Positions 1 to 43,696 of a DNA stretch of 43,696 nt are shown here, one piece after another. The notes under the pieces are model-generated. The model was not told where the DNA came from. It ran no database searches and was given only the letters and a program-made list of their open reading frames with translations. The stretch's first letter is position 1; every line of letters begins with the position of its first letter. The DNA is from an uncultured Candidatus Saccharibacteria bacterium. GTDB lineage: Bacteria; Patescibacteriota; Saccharimonadia; Saccharimonadales; Saccharimonadaceae. Made by a program: the position numbers and the translations under genes. The stretch spans positions 1 to 43,696 of the forward strand of contig CANBER010000006.1 of the NCBI GenBank assembly GCA_947367795.1, written 5' to 3'.

Positions 1-69
1 TATGTCTACCCATCGCGTGGTCCGAACAATCGTTGGTTTGGTTTCCCCATCCGCTGCCTAGCCTATTAG
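1..69 (+). CDS. 3' end of a FISUMP-type surface protein gene (partial)
   Basis: Reading frame 1 is open from the window edge to a TAG at 67-69 and encodes a tail ending RWFGFPIRCLAY. The same ending (G[FS]PIRCLA or close) closes the full FISUMP protein at 24694-26394 and the three minus-strand cassettes just downstream. This is therefore the last 22 codons of a secreted or cell-surface protein of that family. The rest of the gene is outside the window. The stop is followed by TTTATATATA, also found after the stop of cassette 3 in inverted orientation, giving a roughly 42-bp inverted repeat (40-80 and 671-712) with about four mismatches. Function by family: C-terminal FISUMP tails are variable, surface-exposed and of unknown ligand. 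Confidence 0.75.
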   Translation, partial: YVYPSRGPNNRWFGFPIRCLAY

Positions 70-118
70 TTTATATATAGTAATATGTCAACCACTAGTA
101 CAATCAAAATAATCACAC

Positions 119-334
119 TTATGCTTGACAGCGGATGGGGTAAGCGCGCCAATGATCGCCCGGGCCGTCCGACGGGTTGACGCCAGACGCATCGAAGCGG
201 AGACGGTACGCAGTAGCAGAAGTAACAGAGGTAAATGCCCGTGAAGCCGAAGACCAACTGCGGCCATCGAGGCCGAAGAACCTCAGAGAACCGCCGTACG
301 GATAGACATGCCCACTACGGACGAAGGATAGAGG
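119..334 (-). other. Start-less FISUMP C-terminal cassette 1
   Basis: On the minus strand an open frame runs from the shared boundary sequence (coding SFVRSGH) to a TAA at 119-121. It encodes about 70 residues with the FISUMP tail framework: VRSG, YGGSLRFFG, RSWSSAS, AYRLRFDASGVNPSDGPG, and a final HWRAYPIRCQA. There is no start codon, promoter or upstream domain, so alone it cannot make the protein. It looks like an interchangeable or relic 3' segment. It points head-on at the plus-strand gene ending at 69. The sequence between framework positions is very different from cassettes 2 and 3. Confidence 0.7.
311..334 (-). repeat. Cassette boundary repeat, copy 1
   Basis: The plus-strand sequence CCCACTACGGACGAAGGATA plus GAGG is identical, over 24 bp, to 635-658. 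On the minus strand it encodes LSFVRSG at the upstream edge of the cassette, so it is both coding and a candidate crossover or homology point. Confidence 0.75.
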
Positions 335-349
335 GGGGTAAGGAATATA

Positions 350-658
350 TTAATCATATCCATCCAACATAATTACCAGATCCTTTGGACTTTCTACGGA
401 TTTAATCTGAGTTCGCCAGCGTATGGGGAGACCGTACCATCGATGACTCGGGCAGCGGATGGGGAAACCGAGCCACCGATCGTGCGGTCCAGCTGATGTG
501 GTAAGTCCGCCAGCATATAAATCCAAGAAATAAGCCTGAGCGGAGGCTACGACATTGAATATTTTACTAGAGCATGACCATTGGTTGCTAGCTATACCAA
601 TGTACCATGCTGCACCATAATTGAGACGCATATGCCCACTACGGACGAAGGATAGAGG
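350..658 (-). other. Start-less FISUMP C-terminal cassette 2 (chimeric tail)
   Basis: A minus-strand frame begins at the boundary sequence (SFVRSGH) and encodes MRLNYGAAWYIGIASNQWS, a serine-rich stretch, AYFLDLYAGG, and DRWLGFPIRC. The normal stop is missing here. The frame continues through a second, imperfect copy of the same ending (HRWYGLPIRW) and then an unrelated 23-residue tail before stopping at 350-352. The duplicated ending suggests an earlier recombination or duplication inside the array. No start codon in context and no promoter are visible, so it is a silent segment or a relic. Confidence 0.68.
635..658 (-). repeat. Cassette boundary repeat, copy 2
   Basis: Same 24 bp as 311-334, at the upstream edge of cassette 2 and directly after the 3' flank of cassette 3. 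Confidence 0.75.
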
Positions 659-678
659 AGGTGAGGATTATATATAAA

Positions 679-892
679 CTAACAGGCTAGGCAACGGATG
701 GGGAAACTAATCCAACGACCCAACGAAAATGATGATTGCGTATTGACTGCATGAAAGTATAATACATGCGTATTGGCAGCACTAATAATAGTGGCAGTAA
801 AATCTAAAGAAGACAGAGATCGACTATAACCAGCATTGCCGCCATATCTCAGTGAACCATAGTACACAGCTAAGTTGCCACTACGGACGAAA
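679..892 (-). other. Start-less FISUMP C-terminal cassette 3
   Basis: A minus-strand frame from the boundary core (FVRSGN) to TAG at 679-681 encodes about 70 residues: VYYGSLRYGGNAGYSRSLS, then a TIISAANTHVLYFHAVN stretch, then GRWISFPIRCLAC. This is the most canonical cassette. Its ending matches the plus-strand gene ending at 69 almost base for base, in inverted orientation. Only the 13-bp core of the boundary is kept at its upstream edge; beyond it the sequence diverges into the flank of tRNA-Pro. No start or promoter is visible. Confidence 0.72.
878..890 (-). repeat. Cassette boundary repeat, copy 3 (core only)
   Basis: Only the 13-bp core CCACTACGGACGA is shared with the other two copies. 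The array ends here, about 20 bp from the 3' end of tRNA-Pro. Confidence 0.65.
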
Positions 893-910
893 ATTCAAAA
901 ACCAATCCCG

Positions 911-986
911 TGGTCAGGGTGATCGGATTTGAACCGACGACCTCGCAGTCCCGAACCGCGCGCGCTACCAGCTGCGCCACACCCTG
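911..986 (-). tRNA. tRNA-Pro (anticodon CGG)
   Basis: The minus strand folds into a complete cloverleaf. The acceptor CAGGGTG pairs with CACCCTG, the anticodon loop is TTCGGGA (CGG), the T-loop is GTTCAAATC, the discriminator is A, and CCA is encoded. A second proline tRNA (UGG) lies 1.1 kb away on the other strand. Confidence 0.93.
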
Positions 987-1098
987 AACACCTATATTTT
1001 ACCACAGATCCCTCTCCTTCGCCAGAAAATCTCTTATATCTCGCCTGATGAACAAATTGTAATGCGCCCCTGGGCACGAGATCGTAGCGCTTTTAATC

Positions 1099-1127
1099 TT
1101 GACAAAATGCCTAGCCTGTGCTACTAT
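1099..1127 (+). promoter_or_regulatory. Promoter of the 1193-1654 gene, with a 5' hairpin
   Basis: TTGACA (1099-1104), 17 bp, then extended TGC-TACTAT (1122-1127). The predicted start near 1134 places a stem-loop, TAGGC-t-CTGC pairing with GCAG-t-GCCTA (1135-1168), at the extreme 5' end of the mRNA, followed by a strong AAAGGAGG ribosome site. Confidence 0.7.
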
Positions 1128-1192
1128 AAAGACATAGGCTCTGCGAAGAGTGATTTGAGCAGTGCCTAAGTACAAAAAAGGAGGGGAATTGC

Positions 1193-1654
1193 ATGATAAA
1201 GAACAATTCCAGCAATGTAACTGATCGATATGTGGAAAACATCGGCCTCGTTTCTCAGTTTATGGCCCACACCACAAAGGAGGACCTTCTAACCTGGACC
1301 GCAGATGATGTCGAAAAGCTTTCCGAGCTGATCCTTGGTGGTGTCACCAAGGTAGAACTTGACGCGAAATTCGCCAAGTTCTACCCCGATGTTGCTATTA
1401 CTGCATATCGCGGCGAAAATCACAAGCCGCTTCCGATCGGTCGCAACAAAGAATACAGCCGGGAATATGCGCAAAGTCTCACCACCGCAGAAAAGCTTGA
1501 GCATCAACGCGCATATCTCAAAAACTGCATCCTCCCGGCGTGCCGCACGAAGCTGCGTGACCTGGCCAAGAGCCGCTTTGTTCGCGAAGAACTTGCGACG
1601 GTCAATCCTGACGCTGCCGAGGCCTTCATGCGTACGGCGGCCAGATTCGCATAA
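1193..1654 (+). CDS. Unknown small protein (153 aa)
   Basis: I do not recognise this protein. It is 153 residues, soluble, mixed charge and probably mostly helical, with no signal peptide or membrane segment. Visible features are a Tyr/Arg-rich centre (around NKEYSREYAQ) and a Lys/Arg-rich C-terminal helix. The start is well supported by AAAGGAGGGGAATTGC-ATG and by a consensus promoter 60-90 bp upstream. A rho-independent terminator follows directly, so it is a single-gene transcript. Its leader design (promoter, 5' hairpin or long leader, strong AAAGGAGG) is like that of the unknown gene at 40054, which may mean high expression. The gene sits between tRNA-Pro and tRNA-Asp. Confidence 0.82.
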   Translation: MIKNNSSNVTDRYVENIGLVSQFMAHTTKEDLLTWTADDVEKLSELILGGVTKVELDAKFAKFYPDVAITAYRGENHKPLPIGRNKEYSREYAQSLTTAEKLEHQRAYLKNCILPACRTKLRDLAKSRFVREELATVNPDAAEAFMRTAARFA

Positions 1655-1695
1655 ACTCCTTTTCTTTAAGGTTCGGGATTAGCCATAAATCCCTC

Positions 1696-1717
1696 AGCCC
1701 GTCTAGCACGGGCTTTT
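1696..1717 (+). terminator. Intrinsic terminator after the 1193 gene
   Basis: AGCCCGT, loop CTAGC, ACGGGCT, then TTTT. Confidence 0.85.
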
Positions 1718-1801
1718 CTATGCTCATTTTGTCATCAAGAGGGAATCACAATTTCCCTCTTGCGCCCTCGAGAAGAATGCGCTATAATAAAACTACAACA
1801 T

Positions 1802-1878
1802 GGAATCGTAGCTCAGTTGGTTAGAGCGCCGCCCTGTCACGGCGGAGGTCGCGGGTTCGAGTCTCGTCGGTTCCGCCA
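1802..1878 (+). tRNA. tRNA-Asp (anticodon GTC)
   Basis: Acceptor GGAATCG pairs with CGGTTCC (one G-T pair). The anticodon loop CTGTCAC reads GTC, the discriminator is G and CCA is encoded. A promoter TTGCGC-17-TATAAT (TATAAT at 1782-1787) precedes it. Confidence 0.95.
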
Positions 1879-1884
1879 TATGAT

Positions 1885-1920
1885 ATAATATCCTCAACTT
1901 CGGTTGAGGATATTATATTT
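1885..1920 (+). terminator. Terminator after tRNA-Asp
   Basis: A perfect 14-bp stem (ATAATATCCTCAAC) closed by a TTCG loop, followed by a T-rich tail. Confidence 0.85.
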
Positions 1921-2010
1921 GTCAAGCCAACTCACTCGAATTACTGCGTAAACGGTCAACTCACCTCTAAATCTAGCGTTTTCTGCGTATCTGTGCTATA
2001 ATACGCTCAT

Positions 2011-2086
2011 CGGGGCGTAGCACAGTTGGTAGCGCACACGGTTTGGGACCGTGAGGTCGCCTGTTCGAGTCAGGTCGCCCCGACCA
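2011..2086 (+). tRNA. tRNA-Pro (anticodon TGG)
   Basis: Acceptor CGGGGCG pairs with CGCCCCG. The anticodon loop TTTGGGA reads TGG, the discriminator is A and CCA is encoded. It has a TGC-TATAAT promoter at about 1995. The AT-rich defence island starts right after its 3' end, a common integration position. I found no second copy of the tRNA 3' end at the island's far side. Confidence 0.95.
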
Positions 2087-2249
2087 AGTATGATTTAGGA
2101 AGTGTTTTTTGGTGACATAAGATTCGCTAGAAATGTTTTTACCATCTTAAGAATATCATTTATATCGCAACTAATTATCATAATTAAATATGATTACTAA
2201 AAACAATCAGTTTTTTGTTTTAATTTTTGTATATTAGAATGCTACTGTT

Positions 2250-2290
2250 AGTGTAACTTTTTTACACTTTTTCGGAATTCGTGCTATAAT
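2250..2290 (+). promoter_or_regulatory. Promoter of the rloAB-like pair with an inverted repeat over the -35
   Basis: The inverted repeat AGTGTAA-n5-TTACACT (2250-2268) is followed by TTTTT. The right arm forms the -35 (TTACAC, 2262-2267), 17 bp before the extended -10 TGC-TATAAT (2285-2290). It could be an operator for autoregulation or a short terminator. The remaining 2087-2249 stretch is very AT-rich and I see nothing else in it. Confidence 0.55.
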
Positions 2291-2313
2291 TTGTATAGAA
2301 TAAATGGAGCCAT

Positions 2314-3465
2314 ATGCTTAAATCTATTAAAATCTCAAATTATAAAACCTTTATAGAACCGACCGAGATCGACTTTAGTGCAACGAACTATAGGTTTCTT
2401 GAATCTGAGAATGTTAGTAACAATAAGACAACTAAAGGCGCGATTTTTGTAGGTGAAAATGCCTCTGGCAAGACTAATATCCTAAAAGCAATTAGGCTTA
2501 TTATCGACATACTCTTTGGCGTGAGTGAAATCAATTTTTCGTACATGAAAAGCTTTTATACAATGAAAAAAGAGTTTGAAATTGGGTATATTTTTGATAT
2601 AGAAGATAAGGAAATTTGCTACAATATAATCTTCAGTGAACGCGGAATTACGGACGAAAAATTGTTTATAGATAATATTCTTTACCTATATCGTCATGAC
2701 AATTCCGCGGAAGTTTATAGTGACGCTACTCCAGTAGGCGCCACTAATATTGCGGAGAATTTACCATTTTTACGCAAATTCTATTTTGATACACGTTTTA
2801 ACGATAACGCCATACTTAATAAATGGTTTACATTTCTTAAAGAGTCGGTCTATATCAATTGTTATGATGGTCACATTTCGAGTGGCGCAGATAATGTTAG
2901 GGAACTTCTGTATGATAATTTCCTAGAAAAGAACGGCGTCAAGCAAATTAACGATTTTTTCAAAAGTATAGGTTATCGTCAACAAATTAGCTACTCGAAC
3001 GAAACCCACAATAAAAAGGGCTTTCATAATACTCGCACAACTGATAAGTTTGTATCATTCAAGAAGGATCAAACAGACATAGAAATCCCAATTATGTATG
3101 AATCAACTGGCAATAGTACGCTTATTGCATTGCTTCCATCATTTATCCACGCAATCGACAAGCCATGCATGCTCATTATCGATGAATTTAGCAGCGGCTT
3201 CCATAATGAATTAGAGGAGTGCCTCTTAAAATATTTTTATCACTTTTCGCAGAATTCGCAAATATTTCTTGCTACACACTCAACCAATGTACTTAATAAC
3301 GCTATTATTAGACCAGACCAAGCATTTGCCGTTTCTTTTAACGGTATGCATGGCACAACAATTAAACGCTTTTCCGACGAATCACCACGAGAAGCCCAGA
3401 ATCTAGAAAAAATGTACCTAAACGGGGTTTTTGATGGAAAACCATACTACAAAAAGAGCTTTTAG
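2314..3465 (+). CDS. RloA/AbiLi-like AAA (ABC-type) ATPase
   Basis: An ATPase of the OLD/AAA_21 type, 383 aa, cytoplasmic, probably an anti-phage sensor-effector subunit. Seen: an N-terminal SMC-like strand (MLKSIKISNYKTF), Walker A GENASGKT at 47-54, an ABC-signature-like ESTGNS about 80 residues before the end, Walker B CMLIIDEFSSG, and the switch histidine in LATHSTN. The start has a weak GGAG 6-8 nt upstream. The stop codon lies 35 bp inside the next gene, which encodes an RloB-like TOPRIM protein, so the two are translationally coupled. This pairing is known from rloA/rloB (restriction-linked ORFs) and lactococcal AbiLi/AbiLii. The hsd genes next door support a defence role. Base use is much more AT-rich than in flanking housekeeping genes. 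Confidence 0.85.
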   Translation: MLKSIKISNYKTFIEPTEIDFSATNYRFLESENVSNNKTTKGAIFVGENASGKTNILKAIRLIIDILFGVSEINFSYMKSFYTMKKEFEIGYIFDIEDKEICYNIIFSERGITDEKLFIDNILYLYRHDNSAEVYSDATPVGATNIAENLPFLRKFYFDTRFNDNAILNKWFTFLKESVYINCYDGHISSGADNVRELLYDNFLEKNGVKQINDFFKSIGYRQQISYSNETHNKKGFHNTRTTDKFVSFKKDQTDIEIPIMYESTGNSTLIALLPSFIHAIDKPCMLIIDEFSSGFHNELEECLLKYFYHFSQNSQIFLATHSTNVLNNAIIRPDQAFAVSFNGMHGTTIKRFSDESPREAQNLEKMYLNGVFDGKPYYKKSF

Positions 3466-4225
3466 TATCCGTCATAATAAATCTATTGGAACAGTCATTT
3501 TTGTCGTAGAAGGAGAATCCGATGAATTTAAGCTTATACATAAAATTTTTCATAAAATTCTGCACTACGAGGTTATAATATCAAAGCGCAATAGCCCAGT
3601 CATTAAAAGGTATACACGCTATGCTTCTGAAAAAAATAAGTCTAGCCGAATTATTGTGATTAACACTAGTAGTTCAAATGTCAGAAGCCTACGTGAACAT
3701 GACGAATATCGTAGTGAGATTTTTAGAAAGTTAATTGAAGAATACAAAATAGACCCTAAAAATGCACCGGTATATTATGTTTGGGATAGAGATGCCCAAT
3801 CCAATGATAAAACTCAAGTCCGGAGTTTGGTGAACAACTTAGGATCAGCCTACGATAATAACTATTGCGAAAATGGATTACTATTATTAAACTATCCGGC
3901 CTTGGAGGCTTACAATATGTCGTGTTTTAAGACAACTAGTAAGCATGTTTTGGCAAGCGTCAAGCCTTATAAAAAGTCGCCGCTGTGTAGTCTAGTCTTT
4001 ATCAATGAGGGTAAAATCTGTCTTGCCGCCAAAAGCATGCACGAGGCGTTGTGTGGCATGGGAATCGTTCAAGACCATAGTTGTTATGATACGGAACATT
4101 TTGGCTGCACTAATTGCAAAATACTTAAGAAAGAGGAGGAGATATACTCGAAACAGCACGGTTATAGGCTACTGTCCTTGCTTACGATTGCTCTTTTAGA
4201 TCTCGGTATCATGGAAATAAATTAG
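3431..4225 (+). CDS. RloB/AbiLii-like TOPRIM protein
   Basis: 264 aa. An N-terminal strand ends in the acidic motif VVEGESDE (about 25-32), and a second acidic motif, WDRDAQSND, follows around 113-121. This E then DxD spacing is what RloB-family and other TOPRIM nucleases carry for metal binding. Four cysteines near the C-terminus (CYDTEHFGCTNCK region) could bind zinc. It overlaps the ATPase gene by 35 bp in another frame; a second ATG three bases later is also possible. By family it acts with the ATPase, likely as the toxic or nuclease effector in abortive infection. The precise substrate is not known to me. A terminator follows at 4337-4357. Confidence 0.82.
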   Translation: MMENHTTKRAFSIRHNKSIGTVIFVVEGESDEFKLIHKIFHKILHYEVIISKRNSPVIKRYTRYASEKNKSSRIIVINTSSSNVRSLREHDEYRSEIFRKLIEEYKIDPKNAPVYYVWDRDAQSNDKTQVRSLVNNLGSAYDNNYCENGLLLLNYPALEAYNMSCFKTTSKHVLASVKPYKKSPLCSLVFINEGKICLAAKSMHEALCGMGIVQDHSCYDTEHFGCTNCKILKKEEEIYSKQHGYRLLSLLTIALLDLGIMEIN

Positions 4226-4336
4226 AGTATATAGTTATATCTTAAAACGTTTATACTATTTTAATTTTCAAGAAATTTTGTTAAAGCCGAACGAACTACG
4301 TCCGGCCACAGATAAAACTAGAAAATAACATAACGA

Positions 4337-4357
4337 GCTGTCCACTGGACAGTTTTT
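4337..4357 (+). terminator. Terminator after the RloB-like gene
   Basis: GCTGTCC, loop ACT, GGACAGT, then a T run. It separates the plus-strand pair from the convergent hsdR. Confidence 0.8.
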
Positions 4358-4370
4358 ACTGCCGCGTATC

Positions 4371-7300
4371 TCAAGCGAGCATATCAAGCTCGTTCCTACA
4401 TTTCAGCTCAGCCTGCCTAATAACCGTATCAACTGCTTGCTGGCTTTTCTTTGGAGGATAGTCATATTTTTTGAGCAATTTTCTTATTTCTATGCGCATC
4501 TTCGCCTGCGTGCTAAGTTTTCTATCCCAATCAATAGTCATATTAGCATTAAGCACCACTAGTAAATCTTTCGCTATCTGGACCAAAACTTCATCTTTCA
4601 TCAGTTCTCTGACTTCAGGATCGTTTCCTAACGCGTCGAAAAAGGCTTTTTCGTCATCTGTCAGGTCATATTTATTGCCCCTAGCCGTTTCTGTATTTAT
4701 ATCTTGCTGCAGTTCAATAAGTTGCTCCAAAACCCGCTCTATATCAGCTACTGACGTGCGATCATTGTAAAGCTTAGTGATTTTTTCAAATCGCTCAGAA
4801 AACTTCTCCGCCAACACCACATTCGAAGTGGCCACCTGCTTAATACTGCTTTTGAGGACCTTTTTAAGTATTTCAGCGGCGATATTTTTCTGCTCCATAT
4901 TTGCGAGCTTTTGAAGAATCTGATCGTTAAGCAAGCTTAGATTCTTGCCGTGTTTAATCTCGCCAACCTGAATTAGCTCATCATCTATTATGGCCTGCTG
5001 TAGCATTTCTGCAACATCTTTGTTAATTTGGCCGATATCAAGCTTACCTTCGGGCTGTGTTAATTTATTAATAAAAGATTTAACGGCGATAATGTACAGG
5101 ACTTCCGCCTTATCGTTATCGTTTAGCAATCCAGAAGTAATTGAGTATAGATTCTTTATGTCTCTCGAGCACTTTTGGAAGCGTTTCGTGCGCTCCTCAG
5201 TTTCTAGTATAAAATTTGCACCCTCATTGATAAGCTGATATTTTTCTTTATTATCTGCAGTTTGAAAGCCCGAATAATCAAAGCCGTGGAAGATATTGTG
5301 CATTACTTCCAGCTTATCTCTTAGTACATTTAAGGTTTCTTCGTTATCGACGATTTTACCTTGGTCGCGCTGAGTATAGGTTTTAAGAGCATCCAACAGC
5401 CATTGTTTAAGACCGATATAGTCGACAATTAATCCGCCAGTCTTATCTTTGTAGACGCGATTTACCCGCGCAATAGCCTGCATTAAGTTATGTGCTTTCA
5501 TTGGTTTGTCAACATACATCGTGCCTAGACAGGGCACATCAAAACCAGTTAGCCACATGTCCCGAACAATCGCTATTGTAAACTTAGAATCCGGATCTTT
5601 GAATTCCTTTTCTCGCTCAGTTTTTTGACTGCTGCTCCCTATCGCAAGCGCCATATCCTCAGGATCGTTGTTACTAGGAGTCATGATTATTTTTACATTT
5701 TCGCTTAGCTCCGGTCGAAGTTCTAGGATCTTTTGGTATAGGGCGTAGCCGGCGTTTCTAGAATAAGCAACAATCATAGCTTTATTTGCCGTCATACTTT
5801 TACGAGTATCGTAATGCTTTAGTATATCACGGGCAATCATTTCTAGACGAGACGGATCTTCAATAATCTGGGAAATATTTGTCATCATAGTTTTGGAGCG
5901 CCGAATTTGTTCATCATCCGCCAAGTCCTCGCTTTCCAGAAGTTCATAGTATTCGTCGATCTGCTTAAGGATTTGCGCATTTAAGCCAACCTTCGCCATG
6001 CGCCCCTCATAGTAGAGTGGCACAGTGGCACCATCTTCAATAGATTGAGTCATATCGTAGACATCGATAATTTCACCAAAAACACTGGTCGTAGAATGGT
6101 CCTTCGCTTCTACTGGTGTTCCCGTAAAGCCAATGTAGGTTGCATTCGGAAAAGCATCGTGAAGGTATTTTGCCGTACCGTATTTTCTCTCTGCAGTCAA
6201 AGTGTCTTGATCGATTTTGATCTTGCCGCCGATTCCATAATGGCTACGGTGTGCTTCATCTGCAATGACCAAGATGTCTTTACGATCCGACAGAAAACCG
6301 GTTTCTTCCTCGAACTTTTGTAGCGTGGTGAAGATGATGCCTCCGGCCTGCTTATCCTCAAGCTTTTCAACGAGATCTTTACGACTTTCGATTCTAACTG
6401 GTTTCTGCCTCAGAAAATCCTGACATTTTGCAAAGGTTTCGAACAACTGATTATCAAGGTCATTACGGTCGGTGACTACGATTACGGTTGGGTTGTTCAG
6501 CTTCGTAATCATATTTCCTGTATAGAACACCATCGAAAAGCTCTTGCCGGAGCCTTGGGTATGCCAAATGATGCCAGCGCGGCCATCCGTAGTTGCAAGA
6601 GTCTGGTCGATAGCTTTTTTGACGCCATAATATTGATGGTAGGCGGGGAGAATCTTTGCATCGTCTTGGAACAGAATGAAGTTTTGAATGAGGTCTAGCA
6701 GTGTTTTCTTGTTTAGCATTCCACGAATTAGCGGTTCGTGAGTATTATGGTTAATGACCTGTTCTGCGATTCCAGTTTTCTTCCACTCATTAAAACGCTG
6801 ATAATTGCAAGTAATGGTTCCAGCTTTCGCCGTAGCTCCATCCGAAATAACTAGAAATTGATTATAGTAAAAGAGACTAGGAATATGAGTGCTCATATAG
6901 TTCTTTAGCTGTCGATAGGCATCTCCAAGGCTAACTTCCTCGCGCACCATACTTTTAAGCTCCATAACTACAAGCGGAAGACCATTAATAAAGATGATCA
7001 GGTCAGGGCGCTTCTCGCTATGTTCAATGATAGTAAATTGATTAACTGCAAGAAAATCGTTATTATCTGGATTATTAAGATCAACAAGATATACACTAGT
7101 ATTAACGGTACCTTTTTCTGAATGATATTCTGAAACCGGGACTCCGCCATGTAGGAAACGGGTAAATTCCTTATTATTGCGGACTACATTGTTCTGGCTT
7201 AGATTTTTGACCTGTCGGACTGCCTCTTGGATAGTTGAATCTTGCAAAGACGGGTTAATCCGTTGCAAGGCAGAGAAGAGTCTATCCTCAAGAATTACAT

Positions 7301-7403
7301 CGTGATAGTCGCGGCTGATTTCTTCTCCGGCAATATAGTCATATCCCTGTTCGCGGAGCAGGTCTATAGTCGCCAGCTCGAGGCTATTCTCATCAAAATC
7401 CAT
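4371..7403 (-). CDS. hsdR: Type I restriction enzyme, R (endonuclease/translocase) subunit
   Basis: 1010 aa, the normal HsdR length. It cuts unmethylated DNA after ATP-driven translocation in complex with HsdM and HsdS. Visible domains: PD-(D/E)xK nuclease with D134 and E148-x-K150 (VVMELK); SF2 helicase motif I HTQGSGKS near 285, motif II DEAHRSH, motif III TGTPVE; motif VI region with AIARVNR; then a long helical C-terminus that contacts the methylase. The nearest upstream gene is the intact hsdS, 45 bp away, with an AAAAGAG ribosome site, so hsdR is probably read with the recombinase-hsdS transcript. No frameshift is seen. Confidence 0.95.
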   Translation of the reverse strand: MDFDENSLELATIDLLREQGYDYIAGEEISRDYHDVILEDRLFSALQRINPSLQDSTIQEAVRQVKNLSQNNVVRNNKEFTRFLHGGVPVSEYHSEKGTVNTSVYLVDLNNPDNNDFLAVNQFTIIEHSEKRPDLIIFINGLPLVVMELKSMVREEVSLGDAYRQLKNYMSTHIPSLFYYNQFLVISDGATAKAGTITCNYQRFNEWKKTGIAEQVINHNTHEPLIRGMLNKKTLLDLIQNFILFQDDAKILPAYHQYYGVKKAIDQTLATTDGRAGIIWHTQGSGKSFSMVFYTGNMITKLNNPTVIVVTDRNDLDNQLFETFAKCQDFLRQKPVRIESRKDLVEKLEDKQAGGIIFTTLQKFEEETGFLSDRKDILVIADEAHRSHYGIGGKIKIDQDTLTAERKYGTAKYLHDAFPNATYIGFTGTPVEAKDHSTTSVFGEIIDVYDMTQSIEDGATVPLYYEGRMAKVGLNAQILKQIDEYYELLESEDLADDEQIRRSKTMMTNISQIIEDPSRLEMIARDILKHYDTRKSMTANKAMIVAYSRNAGYALYQKILELRPELSENVKIIMTPSNNDPEDMALAIGSSSQKTEREKEFKDPDSKFTIAIVRDMWLTGFDVPCLGTMYVDKPMKAHNLMQAIARVNRVYKDKTGGLIVDYIGLKQWLLDALKTYTQRDQGKIVDNEETLNVLRDKLEVMHNIFHGFDYSGFQTADNKEKYQLINEGANFILETEERTKRFQKCSRDIKNLYSITSGLLNDNDKAEVLYIIAVKSFINKLTQPEGKLDIGQINKDVAEMLQQAIIDDELIQVGEIKHGKNLSLLNDQILQKLANMEQKNIAAEILKKVLKSSIKQVATSNVVLAEKFSERFEKITKLYNDRTSVADIERVLEQLIELQQDINTETARGNKYDLTDDEKAFFDALGNDPEVRELMKDEVLVQIAKDLLVVLNANMTIDWDRKLSTQAKMRIEIRKLLKKYDYPPKKSQQAVDTVIRQAELKCRNELDMLA

Positions 7404-7425
7404 ATTTTACTCTTTTCTATTGGTA

Positions 7426-8030
7426 GCATAAATAACTATTTATCTGACTAGATTTCTACTTTACTTAAGTCTATTTTACCATTCATTAGCTCTGGGAGCA
7501 AGGTATCGCGGAGGTGAGCGAGATAAATATTTTCATAATTATTCGATTCAATCTTTTCTAGGCATTTTTGCAGTTGATAGATTGTCTCGCGGTCATCTAT
7601 GAAAGGTATTTCAAAATCTTCAATATTACCCTTCGTAATAAACTTAATCACCGAACCTCGAAAATTAGAAGTGATATTTTTTAGATTGAGCGAAATTGCC
7701 CAGTATAGATATCCCAACAGAGATGCGTCTTTCGGTATCAGTACATAAGTTCTCTGATATGCATCAAATTTCCCTCGATAAAACTTTACATTAAAGTCCC
7801 CATTGCCGGCTAGTAATATGGCTGATTCATTGAAGGAATATTCATCAATTGCACTAATTTGTTTTGAGCATGTAAAGAACGGATACTTGCCATTTTCGAC
7901 CGCAGCATTAGCATCCTTTTTGCCAGTAACGACCGGAAAGAAGAAACCTAATTTCTGCATCTTTGCCTGGCTGCTACTTTCAAATTTTTCCTTATAAAGT
8001 GTTTGCCCGATTTTATACAAATTATCATTT
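7426..8030 (-). repeat. 605-bp direct repeat, copy A (hsdS C-terminal half)
   Basis: Apparently identical to 10045-10649 (offset exactly 2619 bp). It covers the second target-recognition domain of hsdS, its stop codon and 22 bp of 3' flank. The translated 190 residues are identical in the two copies. Identity ends at one side in AAATTATCATTT and at the other in GCATAAATAA. Confidence 0.93.
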
Positions 8031-8560
8031 GTGCGATTATTGTATTGGATTTTGTCATCTATGGCCAGAAGTACTTTCGCGATTTGTTCTTGAGCATGGA
8101 GTGGCATAAGTTCAAAGGTGAAACCGCCCATTGAGGTTGCACTGATGTTAGCTTGTGCACTCTCGCTATCTATATGAGTAATAATATATTGATAGTATGT
8201 GCGACTAGAAAGTAAATAAAACAAGTAGTCTTTATTTAAAGCATCAATACTCGGCTCAAACTTTGCAACACGCTGGTTTATGTATGTTGTGTTCCCGTCA
8301 TGTAGCTCGGTTATTCTGCCAATTTTGCCAATAGTTGCGCCAGTCATAGCGAATACGAAATCACCAGAAGACACGGAGAATTTTTCTAATTTTGTATGAT
8401 CATGTCTGGATATATCAACAGTATCACAATTTTCAGTATCTACACCGCTAGAGATAATATCCTTTATCTTTATCGCTCTACTATAGCCGTGGTTAAAATC
8501 ACTACTTTTGAATGCGAAACCAGGAACAATTTTACATACTTCTGATAATCTTACTCTCAT
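7448..8560 (-). CDS. hsdS: Type I restriction-modification specificity subunit (intact copy)
   Basis: 370 aa with two target-recognition domains. TRD-A is residues ~1-165 (SEVCKIVPGFAFKSSDF to LMPLHAQEQIAKVLLAIDDKI). The conserved spacer is NNRTNDNLYKIGQTLYKEKF (~174-193). TRD-X is ~195-365, ending in HLRDTLLPELMNGKIDLSKVEI. It determines the bipartite DNA target of the HsdMS methylase and the HsdRMS nuclease. Its ATG overlaps the stop of the recombinase gene (ATGA), so translation is coupled. The C-terminal half is the 605-bp repeat also present downstream of hsdM. Being distant from hsdM and attached to a recombinase is unusual and suggests it arrived with, or is moved by, that recombinase. 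Confidence 0.92.
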   Translation of the reverse strand: MRVRLSEVCKIVPGFAFKSSDFNHGYSRAIKIKDIISSGVDTENCDTVDISRHDHTKLEKFSVSSGDFVFAMTGATIGKIGRITELHDGNTTYINQRVAKFEPSIDALNKDYLFYLLSSRTYYQYIITHIDSESAQANISATSMGGFTFELMPLHAQEQIAKVLLAIDDKIQYNNRTNDNLYKIGQTLYKEKFESSSQAKMQKLGFFFPVVTGKKDANAAVENGKYPFFTCSKQISAIDEYSFNESAILLAGNGDFNVKFYRGKFDAYQRTYVLIPKDASLLGYLYWAISLNLKNITSNFRGSVIKFITKGNIEDFEIPFIDDRETIYQLQKCLEKIESNNYENIYLAHLRDTLLPELMNGKIDLSKVEI

Positions 8561-9555
8561 CCTATATACTTTCTATGCGACATCTTCACATTATTTTGGC
8601 TGACCATTGCATAATGCATGGTGGTTTCAATCTTGACATGGCCGAGAAGCTTTTGGACTTGTTCTATTGGCATATCTTTGTCGATCGCCATAGTGGCTAG
8701 AGTTCTTCTAAACTTGTGAGGATGTACATTTGGAATATTTGATATTTTTCCGATATTCCTTACTATTAATTCTACACCAGAAATTGACAAATTTCCATAG
8801 GGTGCTCGAGTGGAAACAAACAGCCCATCTGCTTTGTCATGCCTGGATTTCAGATATTGCTCAAGATGAATTTTTGCCTTTGCATCAAAATATACCTCTC
8901 TCTGGCGATTGCCTTTACCAAGCACTATGCAAGATCTATTTTCAAAATCAATATCACTCCGTTTAAGCTTGACGATTTCACCCACGCGAACTCCAGTAGA
9001 AATTAAAAATTCGATTAGCGCAAGATCGCGGATATTTTTACAATGATCTTTCAGCATTACAAGGTTTTCATCACTAAAGGTTTCTTTGACTAATACTCTC
9101 GATTTAACCTTATGAATCCTGCGCACAGGACTTTTTATAATATAATCTTCATCCTCAAGCCACGAAAAGAAGCTAGAAAAAATTCGCCGTACATTATCAA
9201 TGGTGGTTCCAGAGCAATTCGTTTCATCTTTATACTCTGCTAAATAGGACCTGATGTGATCTGTAGAGATTTCTCTTACTGGAATTCTTACTCTAGATAG
9301 AAGCCTGGTTATTATGGCTTGATAATAACCAATTGTTCGGTCGGAGCAACCCTCAACTCGCTTAGAGGAAAGAAAGATTTCCATCAAGTTGGTATTATTA
9401 TCCATGATGACGGCGGTATCTTCATGGTTCCGTGTCACTGTTATTTGCACTTCACTGAGATGATCGATCAGCGTTTCTTTTAGCTTATCTAACTGATAGT
9501 AATTTAATACACTCTTCATGTCACCCACGATTCGAAGAGCTAGTTCGTTTTGCAT
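8557..9555 (-). CDS. Tyrosine site-specific recombinase (XerC/D-like)
   Basis: 332 aa. The N-terminal core-binding domain covers ~50-145. The catalytic domain has R190 (ISTGVRVGE), K214 (LGKGNRQRE), H280-K-F-R283 (HPHKFRR), H306 (LLGH) and the nucleophile Y315 (TTMHYAMV). All residues needed for strand exchange are present, so it should be active. Start: ATG with AAGGAG (9564-9569) and a TATAAT at 9585-9590. It lies between two hsdS copies sharing a 605-bp repeat, and recombinases of this class are known to shuffle hsdS genes. Host chromosome dimer resolution (a true XerC/D) is less likely because it is embedded in the AT-rich hsd island and overlaps hsdS. Confidence 0.9.
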   Translation of the reverse strand: MQNELALRIVGDMKSVLNYYQLDKLKETLIDHLSEVQITVTRNHEDTAVIMDNNTNLMEIFLSSKRVEGCSDRTIGYYQAIITRLLSRVRIPVREISTDHIRSYLAEYKDETNCSGTTIDNVRRIFSSFFSWLEDEDYIIKSPVRRIHKVKSRVLVKETFSDENLVMLKDHCKNIRDLALIEFLISTGVRVGEIVKLKRSDIDFENRSCIVLGKGNRQREVYFDAKAKIHLEQYLKSRHDKADGLFVSTRAPYGNLSISGVELIVRNIGKISNIPNVHPHKFRRTLATMAIDKDMPIEQVQKLLGHVKIETTMHYAMVSQNNVKMSHRKYIG

Positions 9556-9594
9556 AATTATAACTCCTTGAATTTTGGGTATATATTATAACAT

Positions 9595-9640
9595 AAAAAG
9601 AAGCCCTGCGGTAGGTACCTTCGGCGCCGTGCAGAACTTC
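9595..9640 (-). terminator. Terminator after the CdiA-like nuclease gene
   Basis: On the minus strand GAAGTTCTGC pairs with GCAGGGCTTC (two G-U pairs) around a 21-nt loop, followed by TTTTT. It separates the hsdM-side transcript from the recombinase-hsdS-hsdR transcript, which has its own TATAAT at 9585-9590. Confidence 0.75.
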
Positions 9641-9655
9641 GATATCTTTATATTA

Positions 9656-10048
9656 TCAAATTAAAGCGGAAATGTCAATAATCTGGCCGCGTTTTGTAAT
9701 CATAACTAGCTTCTTTATCTGCTTTCTAGATCTAGTTTGTGCAATAAGAAACTTGCGAACACTGTCATCCCTGGAGTTCTTCATGCGTGAAGTATCGATG
9801 ATAATATTTGGTGACTGTTTGAGTGCCTTCTTTAACAGGTGTTCTAGGGAATTAGTATTGGAGGTTTTTGGCGATTTTATCTCAAATTCTATGCCGTCAA
9901 GGAAAATATCGGCTGTATGTAGATTTGATTCTTCGATAAACTCAATATTATGTCCAGCTAGTGTTAAGATCTCCGCAACTCGCAACTCATGAGGCCAAAT
10001 TCTGCGGCCAGAAGCAATGAAGGTTCCATTCTTACGATTGTGTTGCAT
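9656..10048 (-). CDS. Stand-alone CdiA C-terminal tRNase-like (PD-(D/E)xK) protein
   Basis: 130 aa. Residues ~20-100 match the pattern of the CdiA-CT tRNA nuclease family as I remember it: helix AEILTLAGHNIEFIEE, then TADIFLDGIEFEIKSPKT (D and E-x-K of a PD-(D/E)xK site), then LKKALKQSPNIIIDTSR. In contact-dependent inhibition this domain cleaves tRNAs and is paired with an immunity protein. Here it has no delivery domain, no signal peptide and no obvious immunity gene. Its start codon sits on the last bases of the 605-bp repeat, 16 bp after the hsdS fragment's stop. It may be a toxin stabilising the hsd locus, a defence nuclease, or a housekeeping nuclease captured in the rearrangement. Family call is from memory of motifs only. 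Confidence 0.7.
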   Translation of the reverse strand: MQHNRKNGTFIASGRRIWPHELRVAEILTLAGHNIEFIEESNLHTADIFLDGIEFEIKSPKTSNTNSLEHLLKKALKQSPNIIIDTSRMKNSRDDSVRKFLIAQTRSRKQIKKLVMITKRGQIIDISALI

Positions 10049-10649
10049 AAATAACTATTTATCTGACTAGATTTCTACTTTACTTAAGTCTATTTTACCA
10101 TTCATTAGCTCTGGGAGCAAGGTATCGCGGAGGTGAGCGAGATAAATATTTTCATAATTATTCGATTCAATCTTTTCTAGGCATTTTTGCAGTTGATAGA
10201 TTGTCTCGCGGTCATCTATGAAAGGTATTTCAAAATCTTCAATATTACCCTTCGTAATAAACTTAATCACCGAACCTCGAAAATTAGAAGTGATATTTTT
10301 TAGATTGAGCGAAATTGCCCAGTATAGATATCCCAACAGAGATGCGTCTTTCGGTATCAGTACATAAGTTCTCTGATATGCATCAAATTTCCCTCGATAA
10401 AACTTTACATTAAAGTCCCCATTGCCGGCTAGTAATATGGCTGATTCATTGAAGGAATATTCATCAATTGCACTAATTTGTTTTGAGCATGTAAAGAACG
10501 GATACTTGCCATTTTCGACCGCAGCATTAGCATCCTTTTTGCCAGTAACGACCGGAAAGAAGAAACCTAATTTCTGCATCTTTGCCTGGCTGCTACTTTC
10601 AAATTTTTCCTTATAAAGTGTTTGCCCGATTTTATACAAATTATCATTT
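10045..10649 (-). repeat. 605-bp direct repeat, copy B (hsdS C-terminal half)
   Basis: Second copy of 7426-8030, same orientation, 2619 bp away. Recombination between the copies would excise a circle carrying the CdiA-like gene, the recombinase and TRD-A fused to TRD-X, and would leave hsdM-TRD-B-TRD-X-hsdR. Confidence 0.93.
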
Positions 10650-11259
10650 ATCTGATGTTAGCTGCGGAATATATAAGATGTAGTGTAAATTATCATTTAT
10701 CTGATGTTAGCTGCGGAATATATAAGATGTAGTGTAAATTATCATTTGTGCGATTATTCTGACGAATCTTTGAATCTAAAGGGGCGAGAATCTTAACGAT
10801 TTTTCTCTGATCTATAATCGATGGAAAATGCCAGTTCTCTTCCATCAGCGCCTCGGTTTGCACTCTTTGTCGCCCAGAAGTTCCAGTCATTAGTGAGATC
10901 GCTTTTCCCCTAAAAGCGCTAGAAGTGGCGATGTAGTATACGAATTCTGGAATGGTTTTTGATTCTATTGCGCGCATAACTATATATTCAGTTGATCCAA
11001 AACCAACCTCGCTATTCTTTAGATTATCCACAAACACCGTTTTACCATTCTCCAGACAGGGAGTTATCCGTGCTAGCAGGGTATCCCCATTTCTAAATTT
11101 CATTCCGGTATTATAAGTCGAGTATGGTGCTACATTAATGTACTTACAGAATGGCTTAATGCTAGCCATATCAATCTCTGGCGCAACCTGACCCTTTTTA
11201 ATGGTTTCTTTCGGATTAAATATAATATAATCCGAAAGTTTGCCTTCACTATAGCTCAT
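10067..11259 (-). pseudogene. hsdS: Interrupted hsdS (TRD-B + 49-bp repeats + TRD-X)
   Basis: Directly downstream of hsdM, overlapping its end (start ATG at 11259, GGAG ten bases before; an earlier in-frame ATG is at 11274). The N-terminal half encodes a different recognition domain (MSYSEGKLSDYIIFNPKET ... APLDSKIRQNNRTNDNL). After NRTNDNL the frame enters two 49-bp tandem units and stops (LTSDK-stop). Beyond the repeats the frame resumes as YKIGQTLYKEKF and is identical to TRD-X of the intact hsdS. Removal of both units would restore a normal hsdS with a TRD-B/TRD-X specificity. So this is either an off-state of a switchable gene or a pseudogene; I cannot tell which. Confidence 0.85.
10638..10747 (-). 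repeat. 49-bp tandem repeat (2 units + 12-bp core) in hsdS
   Basis: Units 10638-10686 and 10687-10735 are identical, followed by a third copy of the 12-bp core AAATTATCATTT (10736-10747). The same core ends the 605-bp repeat at 8019-8030. The core codes NDNL of the conserved hsdS spacer. Because 49 is not a multiple of 3 and each unit carries a TGA in the entry frame, any copy number above zero stops translation. Confidence 0.93.
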
Positions 11260-12745
11260 ACCCGATCGCTCCAAGATTTTTCTTAATTTCCTCTTCTAGC
11301 CGATGAGATTCTTCAAAATTCTGCTTCAACTCTTCCGTGAGAGTTTTCATCTTTTCTTCAAACGGGATCCCATCATCTTCCTGCTCGGCGATGCCAACAT
11401 AGCGACCAGGAGTTAAGATGTAGTCGTTAGCTTTGATTTCGTCTAGGTTTGCTTTTTTGCAATATCCGGGTACATCCTCGTAATTCTCGTCATTTTCGTA
11501 AGCATGATATGTACCAGAGATTTTTGCAATATCTTCGCTTGTCAGCTCACGTAACTTCCTAGTGATCATTGTGCCCAACTCAGTCGCATTGATAAATAGA
11601 GTATGACCATTTTGTTTCTTATTACGGTTAATAATCCAGATTGCACATGGCACGGTTACGGTATAGAAGAGATTGGATGGCATCGATAGAATACAATCCA
11701 CTAGATCTGCCTCAATCAGTTTTTTGCGAATCTCTGCCTCTTGACCACCAGCCGATAGTGAGCCATTAGCAAAGATAATCGCCGCTTTACCTGAAACTGA
11801 AAGCTTAGAAACCATATGCTCAATCCAGCCATAGTTTGCATTACCTTTTGGAGGTATGCCATATTTCCAGCGAGGATCGTCGACTAACTTTTCCTGACCC
11901 CAGTCGCTAATATTGAAAGGCGGGTTTGCTAAGATAAAGTCAGCCTTGAGATCTTTGTGCAGATCTTCATGAAAAGTGTCAGCGGCAAACTTACCGAGAT
12001 TGCCATCAATAGAGCGAATTGCGAGGTTCATTTTGGCAAGCTTCCAAGTAGTAGGGTTAGCTTCCTGGCCATAAATTGAGATATCGCGAGCATTACCTTG
12101 ATGTTGCTGGATAAACTTAATGGATTGCACAAACATACCACCGGATCCACAGCAGGGGTCGTAAACACGGCCCTTATACGGCTCTATGATATTTACCATA
12201 GTCTGTACAAGGCAAGCTGGAGTATAAAATTCTCCGCCTTTTTGACCATCCTTTTCAGCGAATTGCCCGAGGAAATATTCGTAAATACGCCCCAGGGTAT
12301 CTCTTTCAGCAGCTTCTTTGTCACCGATCTTTATATCTGTAAACAAGTCTACGATCTCACCGATTCTGGCATTGCGCATGTCTGGACTATTGTAAATCTT
12401 GAATAGCACACCTTTGAGCGTAGGGTTTTCTTTTTCTACGAGATCCATTGCTTTATCAAGAATCTCGCCAATATTGTAATCTTTAGAATGCATAGAAATA
12501 TACGACCAGCGAGCTTCTTCGGGTACAAAGAAGATATTCTCCGCCGTATATGAGTCACGCTCATCTTCTAAACCATAGCCCTCAGCTTTCACCTCCTCGT
12601 ATCTTTCCTCAAATGCATCCGAAATGTATTTGAGAAAGATTAGACCAAGTACGACATATTTATAATCTGTCACTGCCACATTACCGCGCATTTTGTCGGC
12701 TGCTGCCCATAAAGTCTTCTCTAAATCTTTAATATTGTTAGTCAC
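11249..12745 (-). CDS. hsdM: Type I restriction-modification methyltransferase subunit
   Basis: 498 aa, typical HsdM. It transfers methyl from S-adenosylmethionine to adenine N6 at the site chosen by HsdS. Visible: N-terminal helical HsdM domain (LEKTLWAAADKMRG), motif I VYDPCCGSGGMF (SAM binding), catalytic motif IV ANPPFN, and the GRYVGIAE segment near the end. It starts with GTG (12745-12743) preceded by AGGATAA and, further up, a TATAAT on the minus strand. The stop overlaps the start of the interrupted hsdS, the usual hsdMS order. It could work with the intact hsdS product in trans. Confidence 0.95.
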   Translation of the reverse strand: MTNNIKDLEKTLWAAADKMRGNVAVTDYKYVVLGLIFLKYISDAFEERYEEVKAEGYGLEDERDSYTAENIFFVPEEARWSYISMHSKDYNIGEILDKAMDLVEKENPTLKGVLFKIYNSPDMRNARIGEIVDLFTDIKIGDKEAAERDTLGRIYEYFLGQFAEKDGQKGGEFYTPACLVQTMVNIIEPYKGRVYDPCCGSGGMFVQSIKFIQQHQGNARDISIYGQEANPTTWKLAKMNLAIRSIDGNLGKFAADTFHEDLHKDLKADFILANPPFNISDWGQEKLVDDPRWKYGIPPKGNANYGWIEHMVSKLSVSGKAAIIFANGSLSAGGQEAEIRKKLIEADLVDCILSMPSNLFYTVTVPCAIWIINRNKKQNGHTLFINATELGTMITRKLRELTSEDIAKISGTYHAYENDENYEDVPGYCKKANLDEIKANDYILTPGRYVGIAEQEDDGIPFEEKMKTLTEELKQNFEESHRLEEEIKKNLGAIGYEL

Positions 12746-12877
12746 GATTATTATCCTGTAATTTTATTCTTTAATACATTATATCATTAAAGGTCGTAAC
12801 GCTCTAAGTGCTTCCTCTAGCGGAATGCGTTGTTACCTCTAAAATTATTTTACTTAATAGTTAGAACGCCAGCTGTG

Positions 12878-12883
12878 TATAAT
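12878..12883 (+). promoter_or_regulatory. -10 box before the 12919 ORF
   Basis: TATAAT preceded by TG. The -35 is poor. The rest of 12746-12877 holds the hsdM promoter and an imperfect inverted repeat (AGGT..AACGC / GCGTT..ACCT, 12791-12839) of unknown role. Confidence 0.45.
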
Positions 12884-12918
12884 TCTAGGACAGCCCTATA
12901 AAAACCATCAACGCTGAT

Positions 12919-13251
12919 TTGCAAAATTCTTTACTCTTAGACCATAAAACAGTAAGTATTCCCGGACAAAAAGAACATCTGACTTTTGCCCAGGTCACGA
13001 TTTGGGACGCCGAAGATATATTTACGCATGGTGCTCAAATCACAGAAATCATGGATAGTATTACTCCAGATTGGGTCGTTAGTATCATTGCTCTTCATGA
13101 GCGTAAGAATTACATGCTCGCAAGTTCTACAAAATGGAAGCAATATTTTATGAATTTGCCTAAAGCTAACAAATTCAACCATTGGCTGGTCACTGATCAC
13201 ATGCTCTTGCGCAAAGAAATTATCAAAAGAATGCTAGACTCTAACTCTTAA
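12919..13251 (+). CDS. Unknown small protein (110 aa)
   Basis: I do not recognise it. The frame encodes a soluble protein with an alternating hydrophobic pattern and a basic C-terminal helix (KEIIKRMLDSNS), and includes WVVSIIALHERKNYMLASS. The start is uncertain. TTG at 12919 has no Shine-Dalgarno. Upstream in frame there is ATA AAA ACC ATC AAC at 12898, which looks like a start region with ATA instead of ATG. A TATAAT lies at 12878-12883. It overlaps the convergent gene at 13241 by 11 bp. It could be a true short gene, a remnant of a longer one or a gene with a mutated start. Confidence 0.5.
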   Translation: MQNSLLLDHKTVSIPGQKEHLTFAQVTIWDAEDIFTHGAQITEIMDSITPDWVVSIIALHERKNYMLASSTKWKQYFMNLPKANKFNHWLVTDHMLLRKEIIKRMLDSNS

Positions 13252-13762
13252 TCCCACGAATCTGCTTCGCTTGATCACTCGTCAAAATCATTTCATGAAT
13301 CGCATCGTGAATGTTGCGTCGCATCTCGCTCCCATCCGGATTTTGTCTAGAGGCGGTACCATATGTGACAACCTTTGTTACTATCCCGCCATCAGCATCT
13401 GGAACCTTGAGATTTTCCGATATCTGTGCATATGTCATCTGCTCACCTATGGTAACTGACGGAAATGTAAATTCTGGTTCACGTACTCTCTTCGCTAGTA
13501 AATCCACTTTCTTATTATTACGATTATCAACTAGTACTCCTTCGGATATATAATATGCGTTACCATCTGCCGTCTGTATCCCAGTAATTGACTGTTCATA
13601 GTCTTCGTAGTTTTCCAGCGGGAAAGCATCTACTCGGCGCGTATTTTTGGTCTTGCCAAAAACTATCTCATCGCCCACACGCTCGAATTTTACATCACCA
13701 TCACGGTTGACGCGATACTCTGGCTGCCTAGATGGTTTTTCAGAAAACTCATAATTCTTCAT
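13241..13762 (-). CDS. Unknown protein (173 aa)
   Basis: No family recognised. It is soluble, 173 aa, acidic-basic mixed, with no signal peptide. The N-terminal half is rich in charged beta-like segments (GDVKFERVGDEIVFGK); the C-terminal half has TYAQISENLKVP and a basic helix at the end. The -10 box TACAAT on the minus strand ends exactly 6 nt before the ATG, so the mRNA is predicted to be leaderless. The PPOX-fold gene upstream on the same strand is 46 bp away. AT-richness is close to the defence island, so it may belong to the same acquired stretch. Confidence 0.72.
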   Translation of the reverse strand: MKNYEFSEKPSRQPEYRVNRDGDVKFERVGDEIVFGKTKNTRRVDAFPLENYEDYEQSITGIQTADGNAYYISEGVLVDNRNNKKVDLLAKRVREPEFTFPSVTIGEQMTYAQISENLKVPDADGGIVTKVVTYGTASRQNPDGSEMRRNIHDAIHEMILTSDQAKQIRGIKS

Positions 13763-13808
13763 AACACTATTGTATCATAAAATTCATTTTAACACGATAT
13801 GATATTCT

Positions 13809-14228
13809 TCATCCAACTTCGAAATCTCCAGTCTTCAAATCGGCATAATATCTGCCACTGACGGCTGTAAACTTCAATACACAATAATCCGGATCAGTCA
13901 CACCCTTTTTGTAATATATCGTATCTCCGGTTCTCCAGATCATATTTTTGGTCGCCTGATCAGTCAAGACTTCCATTTTTCCCTTTAACATTATCCCCAC
14001 ATACTTAATCATTCCCTTGCGATAAAAGTAAATACTCGCATTAGGATTATCGCGATATTGCCGCACCTTTGCTGAAGAAGTATTTGTAGAAAAATAAAAC
14101 TCTTTCAAGCGATCGCGCTTTCTGGGCTTCAGCATCGCCCGAACATTGGGATAATTTTCGTCGTCAATTGAACAAATCAAGCAAACTTTCTGCTTATCAA
14201 TAAATTTCTCTATTTTCGTCGGGTCCAT
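13809..14228 (-). CDS. Pyridoxamine 5'-phosphate oxidase-fold (general stress 26-like) flavoprotein
   Basis: 139 aa, the usual size of single-domain split-barrel FMN proteins. The N-terminus reads IEKFIDKQKVCLICSIDDENYPNVRAM, the typical first strand pair with PNVR. Then come FYFSTNTSSAKVRQYRDNPNASIYFY and the Y-G/V-I-M-L-KGKMEVL strand with a conserved GKMEV. Known members bind FMN, F420 or heme; which one here is unknown. A TATAAT on its strand (14251-14256) leaves a 22-nt leader with AAAAG. It is divergent from the NUDIX gene; the two promoters overlap. Confidence 0.8.
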   Translation of the reverse strand: MDPTKIEKFIDKQKVCLICSIDDENYPNVRAMLKPRKRDRLKEFYFSTNTSSAKVRQYRDNPNASIYFYRKGMIKYVGIMLKGKMEVLTDQATKNMIWRTGDTIYYKKGVTDPDYCVLKFTAVSGRYYADLKTGDFEVG

Positions 14229-14281
14229 ATATATTCTTTTCTATAGTTTAATTATAACAAATCTCAGAGTATAATAAAGGT

Positions 14282-14782
14282 ATGGAGAGTATCATCACTA
14301 CCGATTATCTAGGCAATCAGTATAAGGCCAAACCCAAAGACATGACGGTTTCAATTCACGTTTACGGTGTTGCGATAGACCACGATAAAGCCCTCATTTC
14401 GCCACAGTTTGATGGCTACGACTGGCCGGGAGGTACTTTTAAAATCGGCGAAGACACGATCGAGACACTGAAACGTGAATTCAAAGAAGAGACCGGCCTA
14501 GATATAGAAGTTATTCAGCTCTTAGATGTCGAGACTAGCTTTTTCCATCATTATAAACATGGCACTGACCACCATGCAATTTTAGTGTTCTATTTGGTTC
14601 GAATAGTAGGTGGCACGATTACTGATGTGGGCTTTGATGAAGACGAAAAAGAATATGCACGTCTCGCCCAGTGGCTGCCAATCTCTCAAATTTGCAACAT
14701 GAAACTTGTTTGCAATTTAGACATTTCTGATAAAATTCTAAATTTAGCTCTCAAGGCCAGCCACCATAAGTCTGCAAAATAA
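14282..14782 (+). CDS. NUDIX hydrolase
   Basis: 166 aa. A complete NUDIX box lies at ~58-80: G-TFKIG-E-DTIETLK-REFKEETGL, fitting Gx5Ex7REUxEExGU. It hydrolyses a nucleoside diphosphate linked to another moiety; substrate cannot be deduced. The TATAAT at 14270-14275 ends 6 nt before the ATG, so a leaderless transcript is predicted. After the gene comes a short inverted sequence (AATCCTC..GAGAAGGATT) that may act as a weak terminator. Confidence 0.88.
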   Translation: MESIITTDYLGNQYKAKPKDMTVSIHVYGVAIDHDKALISPQFDGYDWPGGTFKIGEDTIETLKREFKEETGLDIEVIQLLDVETSFFHHYKHGTDHHAILVFYLVRIVGGTITDVGFDEDEKEYARLAQWLPISQICNMKLVCNLDISDKILNLALKASHHKSAK

Positions 14783-14831
14783 TCCTCCATCGCGTATCGA
14801 GAAGGATTATTTCTTTCGAACAACTAGCCGA

Positions 14832-15210
14832 TTAATTCAAAATCGCAATCATCACATTTAAATACCCCGCGAATGTCAACCAGAGCAGATAAGGTATCAA
14901 CACCCATGCCACTGCACGTTGATTTTTGAATCCCCAGACTACCAGTGCCAAAACCATTGCCCACAGCGCAATCAGCCACACGAAAGCAAACCAGTGCCAA
15001 CCCCAATTGAAGAAGAAAATTGACCAACAGAAGTTAAATACTAGCTGTACGCCATATATTACAAAGAAGAAAGTCTTCTCTTTGGCTGTAACTTGTCGGT
15101 TGACAGGATGAATCCAGACCAAAAAACACGCTATACCCATCAGGATATACAGATATTGTCCAGGCCACAGGGAACAACCAAGCCGGAGGTGACAAGGGCG
15201 GCTGATTCAT
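14832..15210 (-). pseudogene. tspO: Decayed TspO/MBR family membrane protein
   Basis: The last 102 codons (from 15140) form TspO helices 2-5 (MGIACFLVWIHPVN, NFCWSIFFFNWGWHWFAF, VWLIALWAMVLA, PYLLWLTFAGYLN). Just upstream the typical TspO start of helix 2 is present in another frame: MNQPPLSPPAWLFPVAWTI from an ATG at 15210, then LYILMG after a one-base shift at about 15160. The first transmembrane helix is missing; a stop lies just before the ATG. So the gene is truncated at the 5' end and frameshifted. Family members bind porphyrins and tryptophan derivatives. The shorter ORF from 15140 alone would lack the PPAWLF segment and is unlikely to work. Confidence 0.75.
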
Positions 15211-15237
15211 TGTGTCAAATCATGTATAATATATAAT

Positions 15238-16209
15238 ATGAGTGTGTCTCATGATATTTCTCTTCAATCTGCCGCCCGCGGTATGTTGGTTGGTCTTGCC
15301 GTCGGCGATGCTCTCGGTGCCAATCTTGAATTCACTATCTTTCACCATTCCGAAATCACTGATGACAAAATCGCGATGTATGATGGTATGTGGCCCAAAG
15401 GAGCTTGGACTGATGATACTTCTATGGCACTTTGTCTGGCGCACAGCCTACTTGATGCTCGCGGCTACGATTCTTACGATGTCATGGACAAATACCGTCG
15501 TTGGGTTGAAGAAGGTTATTGCTCTTACGACTATTCTCCAGCCGCTGACGTCGGTATCCAGACCCAAGCCGCCATTACTCGCTTCAAACAAAATCCTATT
15601 ATCGATGAATACGATCAGCGTTCTGATCGCGCTGGCAATGGTACGCTTATGCGCCTCGCTCCCGTCGTGATCGCCACCAGTCACTTGCCTATTCCCGACA
15701 CCGTGAAGCTCGCCCAAATCTCAGCTCGTGAGACCCATTATTCCTTGGAAGTTGAAGCTGCTACAGAAGTTTTTGCTGCTATCTTACGCCAAGCTCTGTC
15801 TCTCCAGGATAAATCTGATATCATCCATGCTGCTCAGTACACTATCAGTGAAATCTATGACGACATCCTGAATCGCGCGCTCCAAGGTAGCGAGTCGAAT
15901 CGTCGCGTCATGCTCGAAGATTTAGGCGGTTACGCTGTCGATGCGCTCAGTATCGCAATTTGGGGCTTCAGAAATTTCGCTAGTTTTGAAGACGGCATGC
16001 GCGCAGTTATTAAACTTGGCGGCGATACCGATACGAATGGTGCGATTTATGGTCAGCTCGCCGGAGCCTATTATGGCTACGAAGCTATTCCCGAGAAATG
16101 GCGCCAAAACCTCTTGCGCGAGACCGAAATTCGCGACCTCGCCGACGATCTCCTACAGCTATCATCTTGCCCCATCATAAAGACTCGCTTTCAAGAAGAC
16201 GAAATCTAA
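15238..16209 (+). CDS. ADP-ribosylglycohydrolase (DraG/ARH-like)
   Basis: 323 aa, full family length. It should remove ADP-ribose from proteins or nucleic acids using a binuclear metal site. Metal-site motifs are all visible: GLAVGDALG (~17-25), AWTDDTSMAL (~57-66), GNGTLMRLAP in the middle, and LGGDTDTNGAIYGQLAGAYYG near 265. A TATAAT (15225-15230) ends 7 nt before the ATG, so the mRNA is probably leaderless. It is divergent from decayed tspO and followed 39 bp later by a separately promoted hydrolase gene. Possible roles: NAD metabolism or protection from ADP-ribosylating toxins. Confidence 0.93.
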   Translation: MSVSHDISLQSAARGMLVGLAVGDALGANLEFTIFHHSEITDDKIAMYDGMWPKGAWTDDTSMALCLAHSLLDARGYDSYDVMDKYRRWVEEGYCSYDYSPAADVGIQTQAAITRFKQNPIIDEYDQRSDRAGNGTLMRLAPVVIATSHLPIPDTVKLAQISARETHYSLEVEAATEVFAAILRQALSLQDKSDIIHAAQYTISEIYDDILNRALQGSESNRRVMLEDLGGYAVDALSIAIWGFRNFASFEDGMRAVIKLGGDTDTNGAIYGQLAGAYYGYEAIPEKWRQNLLRETEIRDLADDLLQLSSCPIIKTRFQEDEI

Positions 16210-16248
16210 GAATTCCCCACCTTTTTCTGCTCGTGCTATAATTATCTC

Positions 16249-17199
16249 ATGATCCAATCCGAAGAATTTATGCTCAAAAGCAACCATGATGGTCTCGAAT
16301 TAGGGGTTAGTGTGCGTATTCCCGAACATCCAGTTGGTATTCTACAGTTGGTCCATGGCATGTCAGAACATCGTGAGCGCTATCATGATTTTATGGACTA
16401 TGCTGCAAAGCACGGTCTAGTCACCATTATCCACGACCACCGCGGCCATGGAGCCAGCGTCAAAACCAATGACGATTACGGTTATTTTTATCAAAACGGC
16501 ATCAATGGCATTATCGATGATGTTTATCAAATTACCACCTACATCCGTCAGCGCTTTCCCGATCTGCCGCTAACCCTGTTTGGCCATAGTATGGGCTCAC
16601 TAGTCGTGCGCTGTTACACTAAGATTCACGACGACGCTATTGATGGCCTCATCGTTTGTGGTTCACCCAGTAAACGCTTTGGTTCTCGCCTCGGGCTTCT
16701 CATGATCCGCACTCTTAAGCTCTTTTATGGCGACCACCATCGTAGCAAATTTATCGATCACCTCGCCGTCGGTAGGCACAGCCAAAAATTTAGTGAGGAC
16801 GATAGCCCAAGCTCCTGGATCGTGAGCGATCCTGCAGTCGTTGCGGCTTACGATGCGGATGAACGTGACGGTTTTGTTTTTACTTTAAATGGGTTTGAGG
16901 TTCTCTTCCAACTTTTGGGCCGCACTTACAGCCGTTCTGGTTGGCAAGTTCACCATCCCGATTTACCCATTTTATTCATTGCGGGCGCAGAGGATCCTTG
17001 TATTCTCAGTCATGCCGATTTTGCCAAAGCCGTCAATTTTATGCGCGACCGCGGCTATACAGACGTCAAAAGCAAACTTTACCCCAAAATGCGCCATGAA
17101 ATCCTCAACGAAATTGACAAAGACATCGTTTGGCAAGACGTCATCGCCGCGACTCAAAAGCTCTCTTATCCCCTTGTCGCCCCCTTTCTTCCGTGCTAG
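16249..17199 (+). CDS. Alpha/beta hydrolase, monoacylglycerol lipase-like
   Basis: 316 aa, no signal peptide, cytoplasmic. It has the serine-hydrolase elbow GHSMGS (~122-127), the HDHRGHGAS oxyanion/strand motif of monoglyceride lipases, QLVHGMSEHRERY near the start, and a late GAEDPCI plus MRHEILNE region carrying the Asp and His of the triad. It probably hydrolyses monoacylglycerols or lysophospholipids, a plausible way to use host lipids. An extended TGC-TATAAT (16237-16242) ends 6 nt before the ATG, so it should be leaderless. It is followed by ftsH with its own leader. Confidence 0.88.
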   Translation: MIQSEEFMLKSNHDGLELGVSVRIPEHPVGILQLVHGMSEHRERYHDFMDYAAKHGLVTIIHDHRGHGASVKTNDDYGYFYQNGINGIIDDVYQITTYIRQRFPDLPLTLFGHSMGSLVVRCYTKIHDDAIDGLIVCGSPSKRFGSRLGLLMIRTLKLFYGDHHRSKFIDHLAVGRHSQKFSEDDSPSSWIVSDPAVVAAYDADERDGFVFTLNGFEVLFQLLGRTYSRSGWQVHHPDLPILFIAGAEDPCILSHADFAKAVNFMRDRGYTDVKSKLYPKMRHEILNEIDKDIVWQDVIAATQKLSYPLVAPFLPC

Positions 17200-17246
17200 A
17201 ATGATCAGAAGGGGATTTAGAGTTTATTGTATCTGTAGGAGGTATT

Positions 17247-19151
17247 ATGCCACAAACTGTCAAGAAAAAGCCGAACAAAGGAAGCAACCTCATTCGCTGG
17301 ATTTCTTTTACGATTTTGCTCATGCTTGGCTGCGCTTTGCTCGGCTCGCTCATGCTTCCTCAAGGCGGCCTCGTCGAAGAAGTTCCGCTCTCTAGTGTCA
17401 TCGCTCGTGCCAATGATGCCGACGGCAATATTTCCAAAATCACCGTCCAAGGCGACGAGCTACGCATCACTCTCAAAGGCAAGGATCGTTACAGCGAGAT
17501 CTCTCGTAAGGACCCTTCCGGCACCCTCTACGAACAGGGTCTCATTGATCAGTGTGCCGGTCTAAACGGCGACGAACTCACCTCTTGTCAGGCGAGCTAC
17601 CCCACTATCGAATATCTTGCCGTCACTAGTTTCTGGGATTATGCACTCGACATTGCTATTATCGCTATTCCCGTGATCATTATTATCCTTTTCTTCAGCT
17701 CAATGATGCGCCAGGCTCAGTCCATGAACAACCAATCCATGGGCTTTGGTAAAGCCAAAGCCAAGCTCTACGGCCCCGACAAGAAAAAAGTCACCTTTGG
17801 TGACGTTGCTGGGAACGAATCCGCCAAGCAAGATCTTGCCGAAATCGTCGACTTTCTCAAAGAACCCAAAAAATACGAGAAACTCGGCGCCAAAATTCCC
17901 CGTGGCGTCCTCCTTGCTGGCGAGCCAGGTACTGGCAAGACCTTAATGGCGCGCGCGGTTGCTGGTGAGGCTTCCGTCCCCTTCTTCAGCATTTCCGGCT
18001 CCGAATTCGCCGAAATGTTTGTCGGTGTTGGTGCCTCGCGCGTTCGTGATCTTTTCGCCAAGGCTAAGAAAAACGCCCCCAGCATTATTTTCATCGACGA
18101 AATCGATGCTGTCGCCCATAAACGTGACGCCCGTGGCGGTGCCGGCCGCGAAGATGAGCAGACTCTCAACCAAATCCTTGTCGAAATGGACGGCTTTGAC
18201 AATGACTCCGGCGTGATCGTCATCGCCGCTACTAACCGTGTCGATATGCTCGACAAAGCCTTACTCCGCCCTGGACGCTTCGACCGCCATGTTAATGTCG
18301 CTCTACCCGAACGCAAAGATCGTCTTGAGATTCTCAAAGTTCATTTCAAAAATAAGCCCGCCGCGAAGAACGTTGACCTCGATGCTCTCGCTGCCAAAAC
18401 CGCTGGCAGCTCTGGCGCAGATCTTGCCAATATCGCTAACGAAGCTGCCATCACCGCTGCCCGTGAAGGTCACAAGGAAATCACTGGCAGTGACCTCACC
18501 GAAGCCTTTGAGCGTGTCGCCATCGGTCCAGAGCGCAAGAGCAAAGTCATGAATGAGCACGAGCGCAAAGTAACTGCCTACCATGAAGCCGGCCACGCCA
18601 TTGTGGGGCACGTCCTCCCCGATTCTGATCCAGTTCACAAAGTCACCATCATCCCCCGAGGTCACACCGGCGGCGTGACTTGGTTCCTTCCTCCCGAAGA
18701 CCGCAGCTACAAGAGCATTTATGAGCTCAAGGACATCCTCGCCCGAGCCATGGGCGGTCGCATCGCCGAAAAAATCATCTTCGGCGACGACGCTGTTACT
18801 ACCGGTGCTTCCTCCGATCTTAAACACGTTGCTGAGCTCAGCAAGGGTATGATTATCGAAGAGGGAATGGGCAATCAGACGCGCAACCTTGTATATCCGA
18901 ACGGCGATACCGGGTATTATACCATTGCCACCAGTAAGCCATATTCCGAGAAAACTGCTGAGCTGATTGATCAAGAAGTCAAGGGCCTTTCCGATGAAGC
19001 GGCCACTCGTGCAGAAGCCGTATTGCGTGCTAATCGTCCTGTTCTGGACCAGCTCGCCGAAGCCTTGCTCCAGCACGAAACCCTTGAAGAAAATCAGCTT
19101 GAGCCCATCTTGAAGAGTGCCAAACTCCCAGCCGCAGCCAAGCTCCACTAG
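17247..19151 (+). CDS. ftsH: ATP-dependent zinc metalloprotease FtsH
   Basis: 634 aa membrane-anchored AAA+ protease that degrades misfolded or regulated membrane proteins. Order: first TM ~14-34 ([18 protein letters not shown]), external domain ~35-125, second TM ~130-150 ([17 protein letters not shown]), Walker A GEPGTGKT, Walker [14 protein letters not shown] ending in RPGRFDRHV, zinc site HEAGH (~448-452) and the third ligand in the C-terminal helical part. The start is supported by AGGAGGTATT-ATG. The GC-rich, C-ending codons match other core genes. An antisense promoter lies just beyond its 3' end (19219-19247). Confidence 0.97.
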
Positions 19152-19218
19152 ACCGTCGCCCCACGTTAGTTTCACCACCAAAATCCGCGCAGCTTGCAGT
19201 ACAAGTGCCTATACCTCC

Positions 19219-19247
19219 ATTATAGCACACATTACTCAAAATGTCAA
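19219..19247 (-). promoter_or_regulatory. Near-consensus antisense promoter beyond ftsH
   Basis: On the minus strand: TTGACA (19247-19242), exactly 17 bp, extended TGC-TATAAT (19224-19219). The predicted start is near 19212 and transcription would run into the 3' end of ftsH. I recognise no gene, tRNA or known RNA downstream on that strand. Confidence 0.7.
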
Positions 19248-19273
19248 TACTTACCCTGTTCCTCCTCTTATGC

Positions 19274-19315
19274 TATAATGAAATCAGCCACCATCACTCC
19301 CCCCCGTGATGGTGG
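19274..19315 (+). promoter_or_regulatory. Promoter and leader hairpin of tRNA-Leu
   Basis: TGC-TATAAT at 19274-19279. The predicted start near 19286 is followed at once by a perfect 10-bp stem CCACCATCAC/GTGATGGTGG with the loop TCCCCCCC, ending 4 nt before the mature tRNA. Confidence 0.6.
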
Positions 19316-19319
19316 TCAT

Positions 19320-19406
19320 GCCCGAGTGGCGGAATTGGCAGACGCGCTAGCTTCAGGTGCTAGTCTGAGCAATCAGGTGCAGGTTCAACCCCTGTCTCGG
19401 GCACCA
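19320..19406 (+). tRNA. tRNA-Leu (anticodon CAG)
   Basis: Acceptor GCCCGAG/CTCGGGC. The anticodon loop TTCAGGT reads CAG. A long variable arm (TCTGAGCAATCAGGT) is present, the discriminator is A and CCA is encoded. Confidence 0.95.
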
Positions 19407-19572
19407 CATACCACAACTATATTTTGTATAGAAGTAGCAAATACATTTGAGCCTTCCGACCCCGATAGTGTTCATCCTCCCTCCGCTTATTTCCGTTAGT
19501 TTTACTCCTCACCTCTCTTGAGAGTTTGATACCTAACCATCCATGGCCTATGAAGGCCTCTTTAGGAGCTTT

Positions 19573-20532
19573 ATGCATCATAAACCCAAAACCACTCAAA
19601 CCAAAACATCTCTTAAGTGTCACTCGGATCTTGCCGGAGGCGAATCTGTCTCCACACCCGCCCACAAAATTCTCATCGCCTTCCTTCTTAATCTCGGCTT
19701 CTCAACTTTTGAGTTCATTGGCGGAATTTTTACTAATAGTGTCGCTATCACCTCTGACGCTATTCATGATCTTGGCGACGCAGCTAGTATCGGCATTGCC
19801 TATATTCTTGAGCGCTATAGTAAGAAAGCCCCCGACCACAAATATACCTACGGATATGTCCGTTATTCGGTACTCGGCAGTCTGCTTACTACACTTATTC
19901 TGCTATTTGGCTCCACCCTGGTGATTTACGCTGCTATCAACCGCCTCGTCAACCCCGCACCTGTCGATTATGACGGTATGATTATCCTTGCCATTATCGG
20001 CGTGATCATTAATTTTGCCGCCGCTTACTATACTCACGACGGCAAATCCCTCAACCAAAAGTCCGTCAACCTTCATATGCTCGAGGATGTACTTGGTTGG
20101 GCAGTCGTCTTGGTCGGCGCCATCGTCATGCGCTTCACTGGACTCAGCTTCATCGACCCGCTCCTTTCGATTGGCGTGGCGGTCTTTATTCTCGCCAATG
20201 CCTTTCGTAACTTCAAGGCCATTCTCGACCTCTTCCTCGAGAAAACTCCCCATGGTGTTTCCATCGACAAGCTTCGCCAGCAACTTTTAGCGATCAGAGA
20301 CGTCCAAGACGTTCATCATATTCACGTCTGGAGCATGGACGGCTACCATAATTACGCCACTATGCACGTCGTCTCTGCGCGTTCTAGCCCCCAGCTCAAA
20401 ACTACCATCCGTGAGGCCCTGATAGACGACGGTATCAGCCATGTCACTATCGAGCTTGAACTCTCCGACGAGCAGTGCATCGCCACCGAATGCCAAGCTT
20501 CCGCATCTACACCCGCCCATCATCACCATTAG
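19573..20532 (+). CDS. Cation diffusion facilitator (CzcD/ZitB-like zinc or cobalt exporter)
   Basis: 319 aa from ATG 19573, chosen because AGGAG lies 5 nt upstream; the longer frame from 19543 has no ribosome site. It exports divalent metal in exchange for protons. Six TM helices are visible, with the metal-site motifs TSDAIHDLGD in TM2 and HMLEDVLG in TM5 (H/D..D pattern). A cytoplasmic C-terminal domain (QDVHHIHVWSMDGY) follows, and a His-rich end (PAHHHH) may bind metal. It is preceded by tRNA-Leu and followed by yebC with its own promoter. The metal is not fixed by sequence; zinc is most likely. Confidence 0.92.
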   Translation: MHHKPKTTQTKTSLKCHSDLAGGESVSTPAHKILIAFLLNLGFSTFEFIGGIFTNSVAITSDAIHDLGDAASIGIAYILERYSKKAPDHKYTYGYVRYSVLGSLLTTLILLFGSTLVIYAAINRLVNPAPVDYDGMIILAIIGVIINFAAAYYTHDGKSLNQKSVNLHMLEDVLGWAVVLVGAIVMRFTGLSFIDPLLSIGVAVFILANAFRNFKAILDLFLEKTPHGVSIDKLRQQLLAIRDVQDVHHIHVWSMDGYHNYATMHVVSARSSPQLKTTIREALIDDGISHVTIELELSDEQCIATECQASASTPAHHHH

Positions 20533-20556
20533 CCCACTCTTGCCGTAAACTCTATC

Positions 20557-20585
20557 TTGCTAACACTCTAGAAAAGCGGTATAAT
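20557..20585 (+). promoter_or_regulatory. Promoter of yebC
   Basis: TTGCTA (20557-20562), 17 bp, TATAAT (20580-20585). The leader of about 40 nt ends in AAGGGAG before the ATG. Confidence 0.7.
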
Positions 20586-20631
20586 ATAGATAAGATATTT
20601 TTTACAAAGTTAATTACTTAAGGGAGATTCT

Positions 20632-21333
20632 ATGTCTGGACACAGTAAATGGGCTACTACCAAACGTCAAAAAGCCGTCGTTGATGCCAAACGCGGCGCG
20701 CTTTTTACCAAGATCGCTAATCAGATCGCCATCGCCGCGCGTTCTGGCACGGACCCTAACATGAACCCCTCTCTCGCGATGATGCTGGAGAAAGCTCGCC
20801 AAGCCAACATGCCCAAGGTCAACATTGAACGCGCGATTGCTCGCGTTGCCGACAAAAGCGCCGCTGCGCTGATCGAGGAGACCTATGAGGGTTACGGCCC
20901 GGGTGGAGTGGGGATCATTATTGAAGTTGCTACGGACAATAAGAATCGTACCATGCCGGAAGTCCGCAATACTTTGTCCAAAAACGGTGGTCGCATGGCC
21001 GACCCCGGATCGGTTATGTTCCAGTTTGCGCGCAAAGGCTTTATTGAAGTAAGCGAAAAGGGTGAAGATGCCATGATGACTGCCCTTGATAGCGGCGCCG
21101 AAGATGTGGAGGAAGGTGAAGACGGCCTCGAGATCATTACTGGCCCCAGCGACTTAATGAAAGCCCGCCAGTCCCTCATCGATGCTGGACTTACTGTTAC
21201 CACGGCCGAGCTTCGCTATATCCCGACCTCTACCATTACCGTGGCAGATGCTGATGGGGAAAAGTTAGGCCGACTTCTCGATGCTCTTGACGATCTTGAC
21301 GACGTCACCGCTGTCCACACCAACGCCGAATAA
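20632..21333 (+). CDS. yebC: YebC/PmpR-family DNA-binding regulator
   Basis: 233 aa, the usual size. The N-terminus MSGHSKWATTKRQKAVVDAKR and the following GALFTKIANQI are diagnostic, as are YEGYGPGGVGIIIE and RNTLSKNGGRM. The family includes transcription regulators and, in recent work, factors that relieve ribosome stalling at proline runs. The three domains appear complete. The start is supported by AAGGGAGATTCT-ATG and the promoter above. In many bacteria it neighbours ruvC; here it does not. tRNA-Ser follows 52 bp later. Confidence 0.95.
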   Translation: MSGHSKWATTKRQKAVVDAKRGALFTKIANQIAIAARSGTDPNMNPSLAMMLEKARQANMPKVNIERAIARVADKSAAALIEETYEGYGPGGVGIIIEVATDNKNRTMPEVRNTLSKNGGRMADPGSVMFQFARKGFIEVSEKGEDAMMTALDSGAEDVEEGEDGLEIITGPSDLMKARQSLIDAGLTVTTAELRYIPTSTITVADADGEKLGRLLDALDDLDDVTAVHTNAE

Positions 21334-21385
21334 GCTAATCGACAAAAGTCTTGGCCACACCATCAGTTTATGTTACAATAATACA

Positions 21386-21472
21386 GGAAGGGTGGCCGAG
21401 TGGTTGATGGCACCGGTCTTGAAAACCGGCAAGTTAATAGCTTCGCAGGTTCGAATCCTGTCCCTTCCGCCA
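21386..21472 (+). tRNA. tRNA-Ser (anticodon TGA)
   Basis: Acceptor GGAAGGG/CCCTTCC. The anticodon loop is TCTTGAAAA with TGA. A long variable arm is present, the discriminator is G and CCA is encoded. Confidence 0.95.
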
Positions 21473-21509
21473 AATAAAAATATGACCCAAAGGGTCTTAT
21501 TTTTATTTT
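21472..21509 (+). terminator. Terminator after tRNA-Ser
   Basis: A long AT-rich stem ending in GACCC-AAA-GGGTC, with A-rich and T-rich arms. It would work in both directions. Confidence 0.85.
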
Positions 21510-21603
21510 CCGCTAGGAAAATTCGGCTTCCTACTCCTGCCTAGTAGACTTTTATCAAACAGCCAATTATGTTACAATCACATCTGAAAGGTGGTGATGC
21601 ACA

Positions 21604-22239
21604 TTGAAAACTTATCAGTGCTATAGTGCAGGGCCGGGGCTTTTTCCGCGCACCTTGCCTAGTGGGCAACGTGAAACTTGGGAAGAGGCTCAAACCCGCG
21701 TCCAAAAGCTCAACGCGATTATTTCTGCATATCCGTGTTTTGACGTCATTACGCCATCCAGCGCCGGATTAGAGGACTGGCCTACGGCTGCTCGTCCACG
21801 CGTCTGTATGTTGACCGATCTGTTCTATGCGACTCGCTGCGACATTGTCTTTGCTGATGTTACTCCTTTTGGCGGGCGTGAACCCGATTCGGGCACGGTA
21901 GTGGAGGCAGTTTCCTGCGCACTTTCTGGAGGATTACTCGTATTATGGGCAAATCCTTTGACGACTTTTGCAGAAAGATACCAGGATGCTGAGGTTCATC
22001 CGGATTCAGAAATGGATCTGCACTACAATTTGATGCTGGAGCAACTATTCTATATCAGCTGGGAAATGCATTTTGGCTTTTCTCATCCAGTATTTGCTGA
22101 TCTGGAGGCCGCCGTCAATTGCACTGGTGAACAAATTCAGGCTCACGGCTTAAGGCGCAGCAATCTTCTCCAGGCATTGGAGCGCAGGAGCTCCATGGAA
22201 ATCTCAAATGCTATCAAGGCATTGCCCTTTGGACCCTGA
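21604..22239 (+). CDS. Nucleoside 2-deoxyribosyltransferase-like protein
   Basis: 211 aa. Start TTG at 21604, preceded by GGTGGTGAT; the ATG at 21597 is out of frame. Residues ~5-125 fit the family: a YSAGPGLFPR opening strand, CDIVFADVTPFGGREPDSGTVVEA with the conserved D and the catalytic-type Glu in GTVVEAV, and GGLLVLWAN. Known enzymes swap the base of deoxynucleosides or hydrolyse them, which would fit nucleotide scavenging by a host-dependent cell. Some relatives act on other nucleotides. Residues ~125-211 form an extra helical tail. Promoter TTACAAT at ~21572. Followed by a terminator. Confidence 0.78.
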   Translation: MKTYQCYSAGPGLFPRTLPSGQRETWEEAQTRVQKLNAIISAYPCFDVITPSSAGLEDWPTAARPRVCMLTDLFYATRCDIVFADVTPFGGREPDSGTVVEAVSCALSGGLLVLWANPLTTFAERYQDAEVHPDSEMDLHYNLMLEQLFYISWEMHFGFSHPVFADLEAAVNCTGEQIQAHGLRRSNLLQALERRSSMEISNAIKALPFGP

Positions 22240-22245
22240 GTCCAC

Positions 22246-22275
22246 AGGCTCTCTAATTCAAGAGGGCCTATTTTT
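22246..22275 (+). terminator. Terminator after the deoxyribosyltransferase-like gene
   Basis: AGGCTCTC pairs with GAGGGCCT (one G-T), followed by ATTTTTC. Confidence 0.8.
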
Positions 22276-22325
22276 CTAAAAATTTCCCCGCATTCCGCAT
22301 TTTTGTGTTATAATAAAACACACGT

Positions 22326-22402
22326 GGTACCGTAGCTCAGATGGTTAGAGCGTGGGACTCATAAGCCCAAGGTCACTGGTTCGATCCCAGTCGGTACTAC
22401 CA
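22326..22402 (+). tRNA. tRNA with anticodon CAT (elongator Met or Ile2)
   Basis: Acceptor GGTACCG pairs with CGGTACT (one G-T pair). The anticodon loop CTCATAA is CAT, the discriminator is A and CCA is encoded. The acceptor start is not an initiator type. Elongator Met and lysidine-modified Ile cannot be separated by eye. Confidence 0.93.
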
Positions 22403-22483
22403 CCGTGATCATTGTACCCCACCGGGGCTTTTTTGTTCCTCACAAACTTCCACCAAACCCCTCTCACATGCTATAATATATGT

Positions 22484-22876
22484 ATGAAGGACAAGAAGGG
22501 CTTCACAGTTTTAGAACTCATGATTGTAGGAGTTTTTGCTGCACTGCTTTTGATTATCTTCTTTATCCAAAAGTCCAACGTCGAAGCCATGGACCGTGAC
22601 GACGAGCGCAAGACCGCGATCAACGCCATGTATTATGCTCTTGAGGAGTATTATTATCCTAAATACGGTTACTACCCCGATTCCATCGACGAGACCGTTC
22701 TCCCAGTGATTGACCCAGCGCTATTCACGGACCCATTCGGTACGAATCTCGGGATCGAAGGTAGCACCTACACTTACGAAGTCGCCAATTGCAACAGCAA
22801 GAATCAGTGTCGTGAATACACCCTGCGTGCGATTCTTGAAAAAGAAGATGCCTACATCAAAAAAGGCAAAAAATAA
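22484..22876 (+). CDS. Type IV pilin-like (prepilin) protein
   Basis: 130 aa from ATG 22484. The N-terminus MKDKKG-FTVLELMIVGVFAA is a class III signal: basic leader, Gly before the prepilin peptidase cut, Phe+1 and Glu+5, then a hydrophobic helix to ~27. The rest is a small globular domain with two cysteines (ANCNSKNQC) that can form a disulfide. It is expected in the membrane or a pilus; type IV pili serve attachment and twitching. The TATAAT at 22472-22477 ends 6 nt before the ATG, which favours this start over the 24-codon longer frame and predicts a leaderless mRNA. pgi follows after 15 bp, probably co-transcribed. Confidence 0.88.
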   Translation: MKDKKGFTVLELMIVGVFAALLLIIFFIQKSNVEAMDRDDERKTAINAMYYALEEYYYPKYGYYPDSIDETVLPVIDPALFTDPFGTNLGIEGSTYTYEVANCNSKNQCREYTLRAILEKEDAYIKKGKK

Positions 22877-22891
22877 TCTCATAGGAGGAAT

Positions 22892-24151
22892 ATGATTGCA
22901 TTTCAACCCGGGCGCGATATCAAAGTCGACTCCGCTCGTATTCATCAGCTTTTATCTGAGATTAAGTCTGACACCATGGGCGGCTGGTATGATCTCCCTG
23001 CGACCATGAGCGAGCCGCAAGGCATTGCCGAACTAGACTCGATCAAGTCTGCCGCCGCTCAAATTCAGTCCGACTCCGAATTTCTAGTTTGTATCGGCAT
23101 CGGAGGATCATATTTGGGTCACCGCGCTGTCATCGAAGCCCTGCAGCCTCTCAGCTCCACCCGGATTCTTTATGCTGGCAACCATCTTAGCACTCGAGAA
23201 TATCAACGCTTATTTGACACTATTGGCGATGCAGACTTTTCCGTCAATGTTATTTCCAAATCCGGCACCACTACTGAACCTGCCGTAGCCTTCCGTTTGT
23301 TCAAGGAAAAGCTTCAATCCAAATACGGTGACGCCGCTGCCAAACATATTTACGCTACTACGGACGCTGAGCGCGGCGCTCTGCATGACGAGGCTGTCGC
23401 CGAGGGCTATACTCGCTTCGTTGTCCCCGATAATATCGGTGGACGCTATTCTGTCCTGACCGCCGTCGGCCTCCTGCCGCTTGCCGTCGCCGGGGTTGAC
23501 ATAGAAGGGCTGCTATCTGGCGCTTTCGCTGAACGCCAATCTGTGCTCGATGCCCGGAGCGACGCCATCGATAAACATCCTATAGCCCAGTATGCCACTA
23601 TGCGCGCCGATCTTCTACACGAGGACTACGACGTTGAAATCCTGGCTACCTTCGAGCCATACTTGCAATATTTTACAGAATGGTGGAAACAGCTATTTGG
23701 CGAATCTGAAGGCAAAGCTAAACAGGGAATTTTCCCCGCCTCCGTGACCTATACGACCGATTTACACTCTCTCGGCCAGTACCTCCAAGACGGCCGTCGC
23801 AACATTTTTGAAACCGTTCTCAAAATCGAGCACCCTACTGCTGATGAAATCTCCGTCCCCAAGCTTTCTGCCGGCCTGGACGGTTTAGCTTATCTTGAGG
23901 GGAAAACTCTGGACTACCTCAATCAAACTGCGCTTGAAGCTACCGTTGCCGCCCATCGTGAGGGTGGCATCCCTGTATCCGTGATCACGGTTCCGCGCCT
24001 TCATGAGCGTTCGCTTGGTGCACTTATCTATTTCTTTGAGCTCGCCTGCGCGCTCTCGGCTAAACTTTCCGGAGTTAATCCCTTTGACCAGCCTGGCGTC
24101 GAAGCCTATAAACGGAATATGTTCCACCTTCTGGGCAAGCCTGGTTTCTAG
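22892..24151 (+). CDS. pgi: Glucose-6-phosphate isomerase
   Basis: 419 aa, the compact bacterial form. It interconverts glucose-6-phosphate and fructose-6-phosphate. Visible: the first sugar-phosphate site CIGIGGSYLGHRAV (~68-81), SKSGTTTEPA (phosphate loop, ~123-132), GGRYSVLTAVGLLP, a catalytic Glu region (LFGESEGK), and the C-terminal NPFDQPGVEAYKRNMF with the active-site lysine. Start supported by TAGGAGGAAT-ATG. It likely feeds the phosphoketolase pathway encoded 10 kb downstream. The 542 bp after it holds regulatory and RNA elements described below. Confidence 0.96.
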   Translation: MIAFQPGRDIKVDSARIHQLLSEIKSDTMGGWYDLPATMSEPQGIAELDSIKSAAAQIQSDSEFLVCIGIGGSYLGHRAVIEALQPLSSTRILYAGNHLSTREYQRLFDTIGDADFSVNVISKSGTTTEPAVAFRLFKEKLQSKYGDAAAKHIYATTDAERGALHDEAVAEGYTRFVVPDNIGGRYSVLTAVGLLPLAVAGVDIEGLLSGAFAERQSVLDARSDAIDKHPIAQYATMRADLLHEDYDVEILATFEPYLQYFTEWWKQLFGESEGKAKQGIFPASVTYTTDLHSLGQYLQDGRRNIFETVLKIEHPTADEISVPKLSAGLDGLAYLEGKTLDYLNQTALEATVAAHREGGIPVSVITVPRLHERSLGALIYFFELACALSAKLSGVNPFDQPGVEAYKRNMFHLLGKPGF

Positions 24152-24170
24152 CCCGTATCCAGGATAAAAC

Positions 24171-24292
24171 GTTGTAAATTTTACAACAAGGCCACATACT
24201 CTTACTAGGATGTTGCAAAAAGTAGAACAAATGCGTGCTAAATGTTGTGAAAATCACAACACTCAACCCCAAAGTGCTGTAAATCTTACAAC
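24171..24292. promoter_or_regulatory. Three related 17-bp palindromes (operator candidates)
   Basis: GTTGTAAATTTTACAAC (24171-24187), GTTGTGAAAATCACAAC (24244-24260) and GCTGTAAATCTTACAAC (24276-24292). Shared pattern: G-T/C-TGTRA-n3-TYACAAC. All lie between pgi and the promoter of the structured RNA. The half-site resembles that of Rex (TTGTGA/TCACAA), but the 3-bp spacer is not Rex-like. The regulator is not identified. Confidence 0.6.
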
Positions 24293-24299
24293 ACTTTTC

Positions 24300-24328
24300 T
24301 TGGTATTTAGACATAAGTGTGATACAAT
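24300..24328 (+). promoter_or_regulatory. Promoter of the structured RNA
   Basis: TTGGTA (24300-24305), 17 bp, extended TG-A-TACAAT (24323-24328). It predicts a start at 24335, the first base of the RNA's closing stem. Confidence 0.65.
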
Positions 24329-24334
24329 AATATT

Positions 24335-24507
24335 GTCTTACGTTATCACAATCATTTTTTGATAAGTACATTGTTGCAATCGCAGCTCGAAACATCCCTA
24401 ACTTTATATGGTTAATAAGCGGCACCGCTAACACTACCGTATGAAGTTACCATGTAATGTTTTCTGCGATTGTGAATGGCGTAAGACACCTTGCGGTGTC
24501 GCTTTTT
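24335..24507 (+). ncRNA. Candidate 173-nt structured RNA (6S-like or leader switch)
   Basis: The predicted transcript opens with GTCTTACG, which pairs perfectly with CGTAAGAC at 24480-24487. Inside, CAATCGCAG (24376-24384) pairs with CTGCGATTG (24463-24471) and GAAACAT with ATGTTT next to it. TTATCA/TGATAA forms another small hairpin. TCACAATC near the 5' end could alternatively pair with GATTGTGA. It ends in an intrinsic terminator: GACACC-TTGC-GGTGTC then GCTTTTT. The terminator stem shares its first three bases with the closing stem. No ORF is seen. Length and single long closed fold recall 6S RNA. It could equally be an attenuator for the FISUMP gene 190 bp downstream. No known family recognised. 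Confidence 0.62.
24485..24507 (+). terminator. Terminator of the structured RNA
   Basis: GACACC-TTGC-GGTGTC followed by GCTTTTT. Confidence 0.82.
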
Positions 24508-24541
24508 GTATAAGCGACTTAGTATGATAGTTCCTTGACGG

Positions 24542-24693
24542 CCAAACATGACCTTATAGAAGTTTGGTGTAGATTATCTATTCGTATAACAATCCGCGAT
24601 ACCCAAGGTGGCCAATAATAAATAAGTAATCAAAAAGCATGAGGGTGGCCGTGTCAGTTTCCTTTTTGATTGCTCAAGAATAGGAGAGAAGGT
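24542..24693 (+). promoter_or_regulatory. 5' leader of the FISUMP gene
   Basis: The leader contains CCAAAC/GTTTGG (24542-24567) and a 10-bp stem AATCAAAAAG/CTTTTTGATT (24628-24637 with 24662-24671) that ends 9 nt before the ribosome site TAGGAGAG. No clear promoter is visible; TATAAC at 24585 has a poor -35. The gene may therefore be reached by read-through of the upstream terminator. Confidence 0.5.
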
Positions 24694-26394
24694 ATGAGGA
24701 TAGGGAATAGTAAGTTTAAGCCGGGCGCCGTCGGGATTGGCGCGAGCGTGGGGCTGGGAGTACTAGGATTAGCACTGCTATGCCCATTAGTCCCAGATGG
24801 AGCTTCGGCAGAGGAGTTTACAACTCAAGCTACCCAGGAGTTCTCGGTCTGGGCACATCCGGTGATTGCGATTAGCTTAGAGCGGAATGTAGACCTCGAT
24901 ATCATCCCGACCAGTGAGAGTAATCTAAACACGGTTAGTAGCGAGCTTAAGATCACGACGAACAACAGTTCTGGCTATGGTGTACTCATGGGTATGCAGG
25001 GGGATAATAATGACTTGATCAGCAGTGACGCAAATCAGTCAGCGAAGATCTCGGCGATCACCAGTCCAAACAACTTCACGAGCAATACTTGGGGATATAA
25101 TATCAACAAAGGGACGATGGCGGGAGATAGCTTCTCGGCCGTACCAGTGACCGCCACGAAGCTTCCTGAAGCCAGTACCACGACTGGCGCGGAGAATGCG
25201 ACCGATACTTATACCTTAACCTTTGGCACACAGATCGATACTACTTTGCCAGCCGGATCATATAGTAATGCTGTAGTAATCTCTGCCGTAGCTAACCCGA
25301 TCGAGATCTCCAACCTCACACAGCTAACTTATATGCAAGACATGAAACCAAGCATTTGTGAGAATACTAGGGAAAACGCTACTAAACGCCTAATTGACAC
25401 TCGTGATGGCAAAACCTACTGGGTAGCAAAACTTGCTGACGGTAACTGTTGGATGACCCAAAACCTAGCCTTTGACTTGGTGGCAGGGAAGACATTGACA
25501 CCGGGGGATACCGACATTAGCTCGGACTGGATTATACCGACCACTACTGAAACCAATATCCCGGATAAAAGTGGATTTATTAATGACACTTCGAATGCTA
25601 GTTCCTCATTTTTTAGTTATCGCTCTTGGAATCTAGGAGATTACGTGCTAGCGACGCCGCTCAAATATACTGAGTGCAGTAATTTAATGCATGGTGAAAG
25701 TTTTGCTCAGTGTGATGATTATCAGGACGTCTCCGGCTGGACAGCTACCTTTGAGGCGCAGACTGGCACATGGAAGGGTGCGCCAGCTGGCAATGGCTAT
25801 TCTGCCGCTGCCGACGGACTCATATCGGCTAATCTTGATACCTTATCTTATGACAGCCATTACCTCATCGGTAATTATTATCAATACAATACCGCCACCG
25901 CCGGAGGCGCGCCTATTAGCGTCAACACACAACAGGAAATTTCTACATCTATTTGCCCGGCCGGCTGGAGGCTTCCAAGCGCAGGGAATATGATAATGGG
26001 TCTTGAGGGTTTTGATGTTACTGTTTACAATGCTTTTGTTGACCAAGATGATAGTTTCTATAATCTAGCTAAGGAATATGGATATTCCAATAGTAAAGGG
26101 TATAAAATCAGAGCCGATAGTGGTGGTTATGATCTATATACGACAGCCATCAAAGGCAACTCAGCAAACAATTATCAGAACAATCTTATGGCGCCACCGA
26201 CATATTTTACTGGAAGTGGAATTGTTGATCTAAACAAAGAAGAAGTAAATATCAGCTATTCAACAGCGTATTTATGGTCGTCAAATGTTTGGAACGCCGG
26301 AGCGGCCAATAGCCTCAGTTTTAGCACTGTTCTTCGACCATCAGATATTGTTCACCGCTTTCTTGGCTCATCTATCCGTTGTCTCGCCCGCTAA
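24694..26394 (+). CDS. FISUMP-domain surface protein
   Basis: 566 aa from ATG 24694 (AGGAGAGAAGGT just before; the longer frame lacks a site). Residues ~12-43 form a signal or anchor (GAVGIGASVGLGVLGLALL ... GASAEE). Residues ~45-220 are a Thr/Ser/Asn-rich beta domain. From ~235 comes the FISUMP unit: DTRDGKTYWVAKLADGNCWM, then TQNLAFDL, and later ICPAGWRLPS. The end, from about residue 500 (PPTYFTGSG ... YLWSSNVWN ... FLGSSIRCLAR), is the same segment that forms the start-less cassettes at 119-892. Such proteins are abundant in Saccharibacteria; ligand unknown, probably surface adhesion. It is AT-balanced unlike its GC-richer neighbours. Confidence 0.85.
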   Translation: MRIGNSKFKPGAVGIGASVGLGVLGLALLCPLVPDGASAEEFTTQATQEFSVWAHPVIAISLERNVDLDIIPTSESNLNTVSSELKITTNNSSGYGVLMGMQGDNNDLISSDANQSAKISAITSPNNFTSNTWGYNINKGTMAGDSFSAVPVTATKLPEASTTTGAENATDTYTLTFGTQIDTTLPAGSYSNAVVISAVANPIEISNLTQLTYMQDMKPSICENTRENATKRLIDTRDGKTYWVAKLADGNCWMTQNLAFDLVAGKTLTPGDTDISSDWIIPTTTETNIPDKSGFINDTSNASSSFFSYRSWNLGDYVLATPLKYTECSNLMHGESFAQCDDYQDVSGWTATFEAQTGTWKGAPAGNGYSAAADGLISANLDTLSYDSHYLIGNYYQYNTATAGGAPISVNTQQEISTSICPAGWRLPSAGNMIMGLEGFDVTVYNAFVDQDDSFYNLAKEYGYSNSKGYKIRADSGGYDLYTTAIKGNSANNYQNNLMAPPTYFTGSGIVDLNKEEVNISYSTAYLWSSNVWNAGAANSLSFSTVLRPSDIVHRFLGSSIRCLAR

Positions 26395-26460
26395 TCCTTC
26401 GCCCCGGCCTACGCCAGGGCTCCATTTGCCAAAAATCGGATTTTAGCATATACTTTTTAC

Positions 26461-27405
26461 ATGAGTAAACCACGTGTGGTTATCGCTCTGGGTGGCAATG
26501 CTTTACAAAAAGATGGCGAAGTCACCGCAGATGCCCAGAAAACCGTAGCCAAAAACATCGGCGAAATCATCGCTAAACTTTCCAGCAAGTACGAGATCAT
26601 CATTGCGCATGGTAATGGCCCACAGGTTGGTAATATCTTAATCCATGAGGAAAATGCCGGGACAAAATCCGCTCCGGCCATGCCTCTCGAGACAGCGGTG
26701 GCGATGAGTCAGGGTCAGATCGGCTATTGGCTGGCGCAGGCAATTGATAACGCTTTTGCTCGTAATCATCAGCACAAAAAAGTTATTAGCGTGGTTACGC
26801 AGGTAGTAGTTGATCGCAACGATCCCGCTTTTCGTCGTCCTACGAAGCCCATTGGGGAATTTTACTCCGCCAAGGAAGCCATTAAACTCACCAAAACTCG
26901 TGGTTGGGAAATGCGGGAAGATGCGGGTCGCGGCTACCGCCGTGTCGTACCCTCTCCGAAGCCCATCGACATTGTCGAACGTCGCGAAATCATCTCTCTA
27001 GTCCAATCAGGCACAATTGTGATCGCTGTTGGCGGCGGCGGTATTCCAGTTGTCCGCACCAAAGTCATGAAAGTCTTAAAAGGCGTTGACGCCGTGATCG
27101 ATAAAGATTTGGCCGCCGCCAAGCTTGCCGAATTAATCAAGGCCGACATTTTGGTTTCCGTCACCGCCGTGCCACATGCTTATCTTAATTACGGCAAGCC
27201 CAACCAAATCGCTCTCGGCATTCTTACTCCCAAAGAAGCCGCTGAATATATCGCAGCCGGCCATTTTGCCGCTGGATCTATGCTCCCCAAAATCGAAGCG
27301 GTCTCTCAGTTTGCCGGCAAAAAGCGCATCGGTATCATCACGTCTCCCGATCGTCTAGAGCTCGCTCTTCAGCGCCGAGCTGGCACTATTATTCAAGACA
27401 TTTGA
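26461..27405 (+). CDS. arcC: Carbamate kinase
   Basis: 314 aa, full length. It makes ATP from carbamoyl phosphate and ADP in arginine or agmatine fermentation. Amino-acid kinase motifs are visible: VIALGGNALQ at the start, AHGNGPQVGN (~47-56), VSVVTQVVVDRNDPAF, PSPKPIDIVE, and GGGGIPV in the nucleotide site. TATACT (26449-26454) ends 6 nt before the ATG, so it should be leaderless. No arcA or arcB lies nearby, so carbamoyl phosphate must come from genes elsewhere or from the host. A perfect 13-bp hairpin follows. Confidence 0.95.
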   Translation: MSKPRVVIALGGNALQKDGEVTADAQKTVAKNIGEIIAKLSSKYEIIIAHGNGPQVGNILIHEENAGTKSAPAMPLETAVAMSQGQIGYWLAQAIDNAFARNHQHKKVISVVTQVVVDRNDPAFRRPTKPIGEFYSAKEAIKLTKTRGWEMREDAGRGYRRVVPSPKPIDIVERREIISLVQSGTIVIAVGGGGIPVVRTKVMKVLKGVDAVIDKDLAAAKLAELIKADILVSVTAVPHAYLNYGKPNQIALGILTPKEAAEYIAAGHFAAGSMLPKIEAVSQFAGKKRIGIITSPDRLELALQRRAGTIIQDI

Positions 27406-27417
27406 TATCAAAATAAT

Positions 27418-27450
27418 ATACATTGTATATCAAAACGATATACAATGTAT
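27418..27450. terminator. Hairpin between the convergent arcC and flavoprotein genes
   Basis: ATACATTGTATAT and ATATACAATGTAT, perfectly complementary over 13 bp, with the loop CAAAACG. No T run follows, so it may be a bidirectional terminator or mRNA 3'-end protector. Confidence 0.55.
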
Positions 27451-28811
27451 CACGACAACTCTCTCGCTGCAATTCTAACAGCTTCTGCCCAACCCGTCGC
27501 CACATGCGGTACACCCGCGATTTCTTCTGCCCTGAGTCCACTTCTTACGGCCAGCGCAATTTCCTGAATCACCAAATCTGCCTCTGGCGCCACCACCGTC
27601 GCACCAATTACTTGCCCTTTCGGGTTGACTGTCATCTTCACGAAGCCAGCTCGAAAATCATTGATATTGTACGCCGCAATTGCTTCAAGCGGTACAATCG
27701 CAGATTTCTGCTTTTGCTTCAACTGTGTGCATTCGAGTTCATTCAGCCCCACTTTCGCCACCCTCGGCAGCGTATCCGTCATCCGTGCAAAACCAGTATA
27801 ATTAATAATATTCCCCGCACCCTTGATCGCGTTCAGCACCGCCAATTTCCCTTCATAAGTCGCTTTTTCTGTCGAACTTTCGCCACCAATCACATCTCCC
27901 GCTGCCCAAATGTGACGATTTGTCGTGCGCAAATTTTGATCCACCTGGATTCCTCGATGTGAGAATTTCACTCCAGCATTTTCCAGGCCAATATCCGTCG
28001 AAGGCTCCGGCGTGGTTGCCAGAACAATCGCCTCGACCCGTACCGACTTCTCCCGGCCTCCACGAATAAAGATCGCCTGCTGTGTCTCACGATCCTGCTG
28101 CAGAGCAACTACCCTTGAGTGCTCCAAAATCTTCACCCCGAAACGCTCTTTCAGGTGCTTACTAATCACCTCGCTCGCTTCCGGATCTTCTCGCGGTAAC
28201 ACCCTATCCTGCGCCTCAGCTAGTACTACTTTGACGCCAAGCGCCGCAAAATATTCCGCTAGCTCACACCCGGTCGATCCTCCCCCGATCACTAATAATG
28301 ATTTGGGTAATTTCGCCATCCTCAGTGCCGTATCCGGCGACCAGCAGCTTACAGCGTCAATTCCAGAAATTCCGTTCACTGCAATATTCGTGCCTGTTGC
28401 AATCAAAAACTTTTCCGCGCGTATCTGTCGATCACCGACTACAATTTCATGAGAATTGATAAATTGCGCAAACCCATGATAACAATCTACCCCGACGTTC
28501 TCAAACACTCTACGACTCCCCCCGCCCGCTCTCCGCACCGCTGCTGCCTGCCAATTCAACACCGTCGGATAATTATATCTAAGCGTTGCGCTAGACATAC
28601 CGAATCTTGAAGCTGCCACCGCCTCCGCGTAACGCTGTCCAAACCCTAACGCCGCGCCGTAGGGAATATCACGATAATTCAAGGTCGTCCCACCCCAACG
28701 ATCAGACTCGACAATCGCCGTATGTGCACCCAGCCCGGCTGCCATTAAGGCCGCTGCACTTCCTGCCGCACCACTGCCAATTACCACAAACTGATAGTCA
28801 AACTTACTCAT
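27450..28811 (-). CDS. Pyridine nucleotide-disulfide reductase-family flavoprotein lacking the redox cysteines
   Basis: 453 aa with the full lipoamide dehydrogenase/mercuric reductase layout: FAD site VIGSGAAGSAAA (~10-21), NAD(P) site VIGGGSTGCELAEYF (~175-189), second FAD motif IWAAGDV (~300), and the C-terminal dimerisation domain. The redox motif GGTCLNxGCIPSK is replaced by GGTTLNYRDIPYG (40-52), so both cysteines (43, 48) are gone. The His-Glu pair of the C-terminus (HPT..E) is also altered (HVATGWAE). It cannot do classical disulfide chemistry. It may act as an NAD(P)H oxidase, transhydrogenase or quinone reductase. Last gene of a three-gene minus-strand operon; GGTGGG precedes its start. 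Confidence 0.85.
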   Translation of the reverse strand: MSKFDYQFVVIGSGAAGSAAALMAAGLGAHTAIVESDRWGGTTLNYRDIPYGAALGFGQRYAEAVAASRFGMSSATLRYNYPTVLNWQAAAVRRAGGGSRRVFENVGVDCYHGFAQFINSHEIVVGDRQIRAEKFLIATGTNIAVNGISGIDAVSCWSPDTALRMAKLPKSLLVIGGGSTGCELAEYFAALGVKVVLAEAQDRVLPREDPEASEVISKHLKERFGVKILEHSRVVALQQDRETQQAIFIRGGREKSVRVEAIVLATTPEPSTDIGLENAGVKFSHRGIQVDQNLRTTNRHIWAAGDVIGGESSTEKATYEGKLAVLNAIKGAGNIINYTGFARMTDTLPRVAKVGLNELECTQLKQKQKSAIVPLEAIAAYNINDFRAGFVKMTVNPKGQVIGATVVAPEADLVIQEIALAVRSGLRAEEIAGVPHVATGWAEAVRIAARELS

Positions 28812-28835
28812 TCGTTATCACCCACCATATCATTC

Positions 28836-29165
28836 TTATATTATTTTACCACGGTTTTGATAAACATAAGCCAAATCTTCGTTGTATTTCTTTACCTCCG
28901 CCGCAATTTTTCGATTCAAGTCATCGTAAGTGACCGCGGGACGCTTCTTCAGCCATTTAATTACATCATCCACTACTCTTGAGACAAAGACTTCCGTTGT
29001 AGTCGCTGCCATTCCTAATACTTTTGCTTCGTTTAAAATATCTTCCCGCATTTTTTGTGGGTCTAGCTCAGAAATGATGTCTTTATCATGCTTCTGCTTG
29101 ACTTTAGTCCGCTTAAGCTTACTTTTAACTCGCTGCTGCGTTCTTTTAGCCGTAGTTTCTGTCAT
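28836..29165 (-). CDS. Unknown small basic protein (109 aa)
   Basis: 109 aa. Residues 1-30 are Lys/Arg/Thr-rich and probably disordered (KRTQQRVKSKLKRTKVKQK). Residues ~35-105 are helical with TTTEVFVSRVVDDVIKWLKKRP, then YDDLNRKIAAEVKKYN. The arrangement vaguely resembles an ATP-cone or a small nucleic-acid-binding domain, but I cannot assign a family. Its ATG overlaps the stop of the upstream membrane-protein gene (ATGA), and the flavoprotein gene follows after 24 bp, so the three are one operon. Confidence 0.75.
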   Translation of the reverse strand: MTETTAKRTQQRVKSKLKRTKVKQKHDKDIISELDPQKMREDILNEAKVLGMAATTTEVFVSRVVDDVIKWLKKRPAVTYDDLNRKIAAEVKKYNEDLAYVYQNRGKII

Positions 29166-29854
29166 ACTAATACCTCAAATGTAAATAAGAAAAACGCTAG
29201 CACCAAAAACCCTACGCCCGTCAGTAATCGGAAAAAGGTTTTATGCTTCACTCGCCATCGTTGTATGCTTACCACAGTTTGACCTTTCCGGATCGCAAAT
29301 CTTAGCACGACCGGTGGAATAATCGTGATCAACGTATACATTGCCACCGCTAAGATCTGATACATCGGTGGTAATACCATCGTACTATTGGCTGCTACTA
29401 CAAATAACACCAATGTGAATGGCATTTCCGCCAAACTAGTCAACAAACCCAACGAAAACGCTTCCGTATTGCTGTTTGTCAGCTTGGCTCTTTTATCAAT
29501 AAATCTTGCCACACTTCGAGGTAGCCACAATTCCGTACTCTTACCCCGACGATAATACACAAACCACGCCGCAATTGCGAGTGCCACTAGCATTCCTACC
29601 ACGATCACCAATTCCTCAATATATAGCGGCTTTCCAAAATACCTATCCAGAATAAAAATTATTGCCCCCAGGCTCAAAAACACCAGTGTCCCTAATCCGG
29701 AAATATAGCTATCCACTAAGAACCGGGTTTTCTTGCGCACATGCTTACCGAGGCTCGCATGATAAAGCAACAACAAAGCTCCCAAACTTAGCTGCAATGT
29801 AGCATGAATTACCGCCGCCAGAAACACCTCACTAAAAGGGATAATCATCTCCAT
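29162..29854 (-). CDS. Six-helix integral membrane protein (LysE/GAP/DsbD-like)
   Basis: 230 aa from the ATG at 29854. The frame can be extended by two codons to a TTG at 29860, but a minus-strand TATAAT ends exactly 6 nt before the ATG, supporting it and a leaderless mRNA. About six hydrophobic helices are visible (e.g. VFLAAVIHATLQLSLGALLL, YISGLGTLVFLSLGAIIFIL, LVIVVGMLVALAIAAWFV, TSLAEMPFTLVLFVVA, a fifth near AVAMYTLITIIPPVV, and the C-terminal LLTGVGFLVLAFFLF). The pattern resembles LysE-superfamily or DsbD-type transporters, but no diagnostic motif is present. First gene of the operon that ends with the cysteine-less flavoprotein, so a redox-linked transport role is possible. Confidence 0.72.
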   Translation of the reverse strand: MEMIIPFSEVFLAAVIHATLQLSLGALLLLYHASLGKHVRKKTRFLVDSYISGLGTLVFLSLGAIIFILDRYFGKPLYIEELVIVVGMLVALAIAAWFVYYRRGKSTELWLPRSVARFIDKRAKLTNSNTEAFSLGLLTSLAEMPFTLVLFVVAANSTMVLPPMYQILAVAMYTLITIIPPVVLRFAIRKGQTVVSIQRWRVKHKTFFRLLTGVGFLVLAFFLFTFEVLV

Positions 29855-29914
29855 ATTCAAATTATATCACACTTATGCTTGCTAAATTTTTCAATTTTGT
29901 GCTATGCTCCCTTC

Positions 29915-31606
29915 ATGAAGAAAATTTTACCCTTTTCCCGACCTCGCGCCGTAGCACTATTCGCTCGGTGGACTCCCTGTTTACTCGACTTTCGGCTGCC
30001 CACCATACCGCATTTTTTGCTCGCTGCCGCTTTCTGCTTCATGCAACTTCAGCTTGTTCTGCCACCACATTCCCCCACTGCGTTATCGGCGAAATCTGAG
30101 ATTTCCGAGTCTACGGCGCCTCAACCAGATTCACCTACAGATCCTTCTCTCGAAGTTCCGTCCGACTTACCGACGCCATCCGAGACTTTTGATTTTACTT
30201 CTGACCTGATCATCAAGGCAGTTAATCCCGGTTATACTATCGATCAACAAAGCGATGTCGGCGAGTTGATCGAACTCCACAAAACTACCGACACCCCTCT
30301 TTCGCTCGCTGGCTATGCCGTACGTTATACTAATAGTAGCGGCAACAGCACACTCCTCCTTAACTTTGACGAGAGTAGCTTCTTGGCTGGCGAGACTCTC
30401 CTTCTGCGTCTGGCTCGTTCGCCAGGTAGTGATCAGTCAGACGCAACTTACATGACCACTCTCGCCATGTCAACCGGGCGCATTGACCTCTTACATTACT
30501 ATGACGTGGTAGATACGGTTTGCTGGGGTGGTAAAAAGTCCGACTCTTGTCTTCCCGCCTTCAAAAAAGCTAATCCCACCACGCTTGTACGCGACCTTCA
30601 GACCGGGGAATTTGTACATCTTGAAGTCTATCAACCCGCCTTCGACAGTGATCATCCCTCACTCATTCAGCCAGATCCTCCCTCTCCACCCTCATCCGAT
30701 CCAGATTCTCCATCCGACGAATCTGCCGATCGTCCCTCCGGCAGCTGTCGTGGCCTTGAATTCTCCGAAATCTACACCTATTATGCCAATGACAAGGCCG
30801 AACAGTTTGTAGAACTATATAACTCCACCAGTAGCCCCATCCTTCTCCAGCACTGTTCGCTACGCTACAAAAATAAAACCTATCCTCTCACCGGCGAGCT
30901 CGCTCCTGAATCCTACCATGCTTATTATCCCGCTAGTGGATCTCTAGCCTTTACCTTCACCAAAAATCCCACCGCCTCCGGTACCGTCGAACTGGTTGAT
31001 GCTGACGGTTCCGTACTCGACTCCCTCGTCTATTCCCACGGTCAGAAAAAATCCACCAGCTTCGCTCGCTTTTTCGACACTTCAGCTGATGAAGTTTGGA
31101 TGCAGACCTACCAACCCACTCCAGGCGCCCCCAATATTCATCAAGAATTTCGTACTTGTCCCGCCGGCAAAGTTATCAATCCTGCCACCGGTAACTGCGT
31201 CAAAGCCACCGCTTCCGCCAAAACTAGCACATCCGCCGAGTGCCCCGATGGGAAATACCGTAATCCGCTCACAGGTCGCTGCAAGAAAATCTCCACCAAT
31301 TCTAGCGAACCGAAACCTTGCGCCGAAGGCTACGAGCGTAATCCGGAGACCAACCGTTGCCGCAAGAAAACCAGCGTCAATGCTGGCGCTGGCTATGCCC
31401 TCGTCCCCACTACACACAGTGATAAATCTACTTTTATCGCCCTCGGCGTAGTTGCCCTTTTGGTGTCGCTCGGTAGCATCTATATTATTCTACAATTCCG
31501 CCACGAGCTTACTCGTGCGACTCGCAAAACCCGCCAGCGCCTCCACCACATTTTGAAACACCTGATCTCTCGCTGCACTCGCTTTCACCGGCACAAGAAT
31601 CCCTAA
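29915..31606 (+). CDS. Surface protein with two lamin-tail-like domains and Cys repeats
   Basis: 563 aa from ATG 29915, where a -10 box (TATGCT) ends 6 nt upstream (the longer frame overlaps the divergent gene). A basic start and a hydrophobic segment ~29-55 form the signal or anchor. Then come a Pro/Ser-rich linker, a first lamin-tail-type beta domain (~92-240, GELIELHKTTDTPLSLAGYAV), a second (~281-405, EQFVELYNSTSSPILLQHCSL), and three short cysteine repeats of the type CPAGKxxNPxTGNC (~414, 441, 467). A C-terminal TM (~506-527) and a long Arg/His-rich cytoplasmic tail follow. Expected on the cell surface. The 3' end overlaps the convergent adenylate kinase gene by 117 bp. Confidence 0.82.
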   Translation: MKKILPFSRPRAVALFARWTPCLLDFRLPTIPHFLLAAAFCFMQLQLVLPPHSPTALSAKSEISESTAPQPDSPTDPSLEVPSDLPTPSETFDFTSDLIIKAVNPGYTIDQQSDVGELIELHKTTDTPLSLAGYAVRYTNSSGNSTLLLNFDESSFLAGETLLLRLARSPGSDQSDATYMTTLAMSTGRIDLLHYYDVVDTVCWGGKKSDSCLPAFKKANPTTLVRDLQTGEFVHLEVYQPAFDSDHPSLIQPDPPSPPSSDPDSPSDESADRPSGSCRGLEFSEIYTYYANDKAEQFVELYNSTSSPILLQHCSLRYKNKTYPLTGELAPESYHAYYPASGSLAFTFTKNPTASGTVELVDADGSVLDSLVYSHGQKKSTSFARFFDTSADEVWMQTYQPTPGAPNIHQEFRTCPAGKVINPATGNCVKATASAKTSTSAECPDGKYRNPLTGRCKKISTNSSEPKPCAEGYERNPETNRCRKKTSVNAGAGYALVPTTHSDKSTFIALGVVALLVSLGSIYIILQFRHELTRATRKTRQRLHHILKHLISRCTRFHRHKNP

Positions 31607-32128
31607 CTCTTGATAATGTTGCAGGACTGGCACTGTCTTTTCTCGGTACTCATTGATTCTCGCCTGGAACACTTTCGGATCCGCATCATCTGCTCTCAGC
31701 CCCCGATCATTCAGTAGCTTCGCGGCTTCCCAACGTTCAATCGCGTCTGGCTCAGACAATTGCAGCATAACCACGGCCTTGATTGGGTGACCGCTGGTTT
31801 TTGCTACGCTGATAACCTGATTTTCCTCACCTTCCCAGCGCCCAATTGACGATAGCACCAGTGGATATTCAGCCAGTTCCGCCTTTTCAAAGTAGGGCAG
31901 CACCCACTCGTAAAACAAATTCGACGGCATTAATTTTCCGCCGCCTGTTATGTCCTGTGCTGTTGCCTGCTCCATCGCCCGCACAATTGCGCCCGAGGAG
32001 AGGAATTTTCCTCCAATCGCTTCCGCCAGCCTCACCCCTACCGTATCCTTGCCGCTCATCGGCAAGCCAAAGATATTAATACTCCCCGTCCCGAGCCAGG
32101 TTTTAATATACTTTATCTGTTCTTCCAT
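31490..32128 (-). CDS. adk: Adenylate kinase-like nucleoside monophosphate kinase
   Basis: 212 aa from the ATG at 32128, where a minus-strand TGC-TATAAT ends 6 nt upstream; the longer frame would start inside the promoter. P-loop GLPMSGKDTVG (~20-30). The NMP-binding segment contains FLSSGAIVRA, and LSSIGRWEGE is in the region that holds the conserved Arg. Then VVMLQLSEPDAIERW and RGLRADDADPKVFQARINEY (lid/ADP part). It lacks the zinc-lid insertion. It balances AMP, ADP and ATP. It is not next to secY or map as in most bacteria. The last 117 bp are antisense to the end of the lamin-tail protein gene. Confidence 0.88.
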   Translation of the reverse strand: MEEQIKYIKTWLGTGSINIFGLPMSGKDTVGVRLAEAIGGKFLSSGAIVRAMEQATAQDITGGGKLMPSNLFYEWVLPYFEKAELAEYPLVLSSIGRWEGEENQVISVAKTSGHPIKAVVMLQLSEPDAIERWEAAKLLNDRGLRADDADPKVFQARINEYREKTVPVLQHYQELGILVPVKASAARDQVFQNVVEALAGFASRTSKLVAEL

Positions 32129-32285
32129 GCCCACATTATAGCATAGAGCTACAAAAACCCCAAAGAAAGGCCGATTTTCGGCCCCCATCTTCTCATTGTA
32201 CCACACATCCCGAAATTTGTCAACCCAAAATCTGCATGCACCATTCTCAAGTACAACCCCATCCCATCACAAAAGCTGATATCTC

Positions 32286-32312
32286 CTGGCAATCTTGCCA
32301 AAAGAGTGCTAA
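32286..32312 (+). promoter_or_regulatory. Degenerate CIRCE operator before hrcA
   Basis: CTGGCAATC-n9-GAGTGCTAA against the consensus TTAGCACTC-n9-GAGTGCTAA: the right arm is perfect, the left matches 6 of 9. It overlaps the -35 area of the hrcA promoter (TATAAT 32318-32323), where HrcA binding would block transcription. Confidence 0.7.
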
Positions 32313-32329
32313 TTTGCTATAATCGAAAT

Positions 32330-33082
32330 ATGAAACTGACTACTCGCCAAGAGCAAATTTTATTCGCCATTATTGAAGAATACGCCGAGATCGCTACCCC
32401 AGTTGGCAGCGTGACTTTGGCTAAACTTTTCAATGTTTCCTCTGCTACTATTCGCACTGAAATGGCGCGACTCGAGGAAGCCGGATACATTGCTCAGCCA
32501 CACACCTCGGCCGGTCGTGTTCCGACTGATGCCGGATATCGCTATTATGTGAATACTCTCGCCGAGCAGCCCGATGGTGTTGAGTCGCTCAGTCAGGCTA
32601 CCTCTTATCACGAAGAAAAACCCATCGAGCGTGCCAATCGCGTGCTCGAAGTTCGCATCGGGTCCCAGACTCGGGCCGATTCGGCAATCCGTGGCGCTGT
32701 CGATTCTTTAGTTGACTTGACTGGGAATCTCGGCCTCGCCACGATCGGCGATCAGCTCTATATCTCTGGCATTGGCCGACTTTTTACTCAACCAGAATTC
32801 CTCGATTCTGAGCGTGTCCAATCCGTCGCCAAGCTCCTCGACAATCTCGAACCTTGGCTGCGTGAAGCTGCTCCTGGCCAAGCTCTTAATATTTTCATCG
32901 GTCAAGAAAACCCCATTGGCAAAACCTCCCAGGCCTCCCTCATCATCAGTCGCTTCCGCTCACCCTATTCTGACCGTAGCTACATCGGCGTTCTTGGCCC
33001 TACTCGTCAAAACTACGCTAAAGTCATGTCGCTCGTGCGTTGCGCTGGAGTCTTACTTGAAGAAACCCTCGCCTTAGGCTAG
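32330..33082 (+). CDS. hrcA: Heat-inducible transcription repressor HrcA
   Basis: 250 aa from ATG 32330 (TGC-TATAAT ends 6 nt before, so leaderless; the frame extends 8 codons further up into the promoter). The winged helix at ~1-70 is typical: [39 protein letters not shown] and [18 protein letters not shown]. The C-terminal GAF-like part ends with [20 protein letters not shown]. It is about 90 residues shorter than usual, mostly from the central inserted dimerisation region. HrcA represses chaperone genes and is released under heat stress. It is autoregulated through the CIRCE-like site and is co-transcribed with grpE 30 bp downstream. Confidence 0.94.
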
Positions 33083-33112
33083 TTCGCAAATATTACTAAA
33101 GAAAGGAAATAT

Positions 33113-33697
33113 ATGAAAAAAACTACTACCGACTCTACCGAAGATGCCCTCGCTGATCTCCCGGCTGACGATCTCGATGTCCTGCGCACCGACGAAGTCG
33201 AAGTTGCGACCGACATGAATGCGACCAACAACGCAGCAGAGAATGCGACCAGCGACGCGGACGCTAAATCAAATAATTCCGTTGCTCTTCAGGCAGCCTT
33301 GGACGAACTCACTAGCGACCTTCAGCGCACCCGGGCCGATTTCGAAAATTACCGCAAACAAGTCGAGTCTCAGCGCACCCAGGCTATGTCCAGCGCCAAA
33401 TCTGCTACGGCCCTCAAGTTTCTCCCCCTGATCGACGATTTCGAGCGCGCCCTCGAAACTTATCCCGAGCAGCTCACACCCCTACGCAAGAGTTTTGACA
33501 AAACTCTCCAAACCCTTGGTCTCACCAAGATTAATTCCGAGCCGGGCACCGAATTCAATCCCGACTTTCACGAAGCTGTCTCTGTAGTTGGCGATGCCTC
33601 AGGCGATGTCGAGCTTATTTCCGAAACTCTCCGTCCAGGATACCTCTACGACGGAAGCGTCATTCGCGCCGCCATGGTTAAAGTTGATCATCAATAA
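33113..33697 (+). CDS. grpE: Nucleotide exchange factor GrpE
   Basis: 194 aa. Residues 1-60 are an acidic Ala/Asp-rich, likely disordered stretch. Residues ~60-110 are the long coiled coil (LTSDLQRTRADFENYRKQVE), and the C-terminal beta wing contains NPDFHEAVSVVGD and LRPGYLYDGSVIRAAMVKV, the family signature. It releases ADP from DnaK. Ribosome site AAAGGAAAT before the ATG. dnaK and dnaJ do not follow here; the phosphoketolase genes do, with their own promoter. Confidence 0.96.
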   Translation: MKKTTTDSTEDALADLPADDLDVLRTDEVEVATDMNATNNAAENATSDADAKSNNSVALQAALDELTSDLQRTRADFENYRKQVESQRTQAMSSAKSATALKFLPLIDDFERALETYPEQLTPLRKSFDKTLQTLGLTKINSEPGTEFNPDFHEAVSVVGDASGDVELISETLRPGYLYDGSVIRAAMVKVDHQ

Positions 33698-33736
33698 ACA
33701 TATACTTTTTCTCTCGACTCTGCTACAATAATATAT

Positions 33737-34822
33737 ATGGAAAGCAGAGGTAAAGATTTAGAGCGTATCCGTCGCCGGGTTCGAGCTTGCGACTATCTTT
33801 CCACTGCTCAGCTTTTTCTGCAGGACAATTTCTTGCTGGATTCGCCGCTCACACCGGAGCATATTAAGCCCCGCCTCCTCGGCCATTGGGGTACTTGCCA
33901 TGGCATCAACGTTGCTTATGCTAATCTCCGGGCTTATTTTAGCAGCACCAAGGGTCCTCAGCACCCTGCCGCTAGCGAGACACCGGAGACAGAAGAAATC
34001 AATCCTTTCAAAATCAGCTCCAAGCCTTCCTCCCCCAAAGACACCTATCGCCCCGATTATAGCGTCGTCGATCCAAACTATTCCTTCCTCCTTGGCCCCG
34101 GCCATGGCTATCCTGCTCTCCAGGCCAATCTTCTCCTTGACGGCGATCTTGCCGCGATCGATCCTAAGGCCACTCGTGACGCTTCCGGTATTGCTTATGT
34201 CTGCCGCAATTTCTCCTGGCCGGGCGGTTTCCCCTCCCATGCCAGTCCCGTCACTCCTGGTGTAATTTGCGAAGGCGGGGAATTAGGCTACAGTCTAGGC
34301 GCCGCTTATGGCTATGTTTTAGGACATCCTGAGCGCACCGTCGCCGTGATGTTGGGTGATGGAGAATTTGAGACCGCTACCGCCCTTGGCTCGATGAATC
34401 TGGTTAAAGTTGTCGGCAACCACCGTGCCCATGGCCATGTTCTACCCATCCTTCACCTCAATAGTTACAAAATTTCCGCCCCCACGCTCTATGGTCGCAA
34501 GTCTGAACGCGAGCTACACGAGCTGATTCGCGGCTTTGGTTACACCCCGATCGCCATTCACGGTGATTCTCCTGATTTTTTTCAGACTGCCCTTCGGACT
34601 TCTGAGAAATACGAACACCCCTTCCTCATCTTGCGCACCGAAAAAGGCGCCACGGGCCCTCGCGAAGTCGACGGCCACAAGGTTGCAGGGAATTATCTCT
34701 CTCATCAAATTCCGTTACCAGAAGCCAAGACCGACCCAGACCAGCTCCGCGAACTTAGCGATTGGCTCCATAGTTATCATTTTGACGAATTATTTGACCG
34801 TGAGAAAGGATTTCGTATATGA
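33737..34822 (+). CDS. Phosphoketolase, N-terminal (thiamine-diphosphate) half
   Basis: 361 aa. Phosphoketolase splits xylulose-5-P or fructose-6-P with phosphate to acetyl phosphate. This ORF covers the N-terminal domain: LLGHWGTCHGIN, LGPGHGYPALQANL, GEGGELGYSLGAAYG, and the ThDP-magnesium motif GDGEFETATALGSMN. TACAAT ends 7 nt before the ATG, so it is predicted leaderless. The ORF ends with its stop overlapping the next start (ATGA). Family enzymes are normally one chain of about 800 residues. Here the catalytic unit is in two coupled ORFs (361 + 390 aa), like the N and C subunits of archaeal transketolase. Confidence 0.9.
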   Translation: MESRGKDLERIRRRVRACDYLSTAQLFLQDNFLLDSPLTPEHIKPRLLGHWGTCHGINVAYANLRAYFSSTKGPQHPAASETPETEEINPFKISSKPSSPKDTYRPDYSVVDPNYSFLLGPGHGYPALQANLLLDGDLAAIDPKATRDASGIAYVCRNFSWPGGFPSHASPVTPGVICEGGELGYSLGAAYGYVLGHPERTVAVMLGDGEFETATALGSMNLVKVVGNHRAHGHVLPILHLNSYKISAPTLYGRKSERELHELIRGFGYTPIAIHGDSPDFFQTALRTSEKYEHPFLILRTEKGATGPREVDGHKVAGNYLSHQIPLPEAKTDPDQLRELSDWLHSYHFDELFDREKGFRI

Positions 34823-35991
34823 TCGACGTAGTTGAACACCCTGGTACTGAGTACTTCTCTCCCGCGCGCAGCTTTGGTGGTGTCATGGCAGAGTACATGG
34901 CCAAGCACGACGACTTTTATCTTTTTTCTCCCGACGAGACCACTAGCAATAAACTTGACGCCGTTTACAATGTCTCTAGCCGCGCTTGGGATCTACCCCG
35001 TACTGATTTTGATTTGCCCGAGAGCTTCGACGGCCGCATTATTGAGCTGCTTTCCGAAAACACCCTCTTCGCCTGCATGGTCGGGCACCTTGCTGCTGGC
35101 GGCACTGCCATCATGACTAGCTATGAAGCCTTTTTCTCCATCATCACCGCCCAAGTTCTCCAGCAGATCAAATTCCTCTCTCAGTCCGCTCGCGTCGATT
35201 GGCGCCCGGCCTACCCCGCAGTCAATTTACTCTCGACTAGCACCTGTTGGCGTCAAGACCATAATGGCTTCACTCACCAATCTCCCGCCCTTATTTCTAC
35301 TCTGCTCAGCCTCCCTAGCCGCCGCGCCAATTGTCTTTTCCCGGTCGACGACGTCGCTGCCGAGTCAGCCTTCATTTACATGCTCAGCTCAGAAAACGTC
35401 GTCAACCTCACCACCATCAACAAAACCGATCAGCCGCGCTGGCTCGATTCTCATCAGGCTGATGCACAGTACAGTGCTGGAGGCGCCACTATTTTCGATT
35501 TCGTTTCCGACGAGCAGCCGGACTACGTCTTTACTGCCGCTGGCGATATCCCTTCTCGCGAAGCTATCGCCGCCATCGCGATCTTGCGTCAAGATCTCCC
35601 TAACCTAAAGTTCCGCTTCGTCAATATCCTTGCACTCTGCTATAATGCCATTGGCACCACCGATCATCAGCTGACCCCAGACGAATTCACACGGCTCTTC
35701 ACTCCTTCTCGGCCTATCATCGCTAATTTTCATGGTTATCCCGAGACCCTCCGCAGTATTCTCACCCAGTATGCTGCACCAGCTCGCCTTCATGTCCATG
35801 GTTTTGAGGAGCACGGCAGCACCACTACTCCTTTTGAAATGCTCAGTCTCAACCATGCCTCGCGCTATCATCTTGCTCTTGACATTGCCAAGCTTACTGG
35901 CCGCGATGATCTCATCGCCAAATATCAAAAAATCCTCCACGATAACTCCGCCTACGCCCAGGCGCACGGCGTAGATCAGGTCAAATTATAA
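34819..35991 (+). CDS. Phosphoketolase, C-terminal half
   Basis: 390 aa, starting with the ATG of an ATGA overlap with the previous ORF; GAGAAAGG lies 8-14 nt upstream. It carries the pyrimidine-binding and C-terminal domains: RSFGGVMAEYM, FSPDETTSNKLDAVY, GTAIMTSYEAFFSI, WRPAYPAVNLLSTSTCWRQDHNGFTHQSP, and FHGYPETLRSIL, with HVHGFEEHGSTTTPFEML near the end. All catalytic blocks of the full-length enzyme seem to be present across the two ORFs, so this is a split enzyme rather than a damaged one. In such cells the product acetyl phosphate would give ATP through acetate kinase. Confidence 0.9.
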   Translation: MIDVVEHPGTEYFSPARSFGGVMAEYMAKHDDFYLFSPDETTSNKLDAVYNVSSRAWDLPRTDFDLPESFDGRIIELLSENTLFACMVGHLAAGGTAIMTSYEAFFSIITAQVLQQIKFLSQSARVDWRPAYPAVNLLSTSTCWRQDHNGFTHQSPALISTLLSLPSRRANCLFPVDDVAAESAFIYMLSSENVVNLTTINKTDQPRWLDSHQADAQYSAGGATIFDFVSDEQPDYVFTAAGDIPSREAIAAIAILRQDLPNLKFRFVNILALCYNAIGTTDHQLTPDEFTRLFTPSRPIIANFHGYPETLRSILTQYAAPARLHVHGFEEHGSTTTPFEMLSLNHASRYHLALDIAKLTGRDDLIAKYQKILHDNSAYAQAHGVDQVKL

Positions 35992-35994
35992 ATC

Positions 35995-36012
35995 AGGGCG
36001 TGCTTTCGCCCT
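35995..36012 (+). terminator. Weak hairpin after the phosphoketolase genes
   Basis: AGGGCG-TGCTTT-CGCCCT without a clear T run. Confidence 0.45.
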
Positions 36013-36020
36013 ATAGCCTA

Positions 36021-36059
36021 TTGACTTTTTCGTGCATCTGTGCTATACTCTAAGTATAG
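36021..36059 (+). promoter_or_regulatory. Strong promoter with a palindrome over the -10
   Basis: TTGACT (36021-36026), 17 bp, extended TGC-TATACT (36044-36049). The perfect inverted repeat CTATACT-CTA-AGTATAG (36043-36059) covers the -10 and the start point, the layout of a repressor operator. Confidence 0.7.
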
Positions 36060-36135
36060 TCTGCCCGCAGGCCTGGATTTTGACGATCCAATGTCGTTCA
36101 AAATCACCTTTCCCTCTGTTTGACCGCAGACACCA
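36056..36135 (+). ncRNA. Candidate structured leader or small RNA
   Basis: The RNA from the above promoter would close with GTCTGC (36059-36064)/GCAGAC (36126-36131). It contains a GATTTTGA-CGA hairpin with TCG-T-TCAAAATC (36076-36105) and GCC-CGCA-GGC. No ORF and no terminator is visible before the PIN-TRAM gene, which has its own -10 at 36169. It could be a small RNA or a long alternative leader. Confidence 0.4.
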
Positions 36136-36181
36136 CCGTGTCAGTCAGTTATTTATTATCTAACATGTTATAATTATATTT

Positions 36182-37027
36182 ATGGAATTTCTACTTTTAA
36201 TTACTACTTTGGCAACCCTTGCCGAAACTTCCATTCTCCTTGTGAAGAATGCTCAAAAACCTCTCCTTAGCTCATCCCAAAAGCGTAAAGTCTATGTTGA
36301 TACTTCAGCTTTGATGGATCCTCGACTGGTCGCCGTCGCCCAGACTGGCTTCATCAGCGACGATTTGATCGTGCCACGCAGCGTCATCAACGAGCTTCAG
36401 CTCCTAGCAGACGGCAAAGATCACGATAAACGTCTCCGCGCTCGCGCCGGACTTGATGCGGTGCGTGAGCTTGAGCGCGTAGTGCACTTTAATCTCACTG
36501 TGCTCGACGACCCGCTCGACCGCACGCCTGTAGATAACCGCCTCCTCGATCTAGCTCGCGCCAACCACGGCCTCATTTTCACCAATGACTTTAATCTTCA
36601 AAAAGTCGCCGCCACCGAGCATATCGAGGTCCTGAATCTCAATGAACTAGCTTTAACCTTGCGCAACGAACATCTTCCTGGCGAACGCGCAACCGTTAAA
36701 CTCATCGCTCCAGGCAGCGGCGCCAACCAAGGTATTGCCTACCTCAAGGATGGCACCATGGTGGTGGTAGACCAAGCCGGCAAGCGTCTCGGCGAGGAAG
36801 TTGAAGTCGAGTTCATTCGTCTCAATCAGACAGCTTCAGGCAGCATGATGTTTGCGCGTCTCGTTGCTCCAGCAAAACCCTCCAAACCCAAGTCCACCAA
36901 ACTTTCTAATCCTTCTACGCCCAAATCTACGAAGCTTCCTAAATTCTCTCCACGCACCGCTCCGGCGAAAGCCTTACCTCGCCCCTCCGCAAAACACAGC
37001 CGTCGACGCGCTAAAAACTCATCCTAA
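36182..37027 (+). CDS. PIN-TRAM domain protein (YacL-like)
   Basis: 281 aa. One N-terminal hydrophobic segment (~2-20) replaces the four TM helices usual in YacL. The PIN nuclease domain covers ~35-160 with acidic residues in YVDTSALMDPR, VPRSVINELQLLAD, PVDNRLLDLA and IFTNDFN. The TRAM domain (~170-225, PGSGANQGIAYLKDGTMVVV) probably binds RNA. A Pro/Lys/Ser-rich basic tail (~230-281) may also bind RNA. Family function is not settled; a ribonuclease at the membrane is plausible. TATAAT (36169-36174) ends 7 nt before the ATG, so it is predicted leaderless. A bidirectional terminator follows. Confidence 0.87.
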   Translation: MEFLLLITTLATLAETSILLVKNAQKPLLSSSQKRKVYVDTSALMDPRLVAVAQTGFISDDLIVPRSVINELQLLADGKDHDKRLRARAGLDAVRELERVVHFNLTVLDDPLDRTPVDNRLLDLARANHGLIFTNDFNLQKVAATEHIEVLNLNELALTLRNEHLPGERATVKLIAPGSGANQGIAYLKDGTMVVVDQAGKRLGEEVEVEFIRLNQTASGSMMFARLVAPAKPSKPKSTKLSNPSTPKSTKLPKFSPRTAPAKALPRPSAKHSRRRAKNSS

Positions 37028-37041
37028 TAAATTATTCCACT

Positions 37042-37070
37042 AAAAAGTCGCCGAAACATCGGCGACTTTT
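37042..37070. terminator. Bidirectional terminator between the PIN-TRAM and PBP genes
   Basis: AAAA-GTCGCCGA-AACA-TCGGCGAC-TTTT. Confidence 0.92.
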
Positions 37071-37081
37071 CTCCAAGCTTC

Positions 37082-39826
37082 CTACTGGGCCCAGGGGAAC
37101 TTCGTAAACGGTTGTTTCACACTCTCCCCACTTTCGTCAATCACCTCCACAATCACTTGAGTCTCCGATCCGGACAGTGCCTGTCGAAGTCCATTCGTCA
37201 ACACCGTATCTGTCATCGCTCCTTCTTTCGTCACTACACCATCTACGCTTACCGTGTAAGACTTGATCGGATAAGTCCCCGGCTTAAATGTAATCTCGAG
37301 CCACGCTGTGGTTTCACCGTTCTCATCGGCTACTACCTTTTGGTTGATCCCCACCGTCGCCGACACTGTATCACACGTATCTACTTCATCATAATGGTAA
37401 CCTTCCGGTACGCTCCAAGTCTCTCCCTTCGAAATCGGATCAACATATTTACTTACCTCTATATCGATCCGCAAATTTTGCGGTGTACACTCAGCTGCGC
37501 GCTTGCCATTGGATTTATTAAATGCCACGGTTTCTTTAATTACGCCCGAATTTTTGTTGTTGTACCAGCTCGGCCAAATATCCTTACGACCATTCACGGT
37601 CAGTTCTTGGATGCCAGCCGGTCGCGTTGGTTGGTCGCCTGATTTCCAACGTCCATCCTTCGCATATAATTCTTTGTGTACTGGCTCCATGAAATCTGCA
37701 ATCACCCGGCGTACTACCGTATTTGATGCCACCCGCACGCCAGAACCATCATGATTACCGTTCCAAACCACAGTCGCCACCGCCGTCGAATAGCTCGCCA
37801 TCCAGAGGTCCTTACCGACCGCACTGTTCGCTGTGGTAGTCGTACCAGTCTTGCTGGCAGTCCAAACTCCCGGCACCACGAACCCAAACGAGGTACTCTG
37901 TGATCCGAAATTGAGTTGTCGCGCCGCAGGATCACTTAGAATACTAGAAAGCTCGTAGGCCACTTGCTCGTCAATTGCACGCGTACCTTCGGCATCTTTC
38001 CAGGCATCAATCACTTTGCCCTGGGGATCTTTCACCTCGAGAATGTAAGCCAGCTCCTTCGCCGTCCCGCCTCGCGCCAGGGAAGCATACGCATTCGCAT
38101 GTTCGACGCCCCGCACGCCGCAGCCACTACCGATCGCCATTGAAAGCCCGGCCGTACTATTATCTGCACAATACGAAGTATCACCAAGTTTATGCAAAAT
38201 TTCCAACCCATTATCAATCCCCACAATCGCCAGTGCCTTCACTGCACCAATATTAAATGAGTTTCCGAGAGCTTGCCGCGCGGTGATGTCACCATGGAAC
38301 CGCCCATTTGCATTTCGGAGCGCACACTGCCCAGTATATCCTGCACAGTAGAAGGAATCGATATTTTCATCTTTCAAAATTGTCCCTGGACCATAGACAG
38401 CATCACCCGTCAAAGAGAACAACGGCGCATAATCCAGCAAGGGCTTGATCGAGGAGCCCGGCTCCAGCAGGGAAGTCATCGCGTTTACTTCACCATAAAC
38501 CGGGGTTTTCCAATCCACCGATCCTACCATTGCAATTACTTGGCTGGTTTCCACGTCCACCGAAGCCATCGCAATATTGTCCGTACCATTCGCTTTCATA
38601 TATTGCGCACCCGAAGCTACTGCTGCTTCTGCCATCTCCTGAGCCCGGTAGTCCAGCGTCGTCACAATTGTGTACCCACCCGTACGCATCGTAATCATGC
38701 CATACTTTTCTTCCAGCTGCTTCTTCACCTCCATCACGAAATGGGGAGCCTTAATATTATCATACTGGCTGCTTTCTGGTTGAATCTGATCTAGAATTGC
38801 CACCTCTTTTGCAGCGTTAGCCTCATCTTGAGAGATATATCCCATATCCACCATGTCATCCAATACTTTGTGCTGCCGCGCAATCAAAGCCTCATTGGCT
38901 GGCGTATTGTATGGGTTCAACACCGCAGGATTATTCGGGATCGCCGCTAGCAGTGCCGACTCTGCCAAATTCAAATCCTTTGCACTTTTTCCAAAGTAAG
39001 TCTGCGCCGCGCTCTCAATCCCGTTCCTTCGACCGCCATACGGCGATTCGTTCAGGTACATGGTAATGATCTGTTCTTTGCTGTACATCTTCTCGAGCTC
39101 AATCGACAAGATCAACTCTTTTACCTTACGCGCGATCCCACCACGATTTTCTGAGGCAGCCTCATCCGAAAAATACAATTGTTTGATCAGCTGCTGTGTC
39201 AGCGTCGAGCCACCTTGCACCCCTCGCCCAGTCAGTGTCGACAGCGCCGCGCGTATCAGAGCCGACAAGTCCACCCCCGGGTGCGTATAAAAGCTCTTAT
39301 CCTCAATCGCCACTGTTGCTTGACGTACGTAAGTTGAAATATCATCGCCATCTACCACCAAACGATAATCGGCATCCCCCTTATCCTCCCACAGTACCAC
39401 ACCGTTGCGGTCAAGGTAAGTGTTCACCGTCTCCGAAATCGTCAAATCGTTGAGCTGAATCTCCTTCAACTGACTCTTATAATATACAAACAGCGCACCT
39501 ACGCCAATAATCCCAATCAATACACAAGCCGCAAATACTTTGCCAATCCGCTTCACCCCCTCTCGGGAAAACCAATAAGCCTTAATCCTTTCCCACCGAA
39601 AATGCGCAAAAAACCTTGCTGGCTGTTCTTTAGGTAAGGGCTTAAGTTTAGAATTTGTATTCGTTTTTGTGCTTGGCTTTTTGGGTTTCTTCTGGCCCAC
39701 CGCTGACGCCTTAGTTTTGACCGATTTCGCTAATTTCCGTGTCCGATCAGTAATCAAACTCGAATACACCCCCATTTTACCTCTATTGGTAGGCTTGCTA
39801 CCAGATTGGTTCGCAGTTTTAGTCAT
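37082..39826 (-). CDS. Class A penicillin-binding protein (PBP1A-like)
   Basis: 914 aa from the ATG at 39826, where a minus-strand TATAAT ends 6 nt upstream. It polymerises and cross-links peptidoglycan outside the membrane. A basic cytoplasmic tail ~1-105 is followed by a TM at ~112-135 (VFAACVLIGIIGVGALFVYY). GT51 glycosyltransferase follows, with AIEDKSFYTHPGVD, GGSTLTQQLIKQLYF and KVKELILSIELEKMYSKEQI. The transpeptidase has GSSIKPLL (active Ser), GNSFN (SxN) and SKTGTT (KTG). A C-terminal beta extension of about 180 residues may be a PASTA or fibronectin-like domain. It is a single-gene transcript. Confidence 0.94.
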   Translation of the reverse strand: MTKTANQSGSKPTNRGKMGVYSSLITDRTRKLAKSVKTKASAVGQKKPKKPSTKTNTNSKLKPLPKEQPARFFAHFRWERIKAYWFSREGVKRIGKVFAACVLIGIIGVGALFVYYKSQLKEIQLNDLTISETVNTYLDRNGVVLWEDKGDADYRLVVDGDDISTYVRQATVAIEDKSFYTHPGVDLSALIRAALSTLTGRGVQGGSTLTQQLIKQLYFSDEAASENRGGIARKVKELILSIELEKMYSKEQIITMYLNESPYGGRRNGIESAAQTYFGKSAKDLNLAESALLAAIPNNPAVLNPYNTPANEALIARQHKVLDDMVDMGYISQDEANAAKEVAILDQIQPESSQYDNIKAPHFVMEVKKQLEEKYGMITMRTGGYTIVTTLDYRAQEMAEAAVASGAQYMKANGTDNIAMASVDVETSQVIAMVGSVDWKTPVYGEVNAMTSLLEPGSSIKPLLDYAPLFSLTGDAVYGPGTILKDENIDSFYCAGYTGQCALRNANGRFHGDITARQALGNSFNIGAVKALAIVGIDNGLEILHKLGDTSYCADNSTAGLSMAIGSGCGVRGVEHANAYASLARGGTAKELAYILEVKDPQGKVIDAWKDAEGTRAIDEQVAYELSSILSDPAARQLNFGSQSTSFGFVVPGVWTASKTGTTTTANSAVGKDLWMASYSTAVATVVWNGNHDGSGVRVASNTVVRRVIADFMEPVHKELYAKDGRWKSGDQPTRPAGIQELTVNGRKDIWPSWYNNKNSGVIKETVAFNKSNGKRAAECTPQNLRIDIEVSKYVDPISKGETWSVPEGYHYDEVDTCDTVSATVGINQKVVADENGETTAWLEITFKPGTYPIKSYTVSVDGVVTKEGAMTDTVLTNGLRQALSGSETQVIVEVIDESGESVKQPFTKFPWAQ

Positions 39827-39938
39827 GACCTCATTATACCACAAACCCACAAAATCACTACATTGCACTCGAAATTGTCATTTTTGGGTCACTTTGAGTG
39901 ACGAATTCCCAATTTTCGCCCCAAATTGCCCAAAACTA

Positions 39939-39967
39939 TTGACAAGATCATCAATCTGTGATACAAT
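39939..39967 (+). promoter_or_regulatory. Promoter of the 40054 gene
   Basis: TTGACA (39939-39944), 17 bp, TACAAT (39962-39967). It gives a leader of about 80 nt ending in AAAGGAGGG. Confidence 0.75.
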
Positions 39968-40053
39968 GGTATTAAGGAATGCCAATTTCAGGCAACTTTG
40001 GTACCTTAGTAGCTTTTTGTGCTGAAGTTAGCCCATACAAAGGAGGGATTAAT

Positions 40054-40692
40054 ATGGCATACTTTGATAACTCATTCACCAGATTCCTGCGGCGGATTTT
40101 TAAACTTCCGATCAGCAAACACTATCCACCGCCCATCAGGGGCGACTTCAGTTTGTCGGATCCCCCAATACCGGAGCCAGAGGCGCCTCTGGCTGAGATT
40201 TTATCTCAGCCAAGGGTCAACGTAGACGTGCAATCTGATCAACCTGTACAGGTGGAAGTACATGTTCGCACGCAAACCGGCGAAACTCATGTCACGGTGG
40301 ATACGTCCAGCACGCAGACCCAAAAGCGTCCTCACTCGTTTACCGACCAGGTATTTCTCTGTGACGGAGTCAGTACTTCAGAGGAGCAGCGTTACCACGA
40401 CTACTTCGAGAGCGCTACTGTCACTGCTCTCGAACCGGCCGCAGTTGATCGGCTTTTGGGCGAGATCGACACTCTGATAGAACTTGAAGCCAGTGACGAA
40501 ATGTATGCGATTTCGCCCACGGCCAAACAAGTTGGTCTCTACTATGGGTTGCTTGCATTCTGCAAGCGTGAAAACCTGTTTTACGGTGGTAACCCGCCAC
40601 CTATACCGTTTTCTTACCGTGAGTACCAGCTGGCGATCAAAGGTCTCCGGTATATTATTTCGCGCAGCACGCAGCAGCGGGTCACAAATTAA
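40054..40692 (+). CDS. Unknown protein (212 aa)
   Basis: 212 aa from ATG 40054 (AAAGGAGGGATTAAT before it; the longer frame starts inside the leader). Not recognised. Residues ~1-25 are basic-hydrophobic (FTRFLRRIFKLP). Residues ~25-90 are Pro/Glu/Val/Thr-rich and probably extended or disordered, with alternating valines (RVNVDVQSDQPVQVEVHVR). The C-terminal ~110 residues look helical and globular (AAVDRLLGEIDTLIELEASDEMYAI). No signal peptide or TM. Like the 1193 gene it has a consensus promoter, a long leader, a strong ribosome site and its own terminator, which suggests abundant expression. Confidence 0.82.
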   Translation: MAYFDNSFTRFLRRIFKLPISKHYPPPIRGDFSLSDPPIPEPEAPLAEILSQPRVNVDVQSDQPVQVEVHVRTQTGETHVTVDTSSTQTQKRPHSFTDQVFLCDGVSTSEEQRYHDYFESATVTALEPAAVDRLLGEIDTLIELEASDEMYAISPTAKQVGLYYGLLAFCKRENLFYGGNPPPIPFSYREYQLAIKGLRYIISRSTQQRVTN

Positions 40693-40708
40693 AAGCTACT
40701 GCCAGACA

Positions 40709-40733
40709 GGCCACCTACGGGTGGCCAATTTTT
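40709..40733 (+). terminator. Terminator after the 40054 gene
   Basis: GGCCACC, loop TACG, GGTGGCC, then AATTTTT. Confidence 0.88.
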
Positions 40734-40734
40734 C

Positions 40735-41946
40735 TTATTTCACCACTGCAAATTTGTTCTTGCCACGTTTAATCAGCGCTACCTGGTTGATCGGCATATC
40801 TTCCTTGACTTTCACGCCGTTCACCGAAATCGCCCCCGCCGCCATCATTTTCCGCGCTTCGCCCTTACTTCCCGTCAAGCCAGTCGCGACCAAAATTTCC
40901 GTGAGCATTGCACCTTTCTTTCCCGCCGCCAAATACTCGCCAAACTCCCGAATTTCATCTTCCGCCAGCTCTGCCAAATCGCTCCTGAATAACTGTTCAG
41001 TCAAAGTCTCCACTGCCTCCGCCGCTTCTACTCCATGCACTACCGCGGTTGCGCCCCGCGCCAAAGCACGTTGTGCTGCCCTACGTTCGGGGTGCTCTTT
41101 TTGCTCCGTCATTAATCCCTTAACGGCCTCTTTATCCAGTAGCGTATAAATCTTCAACAGATATTCTACTGCCTCATCTGGCTGATTGATCCAAAATTGA
41201 TAGAAATCAAAGATCGAAGTCTTTTTTGAATCAAGCCAGATCGCGTTTCTTTCCGATTTGCCGAACTTTCTCCCAGTAGCCGGATCAATAATCAGCGGCG
41301 TCGACCACACATCCGCCGTCCCGCCTTCCAGGCGCTTGATCAGGTGAATCCCACTCGAACAGTTCCCAAACTGATCCGCCCCGCACAGCTGCAAATCAAT
41401 CCCATATTTACGATACAAATGCAAAAAATCGTATCCCTGGATCAAAGTGTAAGAAAATTCTGCATACGAAATCCCGGAACCACCTTCACCAATACGGTTT
41501 TGCACAAACTGACGATCGAGCAGCTGAGTCATCGAAAATGCCTTTCCAACTTCTCGCAAGAAATCCAAATATTTCATCTCGCGGAACCAGTCATAATTAT
41601 CCACCATCGTCAGATCATCACTTTTGATCACGCGCCGCATCTGTTCCGCGATGCACTTTTTATTATGCTCAACCTCGTCCAAAGATTTTAGCTCACGCTC
41701 CCCATTTTCCTTCGGATCACCGATCTGGCCCGTGGCTCCACCCACCAGCAAAAACGGCTCATATCCGTGCCGCACAAAGCACGCGCACATCATTGCTGCC
41801 GCCAAATTCCCAATCGTCAAGCTATCAGCTGACGGATCCGCTCCCCAATAAAACTTTTTCGACACCCGCGTATCCAACTCCGCTGGATCTTCGATCGTTG
41901 TTTCTGCTACAAATCCCCGCCACACTAGTTCTTCTGATAATTTCAT
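40735..41946 (-). CDS. tyrS: Tyrosyl-tRNA synthetase
   Basis: 403 aa. It charges tRNA-Tyr. Visible: ATP-site region WGADPSADSLTIGNL (~34-48), GGATGQIGDP, the tyrosine pocket YTLIQGYDFLHLY and CGADQFGN, KFGKSE (KMSKS-type loop), and a C-terminal S4 RNA-binding domain (LTGSKGEARKMMAAGAISVNG). The HIGH motif reads TIGN (44-47): the first His is Thr and the last is Asn. AAGGATT precedes the ATG. The gene starts 10 bp after the stop of the membrane glycosyltransferase gene upstream, so they probably share a transcript. Confidence 0.95.
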   Translation of the reverse strand: MKLSEELVWRGFVAETTIEDPAELDTRVSKKFYWGADPSADSLTIGNLAAAMMCACFVRHGYEPFLLVGGATGQIGDPKENGERELKSLDEVEHNKKCIAEQMRRVIKSDDLTMVDNYDWFREMKYLDFLREVGKAFSMTQLLDRQFVQNRIGEGGSGISYAEFSYTLIQGYDFLHLYRKYGIDLQLCGADQFGNCSSGIHLIKRLEGGTADVWSTPLIIDPATGRKFGKSERNAIWLDSKKTSIFDFYQFWINQPDEAVEYLLKIYTLLDKEAVKGLMTEQKEHPERRAAQRALARGATAVVHGVEAAEAVETLTEQLFRSDLAELAEDEIREFGEYLAAGKKGAMLTEILVATGLTGSKGEARKMMAAGAISVNGVKVKEDMPINQVALIKRGKNKFAVVK

Positions 41947-41955
41947 ACTTAATCC

Positions 41956-43533
41956 TTACTTTAGTTGATATAAATGATAAATGCCGTCTTTGTCAATTTC
42001 TTTATAATCTTTTTTCAAAGTCTCATTAATATTATACGGATTTTCCAGATAATATTTGTCCAGTAACAAATATTCTGGTTGATTTTCGGTGAAATCTTCG
42101 TAAATTTCTGCCGCCAAATCTTGATTCATGCTCGCATGCCATGCCTGGATGATAAAAAACCGATTATGCGGCAATATATCATACATCAAATAAGCGCCTT
42201 TGAGTTGATTGGCTCCGTACACCGTCAGGCCTTCAGTTTTCAGCTCATTTTCGTGCCTTTTTACCAGTGCCTCATATCCGATCCCCTCAATTTTAGATGC
42301 ACGCACGTCATTATATACTGCGACCATCAACGATAACTGGGAGGTTGTCAAATTATATGTCAAAATTAAGAATAATGTCACGATCCCCATTCGTAGCAAT
42401 CGCCATGCTTCATCGTCCTGCCGCATCAAATAAATTTCGTTCAAGAACAACGGCAGCTGAAACACAAACGGTAATACATAATGATGGAAAGCCTGAGCCG
42501 ACAAGAATAAATATCCTTCTAGGACACCGGCGATGATTAAAGTTATAGCGTAAGGTCTCTTCCCTCGCATCCAAGCCAAAATCGCCGTCAAAAATGCACA
42601 GAAAAACGGGAAGAACACCATAGCAAACATCATTACATCATTCGCTGTTGCTCCCTTCAGCCAACTCCCGATATTCGCCGTGTAGAACATATTGTATATG
42701 AAAGTATAATAAAAGAATTCTCCCAGCGCCCCCACTACCGCAAAGTATATTATAAACGGCAACAAAATTCCGATTAATCCTGCTAGACCATAAAGCAAAT
42801 TTTGTCTCAGGTTCTTCCAGTTTTTCTCTAACACGAGCATGACGAAGATTACCAGTACGCCTGCACAGATCAGGATCGCATGTGTCGCCTGAGCCAAGAA
42901 GCAAGCTCCAATTGTGATCCCATAAATCAAGGCGTATTTTGGACTGTGTTCTCTTTGCGATGCCTTATCTCGGTAAAAAAACTCCACCATATAATATACC
43001 GCCACCGCAATGAACGGCAAATTCCACTCTTGCACGCTGTTGCCAGAAGCATAGCTCACGGCAATATAAATCATCGTCACCGCTAAAATCATCCAGCTCC
43101 ATAATTTATTTTCAGAAACCAAACGCCCTAGCTTCAAGACATAATAAAATGTAATCGCCAGCGCAATGATCTGCAGTACCATAATTCCATATCTAGCGCC
43201 ACCTCCGATCCAAAACCCCAACATATCACAGAAAAACACCCACGGGCCTTTATGATCGAAAAACTGAATATAGGGTATTTTGCCCGCCAGCCACATCTTG
43301 CCCATCGTCATAAACTGCAGGGAATCACCACTATCCTTATCACCTCCATAGGATAAATAATCTGGATACAAAATTGACGTGCTCCAAGAGCGCAGCAATA
43401 CAAAAACTGCCGCAAGCAGCACACAAATCCCCACAGTCAGTAGAAACTTCCGATTTTTGCTCAGCCACGTCCGCAGCGTCACCTTACCCAAAACAGCCGT
43501 TTTCCGACCACTGTTACCCGATTTTTTCTTCAT
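41956..43533 (-). CDS. Polytopic membrane glycosyltransferase (GT39/ArnT-like)
   Basis: 525 aa. A basic start (MKKKSGNSGRKT) and a first TM at ~33-50 are followed by an extracellular acidic loop with DYLSYGGDKDSGDSL. This loop is like the catalytic Asp-containing first loop of PMT/ArnT enzymes; GKIPYIQFFDHKGPW is another typical block. About ten more TM segments follow and then a soluble domain of about 130 residues. These enzymes move sugars from lipid carriers to proteins, lipids or glycans on the outer face. The acceptor cannot be deduced. Divergent from a GT2 gene; their promoters overlap at 43545-43567. Co-transcription with tyrS is likely. Confidence 0.8.
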   Translation of the reverse strand: MKKKSGNSGRKTAVLGKVTLRTWLSKNRKFLLTVGICVLLAAVFVLLRSWSTSILYPDYLSYGGDKDSGDSLQFMTMGKMWLAGKIPYIQFFDHKGPWVFFCDMLGFWIGGGARYGIMVLQIIALAITFYYVLKLGRLVSENKLWSWMILAVTMIYIAVSYASGNSVQEWNLPFIAVAVYYMVEFFYRDKASQREHSPKYALIYGITIGACFLAQATHAILICAGVLVIFVMLVLEKNWKNLRQNLLYGLAGLIGILLPFIIYFAVVGALGEFFYYTFIYNMFYTANIGSWLKGATANDVMMFAMVFFPFFCAFLTAILAWMRGKRPYAITLIIAGVLEGYLFLSAQAFHHYVLPFVFQLPLFLNEIYLMRQDDEAWRLLRMGIVTLFLILTYNLTTSQLSLMVAVYNDVRASKIEGIGYEALVKRHENELKTEGLTVYGANQLKGAYLMYDILPHNRFFIIQAWHASMNQDLAAEIYEDFTENQPEYLLLDKYYLENPYNINETLKKDYKEIDKDGIYHLYQLK

Positions 43534-43598
43534 CTTGTCTACATTGTATCATAGTCTATGTTATAATGAGCAAAACAACCCTAATCTAGGAGAAAATT

Positions 43599-43696
43599 GT
43601 GACCTCAAGCAGTGATTGTCCCCTCATCTCAATCCTCGTTCCTATATATAATGTTGAGCGTTATCTACGTCAATGTCTTGATAGCATCTGTCGGCA
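43599..43696 (+). CDS. Glycosyltransferase family 2 (5' end only)
   Basis: GTG start at 43599 preceded by CTAGGAGAAAATT. The first 32 codons encode LISILVPIYNVERYLRQCLDSI, the classic start of GT2 enzymes (nucleotide-sugar binding strand and YN-E-YL helix). A TATAAT lies at 43562-43567. The gene runs off the window. With the divergent GT39-like gene it suggests a surface-glycan locus. Confidence 0.9.
   Translation, partial: MTSSSDCPLISILVPIYNVERYLRQCLDSICR

Follow-up and report, generated by a model that had tools for sequence, protein, structure and literature searches.

The window, the whole 43,696-nucleotide stretch of DNA analysed here, opens with a plus-strand tail that reads YVYPSRGPNNRWFGFPIRCLAY* at bases 1–69 and is followed by three minus-strand open frames (Table 1). 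The preliminary description of this DNA had recognized a plus-strand FISUMP tail with its stop codon and three start-less frames, and these features were indeed present: the frames open at TTCGTCCGTAGTGG (325, 649, and 891, read leftward) and extend to (H/R)WxxxPIRC, no in-frame start codon was found in cassettes 1–3, and the open codons upstream numbered 8, 6, and 1. The common beginning and end ascribed to the three frames were confirmed in part. SFVRSG is found in cassettes 1 and 2, whereas cassette 3 reads IFVRSG; likewise, all three frames reach (H/R)WxxxPIRC, but cassette 1 ends in HWRAYPIRC instead of the RW.xFPIRC described. The cassette-2 frame continues for about 30 codons beyond PIRC. 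The piece at 1–69 may be part either of the expressed gene or of another cassette. The inverted repeat at 45–140 consists of the 3' ends of two convergent variable repeats (VRs, see below) and could form a hairpin.

Table 1. Features of the window, and pairs of identical cassettes in the related genome G043.
Feature	Location	Strand	Remarks
3' part of VR (21–22 codons + stop)	1..69	+	cut by contig start; TR-like; stop at 67–69
Tail-to-tail inverted repeat	45..140		CCCCATCCGC at 45, reverse complement GCGGATGGGG at 131
Silent VR cassette 1	122..325	-	start-less; fairly fresh: 18/165 non-A and 22/39 A positions differ from TR
5' boundary motif of cassette 1, TCGTCCGTAGTGG	312..324	-	71 exact genome copies
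Silent VR cassette 2	446..649	-	start-less; old type: 63/165 non-A differences
5' boundary motif of cassette 2	636..648	-
Silent VR cassette 3	685..891	-	start-less; old type: 54/161 non-A differences (gapped alignment)
5' boundary motif of cassette 3	878..890	-	about 20 bp past 3' end of tRNA-Pro gene
tRNA-Pro gene	911..986	-	beside cassette 3
Type I restriction locus	4371..12745
HsdR	4371..7403
Specificity subunit	7448..8560
Tyrosine recombinase	8557..9555
Full-length FISUMP gene, paralogue of target	24670..26394	+	boundary motif absent
Identical G043 pair	C13:9795 and C4:55361		226 bp; 68 positions unlike TR; both >9 kb from contig end
Identical G043 pair	C9:34071 and C1:123115
Identical G043 pair	C3:78542 and C15:252
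Identical G043 pair	C4:28877 and C4:70422
Identical G043 pair	C6:59638 and C9:2645

The 13-mer CCACTACGGACGA at the border of the cassettes occurs exactly three times in the window (312, 636, and 878) and 71 times in the whole genome to which the window belongs (G000; 38 contigs, 860,540 bp). The reversed control pattern gave no copy in the whole genome, and chance is therefore excluded. One of the 71 copies, at C5:46151, has no VR behind it and was left out of the cassette set. The proposal of silent C-terminal cassettes, with a short border of exact sequence where the constant part meets the variable part, was borne out, the cassettes being start-less and having an exact 13-mer edge. It had also been stated that a FISUMP gene within the window, placed at 24694, carries the same segment as its last codons. 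This gene proved to have only a distant homologue of the segment (YFTGSG...SIRCLAR*), and it was rejected as a recipient of cassettes because it lacks the boundary sequence. The window also contains a type I restriction locus (Table 1), and a second HsdS–recombinase pair is located at the end of contig C7; the locus probably represents phase-variable hsdS switching of a known kind.

A search of G000 with the consensus-like copy at C9:35272-35475 returned 82 VR matches, of which two, on C37 and C27, fall within full-length FISUMP paralogues. ORFs cover 77–81% of the sequence (77% in G000), yet an ORF of at least 150 aa contains only 2 of the 71 motif sites of G000 and 1 of the 83 of the relative G043, and the sole such site in G043 is the target gene described below. 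Many cassettes lie 10–100 bp behind the end of a gene. Start-less VR copies between genes number about 75–90 across the genome, and the 13-mer marks the 5' edge of about 80 such cassettes. Neighbouring cassettes in G000 are about 13 convergent to 1 divergent (our own count), and those in G043 are 16 divergent to 1 convergent. The G043 pairs stand head-to-head with fixed spacers of 14–20, 84, or about 107 bp, some of which contain the palindrome CCCGTATAG.CTATACGGG, and the G000 pairs stand tail-to-tail. Most contig ends of G000 fall in cassettes, and the library may explain the poor assembly of such genomes.

The copy used in this search lies 340 bp downstream of a reverse transcriptase (RT) gene (C9:33781-34929) with YVDD and IGNLTSQ motifs. 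The RT product matched PF00078 above the cut-off and the NCBIfam group II and retron RT models far under their cut-offs; the RT class rests on PF00078 and on the two motifs, which were read by eye. From its position and its AAC/AAT-rich sequence, we identify C9:35272-35475 as the template repeat (TR) of a diversity-generating retroelement (DGR). The TR of G043 is C11:25702-25905, and a motif search directly behind the RT detected no TR in G024, G040, or L243. A conserved gene upstream of the RT gene, and overlapping it, encodes a protein of 331–358 aa with 67–69% identity across species, for which Pfam and NCBIfam contained no family. Its 339-aa product in G000 (L047:1770-2786, on C9), which overlaps the RT start and is mostly helical in a poor model, is probably the DGR accessory protein. 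Structure prediction with AlphaFold gave pLDDT values of 41.6 for the target protein and 55.1 for the accessory protein, and neither model was good enough for use. An Rfam search of the DGR stretch yielded no known RNA. The RT–TR intergenic region (L047:3930-4275; behind the RT in L246) contains the blocks GTGGATACT.TGTCCATGG and AAAGATCGTGAAGTTACCCTC, common to G000 and G043, which are perhaps a structured RNA leader.

In the fresh, TR-like cassettes of two species, the differences between TR and VR were concentrated at TR adenines. The pooled AAY adenines were changed in 61% (G000) and 48% (G043) of cases, compared with 7% and 5%, respectively, for the pooled non-A sites, and changes at AAY codons of the 30 freshest cassettes amounted to 42–95% for the first A and 20–57% for the second A. 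On this pattern, the cassettes are identified as VRs of the DGR. The preliminary description had explained the variation by inversion or gene conversion and had missed the DGR as the writer of variation.

The fresh cassettes might be accounted for by an ordinary DGR with dead-end targets, in which duplicated noncoding VRs are hit again via their recognition ends and never feed back into the expressed gene. TR-like cassettes with A-specific changes agree with this explanation, as do the 16 of 20 multi-cassette clusters that pair one fresh cassette with one or more old ones (shuffle p = 0.024) and the report that a reconstituted DGR edited many chromosomal sites (PMC12875486). Other properties of the cassettes, of which about 42 are TR-like and about 34 are old (22–44% non-A differences), argue against dead-end targets. 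None of the 43 in-register cassettes contained an internal stop, although 35% random change would leave only about 25% of sequences without one, and the framework dN/dS of the old cassettes was 0.32, indicating that the old cassettes are not decaying but keep frame and framework. The end codons (GTC CGT AGT; CCC, CGC) are nearly unchanged and the interior is stop-free and full of synonymous change, so that selection has acted on the interior at the protein level and the ends are conserved at the DNA level. Framework adenines in the TAC context were changed in only 4–6%, against 31–46% for the second A of AAC. This suggests that even fresh silent cassettes have passed through a selected protein, although the low TAC value could also be an RT context effect (BPP-1 bRT is context-dependent; PMC12875486). 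Further, freshness was independent of local coding-strand GC skew (r = 0.002, p = 0.98), which likewise does not favour dead-end targets. This replication-direction test was set aside: with the GC-skew proxy, no orientation effect of the kind described for BPP-1 in E. coli could be seen.

In all, 99 genomes of the genus were scored for VR matches; the window genome and the relatives named here (G013, G024, G030, G040, G043, and G056) are draft metagenome-assembled genomes. Among the 99 genomes, G013, G024, G040, and G043 had at least 58 matches each, and the start-less cassettes of each of these four number 70 or more. The full counts were 80 in G013 and 74 in G040, most of them in short open frames, and G043 has the 83 motif sites mentioned above. 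Start-less intergenic cassettes thus occur in at least five species, including that of the window. The RT was present in 19 of the 21 genomes with at least 13 matches, versus 38 of the 78 others (our own count). G030 had 86 candidate VR matches, 36 of them significant, and no DGR RT match; its RT is either lost or not assembled.

It had been predicted that an expressed gene would contain the boundary sequence about 65 codons upstream of the stop, and the relatives G043 and G024 have it there. The FISUMP gene on C20 of G043 extends for 572 aa to the contig end, reads SYNIAGAPLHFVRSGYVNRVYGSARNLGINGYNWSTTA, and leaves the contig inside a fresh VR. The FISUMP gene on C27 of G024 is complete (593 aa) and ends in ...PLYFVRSGYIHLSSANRL...GFPVRCLVY*, with a VR of the old type. 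Both carry the VR at the C-terminus and match the FISUMP family weakly. The G000 gene on C19 and the G040 gene on C13 leave their contigs before the VR, so that the four cases comprise two with the target VR at a contig end (G024 and G043), two with the target gene running off the contig, and none complete with both flanks.

The target VR of G024 and a silent intergenic cassette, C19:7622-7842, share 212 bp without a difference, the next best match being 89% over 79 bp. The identity starts at the first base of TTCGTCCG, with a left extension of 0 bp, and ends in the shared tail. In G043, five pairs of cassettes are identical over 183–234 bp at unrelated loci whose flanks differ (Table 1). At the C6 end of G043, a terminator-like hairpin is followed by 287 bp identical to the part of the target gene that leads up to and includes the motif, and this promoterless copy is followed by an old VR identical to the silent cassette C9:2645. 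Similarly, the C15 end of G000 has a hairpin and then a segment of the target gene. G000 also contains blocks common to otherwise different cassettes, such as the 42 bp with 14 non-TR positions in C5:43812 and C32:3700. Exchange between silent cassettes and the expressed gene is therefore evident from sequence identity, and the exchange with an expressed FISUMP gene put forward in the preliminary description is supported by the G024 tail, in a draft assembly. Retrohoming from the TR can account neither for an expressed old-type VR that equals a silent one over 212 bp nor for 226 bp shared by two cassettes that depart from the TR at 68 positions. We consider dead-end targets an unlikely explanation.

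The preliminary description had further likened the array to a shufflon; in this proposal, a dedicated tyrosine recombinase would invert segments at the 13-mer. The short exact border and the common inverted neighbours in G000 and G043 are in line with this proposal, and a Xer-type gene, single in each genome, is no more than about 0.5 kb away from a VR cassette in G043 (C4:64126), G040 (C2:110067), G024 (C14:6307), and G013 (C10:30212). The comparison of recombinases, which covered those of the tyrosine type, showed exactly one in each of G040 and G013, with their 74 and 80 matches, and also in G056, which is without a silent library, and the other two tyrosine recombinases of the window genome adjoin type I restriction–modification specificity genes. 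Although inverted neighbours exist, no inverted alternative arrangements were seen in the assemblies. The exchanged pieces are copies at unrelated loci without inverted segments, and the pair orientation is opposite in G000 and G043. The inversion-driven shufflon is not supported, and we regard it as very improbable.

In the remaining explanation, the 3' end of the target gene would have given rise to a MITE-like mobile repeat, and the sharing would reflect transposition only. The identity of duplicated cassettes stops at the cassette edges, the terminator hairpins at the C15 end of G000 and the C6 end of G043 are followed by partial gene copies whose 5' ends differ, and many cassettes lie close behind a gene end, all of which would suit such a repeat. 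Mobile repeats decay, however, whereas the cassettes keep open frames at the low dN/dS given above; no transposase or target-site duplication was identified, and the blocks shared inside otherwise different cassettes are left unexplained. Transposition only is, in our judgement, the least probable of the readings considered, while MITE-like insertion could be a route of cassette spread.

Taken together, the explanation that we consider probably correct is that variants written by a DGR are exchanged between an expressed surface gene and a silent library spread over the genome. The DGR (helical accessory gene, RT, and TR, on C9) would make cDNA in which random bases stand for the adenines of the template, and mutagenic retrohoming would bring this cDNA into the VR at the C-terminus of a secreted FISUMP protein. 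Whole cassettes or blocks would then be copied among silent sites, and between silent sites and the target gene, with the exchanged stretch bounded on the 5' side by the motif TTCGTCCGTAG(T/C)GG and on the 3' side within the conserved tail. RecA-type conversion, cDNA-mediated copying, and Xer are candidate routes of copying. RecA-type conversion fits the copies and mosaics, but recombination of this type would usually need more than the roughly 14 bp available at the 5' edge; some cassettes may be new insertions instead of conversions. The direction of copying and the enzyme of exchange are our inferences, and the use would presumably be variation of the surface binding domain of an episymbiont. 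DGRs have been described as forgetful, each round overwriting the last variant. Here, old variants could be stored and later re-expressed. In a fuller form of this scheme, to which we give an even chance, the RT creates variants, those that have been tested are stored start-less across the genome and later copied back, and the library forms an inheritable memory of earlier binding specificities.

The system resembles known DGRs (BPP-1 type and the CPR/Patescibacteria clade) in its RT, adjoining intergenic TR, C-terminal VR in a FISUMP protein, and A-hypermutation at AAY, but differs in having about 75–90 intergenic VRs without gene bodies that share sequence with the target VR. In DGR surveys, the VR is placed within a target gene that is coding (PMC8144416), and the T. 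denticola DGR has up to seven target genes (PMC4891356). Within the same genus, G056 has a multi-target DGR with a homologous RT (52% identity) and VR domain, its listed VRs being mostly in full-length FISUMP genes of about 530–580 aa. With Borrelia vls and Neisseria pilE/pilS, the system has in common one expressed surface gene, promoterless, start-less silent variable parts, mosaics, and a retained frame; in contrast to them, it has dozens of intergenic sites instead of one array, and an RT supplies new variation. The R64 shufflon (pilV/Rci) also has C-terminal cassettes behind a short conserved border, whereas here no dedicated recombinase was found, no inversion was seen, and the pieces are copies, not flips. 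In the open-access literature, we found no paper joining a DGR to a silent library.

If this explanation is true, new variants are made and old ones are kept in genome-reduced bacteria, and the combination of a DGR with a silent library would join two separately known ways of surface-protein variation. It would also suggest a way, open to testing, in which episymbiotic Saccharibacteria could keep pace with changing hosts.
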